From positions 1-36,239 of the IMG/VR virus record IMGVR_UViG_3300050821_013935: 36,239 nucleotides of DNA; one strand, given 5' to 3'. The position numbers and the translations under genes were made by a program. Positions 1-36,239 of the stretch are shown here, one piece after another. The notes beneath the pieces were generated by a model. The model ran no database searches, was not told the origin of the DNA, and saw only the letters and a list, made by a program, of their open reading frames with translations. Position 1 is the first letter of the stretch. Every line of letters starts with the position of its first letter. This DNA is from a virus.

Positions 1-98
1 TTCTCCTGAAGAAAATTAATTAAAAGTCACTGGCGTCGGTCGCCACCCTGTTAACTTGCAAAAGCAGAATACCAAACATCCGCACGATTTGTCAAGAA
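1..98. repeat. Intergenic promoter repeat, copy 1
   Basis: This stretch is identical over all 98 bases to 33139-33236, and bases 24-96 match 31402-31474 with one mismatch. Read leftward it has a -35 TTGACA (90-95), an 18-bp spacer and a -10 TATTCT (66-71), then an untranslated part with an imperfect hairpin TGGCG-TCGGT-CGCCA (31-45), an AT-rich TTAATTAA (16-23) and an AGGAG ribosome-binding site at the edge. The gene it would drive lies off the left end. Identity starts exactly at base 1, so the true left limit is not visible. Confidence 0.9.
66..95 (-). promoter_or_regulatory. Leftward sigma70-type promoter in repeat copy 1
   Basis: The -35 box TTGACA is at 95-90 and the -10 box TATTCT at 71-66 on the minus strand, with an 18-bp spacer. 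It points out of the window. Seen directly; activity is inferred. Confidence 0.75.
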
Positions 99-130
99 CT
101 AATTTTGCTTATTTTAGTGGAGGGCGGCAA

Positions 131-301
131 GTGATCTGCGAGAAATGTTGGGATGATGCGTACTGGAGAGCGAAAACGGACCCCTCGAAAGTGCAGGCAG
201 AGCACTATCAAGATTTGCTCAAGGAGCGCGACAGCCATCAGGGTACGTCAAAGCCGCTCCCCGCTCCACCGACGAAGGAGAAGCCCGATGTTTTGCGCTA
301 A
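131..301 (+). CDS. Small CxxC phage protein (56 aa)
   Basis: The GTG at 131 is chosen because GGAGGG lies 6 bases upstream; the frame stays open further left but has no better site. The protein starts VICEKCWDDAYW and continues with a charged helix containing QAEHYQDLL. It resembles short early proteins of unknown function found in many temperate phages. The CxxC pair could bind zinc, but only one pair is present. It is the first rightward gene after repeat copy 1 and overlaps the next small ORF. Confidence 0.7.
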   Translation: MICEKCWDDAYWRAKTDPSKVQAEHYQDLLKERDSHQGTSKPLPAPPTKEKPDVLR

Positions 302-347
302 GTGCGGCCTTTTCGAGAAGCCGCGTGAAGAAGGTATGACCGTATGA
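288..347 (+). CDS. Possible 19-residue CxxC microprotein
   Basis: The reading frame MFCAKCGLFEKPREEGMTV starts at ATG 288 with AAGGAG 7-8 bases upstream. It overlaps the stop of the preceding gene (299-301) and ends in an ATGA overlap with the next start at 344. The ribosome-binding site and the tight chain of overlaps favour translation. It may serve only to couple translation to the next gene. No function can be assigned. Confidence 0.45.
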   Translation: MFCAKCGLFEKPREEGMTV

Positions 348-598
348 AGCGCAAGGCGAAACGATACACATGGTATTGGGATTGCGATGCGATTTGGATT
401 TGCTCCGTGCATGGCGAAGTGGATGCAGTGTGGCTGCCGTGTTGGAACGGATGCGAGGACGGATTCTTCGATGCGTACGAGGACGATCCAATCAATTGCG
501 ACGATGGCGAGTTAGAGACTTGCAGCGAATGCAAGGGCAGGGGCGGCTGGCAAGTGTGCGCCGCGTGCAACATCAACAATCCAGACGTAGAATTCTAG
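344..598 (+). CDS. Cysteine-rich small protein (84 aa)
   Basis: The basic start MKRKAKRYTWYWDCD is followed by an acidic middle and a C-terminal CSECKGRGGW...CAAC. That cluster resembles the CxxCxGxG repeats of DnaJ-type zinc domains, so zinc binding is likely. It starts in an ATGA overlap with the upstream microprotein. Function is unknown; it belongs to the early cluster of small metal-binding-like proteins. Confidence 0.7.
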   Translation: MKRKAKRYTWYWDCDAIWICSVHGEVDAVWLPCWNGCEDGFFDAYEDDPINCDDGELETCSECKGRGGWQVCAACNINNPDVEF

Positions 599-644
599 GC
601 CGCTCTGCGCCTCTGCGCTGCGCGACGAAAGGGGAAGAGGGAAA

Positions 645-1445
645 ATGAGCGAGCAAGACCTACATGGAGTCCACTGGGATCCCGAGGACCTTGACGATAC
701 AAATTGCTCTCTCCTGTGGACCGAGAAAAAATTATACGAATTGCTTCGTTCCGCCGCCCCGCCAGCCGCCCAAGAGCCTGAGGGCACCCACGGATTGTCG
801 CTAGAGGATGAAGTGCGCGGATACTACGACGATCTCATCCACCAGCGCGGAGTACGGGTAACTTTAGACATAGCCGTAGACGACCTCATCAAATCACGCA
901 AAGAACTTGCGGCATCGTGTGCCATGCGCGCTCCGCAGCCAGCGCCGGAATGTCCGCTAACCACCTCCAACGATTGTGACTATCCGCGCTGCCTGGACAA
1001 TCCGAAGGACAATCCAGCGTGCAAGGCGCAGCCAACGCCGGCTGGGGAGCTACTGAATTTTTACGAGGACACTGTGCGTGCGCTGCTCGAAGTCCGCATC
1101 GCGCAGGAGCGGCAGAATAAAGTCGATCCCGAGCGTTTAGCTCAAATGATTGCGCATCGTGCTTGCTGCGGCTCCGAACACGACCCGCAAAACGGCAAGC
1201 TAGACGGGTGCTGTGTCGTATGCGGCACGCCTTGGCCTTGCGATTATGCTGGGCCGAAACCTACCGCCTCTGCCCCGTCCAGCACGTCGCGTTCGGGGGA
1301 GGGCGTTGACACGACAGAAATTCGTAAACTGACTGATGAGATGCGAAATCTTGCGGGTAGCTCGACATCCTATTGGGCGAAAGAGATGCGTTACTTTGCA
1401 GATCAGTTCTCGCATCTGCTGCCCCTTGTGGGCGTGGAGCGATGA
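645..1445 (+). CDS. Hypothetical protein, Cys-rich middle (266 aa)
   Basis: The start has AGAGGG just upstream. The first 100 residues are acidic and helical. Scattered cysteines follow at about 105-130 and again at about 173-200 (ACCGSEH, GCCVVCGTPWPCDY), which may bind metal. The C-terminus is a helical stretch after a Ser/Thr/Pro linker. I do not recognise a family. The next gene starts in an ATGA overlap with this stop, so the genes are co-translated. Confidence 0.65.
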   Translation: MSEQDLHGVHWDPEDLDDTNCSLLWTEKKLYELLRSAAPPAAQEPEGTHGLSLEDEVRGYYDDLIHQRGVRVTLDIAVDDLIKSRKELAASCAMRAPQPAPECPLTTSNDCDYPRCLDNPKDNPACKAQPTPAGELLNFYEDTVRALLEVRIAQERQNKVDPERLAQMIAHRACCGSEHDPQNGKLDGCCVVCGTPWPCDYAGPKPTASAPSSTSRSGEGVDTTEIRKLTDEMRNLAGSSTSYWAKEMRYFADQFSHLLPLVGVER

Positions 1446-1639
1446 TCCCGACAGGTGCAAGAAAAGCCCGACCGAAGCAATGCGTGTCGCCGCGTCGAAC
1501 ATGCTGGCACTTGGAATCGACGCGCTATCTCGCATCCGAAGGCCGCACTCGTTTCTGGAAGACGGAGACGTTTCTCGTTTTCGGCCGGAATCTAAGGCCG
1601 ATTTCATGGCGAGAAGCGAAAGAGAGAGGAGTCGCCTAA
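1442..1639 (+). CDS. Small basic protein (65 aa)
   Basis: The ATG at 1442 overlaps the upstream stop as ATGA. The product is basic and contains TRFWKTETFLVFGRNL and PISWREAKERGV. Competing frames run through this stretch, but the coupled start and the sensible residue pattern favour this one. No family recognised. Confidence 0.55.
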   Translation: MIPTGARKARPKQCVSPRRTCWHLESTRYLASEGRTRFWKTETFLVFGRNLRPISWREAKERGVA

Positions 1640-1811
1640 TGGGACTGAAGGACATCCGTAACGAGTTTGGAACACAGTCCTATTGCCACTTCGGCAAGAC
1701 GACCCCACGCTGGCAAGGTCCTAAGCAAAGCTCCAGGCCGTCCTCCAGGGCCATTACTGGGAGGCACTTCGGTCTGCCGAAGTGTGCCTTCCAATCCCAT
1801 CCCAATCCGAA
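1640..1811. other. Gap with hairpin between early genes
   Basis: No convincing gene was found here. An ATG at 1639 opens a frame to 1947, but its second half runs through the next gene and looks like a shadow. The main structure is a stem, 1763-1772 pairing with 1777-1788 (GGCACTTCGG and its complement with one bulge). It lies just after GGGAGG (1759-1764) and could be an attenuator or a translation control of the next gene. Confidence 0.4.
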
Positions 1812-2249
1812 ATGGCGCTTAAAACCGTTTGCGTCGTCCCGTACGAGTGGACGCTCGAAACCTACCGGACGCATCACTGCTCGGATGGCAGTCACATCCA
1901 CATTTCCTACGCAGAACTCCACGAAAATAAAGCCCGCCACGCTGTAAAAATCCTGCACGAAGCGCGTTCGCGACGCGAGCGCACCGTCGTTCAAATCTTC
2001 CTTGTACCAGCCGGCCACAAAGCCAGCGTAACGAGCTCAGTGTGCGCGCCGCGAAGCCTGAATTACGGGCTTTCGAACAAAGTCGGCGAGCTGCTGGCCG
2101 AAGCGATTCGCAATCGCGAAGAGTGGGCGCTGGTGATGTATGCGCAGATGAAAAATCGCCGCGAAGACTCGTTCGAGGAGATCAACGTCGACGAGCTGAT
2201 CGCGGCTGAGGTGCGTTCGCGAAAGTTTTTGCAGCAAATCTCAGTCTGA
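1812..2249 (+). CDS. Hypothetical protein (145 aa)
   Basis: The ATG at 1812 begins MALKTVCVVPYEWTLETYR. A GTG at 1782 is in frame but sits inside the hairpin, so I prefer 1812. The protein has a beta-like N-terminal half and a helical, charged C-terminal half with EEWALVMYAQ and VDELIAAEV. No family recognised. It belongs to the early rightward run before two small membrane proteins. Confidence 0.55.
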   Translation: MALKTVCVVPYEWTLETYRTHHCSDGSHIHISYAELHENKARHAVKILHEARSRRERTVVQIFLVPAGHKASVTSSVCAPRSLNYGLSNKVGELLAEAIRNREEWALVMYAQMKNRREDSFEEINVDELIAAEVRSRKFLQQISV

Positions 2250-2257
2250 GGTGAAAA

Positions 2258-2512
2258 ATGCTAGCAATTTGTATGTTCTGGCTTTTCCTCGCTTTCCTCG
2301 TCGCTGTTCCCCACGTCGTCGGCCTGGCTGTCGCCATCTTCGTCGCCGGCGTTTCCCTCGGCTACTTCTTCCGTAACGCAATCGCCAAAGACATTTCGGC
2401 GCTCAAGCTCAGCAGCATGATCACGAAGCTAGAAGCGACCGGTGCAGAAGATTTGAGCAGCCTCAAGCGGATCGCTTCGGAAGTCGCGGCAGATCTTCGC
2501 AAATCCCTGTAG
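2258..2512 (+). CDS. Small membrane protein (84 aa)
   Basis: A GAGG site lies just before the ATG. Residues 1-40 are strongly hydrophobic and could form one long or two short membrane helices (MLAICMFWLFLAFLVAV..., then VAIFVAGVSLGYFF). The rest is a charged helix ending VAADLRKSL. Size and layout fit a holin, but the position before the terminase genes is not proof. It is directly followed by another small membrane protein, as in holin/antiholin pairs. Confidence 0.65.
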   Translation: MLAICMFWLFLAFLVAVPHVVGLAVAIFVAGVSLGYFFRNAIAKDISALKLSSMITKLEATGAEDLSSLKRIASEVAADLRKSL

Positions 2513-2524
2513 CGATTCCATTCC

Positions 2525-2728
2525 ATGAAAAGCAGATGGACGGCGCGGTCAACGGTGTTCGCCGCGGCGATCCTGATCGTCGGCTCGATCGCGCTGTTCC
2601 TGCATGACATGAACGGTCACGAATACGTTTTGTTAGCTGGAACTGTGCACGCGTTCATCGTGGCGCGCGCCGTCGGCGAAGATGTTGCTTCTAAACAAAA
2701 CGCTGCGCCGAAGGACGAAGGCAAGTGA
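2525..2728 (+). CDS. Small membrane protein (67 aa)
   Basis: A basic N-terminus (MKSRWTARS) precedes a membrane helix at about residues 10-27 (VFAAAILIVGSIALFLH). A second weaker hydrophobic stretch lies at 34-48. It ends in a charged tail (QNAAPKDEGK). It lies 12 bases after the preceding membrane protein gene. A role as holin partner is possible but unproven. Confidence 0.6.
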   Translation: MKSRWTARSTVFAAAILIVGSIALFLHDMNGHEYVLLAGTVHAFIVARAVGEDVASKQNAAPKDEGK

Positions 2729-2734
2729 CGCGAC

Positions 2735-3157
2735 ATGCCACGCGCGGCGAATCGAATCTGCCGTCATCCAGGATGCGGCAAACCATGCAGCGGGCGCGTT
2801 TGCAGCGCGCATGCTTTCGAGGATCCGCGTCGCGCGCGCGATCGCGAGCGCGGCTCCGCGGCGAGCCGCGGCTACGGTCGACGTCACGAGAAATGGCGCA
2901 AGCTTATTCTTCACCGCGATCCGTTGTGCAAGATCGCGCACTTCTGCGGCGGACTATCGCCATCCACTGTGGCTGATCACGTGATTCGTCTAAAAAACGG
3001 CGGCGATTGGACGCTCGAGAACGGCCAAGGCGCGTGCGAGCGCTGCCACAACTGGAAGCGCGCGTGCGAGTCGCGCGAGGGGATAGGGGGGGCGAATCTC
3101 TCAGATGCTACCCCCTGCGGACCTCCGCGAGCACGAACGCACACACCCGCGAAATAA
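2735..3157 (+). CDS. HNH endonuclease
   Basis: The protein has the HNH motif ADHVIRLKNGGDWTLENGQG with the later zinc-binding ACERCHNWK. N-terminal Cys/His pairs (CRHPGCGKPC...CSAH) form a likely zinc knuckle at residues 9-26. The gene lies upstream of the small and large terminase genes, where HK97-like phages often carry an HNH nuclease that helps packaging. In those systems it nicks or cleaves DNA at the packaging site together with the terminase; here this is inference. The C-terminal 30 residues are low in structure. Confidence 0.9.
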   Translation: MPRAANRICRHPGCGKPCSGRVCSAHAFEDPRRARDRERGSAASRGYGRRHEKWRKLILHRDPLCKIAHFCGGLSPSTVADHVIRLKNGGDWTLENGQGACERCHNWKRACESREGIGGANLSDATPCGPPRARTHTPAK

Positions 3158-3181
3158 AATTTCGCGTTTTATAGGGCAAAC

Positions 3182-3598
3182 ATGCCGAAAAAAAAGCTAG
3201 ATCAAAAACTTGTAAATGAGTTCGTAGAGTTTCGCGCGTTCAAAACGAAGATCGAGAAATGGCTAGATGCGGTGCGCGATGAATTCCTCGAGCAATTCGA
3301 AAAAGGCGCGGAATGCCCAATTGACGGGCCGTTCCTGCTCGTCATCGAGACGGCCACTCGGGCCGAGATCAAATGGAAAGACATGCTTTGTGCGCGCATT
3401 GCGTCGGATCTGGAGCGCGACGGCGCCGCGGCAGACGAAGCTCAAGCGCTCGCGGCGAAGAAGCTGGTCGAAATCGAGAATAGCGCGCCACAAAAAGAGA
3501 GCAAGCGACTGGTCCCGAAGCCAAATCCGTCGTTTGGCAGCAAGGCGATGAAGGCTGTCGTGCGCAAACTTGATTCGCGGACGGCACGCGGATTCTGA
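3182..3598 (+). CDS. Hypothetical protein (138 aa)
   Basis: It starts MPKKKLDQKL and is mostly charged helix, with a short hydrophobic stretch (GPFLLVIETATRAEI) in the middle and a basic tail. It lies in the packaging region between the HNH nuclease and a cell-wall-type protein. No family is recognised. A DNA-binding or packaging accessory role is possible but not shown. Confidence 0.65.
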   Translation: MPKKKLDQKLVNEFVEFRAFKTKIEKWLDAVRDEFLEQFEKGAECPIDGPFLLVIETATRAEIKWKDMLCARIASDLERDGAAADEAQALAAKKLVEIENSAPQKESKRLVPKPNPSFGSKAMKAVVRKLDSRTARGF

Positions 3599-3601
3599 TC
3601 G

Positions 3602-3982
3602 ATGCATACCTTCGAGCAAAGCACCGGCAAGTGGTACGGCGACAACGGAACGCTTCTGCTCGAAGGCTATTCCGGCAACGGCCGCGGTCTCAACAATCCG
3701 GCAATGCAGAACGTCGCGAAGGTCGGGCCGCTCCCTTGCGGGCATTATACGATCGGCGAGCTGCAGACAGAGCATGCTGAGCTGGGCGCGGACGTGATGG
3801 CGCTCATTCCGGACCCCGACAACGAAATGTTCGGCCGAAGCGACTTCTACCTTCACGGTGATAACGAGGCCATGAATCACACGGCCTCAGAGGGTTGCAT
3901 CGTCGCGTCGAAACCGGACCGCCTGACCGTGGCGCGTTCGACGGATAAGCGCCTGGCGGTCGTTCCAGGTCCGGTGGACTGA
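3602..3982 (+). CDS. DUF2778 (Tlde1-like) cell-wall protein
   Basis: The motif FYLHGDNEA...ASEGCIVAS with His85 and Cys99 matches the H...SxGC catalytic arrangement of the DUF2778 family. That fold resembles L,D-transpeptidases and includes the type VI effector Tlde1, which cuts or edits peptidoglycan peptides. At 126 residues it is a single domain without signal peptide. In a phage it may act as endolysin or wall-remodelling enzyme. It sits directly before the terminase genes rather than with the spanin-like gene at 31.5 kb. Confidence 0.8.
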   Translation: MHTFEQSTGKWYGDNGTLLLEGYSGNGRGLNNPAMQNVAKVGPLPCGHYTIGELQTEHAELGADVMALIPDPDNEMFGRSDFYLHGDNEAMNHTASEGCIVASKPDRLTVARSTDKRLAVVPGPVD

Positions 3983-3986
3983 AGAA

Positions 3987-4514
3987 GTGCCCAAGGGATC
4001 GGGCCGGCGGCCGCTGCCGACGGCCGTCAAGAAGCTACGCGGCAATCCTGGAAAGCGCAGGCTGAACGACAAAGAGCCTGCCCCGTCACCAGGCGAGCCC
4101 AAGATGCCTGCAGGCCTCTCGGAGGAGGCCAAGGCAGAGTGGCACTCCATCGTGCCCGAGCTCCGGACGCTAGGAGTTCTGACGACGATCGATGGCAAAG
4201 CGCTCGCAGCTTACTGCCATGCTTTTGCACGCTGGATGGAAGCCGAGTTCGAGATCAGACGGGTCGGCATTATCGTCCAGGAGCCTATCTGGGGCGTTAA
4301 CAATGTTCTCCTGGGCGTGAAGTACAAGAAAAACCCCGCGGTAACTATCTCTGAATCAGCAATGAAGCTGATGAAATCTTTCCTCGTCGAATTCGGTATG
4401 ACCCCGAGCTCGCGATCGCGCGTGCGGATCGAAAAGCCGGGCGCCGAAGCGGATCCACTCGACGCATTCCTCGCTGCCGGAGCAAATCCGGCCGACAAAA
4501 AGCATGTCAACTAA
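3987..4514 (+). CDS. Phage terminase small subunit, P27 family
   Basis: A GTG start lies 4 bases after the previous stop. The basic N-terminus (GSGRRPLPTAVKKLRGNPGK) followed by PAGLSEEAKAEWHSIVPEL is typical of P27-type small terminases, which recognise phage DNA for packaging. The middle covers AYCHAFARWMEAE and the end is flexible. Length (175 aa) suits the family. The stop overlaps the start of the large subunit, as usual for this pair. Confidence 0.93.
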   Translation: MPKGSGRRPLPTAVKKLRGNPGKRRLNDKEPAPSPGEPKMPAGLSEEAKAEWHSIVPELRTLGVLTTIDGKALAAYCHAFARWMEAEFEIRRVGIIVQEPIWGVNNVLLGVKYKKNPAVTISESAMKLMKSFLVEFGMTPSSRSRVRIEKPGAEADPLDAFLAAGANPADKKHVN

Positions 4515-6261
4515 AGTTGTCATGGCGCGCAGCGATGCAAACCAAGGTTTACATCAGGCGACGCGATACGCGCGCGACGTCGTCGACGGCCGCATCGTGG
4601 CCGGCAGGCTCGTAAAATTTGCCTGCGCGCGGCATTTGCGCGACCTGGCCGAAGGGGCAGCTCGCGGCCTGTACTTTGATATGGCCGCGGCGCAACACGC
4701 GATCGACTTCTTCGGCTTCCTGCGTCACTCGAAGGGACGGCAATTCGCCGGCAAACCCTTCGTCCTCGAGCCGTGGCAGCAATTCATCCTGGGATCGCTC
4801 TTCGGATGGAAGAAAGCCGACGGATATCGCCGCTTTCGAAGCGCGCAGATCGAAATTGCCCGCAAAAACGGCAAAACGACGCTTTTCGCCGGAGTTGGGC
4901 TGTATCTCTTTTTTGCGGACGGCGAGCCTGGCGCCGAGGTCTACTGCGTCGCGACGAAGAAGGACCAGGCGAAGATCCTCTTTGGCGAAGCCGAGCGTAT
5001 GCGCGGAGCGTCGCCCGGGCTGAAAAGGAAGATCGCCAGTTTCCGGAACAACATGAATATTCCGGGCACGGCTTCAAAGTTTGAGCCGCTCGGTTCGGAT
5101 GCCGACACGACAGACGGGCTGAACGTGCACGGCGCCCTCTCTGATGAATTTCACGAACAGAAATCACGCGAGCTGTGGGACAAGCTCGATACGGCCACCG
5201 GATCCCGGCTGCAGCCGCTGCTCGCGGCCATAACGACCGCCGGCGACGATCGCGAGACCGTCTGCTGGAAGCAACATGAATATGCCGAGCGAGTCCTGCA
5301 GCAGATCAACGAAGACGATACGTTCTTCGCCTACATCGCCGCGATCGACGACGAAGATGATCCGTTCGATGAAAGCTGCTGGCCGAAGGGGAATCCTAAT
5401 CTCGGCGTATCTGTCCGGGTCGAGGATCTGCGCGAACGAGCTGCCCGGGCCAGGCAGGATCCCAGCTCGCTGAATGCTTTCCTGCGGTACCGGCTGAACC
5501 GCTGGACTTCATCCGAAACGGCCGCGATCTCTCCGGACGCATGGCGCGCGTGTGCTGGCTTTTCCCTGGCGGGCAAAAATGCCAGCTCATTGCGCGCCGA
5601 GATCGAGCAGCAGCTCGAAGGACGCGAGTGCGTGATCGCGGTTGACCTGGCGTCGACCGAAGATATCGCATGCGCGGGCAAGTTGTTCCCGCCGGAAGAC
5701 GAGGAGCAGCCCTATATCTTTCTGCCGCGCTTTTACGTTCCCGAGGACCGCCTCGAGGAAAAGATTCGCGAATGGCGCCAGCCCTACGACGTCTGGCACC
5801 GCGAGGGCTTTCTGATCGCGACCGACGGCAATGTGATCGATTACGACGTGATCCTGGCCGACGTGATGACCGATATCGATCGCTACCAGGTCCGCGAGAT
5901 CACGTTCGATCCGTGGAACGCGACGCAGTTCTCGAACGATTTGCAAAAAGCGGGCGTCCCGGCCGACAAGCTCGTGAAGTTTCCTCAGACTGTCCCGATG
6001 TTCGCCGAGCCGACGAAGCGCCTGCTCGAGGTTTTGATCCCGAACCGGAAGATTGCGCACTTGGCAAACCCACCGCTCGCGTGGATGGCCGCGAATCTCA
6101 CGGTGAAAGAAGACACGAATGGCAACAAGCGCCCGGTGAAGCGCACGGGCCGCGGGAAGATCGACGGCATGGTCTCGCTCATCATGGGCCTTGGTCGCCT
6201 GATTTCGTCGGTCGAACAGACTGGCGTCTACTCCGGGCCCGACGAGGTGACGTTCGTATGA
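4504..6261 (+). CDS. Terminase large subunit (Terminase_1 type)
   Basis: The packaging motor ATPase and nuclease, 585 residues, normal for the HK97-type family. Walker A-like IARKNGKTT lies at about 118-126 and Walker B with catalytic Glu (ALSDEFHE) at 211-218. The nuclease domain shows VIAVDLASTED near 380 and ITFDPWNATQF near 460, with the expected acidic residues. It starts inside the end of the small subunit gene and ends in an ATGA overlap with the portal gene. It cuts concatemers and drives DNA into the head. Confidence 0.97.
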   Translation: MSTKVVMARSDANQGLHQATRYARDVVDGRIVAGRLVKFACARHLRDLAEGAARGLYFDMAAAQHAIDFFGFLRHSKGRQFAGKPFVLEPWQQFILGSLFGWKKADGYRRFRSAQIEIARKNGKTTLFAGVGLYLFFADGEPGAEVYCVATKKDQAKILFGEAERMRGASPGLKRKIASFRNNMNIPGTASKFEPLGSDADTTDGLNVHGALSDEFHEQKSRELWDKLDTATGSRLQPLLAAITTAGDDRETVCWKQHEYAERVLQQINEDDTFFAYIAAIDDEDDPFDESCWPKGNPNLGVSVRVEDLRERAARARQDPSSLNAFLRYRLNRWTSSETAAISPDAWRACAGFSLAGKNASSLRAEIEQQLEGRECVIAVDLASTEDIACAGKLFPPEDEEQPYIFLPRFYVPEDRLEEKIREWRQPYDVWHREGFLIATDGNVIDYDVILADVMTDIDRYQVREITFDPWNATQFSNDLQKAGVPADKLVKFPQTVPMFAEPTKRLLEVLIPNRKIAHLANPPLAWMAANLTVKEDTNGNKRPVKRTGRGKIDGMVSLIMGLGRLISSVEQTGVYSGPDEVTFV

Positions 6262-7994
6262 AGTGGGCGCCGGCGGGGATTATGCAGCGCGTTGGCGCGG
6301 CAATGAAAGCCTTCACCGGCGGCGGATCCGCGCTTCCACCCTGGGACGATTACTGGTATTCACGGCCCGGCTGGGATTCGGCCGCCGGCATGTCCGTCAC
6401 GCCGGAATCGGCCATGCAGCTCGCGGCCGTTTATTCCTGCGTGCGCGTGGTCTCAGAAACGCTCGCTTCGCTGCCGTTTATTATTTATAAGCAGATGCCC
6501 GACGGATCGAAGGTCCGCGCGACCGAACACCCGCTCTATAAAGTCCTGCACGATTCGCCGAATCAATGGCAAACCAGCTTTGAATTTTTCGAGATGATGC
6601 AGGCCCATGAAGAGCTGCGCGGCAATGCGTTTGCGCGCATTCTTCCCGGACCGCGCGGGGCGATCGACCAGCTGATTCCGTTGCATCCGGATCTGGTGCA
6701 GGTTTACCGGCTGCCGAGCGGCGCCCTGAAATACCAGGTCCGCAACCGGTTTACGGCCGAGGTCGATTGGTATCTCGCCGATGAAATCTTTCACCTGCGC
6801 GGAATGTCTTCTGACGGATTGGTCGGACTTTCGCCCATTGCGGTCCAGCGCGAGACGATCGGCAAAGGCCTCGGAATTCAGGACTACGGTTCGCGCTTTT
6901 TTGCCAACGATGCAACGGCAAGCTACTACATCAAGCATCCGGGCAAATTCAAGGACGATGCCGCGCGAAAGACATTTCGCGAGAGTTGGATCCGCAATCA
7001 GACCGGAGAGAACCGGCATAAAGCGCCATTGCTTGAGGATGGGCTCGATCTGAAGCAGATCGGGATCTCGAACCGCGATTCTCAATATCTCGAGGCGATG
7101 GCGGCGACGGCGATCGATATCTGCGGCATTTTTCGGGTGCAGCCGCACAAGATCGGAATTCTCGATCGCACGACGCATTCGAACATCGAGCAGCAAAATA
7201 TCGAGTTCACCGTCGATACAATGCGCCCGCGCGCCGTCCGCTGGGAACGACGGATCAATGTAGATCTGATCGATCCGATTAATAAGGCCATCGGCGGGGA
7301 TTATTTCGGCGAGTTTCTGATCGACGGGCTGATGCGCGGCGACATGAAATCGCGGTTCGACGCCTACCACGTCGCGCGCGGCGACGGATTCATTTGTCCG
7401 AACGATGTTGCGCGGCTCGAAAACTGGAATCCGATTTCGAAGGACGACGGCGGCAACACTTATTGGCGGCCGGCGAATATGGTTCCGGCCGACGCGCCGA
7501 TCGTCGTCCAGCAGCAGCTGCCGCCTGGCGATGTGCCGGAGAATCCGGAGAATCCACAAGAGGATCCGGAGCCACACCCCTCGAAACAAACTTCGCCGCC
7601 TCCGGAGGAGCTCGACGACGAAGGAAACGATTCGGCGAAGGGCAAGCTGCTCGGCATGTTTGCCGCCGAAGCCGCGGGACGCACTGTGCGCAAAGAAGTG
7701 GCCGCGCTGCGCAAGGCGCTAGATCGCTCGCCTAAAACGTTTGAACGCGACGCCGAAGAGTTTTACCAAGAGCACGCCTGCCTGGTGGCACAGACGATGT
7801 GCATTTCCGAGACGACCGCGGCGAAATATCTCGCCGAGCACCTGCAAATGTTGCGCTGCGACAGCGAGCCACTTGGGCGGGAATCGGTGCTCGACTGGAT
7901 CGAAGACACAGCGGCCGACTCGCTCGCCCGGCTGGCGCTCAAGAGAAAAAGGCCCGCCCGGGCAGAGGCGGCGCTCGCGAGGAGCTCACGATGA
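6258..7994 (+). CDS. Phage portal protein, HK97 type
   Basis: The ATG at 6258 overlaps the terminase stop (ATGA); the frame is open further left, but that part is a shadow of the terminase. Family signatures include AVYSCVRVVSETLASLPF near residue 57 and ATAIDICGIFRVQPHKIG near 285. The portal ring is the DNA entry and exit channel of the head. At 578 residues it is longer than the common 400-450. The extra part is a C-terminal Pro/Glu-rich linker (about 415-460) and a helical tail. It overlaps the protease gene. Confidence 0.95.
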   Translation: MKWAPAGIMQRVGAAMKAFTGGGSALPPWDDYWYSRPGWDSAAGMSVTPESAMQLAAVYSCVRVVSETLASLPFIIYKQMPDGSKVRATEHPLYKVLHDSPNQWQTSFEFFEMMQAHEELRGNAFARILPGPRGAIDQLIPLHPDLVQVYRLPSGALKYQVRNRFTAEVDWYLADEIFHLRGMSSDGLVGLSPIAVQRETIGKGLGIQDYGSRFFANDATASYYIKHPGKFKDDAARKTFRESWIRNQTGENRHKAPLLEDGLDLKQIGISNRDSQYLEAMAATAIDICGIFRVQPHKIGILDRTTHSNIEQQNIEFTVDTMRPRAVRWERRINVDLIDPINKAIGGDYFGEFLIDGLMRGDMKSRFDAYHVARGDGFICPNDVARLENWNPISKDDGGNTYWRPANMVPADAPIVVQQQLPPGDVPENPENPQEDPEPHPSKQTSPPPEELDDEGNDSAKGKLLGMFAAEAAGRTVRKEVAALRKALDRSPKTFERDAEEFYQEHACLVAQTMCISETTAAKYLAEHLQMLRCDSEPLGRESVLDWIEDTAADSLARLALKRKRPARAEAALARSSR

Positions 7995-9097
7995 AATATG
8001 AATACGTGGTCGCCGAAGTCTTCGGCAAGCCCTGGGCGATTCTTCCAGAAAAATTAAAAGTGATCACCGAACTCGTCGCGCTGCGCGCATCCGGGCAACG
8101 CCTCAGCGAGGAAGAAATTCAGACGCGACTGAAGGAAGCGGAAATTGCTGCCATGCGCGACGAAAGTGACCAACCGCGGGCGCGAGGGTCCGCGCGTTCG
8201 CAAAGCAGCTATGGCTCCGTTGCGGTGATTCCGATTCAGGGCGTCATTTCGCGCCGCGCGAACATGATGTCGCAATATTCGGGCGGAACATCGATCGAAA
8301 AGCTGACTTCCCAATTTCGCGCGGCGCTTGCCGACCAGAGCGTGAAGGCAATCGTGTTCGACGTGGATAGCCCCGGTGGAACCGTCGAAGGCGTTCCCGA
8401 GCTCGCCGACGAGATCTACAAATCGCGCGGGCAGAAGAAGAGCATCGCCGTCGCGAATGGCTTTGCGGCCAGCGCTGCCTATTGGCTGGCGGCGTCCGCC
8501 GGCGAGCTCGCGGTAGCGCCGAGCGGCCAGGTGGGCTCGATTGGCGTGTATATATCGCATGATGATTTGTCGGCCGCGATGGAAAAAGCGGGAGTAAAAA
8601 CGACGTTCATCAGCGCCGGGAAATATAAAGTCGACGGCAACGAGACCGAGCCGCTCAGCGACAGCGCGCGAGCGGACATGCAGGCGAAGGTCGACGCTTT
8701 CTACGGAATGTTTGTAAAGGGTGTGGCGCGCGGCCGCCGCGTCTCGCAGGACGACGTCCGCGGAGGCTTCGGCCAGGGCCGCATGCTTCTGGCGCAAGCG
8801 GCGGTCAAAGAGGGCATGGCCGATCGCGTGGCCACGATGGACGACACGCTCAGCCGCATGGGCGCGACCGATTCGAATCCGCCGAAAATGGCGGCGTCGG
8901 CCGATCCGCCGTCTTTCGAAAATAGCGACGATGGCGAGTGCGGCTGCGCCTGCGATGCCTGCCATGCCGACGATCATGGGAACTGCTCGAATGACGAATG
9001 CGCTGATCCGAATTGCGCGCATCCCCCGCGAGCGAAAGCTGCGGCTGCCCACACCGCCGCGCTGAACCGGCGGCGGCGCAAATTGGAGCTGCACTGA
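7991..9097 (+). CDS. S49-family head maturation protease
   Basis: The start at 7991 overlaps the portal stop. SppA/S49 features are IVFDVDSPGG at 121-130, the Ser nucleophile in NGFAASAAYW (Ser161), and the Lys general base in GKYKVDGNE (Lys211 or 213). Such proteases cleave the capsid protein delta domain and scaffold during head maturation. The C-terminal ~60 residues carry an unusual Cys/His/Asp cluster (CGCACDACHADDHGNC and following) that looks metal-binding. The gene precedes the capsid gene as expected. Confidence 0.93.
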   Translation: MKYEYVVAEVFGKPWAILPEKLKVITELVALRASGQRLSEEEIQTRLKEAEIAAMRDESDQPRARGSARSQSSYGSVAVIPIQGVISRRANMMSQYSGGTSIEKLTSQFRAALADQSVKAIVFDVDSPGGTVEGVPELADEIYKSRGQKKSIAVANGFAASAAYWLAASAGELAVAPSGQVGSIGVYISHDDLSAAMEKAGVKTTFISAGKYKVDGNETEPLSDSARADMQAKVDAFYGMFVKGVARGRRVSQDDVRGGFGQGRMLLAQAAVKEGMADRVATMDDTLSRMGATDSNPPKMAASADPPSFENSDDGECGCACDACHADDHGNCSNDECADPNCAHPPRAKAAAAHTAALNRRRRKLELH

Positions 9098-9103
9098 TTT
9101 ATT

Positions 9104-9134
9104 GCGCGCACCCCATGTGCGCGCGGCGATTTTT
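9104..9134 (+). terminator. Hairpin with T-run before capsid gene
   Basis: Stem GCGCGCAC (9104-9111) pairs with GTGCGCGC (9117-9124) around loop CCCAT, followed by TTTTT at 9130-9134. A second stem, GGCCGC (9136-9141) with GCGGCC (9146-9151), follows at once. It could be a partial terminator or an mRNA-stabilising 5' structure for the capsid message. Confidence 0.65.
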
Positions 9135-9249
9135 CGGCCGCCTACGCGGCCACATTCAACAAACAGCGAAAGACAACGTTTCCGTAAGCATCCGTAGATG
9201 CCGAGGATCGCAGCGGTCTGCGCTGAAATCGAACCGAGGAGAAGAAGCG

Positions 9250-10545
9250 ATGGCTGACAACATTAAAACGCTTCGGCAACGCGCGGCCGAGAGCAAGAAA
9301 AAGCTCCGCGCCATGCTGGATAAGGCGCAGGCCGAAGAGCGCGACCTAAACGAAATCGAGGGAGCCGATTACGACAAAGAATTGAAAGCCCTCGAGAACA
9401 CTGAAAAATCGATCGACCGCGAACTGGCTCTGATGGAGCGCGAACGGCGGACCGAGCCGATTGTTGATCCGAACGAGCAGGCGGCGCTTGCGGCTGGAAG
9501 TCAGGGTCAGAAGACCGGTTTTAAGAGCCTGGGCGAACAATTGATGGCCGTTCAGAAGTTTGCCCGCAGCAATGGCCAGATGCGCGACCAACGTCTTTTC
9601 GCTGGCCCCGCCGGCATGGACGAGGCGATGCCGGCCGAAGGCGGATTTCTCGTGCAGAAGGACTTTTCGGCCGAGATGCTCCGTCGCATGTATCAGACCG
9701 GCCTGATCGTTTCGCGCTGCCGGAAGATCCCCATCTCCGGAAACTCCAACGGGATAAAGATCAACGCCATCGATGAAGATTCGCGGGCGAACGGATCACG
9801 GTGGGGCGGCGTGCTGGCATATTGGATCAACGAAGCCCAGAGCACCACGTCCAGCAAGCCGAAGTTCCGCAAGGTGGAGCTGCAGCTCAACAAGCTGATG
9901 GCGCTCTGCTATGCGACCGACGAGCTCCTGGAAGACGGCGCTGCTCTCGAAGCCGTGATTCAGGAAGCGTTCGCGGAAGAAATGACGTTCATGGTCGAGG
10001 ATGCGATCGTCAACGGCCTCGGCGCCGGCCAGCCGCTCGGCATTTTGAACAGCGGCGCGGTGATTGCCCAGGCGAGAAACACAACCGGCGCCATCGTCAC
10101 GACGGACATCCTGAACATGGATTCCAGACTGTGGACGCCGAGCTCGAGAAGCGCGGTCTGGCTCGCCGATGTCTCAATTAAACCGTCGCTCTACCAACTG
10201 GTTTTGGGCGCTCCGGCTCTCGGCCAGATCCTGCTCTATACGCCGCCCGCCGAAAATACGATCTCCGGCGATGGAGGAACCCTGCTCGGTAAGCCCGTGA
10301 TCTTCCATGAGCATGGCGCCGTGCTCGGAACCGAGGGAGACCTGATCCTCACCGACCTGAGCCAGTACATCGTGGCCGACAAGAACGGCGTCCGCCAGGA
10401 CTACTCGATGCACGTGAACTTCCTCACGGATGAAGGCGTGTTCCGCTTCGTCTATCGCATCGACGGCCAGAGCTGGTGGAAGAAGCCACTCACCCCGAAG
10501 AGCGGCGGATCCACGCTGTCGCCGTTCATCGCGCTCCACGCATAG
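9250..10545 (+). CDS. Major capsid protein, HK97 fold
   Basis: ATG at 9250 follows GAGGAG closely. Residues 1-65 are a charged coiled coil typical of the HK97 delta (scaffolding) domain. A linker ends near AMPAEGGFLVQKDF, where the mature chain usually begins. Later hallmarks are KVELQLNKLMALCYATDELLED and GLGAGQPLGIL. At 431 residues it is of usual size. The S49 protease just upstream probably removes the delta domain. The gene is bracketed by hairpins at 9104-9151 and 10574-10597. Confidence 0.96.
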   Translation: MADNIKTLRQRAAESKKKLRAMLDKAQAEERDLNEIEGADYDKELKALENTEKSIDRELALMERERRTEPIVDPNEQAALAAGSQGQKTGFKSLGEQLMAVQKFARSNGQMRDQRLFAGPAGMDEAMPAEGGFLVQKDFSAEMLRRMYQTGLIVSRCRKIPISGNSNGIKINAIDEDSRANGSRWGGVLAYWINEAQSTTSSKPKFRKVELQLNKLMALCYATDELLEDGAALEAVIQEAFAEEMTFMVEDAIVNGLGAGQPLGILNSGAVIAQARNTTGAIVTTDILNMDSRLWTPSSRSAVWLADVSIKPSLYQLVLGAPALGQILLYTPPAENTISGDGGTLLGKPVIFHEHGAVLGTEGDLILTDLSQYIVADKNGVRQDYSMHVNFLTDEGVFRFVYRIDGQSWWKKPLTPKSGGSTLSPFIALHA

Positions 10546-10573
10546 ATCGAGGGCTTCGCAAACGAAAACCCGC

Positions 10574-10600
10574 GGGCCGCGCCGATCGGCGCGGCCCTTT
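10574..10600 (+). terminator. Hairpin after capsid gene
   Basis: A perfect 24-base palindrome (10574-10597, arms GGGCCGCGCC and complement with GATC centre) is followed by TTT. It probably terminates part of the transcription or protects the capsid mRNA 3' end. The next gene begins 26 bases later with its own GGAGG site. Confidence 0.7.
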
Positions 10601-10625
10601 CAAATTTCGGACGGAGGAATAACCC

Positions 10626-11096
10626 ATGAAGGGATTTGTAATAAGCCAAGAGGGACACGTCGCGCAGCTTCTCGCGCCCGTCAGCACTTCGGGCGGCAAA
10701 ACGGCTTTCGCGTTCGGCATGCAGAATTATCAGCACGCCAGCATCATCATCCTGCAGGGTGCGGTCGCCGGTCAGGAAACCTCGATCGTCGTCAACAACT
10801 GCAGTAACCAGGCTGGAGCTAACGCCACGCCGATGCCGTTCAACGTCTTCAAAGCGGAGACCGCGAATACCGACGTGCTTGGAGCGAAGACGCCAATCAC
10901 GTCCGCCGGATTCCAACCGACCGCAACGGGCGGCACGTTCTACGTGATCGAAATGGACGCCGCGGAGCTGCCGCAAGGCCAGCCCTACGTCCAGGTCGTG
11001 ATCGCGAACGGAGCGAACGCCGATTTCTGCGCGGTGCTCGTGGTTCTCAGCGGTTCGCGGTTCGCCGAGGATCAGAGCCCGTCGGTCCTGGTCTAG
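10626..11096 (+). CDS. Putative head decoration or minor capsid protein
   Basis: A strong GGAGG site precedes the ATG. The 156-residue protein starts MKGFVISQEGHVAQLL, is beta-rich, and has little charge. It has no membrane segment. Its place directly behind the capsid gene, and hairpins on both sides, fit an abundant virion protein such as a capsid decoration protein. I do not recognise a specific family; the role is inferred from position. Confidence 0.65.
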   Translation: MKGFVISQEGHVAQLLAPVSTSGGKTAFAFGMQNYQHASIIILQGAVAGQETSIVVNNCSNQAGANATPMPFNVFKAETANTDVLGAKTPITSAGFQPTATGGTFYVIEMDAAELPQGQPYVQVVIANGANADFCAVLVVLSGSRFAEDQSPSVLV

Positions 11097-11128
11097 TCTC
11101 GATTTAACGAGCTGCTCCACCCCAACAG

Positions 11129-11189
11129 CGGGAGGCGTTCAAAAGGCCGACCTCAAGCGGCCGCCCCGAGCGCCTCCCGTTCATTTTCC
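11129..11189 (+). terminator. Terminator-like hairpin
   Basis: CGGGAGGCG (11129-11137) pairs with CGCCTCCCG (11171-11179). An inner stem uses GGCCG and CGGCC. TTCATTTT follows. It lies between the decoration-like gene and the next small gene. Confidence 0.65.
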
Positions 11190-11200
11190 GGAAAGCGAAA

Positions 11201-11419
11201 ATGTACATCACTTTTCTCAGCGGTCCTCGCAAGGGCGAGACGGCCGAAATGAAGTTCCTCGACGCAAGAGCATTGATCGAGGCCGGCCGCGCGGAGCCTG
11301 CCTACCAGGATCGCCCGGCACCTTTGCCGCCGATTACTTTTCCATCGCCCGTGTCCGAGCCGATCGAAACGAAAGTCGCCGCGCGAGCAGGCAAACGGAC
11401 GAACCGGCGAGCCAGGTAG
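11201..11419 (+). CDS. Small basic protein (72 aa)
   Basis: Begins MYITFLSGPRKGETAEMKFL and ends in a basic tail (ARAGKRTNRRAR). A GCGAAA-rich leader precedes it without a clear ribosome-binding site. It sits between the capsid and connector genes and directly abuts the connector gene (11420). Function unknown; a head-completion accessory role is possible. Confidence 0.55.
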   Translation: MYITFLSGPRKGETAEMKFLDARALIEAGRAEPAYQDRPAPLPPITFPSPVSEPIETKVAARAGKRTNRRAR

Positions 11420-12316
11420 ATGTCATCGCTCATTGTCGTCACGCCGGCGACGGCGAACCTGGTCAGCCTCGCGACGATGAAGCGGCACCTCCGCGTCGAA
11501 ATGGACGCGAAGGACGACGACGAGCTGATCTCGCTCTATGCCGCGGCGGCCGTCGATGTGGCCGAGAGCGACACAGGGCGCAGCTTCGTCAACAAGCTTT
11601 ATTGCCAGTCGCATGACCGTTTTCCATCGCTGCACGATTGGGGCGATTTCGCCACGGGCTATTTCTACCAGACGCGCCGTTACTCCCGCGGACATCACGA
11701 TGAGCATGACCGCCAGGAAATCAAGCTCCTGCGCTGCCCGCTGGTGAATATTCAATCGATTCAATACATCGATACGAATGGCGACACCCAAATGCTTCTG
11801 CCGGTTCCGGAGCCGTGGGCCCCGAACCAGCAGTACACGATGGGCGACCAGGTCGTCGATCTAAACGGCAATCTGCAGCAGATCACGGCCGTCGACGATT
11901 CGAAGGCCGTCCGCGGAAAGTTCCTATCCGGATCCCTCGCGCCGGCGTGGGGCGCGTCGCTCAATGCCACCGCGACGGACGGGCCGTTCACCTGGACGTG
12001 CGAACAGATTCCGGCGGCGACGGGCGATTTCCTGGTCAACGCGAATGCCGAGCCGCCGCGCATCACTCCGCTTTACGAGCAGGCCTGGCCTCTCACGATG
12101 CAGGTGATGAACGCGGTGAAGATATTCTTCACCGCGGGCTATGGAAACACCGGCGCCGCGGCGCCGGCGATCGCGAAGGTCGGCACGATGCAGATCACGG
12201 CCAACTGGTATGAAAACCGCGAGAGCGTGACGGCCGACACGCTGAAGAGGATTCCGAATCATCTGCAGGACATGTTTTTCAGCATTACGGTGCGCGATTA
12301 CGCACCGACGCGTTAG
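11420..12316 (+). CDS. Gp6-like head-tail connector with inserted binding module
   Basis: The N-terminus (SLATMKRHLRVEMDAKDDDE, helix, DVAESDTGR) and the C-terminus (ITANWYENRESV) match the HK97 gp6-like connector family, which binds below the portal. The family usually has 100-200 residues; this has 298. The excess is mainly a module at about 131-195 with W133, Y139, GD142-143, NG149-150 and W192. It resembles a ChtBD3/CBM5-12-like carbohydrate-binding domain, also seen in two tail proteins here. Both halves of the connector are kept, so it is an insertion, not a truncation. Confidence 0.85.
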   Translation: MSSLIVVTPATANLVSLATMKRHLRVEMDAKDDDELISLYAAAAVDVAESDTGRSFVNKLYCQSHDRFPSLHDWGDFATGYFYQTRRYSRGHHDEHDRQEIKLLRCPLVNIQSIQYIDTNGDTQMLLPVPEPWAPNQQYTMGDQVVDLNGNLQQITAVDDSKAVRGKFLSGSLAPAWGASLNATATDGPFTWTCEQIPAATGDFLVNANAEPPRITPLYEQAWPLTMQVMNAVKIFFTAGYGNTGAAAPAIAKVGTMQITANWYENRESVTADTLKRIPNHLQDMFFSITVRDYAPTR

Positions 12317-12331
12317 CAGTTCAAATTCGAC

Positions 12332-12348
12332 GCTCCCTCGCCGGGAGC
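12332..12348 (+). other. Hairpin before a structural gene
   Basis: GCTCCC (12332-12337) and GGGAGC (12343-12348) flank loop TCGCC, just upstream of GGAGG and the ATG at 12365. It fits the pattern of short stems placed before structural genes. Confidence 0.5.
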
Positions 12349-12364
12349 ACGGAGGAAAAAGAAA

Positions 12365-12727
12365 ATGGCTTTCACACCGATCACGGTTACGACCCCGGCC
12401 GGCCCGAACATCGCATCCGCCTCCGCGGGTGCTCTCACCGTCTCGATGGCTGCCGCGGACTCTTCGAACGGCAATTCGTTTCCCTTCACGGGCAACGAGC
12501 TACTGGTGATGCAAAACACAGATACGTCTTCCCATAATGTGGTCCTGAACTCCGCGGCAGATTCCATCGGCCGCTCGGCAGACATCACCTACGCTCTGGC
12601 CGCAGGCGAGATTGCAACCTTCAACTACCGCCGAGCACAGCAGGGATGGGCGCAGAGCGATGGCACGGCTCACGTAACTGCCGCATCGGCCCTGGTGAAG
12701 CTCGGCGTGATCAAACCAGCCGCCTGA
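12365..12727 (+). CDS. Small beta-rich structural protein (120 aa)
   Basis: A clear GGAGG precedes the ATG. The sequence is Ser/Thr/Ala-rich with alternating hydrophobic strands (NELLVMQNTDTSSHNVVLNS) and few charges. It looks like a compact virion surface or decoration protein. It is placed among the head-tail connector genes. No family recognised; a head-fibre or stabilisation role is a guess from its position. Confidence 0.6.
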   Translation: MAFTPITVTTPAGPNIASASAGALTVSMAAADSSNGNSFPFTGNELLVMQNTDTSSHNVVLNSAADSIGRSADITYALAAGEIATFNYRRAQQGWAQSDGTAHVTAASALVKLGVIKPAA

Positions 12728-12734
12728 TCGTCCA

Positions 12735-13106
12735 ATGCCGACCGCTTTCCGGATCAGCGCGGGCGAGCTTCGCCATCGCATTTTGATCGTGAAGCCGAGC
12801 CTCAACCAGGGCACGGACGGATCCTGGCAAATTGACGATTCGAATACGGTCGCGACCGCCTGGGCGAGCGTGAAGCCGCTCAGCGGCCGCGATCTCTACA
12901 CCGCGCAGCAGAAAGTTTCCGAAGTGACGCACATGGTCCGGATGCGTTTTCGGCACGGGATCACGGCGAACATGAATGTCAATTTCAACGGCCGCTTCTT
13001 CGAAATCCAGGACGTCGTGGACGTCGATTATCGGCACAAGGTGCTCGAAATGTTGTGTGTCGTGCGCGATGACTCGGCGCGGCAAACGGCCGGTACAGCG
13101 ACCTAA
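12735..13106 (+). CDS. Head-tail joining protein (head closure, H_T_join)
   Basis: The 123-residue protein starts MPTAFRISAGELRHRILI. The middle TAWASVKPLSGRDLYTAQQ and the beta sequence RFFEIQDVVDVDYRHKVLEM are characteristic of the head closure/SPP1 gp16-like adaptor family (Phage_H_T_join). It closes the portal channel and gives the docking surface for the tail. Gene order (connector, closure, gp10-like, tail terminator) is as expected. Confidence 0.9.
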   Translation: MPTAFRISAGELRHRILIVKPSLNQGTDGSWQIDDSNTVATAWASVKPLSGRDLYTAQQKVSEVTHMVRMRFRHGITANMNVNFNGRFFEIQDVVDVDYRHKVLEMLCVVRDDSARQTAGTAT

Positions 13107-13374
13107 AGACGTGGAATATCCGCTGAAGGAACTGGAAGCCGAGTTCGTGAGCCATCTCGGCGTTCCCGGGCTGCTCGTCTTTCGGTGCCCAAACTGCCGC
13201 GGATTCCGCTCGCTGCGCCTCAAGCCCTACTACGGCGGCCATCAATGGACGGGCACGCCGATGCTCAGCATGACGGTCGAGGGCGCCGTAGTCTTCGCGG
13301 GACATTTCTCGGGAACGATCCATGGCGGAAACGTCGCCGTCGCCGGCGAATTTGCGTGCAGGCCTGCGAACTAG
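13069..13374 (+). CDS. Small CxxC protein between connector genes
   Basis: The frame is open from ATG 13069 (overlapping the previous gene by 38 bases); GTG 13111 just after that gene is an alternative start, and neither has a good ribosome-binding site. The core FRCPNCRGFRSLRL has one CxxC and is followed by a glycine-rich beta region. The family is not recognised. It interrupts the usual connector order, so it may be an accessory gene. Confidence 0.6.
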   Translation: MTRRGKRPVQRPKDVEYPLKELEAEFVSHLGVPGLLVFRCPNCRGFRSLRLKPYYGGHQWTGTPMLSMTVEGAVVFAGHFSGTIHGGNVAVAGEFACRPAN

Positions 13375-13376
13375 CG

Positions 13377-13874
13377 ATGCCTGTAATTGAAGTGAAAGTA
13401 GAGGGTCTCGACAAGATCGAGGAGGCTCTCGAGCGCGCGCCCTTGCGCATCGCCAAAAAGATCATGCGGGACGCGCTTAAAGCCGCGGGAGAAATCTGGC
13501 GGCAAGAAATCGCGGCCCGAGTGCGCCGCGGTCCGCACCACCCCGGGGGCGGCGGCGCCGTTCAGTACGACCTGCTGGCAAACAACGTCGGCATGTCGAC
13601 GACGGTAAAGAGCGATCTCGAAGGATCGGTTCGCGTCGGATTCTTGCAAAAGTTTTACTGGGCAATATTCCTGGAAAAAGGAACCGGACCGCGCGCGCGC
13701 CGCCGCCCTGGAATGACGCGGGCACGCTCTCGCGCACTGGCGCGAGAAGCGGCTCACCAGAATATCGAGCCCGCGCGGCCGTTCGTCGCGGCGGCGGGAG
13801 CTGCAAGGGCGCAAGAGGTACTCGACCGTTTCACGGAAGGCGTGTCGAAGGCGCTCCAGGATGAGTACCGATGA
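13377..13874 (+). CDS. HK97 gp10-like neck protein
   Basis: The start MPVIEVKVEGLDKIEEALER is the classic opening of the HK97-gp10 family (neck or tail completion). YWAIFLEKGTGPRARRRPG matches the conserved E-x-GT region, and PARPFVAAA is typical near the end. Length 165 residues. The stop overlaps the start of the tail terminator gene at 13871. Confidence 0.92.
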   Translation: MPVIEVKVEGLDKIEEALERAPLRIAKKIMRDALKAAGEIWRQEIAARVRRGPHHPGGGGAVQYDLLANNVGMSTTVKSDLEGSVRVGFLQKFYWAIFLEKGTGPRARRRPGMTRARSRALAREAAHQNIEPARPFVAAAGAARAQEVLDRFTEGVSKALQDEYR

Positions 13875-14284
13875 TCACGGATGCGCTTAACTGGATCCTG
13901 ACCGGACCGGCCGGCGCCGCGGTGACGGGGATCATCGGCGCGCAGAACAATACGGGCGTTTTCGCCGGACAGGCGCCATCGGGTCAGTCGAATCCCTACG
14001 TCGTCGTCGAGCAGATTGCCGGCGAAAGCGAACAGACGCTCGACGGTCCGACCGGGCGGCAGTATGTCCGCTTCAAATTTTCCTGCTACGGCAAGTTCAC
14101 GGAGTCGAAGCAGCTTGCGAGAGCCGTGCGGCAGGCGCTCGAACGATTCACCGGACTTTGCCCGGACGGCACGCAGTTCGATAACGCGCAGACCGTTCTC
14201 GAGGGCGACACATTCGAGTCCGCTCCCTATCAGTACGTGACCTCACCTGAGCTCGCGATCACTTACGTCGACCCGACATTTTAA
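13871..14284 (+). CDS. Tail terminator/completion protein, DUF3168-like
   Basis: The 137-residue protein has GVFAGQAPSGQSNPYVVVEQI and a later RAVRQALERF, matching the DUF3168/gpU-like family that caps the tail tube and binds the head connector. It starts in an ATGA overlap with the gp10-like gene and is followed by the tail tube gene, as usual. Confidence 0.88.
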   Translation: MITDALNWILTGPAGAAVTGIIGAQNNTGVFAGQAPSGQSNPYVVVEQIAGESEQTLDGPTGRQYVRFKFSCYGKFTESKQLARAVRQALERFTGLCPDGTQFDNAQTVLEGDTFESAPYQYVTSPELAITYVDPTF

Positions 14285-14329
14285 TTTTTTGAAAAGGCCT
14301 CGTTCAGGGGCCGAAAAAGGAGCTAGATC

Positions 14330-14752
14330 ATGGCCTCAGTTTCCCTGGCAGGACGCGGCAGTCAGCTGCAGCGCAGCCCCGATGGCATCACCTATACCAC
14401 GCTCGCCGAGGTGAAGACCTTCAGTCAGAGCGGCAGCAAGCAAGACTACGACGACATCACGAACATGGATTCGCCGTCGAGTTTTCGCGAGTATCTCGCC
14501 ACGTTGAATGACAGCGGCGAAATGGGATTCGATCTCATTTTCTTCCCGGGCAATTCGATCCAGCAGCAGCTACGCTCCGATTTCAATAATCAGACGCTGC
14601 TGTATTGGAAGGTGCTTCTCGCGAACGGCACCAACGGGATCAGTTTCACGGGATATGTTCAAACGCCCGGAGATCTCGAAGTCAACATCGACAAAGCGGT
14701 GATGCGCAAGGGCGCGAAGATCAAGATCACCGGCTCCGTCACGGAATTTTAG
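14330..14752 (+). CDS. Major tail tube protein
   Basis: The 140-residue protein has an AAGGAG site. It shows the expected tail-tube pattern: EVKTFSQSGSKQDYDDITNM, FREYLATLNDSGEMGFDLIF, and ending KGAKIKITGSVTEF. It forms the hexameric tube around the tape measure. Strong hairpins follow it, as expected for an abundant product. After it the usual order is interrupted by about 5 kb of accessory genes before the chaperones. Confidence 0.92.
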   Translation: MASVSLAGRGSQLQRSPDGITYTTLAEVKTFSQSGSKQDYDDITNMDSPSSFREYLATLNDSGEMGFDLIFFPGNSIQQQLRSDFNNQTLLYWKVLLANGTNGISFTGYVQTPGDLEVNIDKAVMRKGAKIKITGSVTEF

Positions 14753-14766
14753 GTTTACCTAAACAG

Positions 14767-14841
14767 GGGCGCGCGGGTCTCGATCTTCGGATCGGGCCGC
14801 GCCCTCTCGCCTTCTACTTTTGGCCCCGCGAGGGGCCATTT
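14767..14841 (+). terminator. Double hairpin after tail tube gene
   Basis: First stem: GGGCGCG (14767-14773) with CGCGCCC (14798-14804), holding an inner CGATC-TTCG-GATCG stem with a UUCG loop (14781-14794). Second stem: TGGCCCC-GCGA-GGGGCCA (14821-14838), a GNRA-type loop followed by TTTT. These probably terminate or stabilise the tail tube message. Confidence 0.7.
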
Positions 14842-14862
14842 TCCTTGGAGGACGACTTGTCT

Positions 14863-15216
14863 ATGCCGCATCTGCTGCCGCTTCCCGATTCGCGCTGCGC
14901 TCATACCAAAAATGTGATCCGCGTCGGCGCCCTGAACTGGGTGCCGATCTTTTGCGCCAACTGTGGCGCCGACGGCGGCATCGTGCCCGAAGAAAGCATA
15001 ACCTTCGTCTTCTATCTCTGCGATCCGTGCGCGCAGCGAAACGGCCAAATCGATGGCATGTACATGGAGCCGGACGCGATATTTTTCGAGAAGGTGCGCC
15101 AGGCGCAAATCGAAAAGTACGGCCGCGAGCTGACGGCGGGGGAACTCGTCGTCGAGCTCGAGGACGAAAGCAGCATTATGAGCAAGCTCGCGAAGGATGG
15201 GCCGAAACCGGCCTAA
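14863..15216 (+). CDS. Zinc-ribbon-like protein (117 aa)
   Basis: ATG at 14863 is given; an in-frame TTG at 14857 is better spaced from GGAGG (14847-14851) and may be the true start. The pattern FCANCGA...YLCDPCAQ (two CxxC pairs about 20 residues apart) suggests a zinc ribbon. A charged helical C-terminus with KYGRELTAGELVVELEDE follows. It sits between tail tube and the next structural gene. Function unknown. Confidence 0.65.
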   Translation: MPHLLPLPDSRCAHTKNVIRVGALNWVPIFCANCGADGGIVPEESITFVFYLCDPCAQRNGQIDGMYMEPDAIFFEKVRQAQIEKYGRELTAGELVVELEDESSIMSKLAKDGPKPA

Positions 15217-15240
15217 TCAACAAAACAAGGAGAAACTGCA

Positions 15241-15711
15241 ATGCCAATGGTCTACGATTTCGGACTGGCAACGGCCGGCAACTTCACGACTTCGGGCACC
15301 GCGAATACGGAGTCGAACACGTACAGCATCAAACCGGGCGTCCGCAACGTGGGACTGCAATCGCTCGCTTTGCTCGGAAAAGGCGCAGGCCTCACCGCGA
15401 TTTCGGGCATCGTCGCCCGCATCGTTAGCTGGGCTACTGCTTCCACCAGCGGTACCGCGCTCACGCCGACGCCCAAGGATCCCCAGATGGGCGCCGCGAA
15501 AGCGACCGTTGTCTCCGCGGCCACCAACGGTTCGACCCGCACCAACCGCCTCTCGATCGGCTGCGGCGCCGCCGGGCCCGGCGGATGGGTTGCACCGAAC
15601 CCGGACTCGGTGATCTACCAGCAAGGCTCCGGCGCAGGATCGACGGACGTTCTGAACGCTTCAGGGACCGCGTCTCTGAACTTCGAATGCTCCGGCGAAA
15701 TCGTCGAGTAA
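15241..15711 (+). CDS. Putative structural protein (156 aa)
   Basis: AAGGAG precedes the ATG. The protein is Gly/Ser/Thr/Ala-rich, beta-type and weakly charged, with no membrane segment, which suits a virion surface protein. A strong terminator follows at once, suggesting independent high expression. No family recognised. It could be a tail tube decoration protein. Confidence 0.6.
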   Translation: MPMVYDFGLATAGNFTTSGTANTESNTYSIKPGVRNVGLQSLALLGKGAGLTAISGIVARIVSWATASTSGTALTPTPKDPQMGAAKATVVSAATNGSTRTNRLSIGCGAAGPGGWVAPNPDSVIYQQGSGAGSTDVLNASGTASLNFECSGEIVE

Positions 15712-15732
15712 TTTCGGCCGATCTGAACTGAT

Positions 15733-15774
15733 CCCCCAGGCTCGACTAACCATCGACCTGGGGGCCCCGTTTTT
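15733..15774 (+). terminator. Intrinsic terminator
   Basis: CCCCCAGG plus TCGA (15733-15745, one bulged C) pairs with TCGA plus CCTGGGGG (15753-15764), loop of 7, then GTTTTT at 15769-15774. It separates the structural gene from the membrane-protein insertion; the next ATG is only 6 bases after the T-run. Confidence 0.8.
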
Positions 15775-15779
15775 CCCGC

Positions 15780-18284
15780 ATGAGCCCGCTCTTCATCCAA
15801 AAGTACAACTGGTGCGTCCGGCAGTCGCAGCGCGCCGAAGACGCTTTAATCCATGCCTACCATTGGTGCGCGCGGAACAAACGCCGCACTCTCGCCCTAT
15901 GGATTGTTTCCCTGCTCTGCTTTTTTTCAGGATGGTTCGGCTGGAAATCCTCGATGCTTCAGTTCGGGTCGGGCGGCAACGCAATCGTTACGAGCTGTAC
16001 GCCGAACGCGGGAACTTCCTGCACGCTCTTGGCGACGCCCAGCTTCGGCAATTTGATTGTGGCGGCGGCGTATCGAGGCAATAGCGCCACCGCGCCGACG
16101 ACGGCGACCGGCTACACGGTCGCCAAGTCTGCGACCGGAAACACGAACAGTATCAAAGTGGGTTGGAAATTGGCTGTTGGCAATGAAACAACCTGCGGCA
16201 CTTGGGCCAACGCCACGCAGACGATGTGCGAAGTCTATAGCGGGAACTGGATTGCGAGCGCGGGGCCGATCGGCACGGCCACATCCGGCACAACCGGCTC
16301 GTCCACGTCGGTGAGCTATCCCACGTTCACGCTAAATAATCCGCTGAGCACATCATGGGTTGCATGCGCGGGCGGCGCGACTTCGGCCACAAGCGGAATG
16401 GCGGTTGCGCCTTCGGGGATGACCCTGCGTTCAGGAACTTCCATTGCCAGCATCGCTTTTAGCGACACCAATGGCAACGTGTCCACCTGGTCCACGACGA
16501 CTGTGACCGTCAGCCCGACGAGCGTCTGGGCCACGGCCTGCATTGAAATCATCGGCTCGAACATCGCCACGAACGCATCGAGCTATCTGGTGGAGCAGGC
16601 TTACCCGACGCAATCCGGCCAGGCTTGCACAAGCCCCTGCACGATCACTTACACCTTTCCGATCAAGGGCGGCAGCCTCGCCAACAATGAATTGAATCTG
16701 GTTCAGTATTGGAATTACACCGGCACCGCGCCGACGATCACCAGCGTCTACTGCAACTCCGATACGGGCCACGCGACGTGGACGTGGAGTTCGGTCAAGG
16801 CCATCACCGATCCATCCGATCTGACGGACATGAGCATGTACCACATCGACGGCGCGGCGCCGGGATGCCAGACCGTGACGGTTGCTTTTAGCACAGGCAC
16901 CACATTCACGTCTCTCAGCGGAGAACTGACCGAGTGGCGGCAGATCGCTACATCGAGCGCCATCGACGTATCGGCGGGGCAGGAAGACACGGCGGGCACG
17001 CCGGCGAACACCGCGGGCGCGTTCACGCCAACCGTCAACGGCGACGTGATCTACGACCTGTGCATGGGCACGAATCTGTTTGAAGCGGGCTTCGCGGCTG
17101 TGCCCAACTACGGGCCGTCCGGGTCTAACTTCCTCGCGGCGGACAGCGCGTTCTCTTCGCAAGGATCGGCCTTCGTCCAAACGACGGCTGCGGCAGTAAC
17201 GCCCTACGTGTGGCTCACCGGCAACGCCGCGGACACCGTGTGCATCGCGGTTGCAATGAAGGCTTCGGCCGGGGCCGGAACGGCGCCGAGCGGCGAGCAA
17301 GTCGTGCAACAGACTCAGACGGTGGGCGCGTCCGCGACGACTTCGCAGATCGAATATGCGTTGCTCAACGGAGGGGACACGGCAGTTTTCGTAGGAACGA
17401 CCGGCAACGTGCCCAGCACCGACCAGGCTTGCACCGTTATCACTGATGGGTTGAATACGTGGACGATCAAGCAGAACACTCAGGGGTCAAACTCCTACCC
17501 AATGATGGCGTTCAATTCAAACGCGAACGCGGGCAACGGTTACGCGCTGCTATCGAGCTGTCACGCGGATGGAAACCAGAACTGGACGTTCTTCGAGATT
17601 AGCGGAGCGCTTAACTCTTCGTCTACCGCGTCGTGGGATTCAGGAATGGGAGTGTGCTCGGCGACCGGAAGCGGCACGCCCTACTCTTCCGCGCCGGGAT
17701 CTTGCGTGCCGTCTACCTCCAACGGGGTGATGATTTCGGAAATGCTGATCGGCACAGGGCCATTCTCCGGCATCAGCTCACCCACTTGCGGTCTATACAA
17801 CTGGCCGACATATCCCGGCGTAACCGATACGTCGTACATGACCGAGGGGGGCGGTCTCTCGATCTGCTACAACACGACGACAGCCGGCGAATCCTGGACG
17901 TGGACCGGAAACCCGAACAATGCGGCGTGGGGCGCGAGCGCCAATGCCTTTGAAGCGCAGCCCTCGAGCAACGTTCTCGACGAAGACTATTGGCAGAACA
18001 ACGCTTCACAGTATATTGACGCGGCATTTAACGGGACGATCTACGGCCTGCCATTGGGACTTGAGATCGGCCTGATCGTGGGGGCCTGTGCTTACCGGAA
18101 AAAGCTTTCTGTTTTACGCGCTGTCGATCGCACTCGGTTCGTTTCTGGGTGTGGAAATCCTTCCCGCGATTCGCTCCTGGATCACGGGCTGGATTACAAA
18201 GGCGCGGACCTCCTTTCTCTCATCGCTGCGCAATCGAATCGAGACGCGCAAAAACCGCGAGACGGTGAGCGAAGAGCTAATTAA
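15780..18284 (+). CDS. Large membrane-anchored beta-domain protein
   Basis: A basic N-terminus (to about residue 35) precedes a membrane helix at about 36-54 (TLALWIVSLLCFFSGWFGW). About 680 residues of Ser/Thr/Gly/Ala-rich beta sequence with paired cysteines follow, in roughly three similar Ig- or jelly-roll-like domains. A DEDYWQN motif lies near 733, and a second hydrophobic stretch (GLEIGLIVGACAY) near 757-770. The last ~60 residues overlap another, more convincing frame (18088-18291), so the true C-terminus may be different. No ribosome-binding site is visible. Role unknown: a surface, tail or host-altering protein is possible. Confidence 0.7.
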   Translation: MSPLFIQKYNWCVRQSQRAEDALIHAYHWCARNKRRTLALWIVSLLCFFSGWFGWKSSMLQFGSGGNAIVTSCTPNAGTSCTLLATPSFGNLIVAAAYRGNSATAPTTATGYTVAKSATGNTNSIKVGWKLAVGNETTCGTWANATQTMCEVYSGNWIASAGPIGTATSGTTGSSTSVSYPTFTLNNPLSTSWVACAGGATSATSGMAVAPSGMTLRSGTSIASIAFSDTNGNVSTWSTTTVTVSPTSVWATACIEIIGSNIATNASSYLVEQAYPTQSGQACTSPCTITYTFPIKGGSLANNELNLVQYWNYTGTAPTITSVYCNSDTGHATWTWSSVKAITDPSDLTDMSMYHIDGAAPGCQTVTVAFSTGTTFTSLSGELTEWRQIATSSAIDVSAGQEDTAGTPANTAGAFTPTVNGDVIYDLCMGTNLFEAGFAAVPNYGPSGSNFLAADSAFSSQGSAFVQTTAAAVTPYVWLTGNAADTVCIAVAMKASAGAGTAPSGEQVVQQTQTVGASATTSQIEYALLNGGDTAVFVGTTGNVPSTDQACTVITDGLNTWTIKQNTQGSNSYPMMAFNSNANAGNGYALLSSCHADGNQNWTFFEISGALNSSSTASWDSGMGVCSATGSGTPYSSAPGSCVPSTSNGVMISEMLIGTGPFSGISSPTCGLYNWPTYPGVTDTSYMTEGGGLSICYNTTTAGESWTWTGNPNNAAWGASANAFEAQPSSNVLDEDYWQNNASQYIDAAFNGTIYGLPLGLEIGLIVGACAYRKKLSVLRAVDRTRFVSGCGNPSRDSLLDHGLDYKGADLLSLIAAQSNRDAQKPRDGERRAN

Positions 18285-18291
18285 AAAATGA
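18088..18291 (+). CDS. Small membrane protein overlapping the preceding gene
   Basis: GTG 18088 opens a 67-residue frame with GGGGG 3 bases upstream. It reads SFLFYALSIALGSFLGVEIL (membrane helix), then an amphipathic basic stretch ending VSEELIKK. This is more protein-like than the frame of the large upstream gene over the same ~200 bases. It ends in an ATGA overlap with the next gene. It could be a separate small protein or the real C-terminus of the upstream protein after a +1 shift. Confidence 0.55.
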   Translation: MLTGKSFLFYALSIALGSFLGVEILPAIRSWITGWITKARTSFLSSLRNRIETRKNRETVSEELIKK

Positions 18292-19943
18292 TTCGTTTCT
18301 ACATCAACGACGATCTGCCGCAGGCCTCGGCGCCCAGCGTCATCTACGATGAGTCCGATTCCTGGTGGGGCGGCGTACAGAAGTGCGCCGCGGCCGTCGC
18401 CATCGCGGCGACGCTGGTCATCGCCGCCGCTTCGACGCAGGCCTCCATCGAGGCGGCCAGTCTCGGAGGAGCGGACGATCTTCCCGCCGGCCAGCTTTAC
18501 GGCCAGCCGGATGAGGACTTTTACCAGCCGCCGCCGGCGTGGCCGGTCGTCTTCGAATATCCACAGTCGTGGAGTTTCGAGCAGAACGAACCGGCGGGAT
18601 CTCTCGCGGGCCAGCCCGACGAAGATTTCTGGCAGAATCCGGTCGCCCCGGTTGTTTGGCCGAACGCATGTCCACAGCCGTGGAGTTTCGAGCAGAACGA
18701 AAATGCTGCCGGCCTGTTCGGCCAGCCTGATGAAGATTTCTACGAGCCGCCACCGCCCTGGCCGATCGTCTTCATTTACCCGCAGCAGGCGTCGTTTGAG
18801 CAAAACGAAAACGCCGCAGGCCTTTACGGCCAGCCGGACGAGGACTTTTACGAGCCGCCGCCGGCTTGGCCAGTCTCGTTCCAATATCCGCAGCCCTGGG
18901 CGTTCGATCCATCGGAAATCGTTCCTGCTTCCGCACCGCCTCTCGTGCCCGATGAAGACTTCTGGGCGAACCCGGTCGCGCCTGTCCCCGGCTCGAACTT
19001 CCAGCGGCTGCCTTACCTTCCCGACGTCGAGGAGCTGCCGGCGGGATTCCTGCATGGTCAGCCCGACGAGGACTATTTCGTACAGCCCGTCGCGCCCGTT
19101 ACCTGGCCCAACCAATATCCGCAGCCGTGGAGCTTCGACCAATCGGAGATCGTCCCCGCGGCCGTCGTTTTCCAGCCGGACGAAGACTACTGGATCCGGC
19201 CAGCCGTTCAACCGGCCAGCGCCAATGCGGCGCCTCAGCCGTGGACTTTCGATCAGCAGGAAGTTTGCGTTGTTCCCGGCGACGAGGACTACTTCTTCAA
19301 TCCGATCGCGCCGGCAAGCTGGACCAACCGATGCCCACAATTGTGGGCGTTCGATCCCGGTGATTACGTTCCGCCGCCGGTGCCGCTGCCCGTCGACGAG
19401 CTCTACTGGCAGAATCCCGTCGCGCCGGTCACCTATGGCCATATATGGCTACAGCCGTATCTGGTGGCCGAAGACAGCGACCAATATGCGCCACCCGTTC
19501 TCGCCACCGATTTTCTGTACGCGACGGCGGGGTCTGTTTCGCAGGTGATGGTTTGCACCGGAGGAGGCGTCAACGTGACGGCTGCAATGATTAGCCCGTT
19601 TGATACAGGCGCGATCGACGTCCCTTTCATCCTTGTTCCCGAGAGCGATAACTTCATCAAGTGGGGCCCGGTCGTTCGCGGATCGGACGGCGTGACGCCC
19701 GTCGTCGATGCAACCGGGACCGCGACGCTCTACGATGAATACGGACAGGCCGTGCCGGGCGGAACGACGTCGCTCACCACAACCGGCGTGGCGGGAATTT
19801 ACACGGGAACGTTTTCGGCAGCGGGCTTCATCCCTCCGCCGGGCAGGAGCTATCGCCTGCAGATCACTTTGAATTCGCCATCACTTGCCGCGACCCGCAA
19901 CTGGTGGATCGATTCGTGGGTCGAAGAAACGGATATAGCCTGA
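18288..19943 (+). CDS. Nine-repeat DED-aromatic protein with C-terminal beta domain
   Basis: 551 residues. An Ala-rich hydrophobic stretch lies at about 33-48. Nine repeats of 34-38 residues follow (about 65-400), each centred on PDEDF/YW..P followed by a Pro/aromatic stretch and often WSFEQNE. DED starts are near 75, 111, 148, 184, 222, 260, 298 and 332, and a variant DELYW near 370. Residues 415-551 form a beta domain with GTATLYDEYGQAVPGG and GVAGIYTGTF, like Ig-type domains of phage tail proteins. The gene starts in ATGA overlap with the small membrane protein. Family unknown to me. Confidence 0.8.
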   Translation: MIRFYINDDLPQASAPSVIYDESDSWWGGVQKCAAAVAIAATLVIAAASTQASIEAASLGGADDLPAGQLYGQPDEDFYQPPPAWPVVFEYPQSWSFEQNEPAGSLAGQPDEDFWQNPVAPVVWPNACPQPWSFEQNENAAGLFGQPDEDFYEPPPPWPIVFIYPQQASFEQNENAAGLYGQPDEDFYEPPPAWPVSFQYPQPWAFDPSEIVPASAPPLVPDEDFWANPVAPVPGSNFQRLPYLPDVEELPAGFLHGQPDEDYFVQPVAPVTWPNQYPQPWSFDQSEIVPAAVVFQPDEDYWIRPAVQPASANAAPQPWTFDQQEVCVVPGDEDYFFNPIAPASWTNRCPQLWAFDPGDYVPPPVPLPVDELYWQNPVAPVTYGHIWLQPYLVAEDSDQYAPPVLATDFLYATAGSVSQVMVCTGGGVNVTAAMISPFDTGAIDVPFILVPESDNFIKWGPVVRGSDGVTPVVDATGTATLYDEYGQAVPGGTTSLTTTGVAGIYTGTFSAAGFIPPPGRSYRLQITLNSPSLAATRNWWIDSWVEETDIA

Positions 19944-20545
19944 TGAAAAGTTCCGCGATTCGCCGCCGCGTGCTGCCCTTCACTCCGCTCGAGCTGATGC
20001 TCCAGGAGCCGGGCGGCGGCCACTACAAGCTGGAGCTGAACCTCGCCTTCGATATGAATGCCGCCGCGGCCATTCAGGAAAAGACCGCCGACCCGCGTGC
20101 CGGCGTCGAAATTTTCGCCTGTAAGGAATGCGGGACGCTCAATGAACTCCGTCCTTTTAGAGGCTTCATGCTCACTAATTTCGCGACTTTCGCGCACATC
20201 AGCGAACCTCGGCTATTGCGCGTGATGCTGTGGGCGGCGATGCTGGCCCACCAGCCCGAATACGATTCGGACGAAGGGCTGAGGACGGTGGGCACGTTCA
20301 TCCAGGAGAGCAATGCGGAACAGATCGTGGAGGCGATCCAAAACGCCTATTTCGCCTTTCTGCCGGCACACAAGGTCGATGCCATCAAAAAGCTGATCGC
20401 GGAAAAAGAATCGAAAGGCGCCGGTGCTGAAACGAAAAGCCCTTTGGAAGAGATGAAGGCCGCGAACCCCGAGACGAATGGATCGAGCTCTGGGCCATTG
20501 CCCGATATGACCTTCGGCTTAGTGAAGAAGAGTTCGGTCGATTAA
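19943..20545 (+). CDS. Tail assembly chaperone, gpG-like
   Basis: The ATG at 19943 lies just at the previous stop. The 200-residue product contains LELNLAFDMNAAAAIQEKT, as in tail chaperones, a CKEC pair and a helical middle (LLRVMLWAAMLAHQPEY). It lies between the tail tube region and the tape measure, where siphophages make two chaperones by -1 frameshifting. A CCCTTTG site in frame at 20440-20446 would give the longer form. The chaperones bind the tape measure and recruit tube subunits. Confidence 0.85.
   Translation: MKSSAIRRRVLPFTPLELMLQEPGGGHYKLELNLAFDMNAAAAIQEKTADPRAGVEIFACKECGTLNELRPFRGFMLTNFATFAHISEPRLLRVMLWAAMLAHQPEYDSDEGLRTVGTFIQESNAEQIVEAIQNAYFAFLPAHKVDAIKKLIAEKESKGAGAETKSPLEEMKAANPETNGSSSGPLPDMTFGLVKKSSVD
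20440..20446 (+). other. Predicted -1 ribosomal frameshift site (CCCTTTG)
   Basis: The heptamer reads C CCT TTG in the chaperone frame, exactly the X XXY YYZ pattern. It lies after the last stop of the -1 frame (TGA 20428-20430) and before the 0-frame stop (20543-20545), so it is inside the only usable window. Confidence 0.75.
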
Positions 20546-20802
20546 CGCTGGCGCAATTCGAAGCGCTGCTCGATCGGCGCCATGAGGAGCATCGCTGGCG
20601 GATGCGCGCGGCCGGCGCGGTCGCGGCGATGGTACATAACGCAAACCGGACGGACTCCGATCCCAGGCTGACACAGGAAGACTTCGTTCCCAAATCGCTG
20701 GCCGAGATTCGCGCCGCGATGGACGCGCCGACGGAAGAGCCCGAGCTGGATATCGACACACTGGCCACCTTCTTCGGCGCCCGTCAGAATATAGAAACGT
20801 AA
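20446..20802 (+). CDS. gpT-like part of the frameshifted tail chaperone
   Basis: The -1 frame is open from 20431 to the TAA at 20800-20802 and has no good start of its own. The frame reads DEWIELWAIARYDLRLSEEE, then LTLAQFEALLDRRHEEHRW, good helical coding sequence. From the slippery site the fusion product would have about 286 residues. An ATG at 20602 exists inside the frame but would give only the last 66 residues. Corresponds to the lambda gpT domain that contacts tube subunits; the equivalence is by position. Confidence 0.8.
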   Translation, partial: GRDEGREPRDEWIELWAIARYDLRLSEEEFGRLTLAQFEALLDRRHEEHRWRMRAAGAVAAMVHNANRTDSDPRLTQEDFVPKSLAEIRAAMDAPTEEPELDIDTLATFFGARQNIET

Positions 20803-20812
20803 GAATCCGAAA

Positions 20813-23299
20813 ATGTCCCTCTTCTCGATTTTCGTTGACCTCAAAGCGAACACGGCGGATTTCGTCTCGGGAATGGAGCGCGGCTCCTATGCGGCGAAAA
20901 AGGCCGGTCGCGAAATCCAGGAATCGTTCAGTAGCCTTGGAGACATTGCTGAAAAGGCGCTAGCGCCCCTGGGCGAAGTGGGCGAAGCGATCGGCGCGTC
21001 GCTTTCCGGAATTGCCAATGCGGCCGGAAAAGCCGCATCCGGTCTGGCGAGCATTGGCGCGCTAAGTCCCGTCGCGGCGATCGGAGGCATTGCAGCCGTT
21101 GCGACGGCCGCGGCGGTCGGACTCTCCGCGCTCGCCATCAAAGGCACGGAGGTTGTTGAAAATTTCCGCACAGTCTCGGAGCAGACCGGGATTTCTATTT
21201 CGGATCTGCAGGTCTTCGGCGCCGCCGGTGAATCTGTTGGCGTCTCGCTCGAAGACGTCGTCGCCGGGATGCGCAAGTTCGATCAGGTCCTCACGGATAC
21301 CGGTCGCGGCGTAGGGCCGCTGCAGGCCACGCTAAAATCGCTCGGCATAACCGCGGTCGATAATAGAAATGCGATTCTTCAGCTTGCCGATGCTTTCAAG
21401 GACATGCCGGACGGTCCGCGCAAGGCAGCGATCGCCATCGAGCTTCTCGGCCGCAGCGGGCTAAGCCTGATCCCGATTCTCGACCAGGGCCGCGAAGGCA
21501 TCGAAGAGTTTCAGGGGATCGTCAAGGACTTCGGTCCTAACATCGACTCTGGAGCGATCGCCGCAACGGAAGAGTGGAAAAAATCAACGGTTGAGCTTGG
21601 GCAAGCGTGGGGTAACGCCAAAGTCAGTCTCGGCGGCATCCTACCCGTACTGGCGAGCTTCGTCGATGATCTCGCCCAGGCCGTGAAATTCACATCGGGT
21701 CTCGGTCAGTTTTTGCACTTCACTCTGCCAGAAAACAGTTCCAGCGAACAAATGGGCCCGGGCGGAATGAAGATCGGGATGCCCGTCTCCGGAAAAACGG
21801 ACCTTTCCGGTCTGGCGCCGAAGGTCTCGGTCATCGACGATCAGCAGGACGCCTATGACGCATATATGGCAGGTGGAAAAGAGCAGCTCGCGCTCAAACG
21901 GGCGCAAGAGCAGCTCGATGCGGATTCGCAAGCTCAGCTGTGGAAAGCAGTCGCGGCCGACGAAGCGCATATCGCCTCGTTGAAGGAGATCATCGCGCTT
22001 GAGCAGTCACGCCAGAGTATTTTCGAGAAGATCGGCGCGCGCATCGACGCCGGCGACCTCGCGCATCCCACGCTCGCGCATCGCGATTCGTTCAACGGCC
22101 CGACGGAAGCGCAGACGGCCGCGCTGCCAACGTTCAGCCAGCTCGGGATCGTGGCGTCTCCGCAAGATGTGGCGGCGAACAATCAGGCGGTCGCGCAAAT
22201 GAATGCGACCAAGACGGCCGCGGATGCCATCCAATCGCAGATCGATGATTTCTGGAAGCAATTCGGCGATGATGCGAGCAACACGGTCGACCAGATCAAC
22301 GCCGGCTACGATAAGGAACTCACCAGCTTTCGCGATCTGCTCCTCCAGCAGAAGATCTCGCAGCAAGATTGGAGCGCGATTTCGGTCCAAATCGAAAAGA
22401 GCCGCATCGAGACGATCGCCGCGCTCTACCAATCGCAGCAGGAACAGGGCAAGAAGCTCGACCAGGACGTGATCGCCGATCCCTTCACCAGCCTCGGCAG
22501 CAAGTTCCAGGCGTTTGCAAATCAGATCCAGCTCGAGGGACAAAACCTCGGGCCGAAACTTTTCTCGTCGATGTCGACGGCCGTCGACGGCCTTGAAAGC
22601 CAGCTCGCGAAGCTCGTCGTAACCGGCAAGGCGAACTTCAAACAGCTCTTCGATTCGTTTGCCGAATCGGCGGCGAAGGCGGGCATACAAAATATTTTCG
22701 GCTCGATCGCGGGTCTCTTTAGCGGCAATGGCGGATTACCGAATTCTTCTCAGAACGCTCCAGGAGGCACGCCGGGAATCGTCTCCGGATCGCTCGGCCT
22801 TATCGGCTCTGTCGGCAAACTCTTCGGCCTCGGCGGCAGTAGCGGCGGACCTGGCGGCGCACCTACTGGGTCGCAAGCGAGCCCGTTCTACGTGGTGATG
22901 GCGGGAGGCGGCTCCGGCGGCGCGGCCGGAGGCGGCGGTCTCTTGAGCCTTTTCGGCGGAGGCGGCTCGGACTCGGACAGCAGCTCCGGGGGAGGCGGCG
23001 GCTTCGCCGGAATTCTTTCCTCGTTTGCGGGCTTAGGCAGCCTGGTCGGTCTCGCCGGCGGCGGCGATATGACGCCCGGCCGCGCATACCTGGTCGGCGA
23101 AAAAGGCCCGGAGCTGATGTTTGCCGGCAAGCGCGGCGGCTCGATCGTGCCGATCGGCGCCGGGCCGCGCGGCCACACCGTCAACAACAACATCATGATC
23201 AACGGGGTGAGTGATTTCGATAGCTTCAACCGATCGAAGGGCCAGATCATGGCCGACTTCCATCGCACCACGCAAAACGCGCTCGCGCGCAACGGATAG
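20813..23299 (+). CDS. Tail tape measure protein
   Basis: 828 residues. It starts FSIFVDLKANTADFVSGMER, typical of lambda H-like tape measures, then Ala/Gly-rich hydrophobic helices (about 55-110), then long coiled helices. Gly-rich stretches lie at about 640-740. The C-terminus has MTPGRAYLVGEKGPELM, the signature end of this family. It sets tail length and is ejected ahead of DNA. It follows the chaperones directly. It is on the short side, implying a moderate tail. Confidence 0.94.
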   Translation: MSLFSIFVDLKANTADFVSGMERGSYAAKKAGREIQESFSSLGDIAEKALAPLGEVGEAIGASLSGIANAAGKAASGLASIGALSPVAAIGGIAAVATAAAVGLSALAIKGTEVVENFRTVSEQTGISISDLQVFGAAGESVGVSLEDVVAGMRKFDQVLTDTGRGVGPLQATLKSLGITAVDNRNAILQLADAFKDMPDGPRKAAIAIELLGRSGLSLIPILDQGREGIEEFQGIVKDFGPNIDSGAIAATEEWKKSTVELGQAWGNAKVSLGGILPVLASFVDDLAQAVKFTSGLGQFLHFTLPENSSSEQMGPGGMKIGMPVSGKTDLSGLAPKVSVIDDQQDAYDAYMAGGKEQLALKRAQEQLDADSQAQLWKAVAADEAHIASLKEIIALEQSRQSIFEKIGARIDAGDLAHPTLAHRDSFNGPTEAQTAALPTFSQLGIVASPQDVAANNQAVAQMNATKTAADAIQSQIDDFWKQFGDDASNTVDQINAGYDKELTSFRDLLLQQKISQQDWSAISVQIEKSRIETIAALYQSQQEQGKKLDQDVIADPFTSLGSKFQAFANQIQLEGQNLGPKLFSSMSTAVDGLESQLAKLVVTGKANFKQLFDSFAESAAKAGIQNIFGSIAGLFSGNGGLPNSSQNAPGGTPGIVSGSLGLIGSVGKLFGLGGSSGGPGGAPTGSQASPFYVVMAGGGSGGAAGGGGLLSLFGGGGSDSDSSSGGGGGFAGILSSFAGLGSLVGLAGGGDMTPGRAYLVGEKGPELMFAGKRGGSIVPIGAGPRGHTVNNNIMINGVSDFDSFNRSKGQIMADFHRTTQNALARNG

Positions 23300-23302
23300 T
23301 CG

Positions 23303-24013
23303 ATGGCATTTTTCGAGTGCGAATTTCCGCGGCAGATCCGCTACCGGCGGCTCGGCTCGCCGTCGGGCTGGTCAACGCAGGTCAACACGGGCTTTTCCGG
23401 CCAGGAGTATCGCAACCGCAACTGGGCGAACTCGCGCGGCAAGTGGACGATCGACCTGATGACTCCGTCGCCGGCGCAGGCCGGATCGCGGCAATCGTTC
23501 CTGCAACTGCTGATCGCGTTTCACCTGGCCGTGGGCGGCAAGGCCGACGGCTTCCGGCTGAAAGACCATACGGACTATCAGTGGACCGCGCCGCAAATGC
23601 TCGGCACCGGCAACGGCACGCAGACCGTTTTCCAGCTCACGAATACTTACAGCATCGGAAGCGGCGCCAATGCGCGCAGCTACGTGCGCAACATCGTCAA
23701 ACCGATGTGGGGAACGATCACGGACTACCAGGGCGCGGCGCTGCCCAACTCGGTCACTGTCGCGCTCAACGGCACGCTGCAGGCTTACGGCTCGATCTGG
23801 ACGCTCGATCCCACCACGGGCCTCGTTACCTTTGCGACGGCGCCGGCGAGCGGCGTTGTGGTCACGTCGCCGCAAGGAATGTTTCACTACCCCGTGCGCT
23901 TCGATAGTGACGATCTGGAGCTGCAGACCGAAGAGAGCTATATGAGCGGCGGCCAGCCGATCGTCTCGCTCAACTCGGCCAAACTGGTCGAAGTGCTTCC
24001 GCCGAACTATTGA
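23303..24013 (+). CDS. Distal tail protein, DUF2460 (RcGTA g12-like)
   Basis: 236 residues beginning MAFFECEFPRQIRYRRLGSP. The region FLQLLIAFHLAVGGKADGFRLKDHTDYQ followed by GTGNGTQTVFQL is diagnostic of the DUF2460/TIGR02217 family, equivalent to RcGTA distal tail protein. It forms the ring between tube and hub. The next three genes follow the same order as the RcGTA cluster. Confidence 0.92.
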   Translation: MAFFECEFPRQIRYRRLGSPSGWSTQVNTGFSGQEYRNRNWANSRGKWTIDLMTPSPAQAGSRQSFLQLLIAFHLAVGGKADGFRLKDHTDYQWTAPQMLGTGNGTQTVFQLTNTYSIGSGANARSYVRNIVKPMWGTITDYQGAALPNSVTVALNGTLQAYGSIWTLDPTTGLVTFATAPASGVVVTSPQGMFHYPVRFDSDDLELQTEESYMSGGQPIVSLNSAKLVEVLPPNY

Positions 24014-24047
24014 TCGCGGCCGCCTCGCCGGCGGCCAGAATCAAAAC

Positions 24048-24971
24048 ATGAAAACCGCATCGACCGCGCTCAAAGCCCACCTGCAGCAGGGGCAAACGAC
24101 ACTCGCGTATTTGTGGAAAGTGAAGCGCGTCGACGGCACGCTACTCGGCTTCACCAATCACGATGTGAACATCGGCCCCTACCTCGATGCCGACGGCGAC
24201 ACCGTCACCTATCTCGCGTCGACTGGCTTCGTTCCCTTCGCTTCGCAAAACAAATCGGACCTCTCGGTCGATAACCTCGAGGTGACGGGGTTCCTGGAAT
24301 CCGAATCGCTGCAGGAAAGCGATCTGCGCGCCGGCCGCTACGACGATGCGCTGATCGAAGAGCGCTTTGTGAACTGGGCCGATCTGACGATGGGCGATGT
24401 GCTGCTGCGCTCGGGCACGCTGGGCATCGTCAAAATGTCCAACGGAATGTTCCACGCGGAGCTGCGCGGCAGGGCGTACAAGCTGACCACGGTGATCGGC
24501 TCGCTCTATGGGCCCACCTGCCGCGCGCAGTTCGGCTCCGGCCTCAACGGCATCGATCTGAATTCGCAGTGGCTGTGCATGATCGACGTGACGCTGTGGC
24601 GGCAAGCCGGCTCGGTCGCCAGCGTCACGAATTCGCGCATCGTTGTGCCGAACTCCGGGCTGAAGATGGTGGGCTCTTCGACGCCCACAAATCCCGCGCC
24701 GGCGGACTGGTTCGACAATGGGATCATCACTTTCACCAGCGGCGTGAACGACGGAATTTCCTTCGAAATCAGGGAGTGGGACGGCACGCGGCTGCTGCTC
24801 TATTTGCCGATGCCCTCGCTGCCGGCGGCGAGCGACACTTTCACGATCGAGCCGGGCTGCGATCACACGCCGACGGACTGCCAGCAGAAGTTCGTAAACA
24901 TCGACAACTTCCGAGGCGAAAACTTCATGCCGGGCAATGACACGATTCTTCAGTACGGAAACATCGCGTGA
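24048..24971 (+). CDS. Tail hub protein, DUF2163/BR0599 (RcGTA g13-like)
   Basis: 307 residues. The N-terminal DUF2163 part covers LWKVKRVDGTLLGFTNHDV. The C-terminal part has GPTCRAQFG and PGCDHTPTDCQQKF...NFRGE, the conserved cysteines of the TIGR02218/BR0599 family. In RcGTA and the related lambda gpL these cysteines bind an iron-sulfur cluster; four well-placed cysteines are visible here. The stop overlaps the peptidase start (GTGA). Confidence 0.92.
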   Translation: MKTASTALKAHLQQGQTTLAYLWKVKRVDGTLLGFTNHDVNIGPYLDADGDTVTYLASTGFVPFASQNKSDLSVDNLEVTGFLESESLQESDLRAGRYDDALIEERFVNWADLTMGDVLLRSGTLGIVKMSNGMFHAELRGRAYKLTTVIGSLYGPTCRAQFGSGLNGIDLNSQWLCMIDVTLWRQAGSVASVTNSRIVVPNSGLKMVGSSTPTNPAPADWFDNGIITFTSGVNDGISFEIREWDGTRLLLYLPMPSLPAASDTFTIEPGCDHTPTDCQQKFVNIDNFRGENFMPGNDTILQYGNIA

Positions 24972-25462
24972 CGGCCTGCTGCAGCGGCACGCCCGCCGGC
25001 GCGACGCGGGAAAAGATCGCGGCCAAAGCTCGCGAATATCTGGGCACGCCCTACCGGCACCAGGGCCGCGTGAAAGGCCGCGCGATGGATTGCCTCGGCC
25101 TGGTGATTTGCGTTGCCGAGGAGCTCGCGCTCGCCGATGCGCAGGGCAAGCCCTTTCGCCGCGATCAGCATCTCGATTATCCGCGCGCGGGTGACAGCCG
25201 CAGGCTTATGGCCGAGTTTTGCGGGCCGCGGCTCGTCGAAGTCTCGCAAGTAAAGATCGGCAGCATTGTGCTGCTTCGCCTGGCGCGCGACCCGGTTCAC
25301 CTGGCGATCGCCGGGACCCTGCAAAAGCAGGCTTCGCTGATCCACGTGCGAGCCTCGCGTCAGCGTCATCACTCGCGGTTCTTCGTCGTTGAGCAGCTCA
25401 TCGATCAAAAGTGGCGCAACCGCATCGTGAAAGTTTTCGACTTCCCCGGAATTTCCGGCTGA
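24968..25462 (+). CDS. NlpC/P60 tail peptidase (RcGTA g14-like)
   Basis: GTG start overlapping the hub gene stop. EYLGTPYRHQGRVKGRAMDCLGLV contains the catalytic Cys in the DCLGLV motif, and DPVHLAIAG contains the catalytic His. This is the tail-tip peptidoglycan hydrolase that opens the wall for DNA entry. Length 164 residues, normal. Confidence 0.93.
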   Translation: MTACCSGTPAGATREKIAAKAREYLGTPYRHQGRVKGRAMDCLGLVICVAEELALADAQGKPFRRDQHLDYPRAGDSRRLMAEFCGPRLVEVSQVKIGSIVLLRLARDPVHLAIAGTLQKQASLIHVRASRQRHHSRFFVVEQLIDQKWRNRIVKVFDFPGISG

Positions 25463-25466
25463 CGAA

Positions 25467-26372
25467 ATGGCAAAGCTAGCGATCGCTGCGGCCGTCACGC
25501 TTGCGGCAACCGGAGCTGAACTATTAATCGCGTCGCTCACCAAGCCGAAGCTCGGCCAGCCGTCTCTGCAGGATCTTCAGGTCACCGGCTCGGTGCCCGG
25601 CGCGCCGATTCCTTTCGGCTATGGCACGTGCCGATTCGCTGGAGAAGTGATCTGGTGTTCCGGCATTTCGTTCGCCACGCAGACCACGCACGAAGGGGGC
25701 AGCCTGGGCATCGGCGGCACCTCCACTTCGAGTTTCGTTTACACCGCGGATATCGCCGTCGCGTTCGGCGAAGGGCCTTCCTCGATCACGCGCATCTGGG
25801 CCGATTCGAAGCTGATCTACAGCACTCTTCCCGGAGACCAAAGCAATTACCCGGTGGGCGCGTATCCCGCATGGGTTTCGACCGAGACCTACAACCCCGG
25901 GAATTTGGTCTCTTACAACGGGCAGGTTTTCGAGTGCCTGGTCACCAGCACCGGCATCACGCCTTCGACGATCATCCCCACCAGTGGCCCGATATATTGG
26001 GAGCTCGCCAGCGATTACCCGGCATGGCAGCCCGGAATCCTCTACCAGCAGGGTCAAACCGTGACCTACCTAGGCCAGATCTACGTCGAGGCCAGTCCCA
26101 ACGGCGCTTTTTCGCATGGGAGCAACCCTCCTCTCGGCAATCCGAGCTGGCAGTCGCTCGCGCAGTATTACGGCACGCCCACGATCTACCCCGGCAACCA
26201 GACGCAGGGCGTCGATCCCGATATTCAGGCATCCGAGGGCGTTGATCTCACGCCCGCGTTTCGCGGCCTTTGCTACCTGAAATGGATGAACCTACCGCTG
26301 CTCAATTTCGGCAACCGCATTCCGAGCCTGCGCGCTGAAGTGAATTTCCAGAAAGTGGCGAGCGTCCTCTAG
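25467..26372 (+). CDS. Tail tip protein, N-terminal part, with two binding modules
   Basis: 301 residues. It starts with a hydrophobic helix (MAKLAIAAAVTLAATG). The phage tail part covers VPGAPIPFGYGTCRFAGEVIW and later FRGLCYLKWMNLPLLNFGNR, which belong to the gpJ/RcGTA g15-like N-terminus. Two tandem aromatic modules (about 133-180 and 185-235: W..Y..G..V.Y.GQ.F and repeat) are inserted. The frame stops at TAG 26370-26372; one codon later an ATG continues in the same frame. In related phages the two parts are one long gene. Confidence 0.85.
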   Translation: MAKLAIAAAVTLAATGAELLIASLTKPKLGQPSLQDLQVTGSVPGAPIPFGYGTCRFAGEVIWCSGISFATQTTHEGGSLGIGGTSTSSFVYTADIAVAFGEGPSSITRIWADSKLIYSTLPGDQSNYPVGAYPAWVSTETYNPGNLVSYNGQVFECLVTSTGITPSTIIPTSGPIYWELASDYPAWQPGILYQQGQTVTYLGQIYVEASPNGAFSHGSNPPLGNPSWQSLAQYYGTPTIYPGNQTQGVDPDIQASEGVDLTPAFRGLCYLKWMNLPLLNFGNRIPSLRAEVNFQKVASVL

Positions 26373-26375
26373 GCC

Positions 26376-28730
26376 ATGCCTACTCCACTGATTGCCGTCT
26401 CCGGGGCCGGGACGGTTCCCGTCGGCGTCGGATTCGGTTTCACGATTCACGGCGCCGGGCGCGTGCTGCTTTTTTCTTTTTCGGCCTCTCCGAGTTGCGG
26501 CGGGAACAATCCTTCGATCGCGGACTCCTTTGGAAACAGCTGGACTCCCATCGCTCTCGGGGACGGCTTTGGCGTGTGGTACTGCATCACGAGCACGACC
26601 GGGAGCGGAACGATCACGATCACCCAGCCGGGCAACGCCGGTCTCGGCGGAAATTACCAGATCGCTTGGTGGGAGGTCACAGGCTGGGCCGGGGCGACGG
26701 CGGCCGCCTCGGCCGGCGTCGGCGAAACTGCGGCGCTGGCCATGAACGCGCAGATTCTTTTCGATTCGCTTCCGGTGGCGGCCTCGGCCGTTCCGTACAA
26801 CGCGGTGATCGTCGCCATCACGAGCTCGTCGGGCAATCCCTTGGTGCTGCTGATCGTGGGATCGAGTTCGGGGTCCGCTGCGGGTGCGCCATCGTCGGTC
26901 GAAGGTTGGACGAGCAACTATCCCACGTATCCAGCGACCGGTCCGCTGGTGCTCTGGTATTTCACATTCAGCACGCTTTCAAACGACATCGTGACCGACA
27001 TTTGCATTCGCGCGGGCCTGACGAGCTCGCAGATCGACGTCTCGCTGCTCACGAACGCAAATATTTTCGGTGGCAGCACGGCGGTGACCGGCTACCTGGT
27101 CGAACGCCCGACGGCCGCCTCGGAAGTTTTGAAGCATCTGATGCAGGCGTATTTCTTCGATGCGTGCGAGACGAACGGCACGATGCGCTTCGTCCCGCGC
27201 GGAATGGCGAGCGCGCTCACCATCCCGGAATTGGACCTCGGCCTGGTGAAGGACAAAGCGAAGGTCAACCCCGAGACGATCTCGCAGGCGCAGGATTTGC
27301 CGCTTCTTGTCAACGTGCTCTACGACGACATCGCGCTCGATTACCAGCAGAACAGCCAGCAGCGATCGCGCAGCGCGCGAATCATTCAGACCAAACAGCA
27401 GAAAACCATTTCGCTGCCGATCGTGATGGCCGAGACGCAGGCCCTGCAGATCGCCGAGACGCAGCTCTATCTCGACTGGCTCGAGCGAAACGGTTTCAAA
27501 TTCAATCTCGGCTCGCCGCAATATTCCCTGCTCGATCCCACCGACGTGATTCAGTTCGTCTATGAGACCCTCACGTTTCAGGTTCGGATCTCCGACACTT
27601 CGATCGGCGTCGACTTGGTGACCGCAATTTCCAGCGTCAACGAGGACCCGAGCAGCTTCCTTTCCTACCTCTCGCAGCCCACCGGGAACCCGCAGCCCAG
27701 GAATCCGCTCAAGATTCTCAACTTCACGAGTCTTTTCCTTTTCGATATCCCGCTGCTCGTCGATTCCGATTCGAACCCCGACAACACCGGCTTCTATTTT
27801 GCGATGGCCTCGCAGGCGGACGACTGGACCGGGGGCGTGCTCTACGAATCGAGTGACGACGTGGATTTCGGCCAGGAAGCCAGCAGCAGCGCGAACACAA
27901 CTTACGGAAATTGCACCACGACGCTGGGCGCTCCCGCTTCGCCCTGGACGCTCGATACGGTGAACACGCTGACCGTCGAGCCGGTGATCGGCTCGCTTTC
28001 CGGCGTCACGCTGGCCGACATGCTCAATGGCGCGAACGCCGCGATCGTGGGCAGCGAACTGATTCAATTCCAGACCGCCGTCGACAATGGAAACGGAACT
28101 TTCACGATCTCGAATTTCCTGCGCGGAATGAAAGGGACCGAAGGCTCCTGCGCGTCGCACGGCTCGAACGAATTGTTCCTCCTGCTTTCGACCGCGATCC
28201 AGCGCGTCCCGATGGCGATCTCGCAGCTCGCGCAGCCGCTTTATTACAAGGGCGTAAGCGTTGGAACCGATCCGACCACGATCGATGCGCAGAGCTTCAC
28301 CGTGAACGGCGCGGACCTGAAACCTTACGCGCCGGCCGGGATCGGTGGCACGGTCGACGGCAGCGGAAATATCATCATCACCTGGATCCGCCGCACGCGG
28401 ATCGGCGGCGAAGCCGATTGGGCCGACGGAGTACTCGACGTCCCGCTAAGCGAGCAGGCCGAACTGTATGACGTCGACGTGCTCAACGGCTCGACGGTCG
28501 TGCGCACGATCAGCGAGCTCGCCACGGCCACCTGCGTTTACACGCAGGCGATGCAGGTAGCGGACTTCGGCTCGGCGCAATCGTCGGTCAGCGTGAATGT
28601 TTATCAGCGATCGGTGCAAGTGGGCCGCGGCTTGAAAGCGAATGGCACTGCACCGACGCCTGGCGGCTGGCCGACGCCCTGGCCCGCGATCTATCCGGGC
28701 GAGCAGCTCTTCTATGTCAATGGCTCCTAG
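26376..28730 (+). CDS. Tail tip protein, C-terminal part (gpJ/g15-like)
   Basis: 784 residues in the same frame as the preceding gene, one codon after its TAG. An extra N-terminal beta domain (about 1-110: ADSFGNSWTP, VWYCITSTTGSG, IAWWEVTGW) precedes conserved tail sequence starting SNDIVTDICIRAGL. The body has KHLMQAYFFDACETNG and FLRGMKGTEGSC, as in the phage-tail_3/GTA tail-tip family. It is expected to form the receptor-facing tip. Ends with TAG. Confidence 0.9.
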   Translation: MPTPLIAVSGAGTVPVGVGFGFTIHGAGRVLLFSFSASPSCGGNNPSIADSFGNSWTPIALGDGFGVWYCITSTTGSGTITITQPGNAGLGGNYQIAWWEVTGWAGATAAASAGVGETAALAMNAQILFDSLPVAASAVPYNAVIVAITSSSGNPLVLLIVGSSSGSAAGAPSSVEGWTSNYPTYPATGPLVLWYFTFSTLSNDIVTDICIRAGLTSSQIDVSLLTNANIFGGSTAVTGYLVERPTAASEVLKHLMQAYFFDACETNGTMRFVPRGMASALTIPELDLGLVKDKAKVNPETISQAQDLPLLVNVLYDDIALDYQQNSQQRSRSARIIQTKQQKTISLPIVMAETQALQIAETQLYLDWLERNGFKFNLGSPQYSLLDPTDVIQFVYETLTFQVRISDTSIGVDLVTAISSVNEDPSSFLSYLSQPTGNPQPRNPLKILNFTSLFLFDIPLLVDSDSNPDNTGFYFAMASQADDWTGGVLYESSDDVDFGQEASSSANTTYGNCTTTLGAPASPWTLDTVNTLTVEPVIGSLSGVTLADMLNGANAAIVGSELIQFQTAVDNGNGTFTISNFLRGMKGTEGSCASHGSNELFLLLSTAIQRVPMAISQLAQPLYYKGVSVGTDPTTIDAQSFTVNGADLKPYAPAGIGGTVDGSGNIIITWIRRTRIGGEADWADGVLDVPLSEQAELYDVDVLNGSTVVRTISELATATCVYTQAMQVADFGSAQSSVSVNVYQRSVQVGRGLKANGTAPTPGGWPTPWPAIYPGEQLFYVNGS

Positions 28731-28732
28731 GG

Positions 28733-29656
28733 ATGGCCACTCCCACCGAAATTAACCTGGTTAATTCCTCGAGCGTCACGTGGTCCGCGGGAGCTCCCTA
28801 CCCGGATCCCAACAATCCGGAGGCGACCAGGCGCGACGTTACCGCGACGGCGATCGCGACGCCCATCACCTGGCTCGGCGCGTGGAACTCGTCGACGGCT
28901 TACGTGGTGGGAGACGCGGTTTCACTCTCGGGCTCTTCATACCTTTGCATCAGCCCGAATACGAACCAGACTCCGCCCAACGCGACCTACTGGGGCGTGC
29001 TGGCCACGTCGATCGCGCTCGCCGGCGATCTGGGCGGGACGACGAGCTCGCCGAAAGTGGTGGGAATCCAGGGCGTGGGAGTTAGCGCCACGGCGCCGAC
29101 AAACGGCCAGGTGCTCGAATACAACTCCGGCAGCGGCCTCTACGTTCCCGCAAATGCCGGCGGCGTAAGCCTGGTCTCCGCAAACAACGCGGTCGCGCAA
29201 TCCACGTCAGCCTTCGCGCTGAAGGGCGCGATCGTCACGCCCCTGCAGAACCTGACGCTTCAGAAGATCTTCGCGAACATCTATGGCAATTCGGGAGATC
29301 AATACGTAGCCGCGCTCGCCACCATCACCGGCACGTCGACAATCGGCTCGATCGTGGCGACGTCGGCGACCTACACCTTCGGCTCAACCGAAACGGGAAT
29401 TGTCGTTTTCGACATGGGGGGCGCGTCGCTTTCGGCTAGCACAAAGTATGGCATCTGGATCAACATCATCAGCGGCAGCGGAACGACGCCCTGCGAGATG
29501 GACTTCCCAAGCGCGGCCGCGTGGCTGGGGCCGGGCTTTGTGACTCTTTCGACCACCGCTACCGCTCTCCGCTCCGCGAATGTGAGTCCGGCGGGCGGGA
29601 CCACGCTTTCGACGACGGCCGGAAACCCGTCGATCAATGTTGCCGTGTCGTTCTAA
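28733..29656 (+). CDS. Tail fibre-like protein with binding module
   Basis: 307 residues. After a short N-terminal segment there is a module at about 46-90 (W..AWNSSTAYVVGDAV, Y-L-C, TYWGVLA) of ChtBD3-like type. A tail-fibre hinge (AGDLGGTTSSPKVVGIQGVGV) follows, which is a widely shared fibre motif. The C-terminal half is a beta-rich domain, probably the receptor-binding head. It lies just after the tail tip gene, as fibres do. Confidence 0.85.
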   Translation: MATPTEINLVNSSSVTWSAGAPYPDPNNPEATRRDVTATAIATPITWLGAWNSSTAYVVGDAVSLSGSSYLCISPNTNQTPPNATYWGVLATSIALAGDLGGTTSSPKVVGIQGVGVSATAPTNGQVLEYNSGSGLYVPANAGGVSLVSANNAVAQSTSAFALKGAIVTPLQNLTLQKIFANIYGNSGDQYVAALATITGTSTIGSIVATSATYTFGSTETGIVVFDMGGASLSASTKYGIWINIISGSGTTPCEMDFPSAAAWLGPGFVTLSTTATALRSANVSPAGGTTLSTTAGNPSINVAVSF

Positions 29657-29668
29657 ACTGGGGGAAAG

Positions 29669-30046
29669 ATGTCGGCTACTCCAAATCTAGGAATCGCGCT
29701 GCTGCAGCAAGCGCAATCGCTGAAATACGTCACGGTGAACGACGCCTTTGACGCTTTCGATGGCGCGATCGCCGGCGTCTTCACGCAGGCGATGGCCAAT
29801 GCAAACCAGACTCCGTCGACGCCCACCGCGATGGAGAACATGGTTTTCAAATGCACCGGCGCGCTGACCGCGAATCGCGAGCTGATCCTGCCGAACTCTC
29901 CCAAGCTCTACGTCATCCATAATCTGACGACCGGCGGATTCAGCATCGTCGTGCAAACGGCTTCGCCGTCGGCCACCGTGACGGTTGGGTCGGGCGCGCA
30001 GCTCGTCTATTGCGACGGCGCGAATAATTTTTACGCCGTAGCGTGA
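29669..30046 (+). CDS. Small fibre-tip or receptor-binding protein (125 aa)
   Basis: GGGGGA precedes the ATG. The start SATPNLGIALLQQAQSLKYV followed by VNDAFDAFDGAIAG is common in phage proteins placed after fibre genes. The remainder is beta-rich (NRELILPNSPKLYVIHNLTTGG). A trimeric tip or fibre attachment role is likely but not proved. Confidence 0.7.
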   Translation: MSATPNLGIALLQQAQSLKYVTVNDAFDAFDGAIAGVFTQAMANANQTPSTPTAMENMVFKCTGALTANRELILPNSPKLYVIHNLTTGGFSIVVQTASPSATVTVGSGAQLVYCDGANNFYAVA

Positions 30047-30078
30047 TCGCGGTTTCGTAAGGCGGAGACAGAGCCCGA

Positions 30079-30381
30079 GTGAACTACCAGATGCGCTTTT
30101 CGGCGAAGGTGGAGTTTCGACTCGCCGGCGCCGTCATCCGGCTTCTTCGGCACATGGCGAATAAGTATGGCCGCGAACATGTGATGGATCACGTCGACCA
30201 TCGCGATTTTGCCGACGAGTTCCTCAACGATCTTCGGCCGATGATTCATCACGAGCTGCTCGAGGCCAAGCTCGAAGGCCTGCGCATCGCTCCGGCCGAT
30301 CGCGAACGCGAGAAGCGCAAGGTGATGATCGAGCTGGCGCGCATCGACGATCTCGGCCCACCAGGCGCGCCGAAGTTCTAG
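30079..30381 (+). CDS. Hypothetical charged protein (100 aa)
   Basis: GTG start, with GGCGGAG upstream at long spacing. Charged and helical, with REHVMDHVDHRDFADEFLND and a basic stretch. No membrane segment, no recognised family. It lies between fibre and membrane-protein genes in the late operon. Confidence 0.6.
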   Translation: MNYQMRFSAKVEFRLAGAVIRLLRHMANKYGREHVMDHVDHRDFADEFLNDLRPMIHHELLEAKLEGLRIAPADREREKRKVMIELARIDDLGPPGAPKF

Positions 30382-30423
30382 CGGAAAAATCCTGTAGCAA
30401 AGCTCCAGAGATCGCCCTAGCCC

Positions 30424-30636
30424 GTGAGCCCGCTCTCGTACCAGTTACTGATTTGGATCATCGGCGTAGTTTTCGGCGCCGGCGGAGCCTGGGCGATGCT
30501 GCGCCAGGTGCGCAAAGACCTGAACGGAATCGGCGGCCGCCAGCGCCGTTTTGAAAACAATTTGAAGCTCGCGCTGATGGTCGTCCTCGACAGTCGCCAC
30601 GATCGCGAGCAGCTCGCGAAATTCTTGAAGGAGTGA
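30424..30636 (+). CDS. Small membrane protein, holin candidate
   Basis: GTG start. One membrane helix near residues 7-26 (LLIWIIGVVFGAGGAWAML) followed by a basic, helical cytosolic tail (70 residues in total). Size and position after the fibres and before a spanin-like gene fit a lysis function, but no holin family is recognised. It converges with a leftward small gene, stops 1 base apart. Confidence 0.6.
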   Translation: MSPLSYQLLIWIIGVVFGAGGAWAMLRQVRKDLNGIGGRQRRFENNLKLALMVVLDSRHDREQLAKFLKE

Positions 30637-30637
30637 T

Positions 30638-30817
30638 TCAGGTGCGCTCGAATCCGCAAGGGCAACGGCCCCTGGGCGAGAAGCGGTGCGCGTGATAGCG
30701 CGGGCAGGGTGGGTAGATACGCTTGCGTCCGCCGTTGCGGGGGACGTGCTGGGCGCGCTCCTTTTTTGGGATGCGCGCCCATCGGGACTTAGCAAGATTG
30801 GAAGCGTCTCTATTCAT
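30638..30817 (-). CDS. Zinc-ribbon-like small protein, paralog 1 (59 aa)
   Basis: Start ATG 30817 overlaps the stop of the upstream gene (ATGAATAG). Contains VPRNGGRKRIYPPCPRYHAH then GRCPCGFERT, a likely metal-binding set (C38, H42, H44, C52, C54). It is clearly related to the gene at 32658-32831, at roughly two thirds identity by eye. Last gene of the leftward cassette driven from repeat copy 2. Function unknown; basic and Cys/His-rich, so nucleic-acid binding is possible. Confidence 0.75.
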   Translation of the reverse strand: MNRDASNLAKSRWARIPKKERAQHVPRNGGRKRIYPPCPRYHAHRFSPRGRCPCGFERT

Positions 30818-31055
30818 TTTTTGCTGGGATCGAGCGGAGGTGCTCCGGCACGCGGGAACTGATTTCCTCCGGTGCGACGAGATCGCCGCCCTCGGGATTG
30901 CTCTGCGCGTACTGGATCATGAGCCGAGACGCTGTAATGGCGGCCTCCTCGACGGTCAGCCCGGCGCGAGCGCCTTGATGTCCGCCACCAAATTTTCCGG
31001 CAACATCGGAGACGTACCCATCGCCGCGTTTGCGGATAATCACGGTGCTACGCAT
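30810..31055 (-). CDS. Hypothetical phage protein (81 aa)
   Basis: Start ATG 31055 overlaps the upstream stop (ATGCGTAG); the frame is open further upstream but that part belongs to the shadow of the upstream gene. Text such as IIRKRGDGYVSDVAGKFGG and EEAAITASRLMIQYAQSNPEGG looks like a small alpha/beta protein seen in temperate phages. Overlaps on both sides show a three-gene leftward operon. Confidence 0.75.
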   Translation of the reverse strand: MRSTVIIRKRGDGYVSDVAGKFGGGHQGARAGLTVEEAAITASRLMIQYAQSNPEGGDLVAPEEISSRVPEHLRSIPAKNE

Positions 31056-31365
31056 TGGCCACCCCCCGATTGTCGATCCACCATTTTGCGGAGGTTTCTG
31101 GGCGCAACCGCTCGGCCTTTTCCGGCGCGAGTAGCCGCATCGCACGATCACGGATATCGGAAGCCCATGCAATCTGCTTGGGGCTACCTACGAGCTGTGG
31201 GAGACCGGATTCGGTCGCTTTTTGTTGCGCCGCTGCCATCAAGCAGTCGGGGCAGGGCCGAGACTCGATTGCGTGGAGTTGCCGCTCGCGGCCATCGTGC
31301 TTGCCGTAAGCCTGATACCGCTCGCCGGAATGACCGCAGGTGTGTGTGGGATATTGCCAGGCCAT
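31048..31365 (-). CDS. Zinc-finger early protein (105 aa)
   Basis: ATG 31365 is preceded by GGAGG at 5 bases, so it is preferred over an upstream TTG. The N-terminus has CGHSGE and then PCPDCL, a likely four-ligand zinc site (C10, H12, C38, C41). The second half has LVGSPKQIAWASDIRDRAM and SAKWWIDNR, a pattern I recognise from small phage and plasmid proteins of unknown function. First gene of the leftward cassette behind repeat copy 2. Confidence 0.8.
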   Translation of the reverse strand: MAWQYPTHTCGHSGERYQAYGKHDGRERQLHAIESRPCPDCLMAAAQQKATESGLPQLVGSPKQIAWASDIRDRAMRLLAPEKAERLRPETSAKWWIDNRGVANA

Positions 31366-31401
31366 GGAATCCTCCAATTTGGGCTTCCCGTCTAGTGGGG
31401 G

Positions 31402-31474
31402 AAGTCACTGGCGTCGGTCGCCACCCTGTTAACTTGCAAAAGCAGAATACCAAACATACGCACGATTTGTCAAG
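31402..31474. repeat. Intergenic promoter repeat, copy 2
   Basis: 73 bases matching bases 24-96 of copy 1 with one change (C to A at 31458, inside the promoter spacer). It lacks the outer AT-rich/ribosome-binding part. Divergent genes flank it: the zinc-finger cassette leftward and the spanin-like gene rightward. Confidence 0.9.
31444..31473 (-). promoter_or_regulatory. Leftward promoter in repeat copy 2
   Basis: -35 TTGACA at 31473-31468, 18-bp spacer, -10 TATTCT at 31449-31444. It drives the cassette 31365-30638. A good rightward promoter is not evident in the repeat. Confidence 0.8.
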
Positions 31475-31486
31475 GAGAAAATTTAC

Positions 31487-32239
31487 ATGACAAACCCAGC
31501 TACGCCCCCGACGCCAACGGCTCAGCCTGCGGCATCGCTCAAAACTCTTCTTTTCGCGGTCGCGATTTTATTGGTGATCGTAGCGGCGTGCGCCGAAGCC
31601 GGAAAAGCGTGGCTGGCCGAGCACGACGCGCGCGTGAAGGCCGAAGCCTCGGTCGCCACGCTGCAGAAATCGATCGAGAGCGCCGCGACCGAAAAGCAAC
31701 AGAGCGAAGCCGAGCAGAAGCAGCGCGATCGGCAAGCGGCCGACACGATCTCGAAGATCGCCGCGGCCGCCGCGGCGGTGAAGACGCCCGCGCAAATCCT
31801 GAAATACATTCCGCAGCAGCTGGAAGCGCTGGGCCCGCTTCCTTCACCCATCACGGCCGAGTTAACGCCGCCGACGCCCCAGACCGATCTCCCGGGCTCC
31901 CCTGGCCGGGGACCGGGGAGCCCTGATTTGCCCCCGGCCGTGCTCTCAATTCCCCAGGACGACCTTGAAGCGGTGAAGGAAAACCTTGCCGCCTGCCAAA
32001 CGAACGCCGTAGCGGCCCCTAGCGCGCAGCAGGACGTATCCTCGTGCGAGGCGCGGGCAAAGCTATCGGCGCAGCAGCTCGCCGACGCGCAAAAGCAGGT
32101 TCAGGCGCTGCAGCTCGAGCTGAAGGGAGGGACGTTCTGGCATCGCGTGAAGGCGGGAACGAAGAAGGTGGCGATCGGCGTCGCGATCGGCGCGGCCGCC
32201 GGCGTCGTGCTCCAGTGCAAAACCGGCCACTATAAATAA
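31487..32239 (+). CDS. Membrane coiled-coil protein, spanin-like
   Basis: AGGAGA precedes the ATG. 250 residues: membrane helix at about 19-36, long coiled coil at 45-95, Pro-rich linker (about 118-150), second coiled coil (155-215), then a Gly/Ala hydrophobic segment (227-243). N-terminal anchor plus coiled coil in a late position recalls inner-membrane spanins (Rz), but spanins are shorter and end outside, so the second segment is unusual. A phage-encoded envelope protein of other function cannot be excluded. Confidence 0.65.
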   Translation: MTNPATPPTPTAQPAASLKTLLFAVAILLVIVAACAEAGKAWLAEHDARVKAEASVATLQKSIESAATEKQQSEAEQKQRDRQAADTISKIAAAAAAVKTPAQILKYIPQQLEALGPLPSPITAELTPPTPQTDLPGSPGRGPGSPDLPPAVLSIPQDDLEAVKENLAACQTNAVAAPSAQQDVSSCEARAKLSAQQLADAQKQVQALQLELKGGTFWHRVKAGTKKVAIGVAIGAAAGVVLQCKTGHYK

Positions 32240-32243
32240 AAAT

Positions 32244-32456
32244 TTACGGTCCTGAAAAAATGGCACGTTCTACATCGCCGATATATGCTTCGCACTCCAC
32301 GCTGGCCTTCCGGATCGCCCACCACGATAGGCGAATGATTTGCCTGCAGATCCAGTTGCGCGGACGCCGGCGCGTGAAGGTTTCCATGAGAATGCGGAAG
32401 CGCTTCTCGTACATCCAGTAGTGCCGCGGACCGACATCGAAGTGGAGTTCATCCAT
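32244..32456 (-). CDS. Hypothetical basic/aromatic protein (70 aa)
   Basis: Starts [20 protein letters not shown] and continues with a basic Trp-rich stretch ([20 protein letters not shown]). Start overlaps the stop of the RsmH-like fragment (ATGGATGA). It converges with the spanin-like gene; stops are 4 bases apart. No family recognised. Confidence 0.6.
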
Positions 32457-32640
32457 AGCGACCCGGGCGCTCGCGCGAAAGAAACTGCTCGAGTGCCTCC
32501 TCTTCTCGATTCACCGCTATCCGCAGCGCCAGAAACGTTTTTGTCGCGGGATGCAGCTTCTGCCTTCCCGTTGCCCTTCGCGGGCGTCCGGGTCAGGCGA
32601 AGTATCTCATGATTTTATTCGCGAGCCGTGTAGGCAGCAT
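32449..32640 (-). pseudogene. RsmH (MraW)-like remnant
   Basis: From ATG 32640 the frame reads MLPTRLANKIMRYFA, meets an in-frame TGA (32593-32595), and continues. Codons 12-28 after the stop read [17 protein letters not shown], followed by EEEALEQFL. This matches the HPATRTFQALRIAVN-type core of the 16S rRNA methyltransferase RsmH, which continues in whole proteins into a GGR...SFHSLEDR motif. Here the frame ends after [10 protein letters not shown]. With no start codon but a late GTG after the TGA, it is best read as a captured fragment. Confidence 0.6.
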
Positions 32641-32657
32641 TCCCTTCGTCGTCGCTC

Positions 32658-32831
32658 TCACCGAGTGAATCCGCACGGACAGCGATCGGCGATAAATCTG
32701 TGAGCGGGATAGCGAGGGCATTGCGGATACTGACGCTTACGTCCGCCGTTGCGCGGGACATGATCGGCGCGCTCGGACTTAGGGATTTTACTCCAGCGTT
32801 TTTTGGCGAGAGACTGCGCGGCTTTGTTCAT
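32658..32831 (-). CDS. Zinc-ribbon-like small protein, paralog 2 (57 aa)
   Basis: MNKAAQSLAKKRWSKIP, VPRNGGRKRQYPQCPRYPAH and DRCPCGFTR parallel the gene at 30638-30817 along the whole length. Start ATG 32831 is chosen by this alignment; the frame is open further upstream without a better site. It is the second gene leftward from repeat copy 3. Function unknown. Confidence 0.75.
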   Translation of the reverse strand: MNKAAQSLAKKRWSKIPKSERADHVPRNGGRKRQYPQCPRYPAHRFIADRCPCGFTR

Positions 32832-32854
32832 GTAGTTTGGTTTGTGGTCCGCGA

Positions 32855-33133
32855 TCAGTCCTGAAATTCGCGGACAACGCGCGTCCGGCCGGAAGCATAT
32901 ACGATGGTCACCGTCCACCCCGCGAGTCTGCCGTCGCAGCCCGGGTATCTTTTGACCTGCCCGATATAACGGCTGTACATCGCTTTACGTGCGGCCGCAC
33001 CGCGAACATGTTGCCGAGCGAATTCCAGGGCGAGGCGTTGCGGAATCTGTACGGTCGCCCCAGCCGGCTGCCTGGCAGTGTCCTTGGTGTCGCGCGCAGT
33101 TTGAACGTCAAACAGGATTGTGGCGATTTTCAT
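32855..33133 (-). CDS. Hypothetical basic protein (92 aa)
   Basis: AGGAG lies 7 bases before the ATG. It starts MKIATILFDVQTARDTKDTA and has a basic helical middle (LALEFARQHVRGAAARKAMY) and a beta end (GWTVTIVYASGRTRVV). First gene behind repeat copy 3, whose promoter and ribosome-binding site fit it exactly. No family recognised. Confidence 0.7.
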   Translation of the reverse strand: MKIATILFDVQTARDTKDTARQPAGATVQIPQRLALEFARQHVRGAAARKAMYSRYIGQVKRYPGCDGRLAGWTVTIVYASGRTRVVREFQD

Positions 33134-33138
33134 TTGGT

Positions 33139-33236
33139 TTCTCCTGAAGAAAATTAATTAAAAGTCACTGGCGTCGGTCGCCACCCTGTTAACTTGCAAA
33201 AGCAGAATACCAAACATCCGCACGATTTGTCAAGAA
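33139..33236. repeat. Intergenic promoter repeat, copy 3
   Basis: Identical to bases 1-98. It lies between the leftward 92-residue gene and the rightward tyrosine recombinase, whose ATG is 7 bases beyond. The imperfect hairpin TGGCG-TCGGT-CGCCA is at 33169-33183. Confidence 0.93.
33204..33233 (-). promoter_or_regulatory. Leftward promoter in repeat copy 3
   Basis: -35 TTGACA at 33233-33228 and -10 TATTCT at 33209-33204 (18-bp spacer), followed by a leader of about 70 bases and the AGGAG site of the 92-residue gene. Confidence 0.8.
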
Positions 33237-33243
33237 GAAAAAG

Positions 33244-33801
33244 ATGGAACACCTATCGCGCGAGCAGCTCGTGGCCCTGCTCGGCCACGCAAAAGCAAAC
33301 CGCGAACGGGACTGGGTGCTCTTCCTCGTAAGCTTCTGGCACGGGCTCCGCGCCAGCGAAGCCGTCTCGCTCACGCCGGCGCACTTCGTCGACGGCTACC
33401 TCAACATCCAGCGCCTGAAAGGTTCCTACAGAACCGTCCAGCCGCTCGTCGAAGACGTCGATCCGCTCCTGAACGAACGCGCGGCCGTCGAGATGTGGCT
33501 CGAACGCCACAAATCGGCGAACTGCCCGAATTGGCAGGCTGCGCGCCTCTTTCCGATCTCACGAGTGCAGTTTTTCCGGCTTATAAGGCGCTACGGAGCG
33601 CTGGCAGGCCTGCCCAAGCATCTTTGCCATCCCCACGTGCTGAAGCACTCCATCGCCATGCAATCGATCAGGGAGGCGGGAATAGAGAATGTGCGGCAAT
33701 ACCTGGGCCATCGCTCGATCTCGTCGACGGGAGCCTACCTGCGCGTCACGGACGAGGCGGCGAGCGCCGCGGTAATCAGCGGTAGCCGAAAAACTAAGTA
33801 G
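33244..33801 (+). CDS. Tyrosine recombinase, catalytic domain only
   Basis: 185 residues covering only the C-terminal catalytic domain. Catalytic set: R36 (GLRASEAV), K59 (QRLKGS), H131 and K134 (HPHVLKHS), H156 (YLGHRS) and Y165 (TGAYLRV). The second catalytic Arg of the usual HxxR is Lys here. No N-terminal arm- or core-binding domain is present, as in FimB/FimE-type inversion recombinases. GAAGAA before the ATG could serve as ribosome-binding site. Integration or DNA inversion at the repeats are both possible. Confidence 0.9.
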   Translation: MEHLSREQLVALLGHAKANRERDWVLFLVSFWHGLRASEAVSLTPAHFVDGYLNIQRLKGSYRTVQPLVEDVDPLLNERAAVEMWLERHKSANCPNWQAARLFPISRVQFFRLIRRYGALAGLPKHLCHPHVLKHSIAMQSIREAGIENVRQYLGHRSISSTGAYLRVTDEAASAAVISGSRKTK

Positions 33802-33850
33802 TTGAGGAATCAGCGGGTTGCGAGGGATGCGCTCTGGTAATTAGCGGTAG

Positions 33851-33877
33851 AGGTAACGAAATTTCGTTTTGTTACCT
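33851..33877. other. Inverted repeat after recombinase; 17-bp direct repeat
   Basis: An imperfect palindrome (AGGTAACGAAAT and ATTTCGTTTTGTTACCT arms). Bases 33861-33877 recur exactly at 34518-34534. Position after the recombinase suggests an attachment site or terminator, unproved. Confidence 0.4.
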
Positions 33878-34054
33878 TGCGATCGCGGCAGCCTGGTCTG
33901 CGAGGACGACTTTCCAATATCCCTTGAGCAGACCGTTGTTGAACGTGTTGCAGGCCGTTTCGAAGGAGACGCCCATTTTCTCGGCCGCCTGGTGAAGGTC
34001 TCTGGCGCCGTCTAGGAGGGCGCGTTCCATGGATTCTAGGTAGGGATCAGCCAT
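33872..34054 (-). CDS. Small helical protein (60 aa)
   Basis: GAGG lies 7 bases before the ATG. The sequence is MADPYLESMERALLDGARDL, then HQAAEKMGVSFETACNTFNN and a Trp/Lys segment. The middle could be a helix-turn-helix. It is coupled to the upstream gene, whose stop lies just before the ribosome-binding site. Function unknown. Confidence 0.6.
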   Translation of the reverse strand: MADPYLESMERALLDGARDLHQAAEKMGVSFETACNTFNNGLLKGYWKVVLADQAAAIAR

Positions 34055-34066
34055 AAGGTTTCCTCA

Positions 34067-34249
34067 TCATGCCCCCTCTTGATTCACGTAGACGGTATAG
34101 CCTTCTCGGCGAAACCGAAAGAGCAACCGTGGATCAGGGCGGATGAACGTGCGAAGAACTTCCGGACTCATTTCTACGCCGTCGATCAGCAAGAGATCGC
34201 GACCCTGATCCCACTCGATGGCGATGCCTTCTCGCGAGACGACTTTCAT
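34067..34249 (-). CDS. Small protein (60 aa)
   Basis: MKVVSREGIAIEWDQGRDLL, then VEMSPEVLRTFIRPDPRLLF and a beta end. No ribosome-binding site is obvious. First gene after the terminator-like hairpin at 34307-34341 on this strand, so it probably has its own promoter. Family unknown. Confidence 0.6.
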   Translation of the reverse strand: MKVVSREGIAIEWDQGRDLLLIDGVEMSPEVLRTFIRPDPRLLFRFRREGYTVYVNQEGA

Positions 34250-34306
34250 GACGAAAATTTAACAGGCCCATTGAAATTTGACCAGTGCTAGCGAGGCGGC
34301 CGGGCG

Positions 34307-34341
34307 TTTTGGAGCGGGCGTCTTAATCGCCCGCTCCAAAA
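34307..34341. terminator. Bidirectional terminator hairpin
   Basis: A 14-bp perfect stem (TTTTGGAGCGGGCG with its complement) around loop TCTTAAT; A- and T-rich flanks make it work in both directions. It ends the leftward transcripts coming from 36 kb. Confidence 0.85.
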
Positions 34342-34349
34342 GTTTATCG

Positions 34350-34826
34350 AAGCCGTTTTGCGAATACGTCTGCATGAGCTTCCGAGTCTCTGCCCGAGGC
34401 TGAAGCGTGCGGCGCATTCGTGGCTTGCTTTCTCACCCGGCAGTCTATTACGACGCTGGCGGAAAGTGAAGCACATGGAGAGATTGCCTCATTACTTGAC
34501 GTGAGGGGATCATTGCCATTTCGTTTTGTTACCTGCCTCGGCCACGCCGGGGGCTTCGCGGCGGTCGCGGCAATTGAGGAAGGGGGGGCGGAAGAGAACG
34601 GGATATTTTTCGCGGTCCAGCGGATCGATGAAGTCCCGCTCGGGAATATCATCAGCATCAAAGGGGCCCGGTAATTTGGTGCGGAAGCCGGCGAAACATT
34701 TTCGGAAGAGCAGGCGGCGCGTTCGGGAGTTTGAGACGTCGCAGGGTCCGCAAGTGCGCGAGAAAGCCCACTGGGTAAAGCAAACGCACCAACAGTCTCC
34801 ATTTTGAGGCGGGAATTCATGAATGA
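34350..34826 (-). other. Unresolved coding stretch with competing frames
   Basis: Three frames are open. Leftward 34344-34820 (158 aa) has an ATG but poor residue pattern. Leftward 34510-34826 has Cys-rich CWCVCFTQWAFSRTCGPC and a sensible FDADDIPERDFIDPLDRE but no ATG/GTG; an ATT 6 bases after GGAG is the only visible start. Rightward 34420-34674 (84 aa, GTG) has higher third-position GC in its second half. I cannot decide between them. Confidence 0.35.
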
Positions 34827-34827
34827 G

Positions 34828-35085
34828 TCACTCCGCCTTCGCTATTAGTTCAGTGCCGGCGAGCACGAAGATTCTTGCCGTAATTCCGTTTACGTCCCGC
34901 TCTTTGCCGCTGTCCTTAAACACATAGACCTCGTTCGCGAGAGAAGCGGCGGTTTCCATTTCTTCCACCGAATTGAAGCGGAGGGAAGGATCGATTTTCG
35001 CAAGTCGAAACTCGACCAAACCGTCGCGAAGGCAAAAAAGCCGGCCATCCCCTATGCCATCCAACCCTTCGAAAACCACATTCAT
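34828..35085 (-). CDS. Hypothetical protein (85 aa)
   Basis: ATG 35085 follows GGAG at 6 bases; an ATG six codons earlier is possible. Sequence: MNVVFEGLDGIGDGRLFCLR, RLAKIDPSLRFNSVEEMETA, then an alternating beta end. No signal or membrane segment. Family unknown. Confidence 0.6.
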   Translation of the reverse strand: MNVVFEGLDGIGDGRLFCLRDGLVEFRLAKIDPSLRFNSVEEMETAASLANEVYVFKDSGKERDVNGITARIFVLAGTELIAKAE

Positions 35086-35103
35086 CTTGCACTCCGCCGA
35101 CAT

Positions 35104-35239
35104 CGATGCCTCTATCGGGTGACCGACGTTTCGATGAGTCCCATTCCCTTGGCGAGGTAGCTGATCCTGATCGAGCTCGCCTGCCCAACAGCTTCGTCTA
35201 TCTCACGCACCGTCGCGCGACGCAGCGCCGTCCGCGGTT
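35104..35239. other. Gap between leftward genes
   Basis: A short leftward frame reading VREIDEAVGQASSIRISYLA (GTG start, about 32 residues) is present but has no ribosome-binding site. No promoter or strong hairpin seen. Confidence 0.35.
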
Positions 35240-35659
35240 TTACTTCCCAGGCTTTTCGATCTGGTCCTTCAGGTGCTTTGCGCAGGCCTCGGCCGTCGTC
35301 TGATCGCCGTGCAAGGTGTCTTTTTTGTTGACGGCATAGGCGAAAACGACTGCGCCGGACTTTTTGTCGACGAGGCGGACGCTCGCGGCGTTGTCGCCGT
35401 GGATGTTGCCTGTGACCAGAATTCTCACCGCGCCGGGCTTCTTATCTTCCGATGTTCCGCTCATCACATAGTCGGCCTGCGTCTCGTCGGCGACCACCGT
35501 AAGCGGGACTCCCTTCTTTTCGAATGCCGCAGTTAGGTAGTTCTCAAACCCATTCATCGGCTCAATGAAGACCTTCGAGCCCTTCTCGATTGGCGGAGCC
35601 TGTGCCGAAAGCGCGAGGGCGCAGGCGAATATCGCAAGGAACACTGCCGGGATTTTCAT
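35240..35659 (-). CDS. Secreted protein of acidobacterial type (139 aa)
   Basis: AGGAG lies 8 bases before the ATG. A signal peptide (MKIPAVFLAIFACALALSAQA) is clear. The mature part has KGSKVFIEPMNGFENYLTAA, ADYVMSGTSEDKK and TTAEACAKHLKDQIE. I associate this arrangement with small periplasmic proteins common in Acidobacteriia genomes; the biochemical function is unknown. It lies next to the immunity-like gene and may be host or lysogenic cargo. Confidence 0.75.
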   Translation of the reverse strand: MKIPAVFLAIFACALALSAQAPPIEKGSKVFIEPMNGFENYLTAAFEKKGVPLTVVADETQADYVMSGTSEDKKPGAVRILVTGNIHGDNAASVRLVDKKSGAVVFAYAVNKKDTLHGDQTTAEACAKHLKDQIEKPGK

Positions 35660-35672
35660 AGTTTTGCTCCTT

Positions 35673-35993
35673 TCAAAGTTTGATCATGGCCCCACACCTC
35701 GTGCAGAACGGACCGCTCAGCTCCGAATATTTCCCGCAATCTTGGCAGAGAACAACGGCCGGATGAGGAGCCTGCACCGGCCTGACGACAGCAGGCGCGT
35801 CGGCCGAGAGCGCCCACACGAGCGCGGCAACCCATCCGATGAACGTCCAGCCCGCCAGAAAATTCAGCGCGAAGAGTGCTGCGAAGTTTCTCTTATTGCG
35901 CCCGATGATGCTGGGCAAGAAATAGAGAACGCCGCCCAACGCGAGCATCACAATCAGCAGGATTGCTCCGCCGGCCGCGTCAGAGTTGTCCAT
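35673..35993 (-). CDS. Superinfection-immunity-like membrane protein with zinc ribbon
   Basis: GGAGGG precedes the ATG by 9 bases. Two membrane helices (about 9-30 and 38-62); the second, LFALNFLAGWTFIGWVAALV, matches the T4 Imm-type superinfection immunity family. In T4, Imm blocks DNA entry of later phages. A C-terminal zinc ribbon follows (CQDCG...CTRCG at 83-101), not present in T4 Imm. The family also occurs on bacterial chromosomes, so immunity is inference. Confidence 0.75.
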   Translation of the reverse strand: MDNSDAAGGAILLIVMLALGGVLYFLPSIIGRNKRNFAALFALNFLAGWTFIGWVAALVWALSADAPAVVRPVQAPHPAVVLCQDCGKYSELSGPFCTRCGAMIKL

Positions 35994-36034
35994 TTTCGCA
36001 GGCCCTCCAGTTCAGAGGTTTTGCGGGGGCCGAC

Positions 36035-36063
36035 ACGATACTGCTCGGCTCGTATCTTGTCAA
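36035..36063 (-). promoter_or_regulatory. Leftward sigma70-type promoter
   Basis: -35 TTGACA (36063-36058), 17-bp spacer, -10 TATCGT (36040-36035), about 40 bases before the immunity-like gene. Upstream of it, GGTGCTAGTT occurs twice (36078-36087, 36090-36099), possibly an operator. Confidence 0.7.
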
Positions 36064-36182
36064 ACGTACCAAATCCGGGTGCTAGTTCTGGTGCTAGTTG
36101 ACCTACGGATAAGTGCGTTCCGGTGCGTTGGTCGGAGCAGCCATAGACTGCATTTGCGGGGACGTGCGCGACCGAGCGCAGC

Positions 36183-36225
36183 AAAGAGGGGGATTCGATA
36201 TCCCCCTCTTTGGTCGATTTTTGGT
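36183..36225. terminator. Intrinsic terminator at window end
   Basis: Stem AAAGAGGGGGAT (36183-36194) with ATCCCCCTCTTT (36200-36211), loop TCGAT, followed by TCGATTTTT rightward. Nothing else is recognised in 36100-36239. Confidence 0.8.
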
Positions 36226-36239
36226 TGTGCCGCGTTGCG

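Follow-up and report, generated by a model that had tools for sequence, protein, structure and literature searches.

Results

Gene content of the locus

The window, i.e. the whole stretch of DNA analysed, comprises 36,239 nt of the virus record IMGVR_UViG_3300050821_013935, read as one strand from 5' to 3'. The original prediction placed three coupled membrane-associated genes at 15780-19943, between the tail tube and tail chaperone genes. All three are present (Table 1); ORF1 carries two hydrophobic segments, ORF3 combines repeats with one hydrophobic segment (residues 27-54), and the stop codon of ORF2 overlaps the start of ORF3 as ATGA at 18288-18291. The neighbours are indeed a tail tube gene, a tail protein in chaperone position and the tape measure gene, but more than three genes lie there, as genes A and B, located between the tail tube gene and ORF1, have to be added. 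These two are the best-conserved members of what we call the cassette, which in the window is flanked by tail tube and tape measure and in which ORF1 is the "cargo" and ORF3 is gene D.

Table 1. Position of the cassette and of its neighbours in the window
Feature	Coordinates	Strand	Description
Tail tube gene	14330-14752		upstream neighbour of the cassette
Gene A	14863..15216	+	117 aa; CxxC...CxxC, probable zinc ribbon
Gene B	15241..15711	+	156 aa; predicted jelly roll; cassette anchor
ORF1 (cargo)	15780..18284	+	834 aa
ORF1, first hydrophobic segment	15888..15944	+	residues 37-55; RNKRR just before
ORF1, DEDYWQN motif	17979..17999	+	residues 734-740; ORF3 repeat core in a single copy
ORF1, second hydrophobic segment	18036..18095	+	residues 753-772; directly after the motif
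ORF2	18088..18291	+	67 aa
ORF3 (gene D)	18288..19943	+	551 aa; pI 4.05
D, N-terminal helix	18354..18464	+	residues 23-59; begins at conserved D-x-D-x-W-W-(A/G)-G-x-Q-K-C motif
D, repeat array	18510..19457	+	9 units of 34-38 aa; core PDED(F/Y)Wx(N)PVAPVxA
D, C-terminal beta domain	19695..19925	+	residues ~470-546
PHROG tail protein in chaperone position	19946-20545
Tape measure gene	20813-23299
Separate tail-tip and fibre set	25467-30046

The two hydrophobic segments of ORF1 flank a Cys-rich stretch (the protein has 23 Cys and a pI of 4.7), and ORF1 is likely a beta-rich ectodomain. Its only family match in PHROGs, Pfam and NCBIfam was phrog_36177 (residues 73-277, E 2e-15), a family of unknown function that carries no information on context or motif. 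The last ~105 residues, including the motif, align with the gene at the same position in one other contig (E 3e-8), the only part of ORF1 matched in a contig. Used as a query, ORF1 gave no pattern match in viral contigs and none in the records of relatives, where other genes take its place.

ORF2 encodes one hydrophobic helix followed by a basic tail (pI 10.6), starts with GTG and overlaps the tail of ORF1 in the +1 frame. After ~18080 the coding signal favours the frame of ORF2 (codon LLR +7.6 versus -11.6), and the TAA stop of ORF1 (18282-18284) lies 3 nt upstream of the ORF3 ATG. No relatives of ORF2 were detected, so that it is known from this record only, and PHROGs (best E 0.026), Pfam and NCBIfam hold no family describing it. 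ORF2 is possibly a real gene. A programmed -1 frameshift joining ORF1 and ORF2 was rejected because ORF2 sits in the +1 frame; the overlap could yet stem from a +1 frameshift or an assembly indel.

Structure prediction covered genes B and D. In D, the hydrophobic segment falls within the N-terminal helix and is Ala-rich and moderately hydrophobic (KD 1.5-1.9). Nine motif copies follow at residues 75-370, in repeats that are predicted to be disordered (pLDDT < 50). The fold matches of D consequently concern its C-terminal domain alone and are not diagnostic (SIAE, Z 6.6; the baseplate of mycobacteriophage Douge, Z 6.1). In contig L044 this domain is a separate gene, 62% identical. ORF3 had no describing family in PHROGs, Pfam or NCBIfam and no match in a PDB search by sequence, and GTDB genomes searched with profile A1 and the DEDFW pattern yielded no relatives.

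Genes A, B and D are linked and probably mobile

The three genes of the original prediction did not hold together as a block: ORF2 is confined to this record, ORF1 is replaced in relatives, and the partners A and B had not been listed. The conserved unit is instead gene A, gene B, 0-4 variable cargo genes and then gene D. Gene A, identified by its Cys pattern, lies directly upstream of B in 37 of the 40 B contigs with room for it, and one further A-B contig (L129) was recognised by cluster membership. Under a strict motif, D was found within 8 kb downstream of B in 18/31 contigs with room; contig genes were called with a short custom gene caller, which may miss small genes. Gene A stayed below the cut-off of every Pfam model (the nearest, Zn_ribbon_10, gave E 0.0019 in one relative) and matched no NCBIfam model. 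Gene B has the signature GCGAAGPGGWVAPNPDS, is modelled as a jelly roll (pLDDT 90.9) and was not found in plasmids.

The cassette occurs in some 45 fragments of uncultured phages. By tblastn, A, B, D and ORF1 had no match in 50,697 deposited phage records, 2,584 of which are matched by the window's terminase. In contig L041, the closest B relative, identity to the window is 81% for B, 61% for A and 35% for D. Its 20-kb stretch also covers the terminase, portal, protease and major head genes, but none of the remaining window genes was matched in it. There the cassette lies between portal and head protease, and in L046 between the portal and a head protease/major-head-type gene. It is located among tail genes in the window, in L042 and in L044, the last of which shares the window backbone at 29-82%. 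In L049, L052 and L053 it accompanies podovirus-type portals, the assignment to podoviruses being by portal similarity only. As judged from these comparisons of sequence, the cassette is most likely transferable among unrelated soil phages, siphoviruses and podoviruses alike.

A motif shared by D and the cargo

ORF1 and ORF3 had been said to share the motif DEDYWQN. The exact string occurs in ORF1 only, ORF3 having DEDFWQN once and DELYWQN once, but a related motif is present in both. DED[YF]W appeared in 3 of 20,000 shuffles of ORF1, and a profile built from 103 repeat cores finds ORF1 residues 732-742 (E 0.0019, among ~540 proteins outside the profile). Together with the C-terminal alignment to another phage, these results indicate that the sharing of an acidic-aromatic motif by ORF1 and ORF3 is more than chance. 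The motif was found in none of the papers searched.

Several cargo proteins end in a tag of ~20 residues that resembles one D repeat (period ~37 residues). The tail pattern, an acidic stretch plus a [VIL][STQ][VIL][WF] end, was present in 8/40 block genes versus 1/242 others; the pattern was set after inspection, and the p value of 7e-7 is therefore descriptive. The sole gene outside, in L004, is of the same kind as the block genes. The tag was found on a LamG lectin (PF13385, E 3e-19) and also on a beta-sandwich family, and thus spans at least two folds; some of the genes that carry it are homologues of each other.

These observations bear on the idea that the conserved genes A, B and D have structural or assembly functions and that the B-D interval merely takes up unrelated accessory genes, with no joint complex. 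The cargo is indeed highly diverse, with lectin-like, beta-sandwich, beta-helix and kelch types and some glycosyltransferase-like or signal-peptide genes (for relatives' cargo the matches are to general domains only, LamG and, weakly, beta-helix and kelch), and the tag is clear in only 8-9 of 21 contigs, more than half having no clear one. A mere hotspot would not, however, readily account for D-type tags on different folds and on no gene outside apart from one block gene counted there, nor for cargo-type beta-sandwich domains fused straight to D. We consider this idea unlikely; a joint assembly of these genes is plausible.

Export signals and the host envelope

The original prediction left open whether such a complex sits in the host envelope or on the virion. 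In the former case, the helix of D would lie in the inner membrane with its acidic repeats in the periplasm and ORF1 beside it as a two-pass ectodomain, altering the cell surface, for instance for phage exclusion. The two hydrophobic segments, basic N-flank and 23 Cys of ORF1 fit this, as do the small, hydrophobic and basic ORF2 and the Sec-like signal peptides on cargo of L041, L052 and L057. Under a crude rule, however, a Sec-like N-terminus is found in only 4/42 cargo genes, and the 38 without one include all tagged genes. In L051, L059, L061 and L066, moreover, a beta-sandwich domain without signal peptide is fused ahead of the hydrophobic helix of D and would stay cytoplasmic. The limited hydrophobicity of that helix and the placement of the cassette among virion genes also argue against an envelope complex, which we regard as improbable. 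The virion appears to be the better-fitting of the two locations.

Discussion

The linkage of A, B and D, their mobility, their position among head or tail genes, the tags, the model of B, the disorder of D and the scarcity of Sec signals together lead us to propose, tentatively, that the A-B-cargo-D cassette encodes a modular display system, an accessory structure of the virion surface. B would form a base on capsid or tail. The cargo would bind or process carbohydrate and dock via its DED-x-W tag, ORF1 being this phage's version with membrane segments added. D, with its many tag copies and hydrophobic helix, would be a long, flexible, acidic scaffold, and may dock on, or compete for, the common partner of the cargo, for which B is a candidate. 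The more specific version, a mobile tag-based display in which unrelated carbohydrate-active proteins are swapped in via a C-terminal DED-x-W tag and a disordered acidic protein with up to ~26 tag copies acts as multivalent scaffold or competitor, is more doubtful.

Several observations count against virion display. Hydrophobic segments such as those of D and ORF1 are unusual for virion surface proteins; the Cys content and positive N-flank of ORF1 point to export, and signal peptides occur on four cargo genes elsewhere; numerous unrelated jelly rolls match B equally well; the proposal assigns no role to gene A; and the tag is clear in only part of the contigs, by a pattern that is post hoc and includes homologous genes. 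That cargo and D are parts of an ordinary receptor-binding tail fibre, with D as shaft, is improbable: fibres often contain lectin, beta-helix and kelch domains and the B fold resembles phage knobs, but no tail-fibre PHROG matched ORF1, ORF3, B or tested cargo, the repeats of D are predicted to be disordered and not fibrous, the window has its own tail-tip and fibre set, and in several phages the cassette lies among head genes.

Display on the virion surface has partial parallels. In the turrets of HFTV1 (gp30 base, gp31 head; PDB 8QPG), a base hexamer bears a trimeric carbohydrate-active head (PMC12494034). The B model superposes on chain 8qpg_TD, taken from its length of 114 aa to be the turret base protein, with a VIA Z of 8.4 (97/114 aa, 2.2 A), a score that plant-virus capsids, PirA and C1q folds equal; further matches include phage knobs, C1q/TNF and ExsF. 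The gene B profile gave no meaningful E-value against PDB chains, and hence no sequence homology to the turret base. The cassette may share with HFTV1 the pairing of a small jelly-roll-like protein with a carbohydrate-related surface domain, in HFTV1 as a head accessory. HFTV1 is, however, an archaeal virus whose turret docks through a beta-barrel stalk, and the section of its description consulted mentions neither DED-x-W tags nor a D-like repeat protein (PMC12494034).

T4 Hoc and Hoc-like decoration proteins resemble the cargo in joining variable beta-sandwich domains to a conserved C-terminal attachment element, and acidity is common to Hoc (pI 4-5; PMC10385173), D and ORF1. The Hoc element is a folded capsid-binding domain (PMC10385173), whereas the cargo has a short tag that a separate protein repeats; searches of PHROGs, Pfam and NCBIfam assigned neither ORF1 nor ORF3 to a Hoc family. 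In the ExsF/BclA/F-Anchor system, a C1q/TNF-type jelly roll that forms trimers, and whose general fold class is also that of the B model, docks short peptide leader motifs of differing surface proteins (PMC11952670, PDB 9H3D). This is the kind of docking proposed, by analogy, for B and the tag. It concerns an N-terminal leader in the spore exosporium and not a C-terminal tag in a phage. The earlier statement that no described system has this composition largely stands, given that ORF2 and ORF3 lack a family and that the motif occurs in none of the papers searched; ORF1 alone has a family, a PHROG of unknown function.

If virion display is correct, the cassette would be a plug-and-play kit for the phage surface in which a portable peptide tag takes the place of a dedicated binding domain; to date it is known only from contigs of uncultured phages. 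The tag would then serve as a sequence handle with which to find adhesins and enzymes of the virion surface in metagenomes. Its binding to a partner would be a direct prediction, approachable with short peptides. Whatever the mechanism, A, B and D represent three conserved protein families that are linked and lack a curated name.

Composition of the cassette

The window, an IMG/VR virus record in its entirety, has a normal gene order: terminase, portal, protease, major head protein, head-tail connectors, tail tube, tape measure and tail-tip genes. The original prediction placed three coupled genes in the tail module, and the three ORFs were found as claimed, ATGA overlap included. ORF1 contains 23 cysteines and a pair of hydrophobic stretches. 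In ORF3 (pI 4.05; gene D below), a single hydrophobic stretch is followed by nine acidic-aromatic repeats at 34-38-residue spacing. No relatives of ORF2 were found. Its frame has a codon log-likelihood of +7.6 vs -11.6 for the ORF1 frame, with a switch at about 18080, and it is this coding signal that suggests that ORF2 is real.

As a unit, the three genes did not hold together: the set that naturally belongs together is a different and larger one, consisting of genes A and B, variable genes and D. Gene B (156 aa), upstream of ORF1, had 30 relatives at the first search and was found at 46 loci with its own profile, which alone revealed the copy in L024. The small protein encoded by gene A has two CxxC pairs; the gene directly precedes B in 37 of the 40 contigs with room (Cys-pattern test; L129, which is one contig with L068, likewise scores A-positive if clustered by similarity). 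By a strict motif, a D-type gene lies no more than 8 kb downstream of B in 18/31 contigs, and B is present in all checked D-bearing contigs that extend far enough upstream. B and D are separated by 0-4 other genes, a different set in nearly every phage; ORF1 fills this slot in the window and would be cargo. A hotspot without any joint complex is an unlikely explanation. The hairpin upstream of A suggests that the cassette may begin a new unit there, with such sites no more numerous in the region than in shuffles.

Features of the window and of related uncultured phage contigs
Locus	Position	Feature	Remark
Window	14821-14838	Terminator-like hairpin	TGGCCCCGCGAGGGGCCA then TTTTCC; between tail tube and A
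Window	14863-15216	Gene A	
Window	15241-15711	Gene B	
Window	15780-18284	ORF1	834 aa
Window	18088-18291	ORF2	
Window	18288-19943	ORF3 (gene D)	
Window	18288-18291	ATGA overlap	
Window	33244-33801	Integrase-like ORF	only 185 aa; phrog_1, E 1e-17; possibly truncated
L008	2-1639 (minus)	Gene D	WW-helix motif as tandem pair, DDDSATAWWGGAQKC and DDDSATAWWAGAQKC
L055	3529-4499	Gene B	twice in tandem, one contig
L068	12854-15808	Gene D	16 repeats; C-terminal kelch-like propeller, by sequence
L068	15854-17104	Second kelch-like propeller gene	after D
L061	11073-11936	Cluster 9 gene beside cassette	possibly glycosyltransferase-like; beside the cassette in this and the next three loci
L064	5447-6223	Cluster 9 gene	related to the above
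L066	10678-11544	Cluster 9 gene	related to the above
L070	8617-9393	Cluster 9 gene	related to the above

Mobility of the cassette

The cassette moves between phages. In L041, A, B and D are 61%, 81% and 35% identical to those of the window, and its 20-kb stretch, with terminase, portal, head protease and major head protein, matches none of the remaining window proteins at E 1e-3; the cassette lies there between portal and head protease. In L046 it is flanked by portal and by a head protease/major-head-type gene. L042 and L044 share backbone and cassette position with the window, and L049, L052 and L053 are podovirus-like, judged by their portals. A tblastn search of 50,697 phage records matched none of A, B, D and ORF1, but matched the window terminase in 2,584; two scans of GTDB genomes yielded no D relatives. 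The contigs may be of soil origin, from the look of their sequences alone. Because of the integrase-like ORF, the window phage is probably temperate.

The repeat motif and the cargo tag

DEDYWQN had been claimed for the first and third genes; the motif is indeed common to both, with the exact string in ORF1 only and close variants in ORF3. Its presence in ORF1 is not due to chance: DED[YF]W arises in 3 of 20,000 shuffles of ORF1, and a profile of the repeat cores (103, taken from 16 D-type proteins) matches residues 732-742 (E 0.0019, among about 540 proteins that had not gone into it). The motif-bearing C-terminus of ORF1 has a homologue in L068, a 735-aa gene (E 3e-8) that likewise lies directly upstream of a D gene. 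Relatives of gene A have PDEVFW after the second CxxC, resembling the PDEDFW core of D (weak profile match, E about 5).

Cargo types include LamG lectin, a beta-sandwich family, right-handed beta-helix proteins and kelch-like ones; a few contigs have as cargo signal-peptide proteins or proteins that look glycosyltransferase-like from sequence. Of the cargo block genes, 8/40 end in [VIL][STQ][VIL][WF] preceded by an acidic patch, vs 1/242 other genes, the latter an L004 gene of the same kind. Examples are TFEDDSFNVVLVPPIEPTISVW (L052), FVPDEDPYLQLFKQQQSDPAVSVW (L042) and FQPDEDYWTGPLPMPLEPVVSIWGG (L058), the last almost a D repeat in itself (PDEDFWQNPVAPVPASLYQ); outside the D family, the profile at E < 0.1 finds only the tagged L058 protein and ORF1. 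In L051, L059, L061 and L066 a beta-sandwich domain is fused straight onto the D N-terminus. Given these fusions and the single-copy tags, D resembles a multivalent form of the tag borne by single cargo proteins.

Proposed docking and location

Gene B is confidently modeled as a jelly roll (pLDDT 90.9). It aligns with the HFTV1 turret chain 8qpg_TD at Z 8.4 (97/114 residues, 2.2 A), a best solved match tied with jelly-roll capsids, PirA, Pgp3, C1q/TNF, ExsF and phage knobs; the modeled fold fits a surface role and singles out no one family. In the D model, an N-terminal helix starting at a WWAGxQKC motif is followed by a predicted disordered stretch of about 400 residues and by a C-terminal beta domain, which L044 encodes as a gene of its own (62%). 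Short acidic motifs, disordered and in tandem, beside a jelly-roll partner suggest docking, and B would be the partner on which the tags dock. ExsF is a jelly roll binding short peptide tags (PMC11952670), and in HFTV1 a carbohydrate-active head is borne by a small base protein (PMC12494034); these likenesses are analogies, not homologies.

The original prediction left a joint complex either in the host envelope or on the virion, and the second option is favored. The hydrophobic segments of ORF1, its basic flank and the cysteines suggest export in the window; however, Sec-like N-termini occur in only 4/42 cargo genes and in none of the tagged ones, and the fusions have a signal-less beta domain before the D helix, an arrangement easier to reconcile with a virion component than with a membrane topology. 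An envelope complex seems rather improbable, and ordinary fibres more so. Our leading reading, held with a little less than even confidence, is that the cassette serves virion display.
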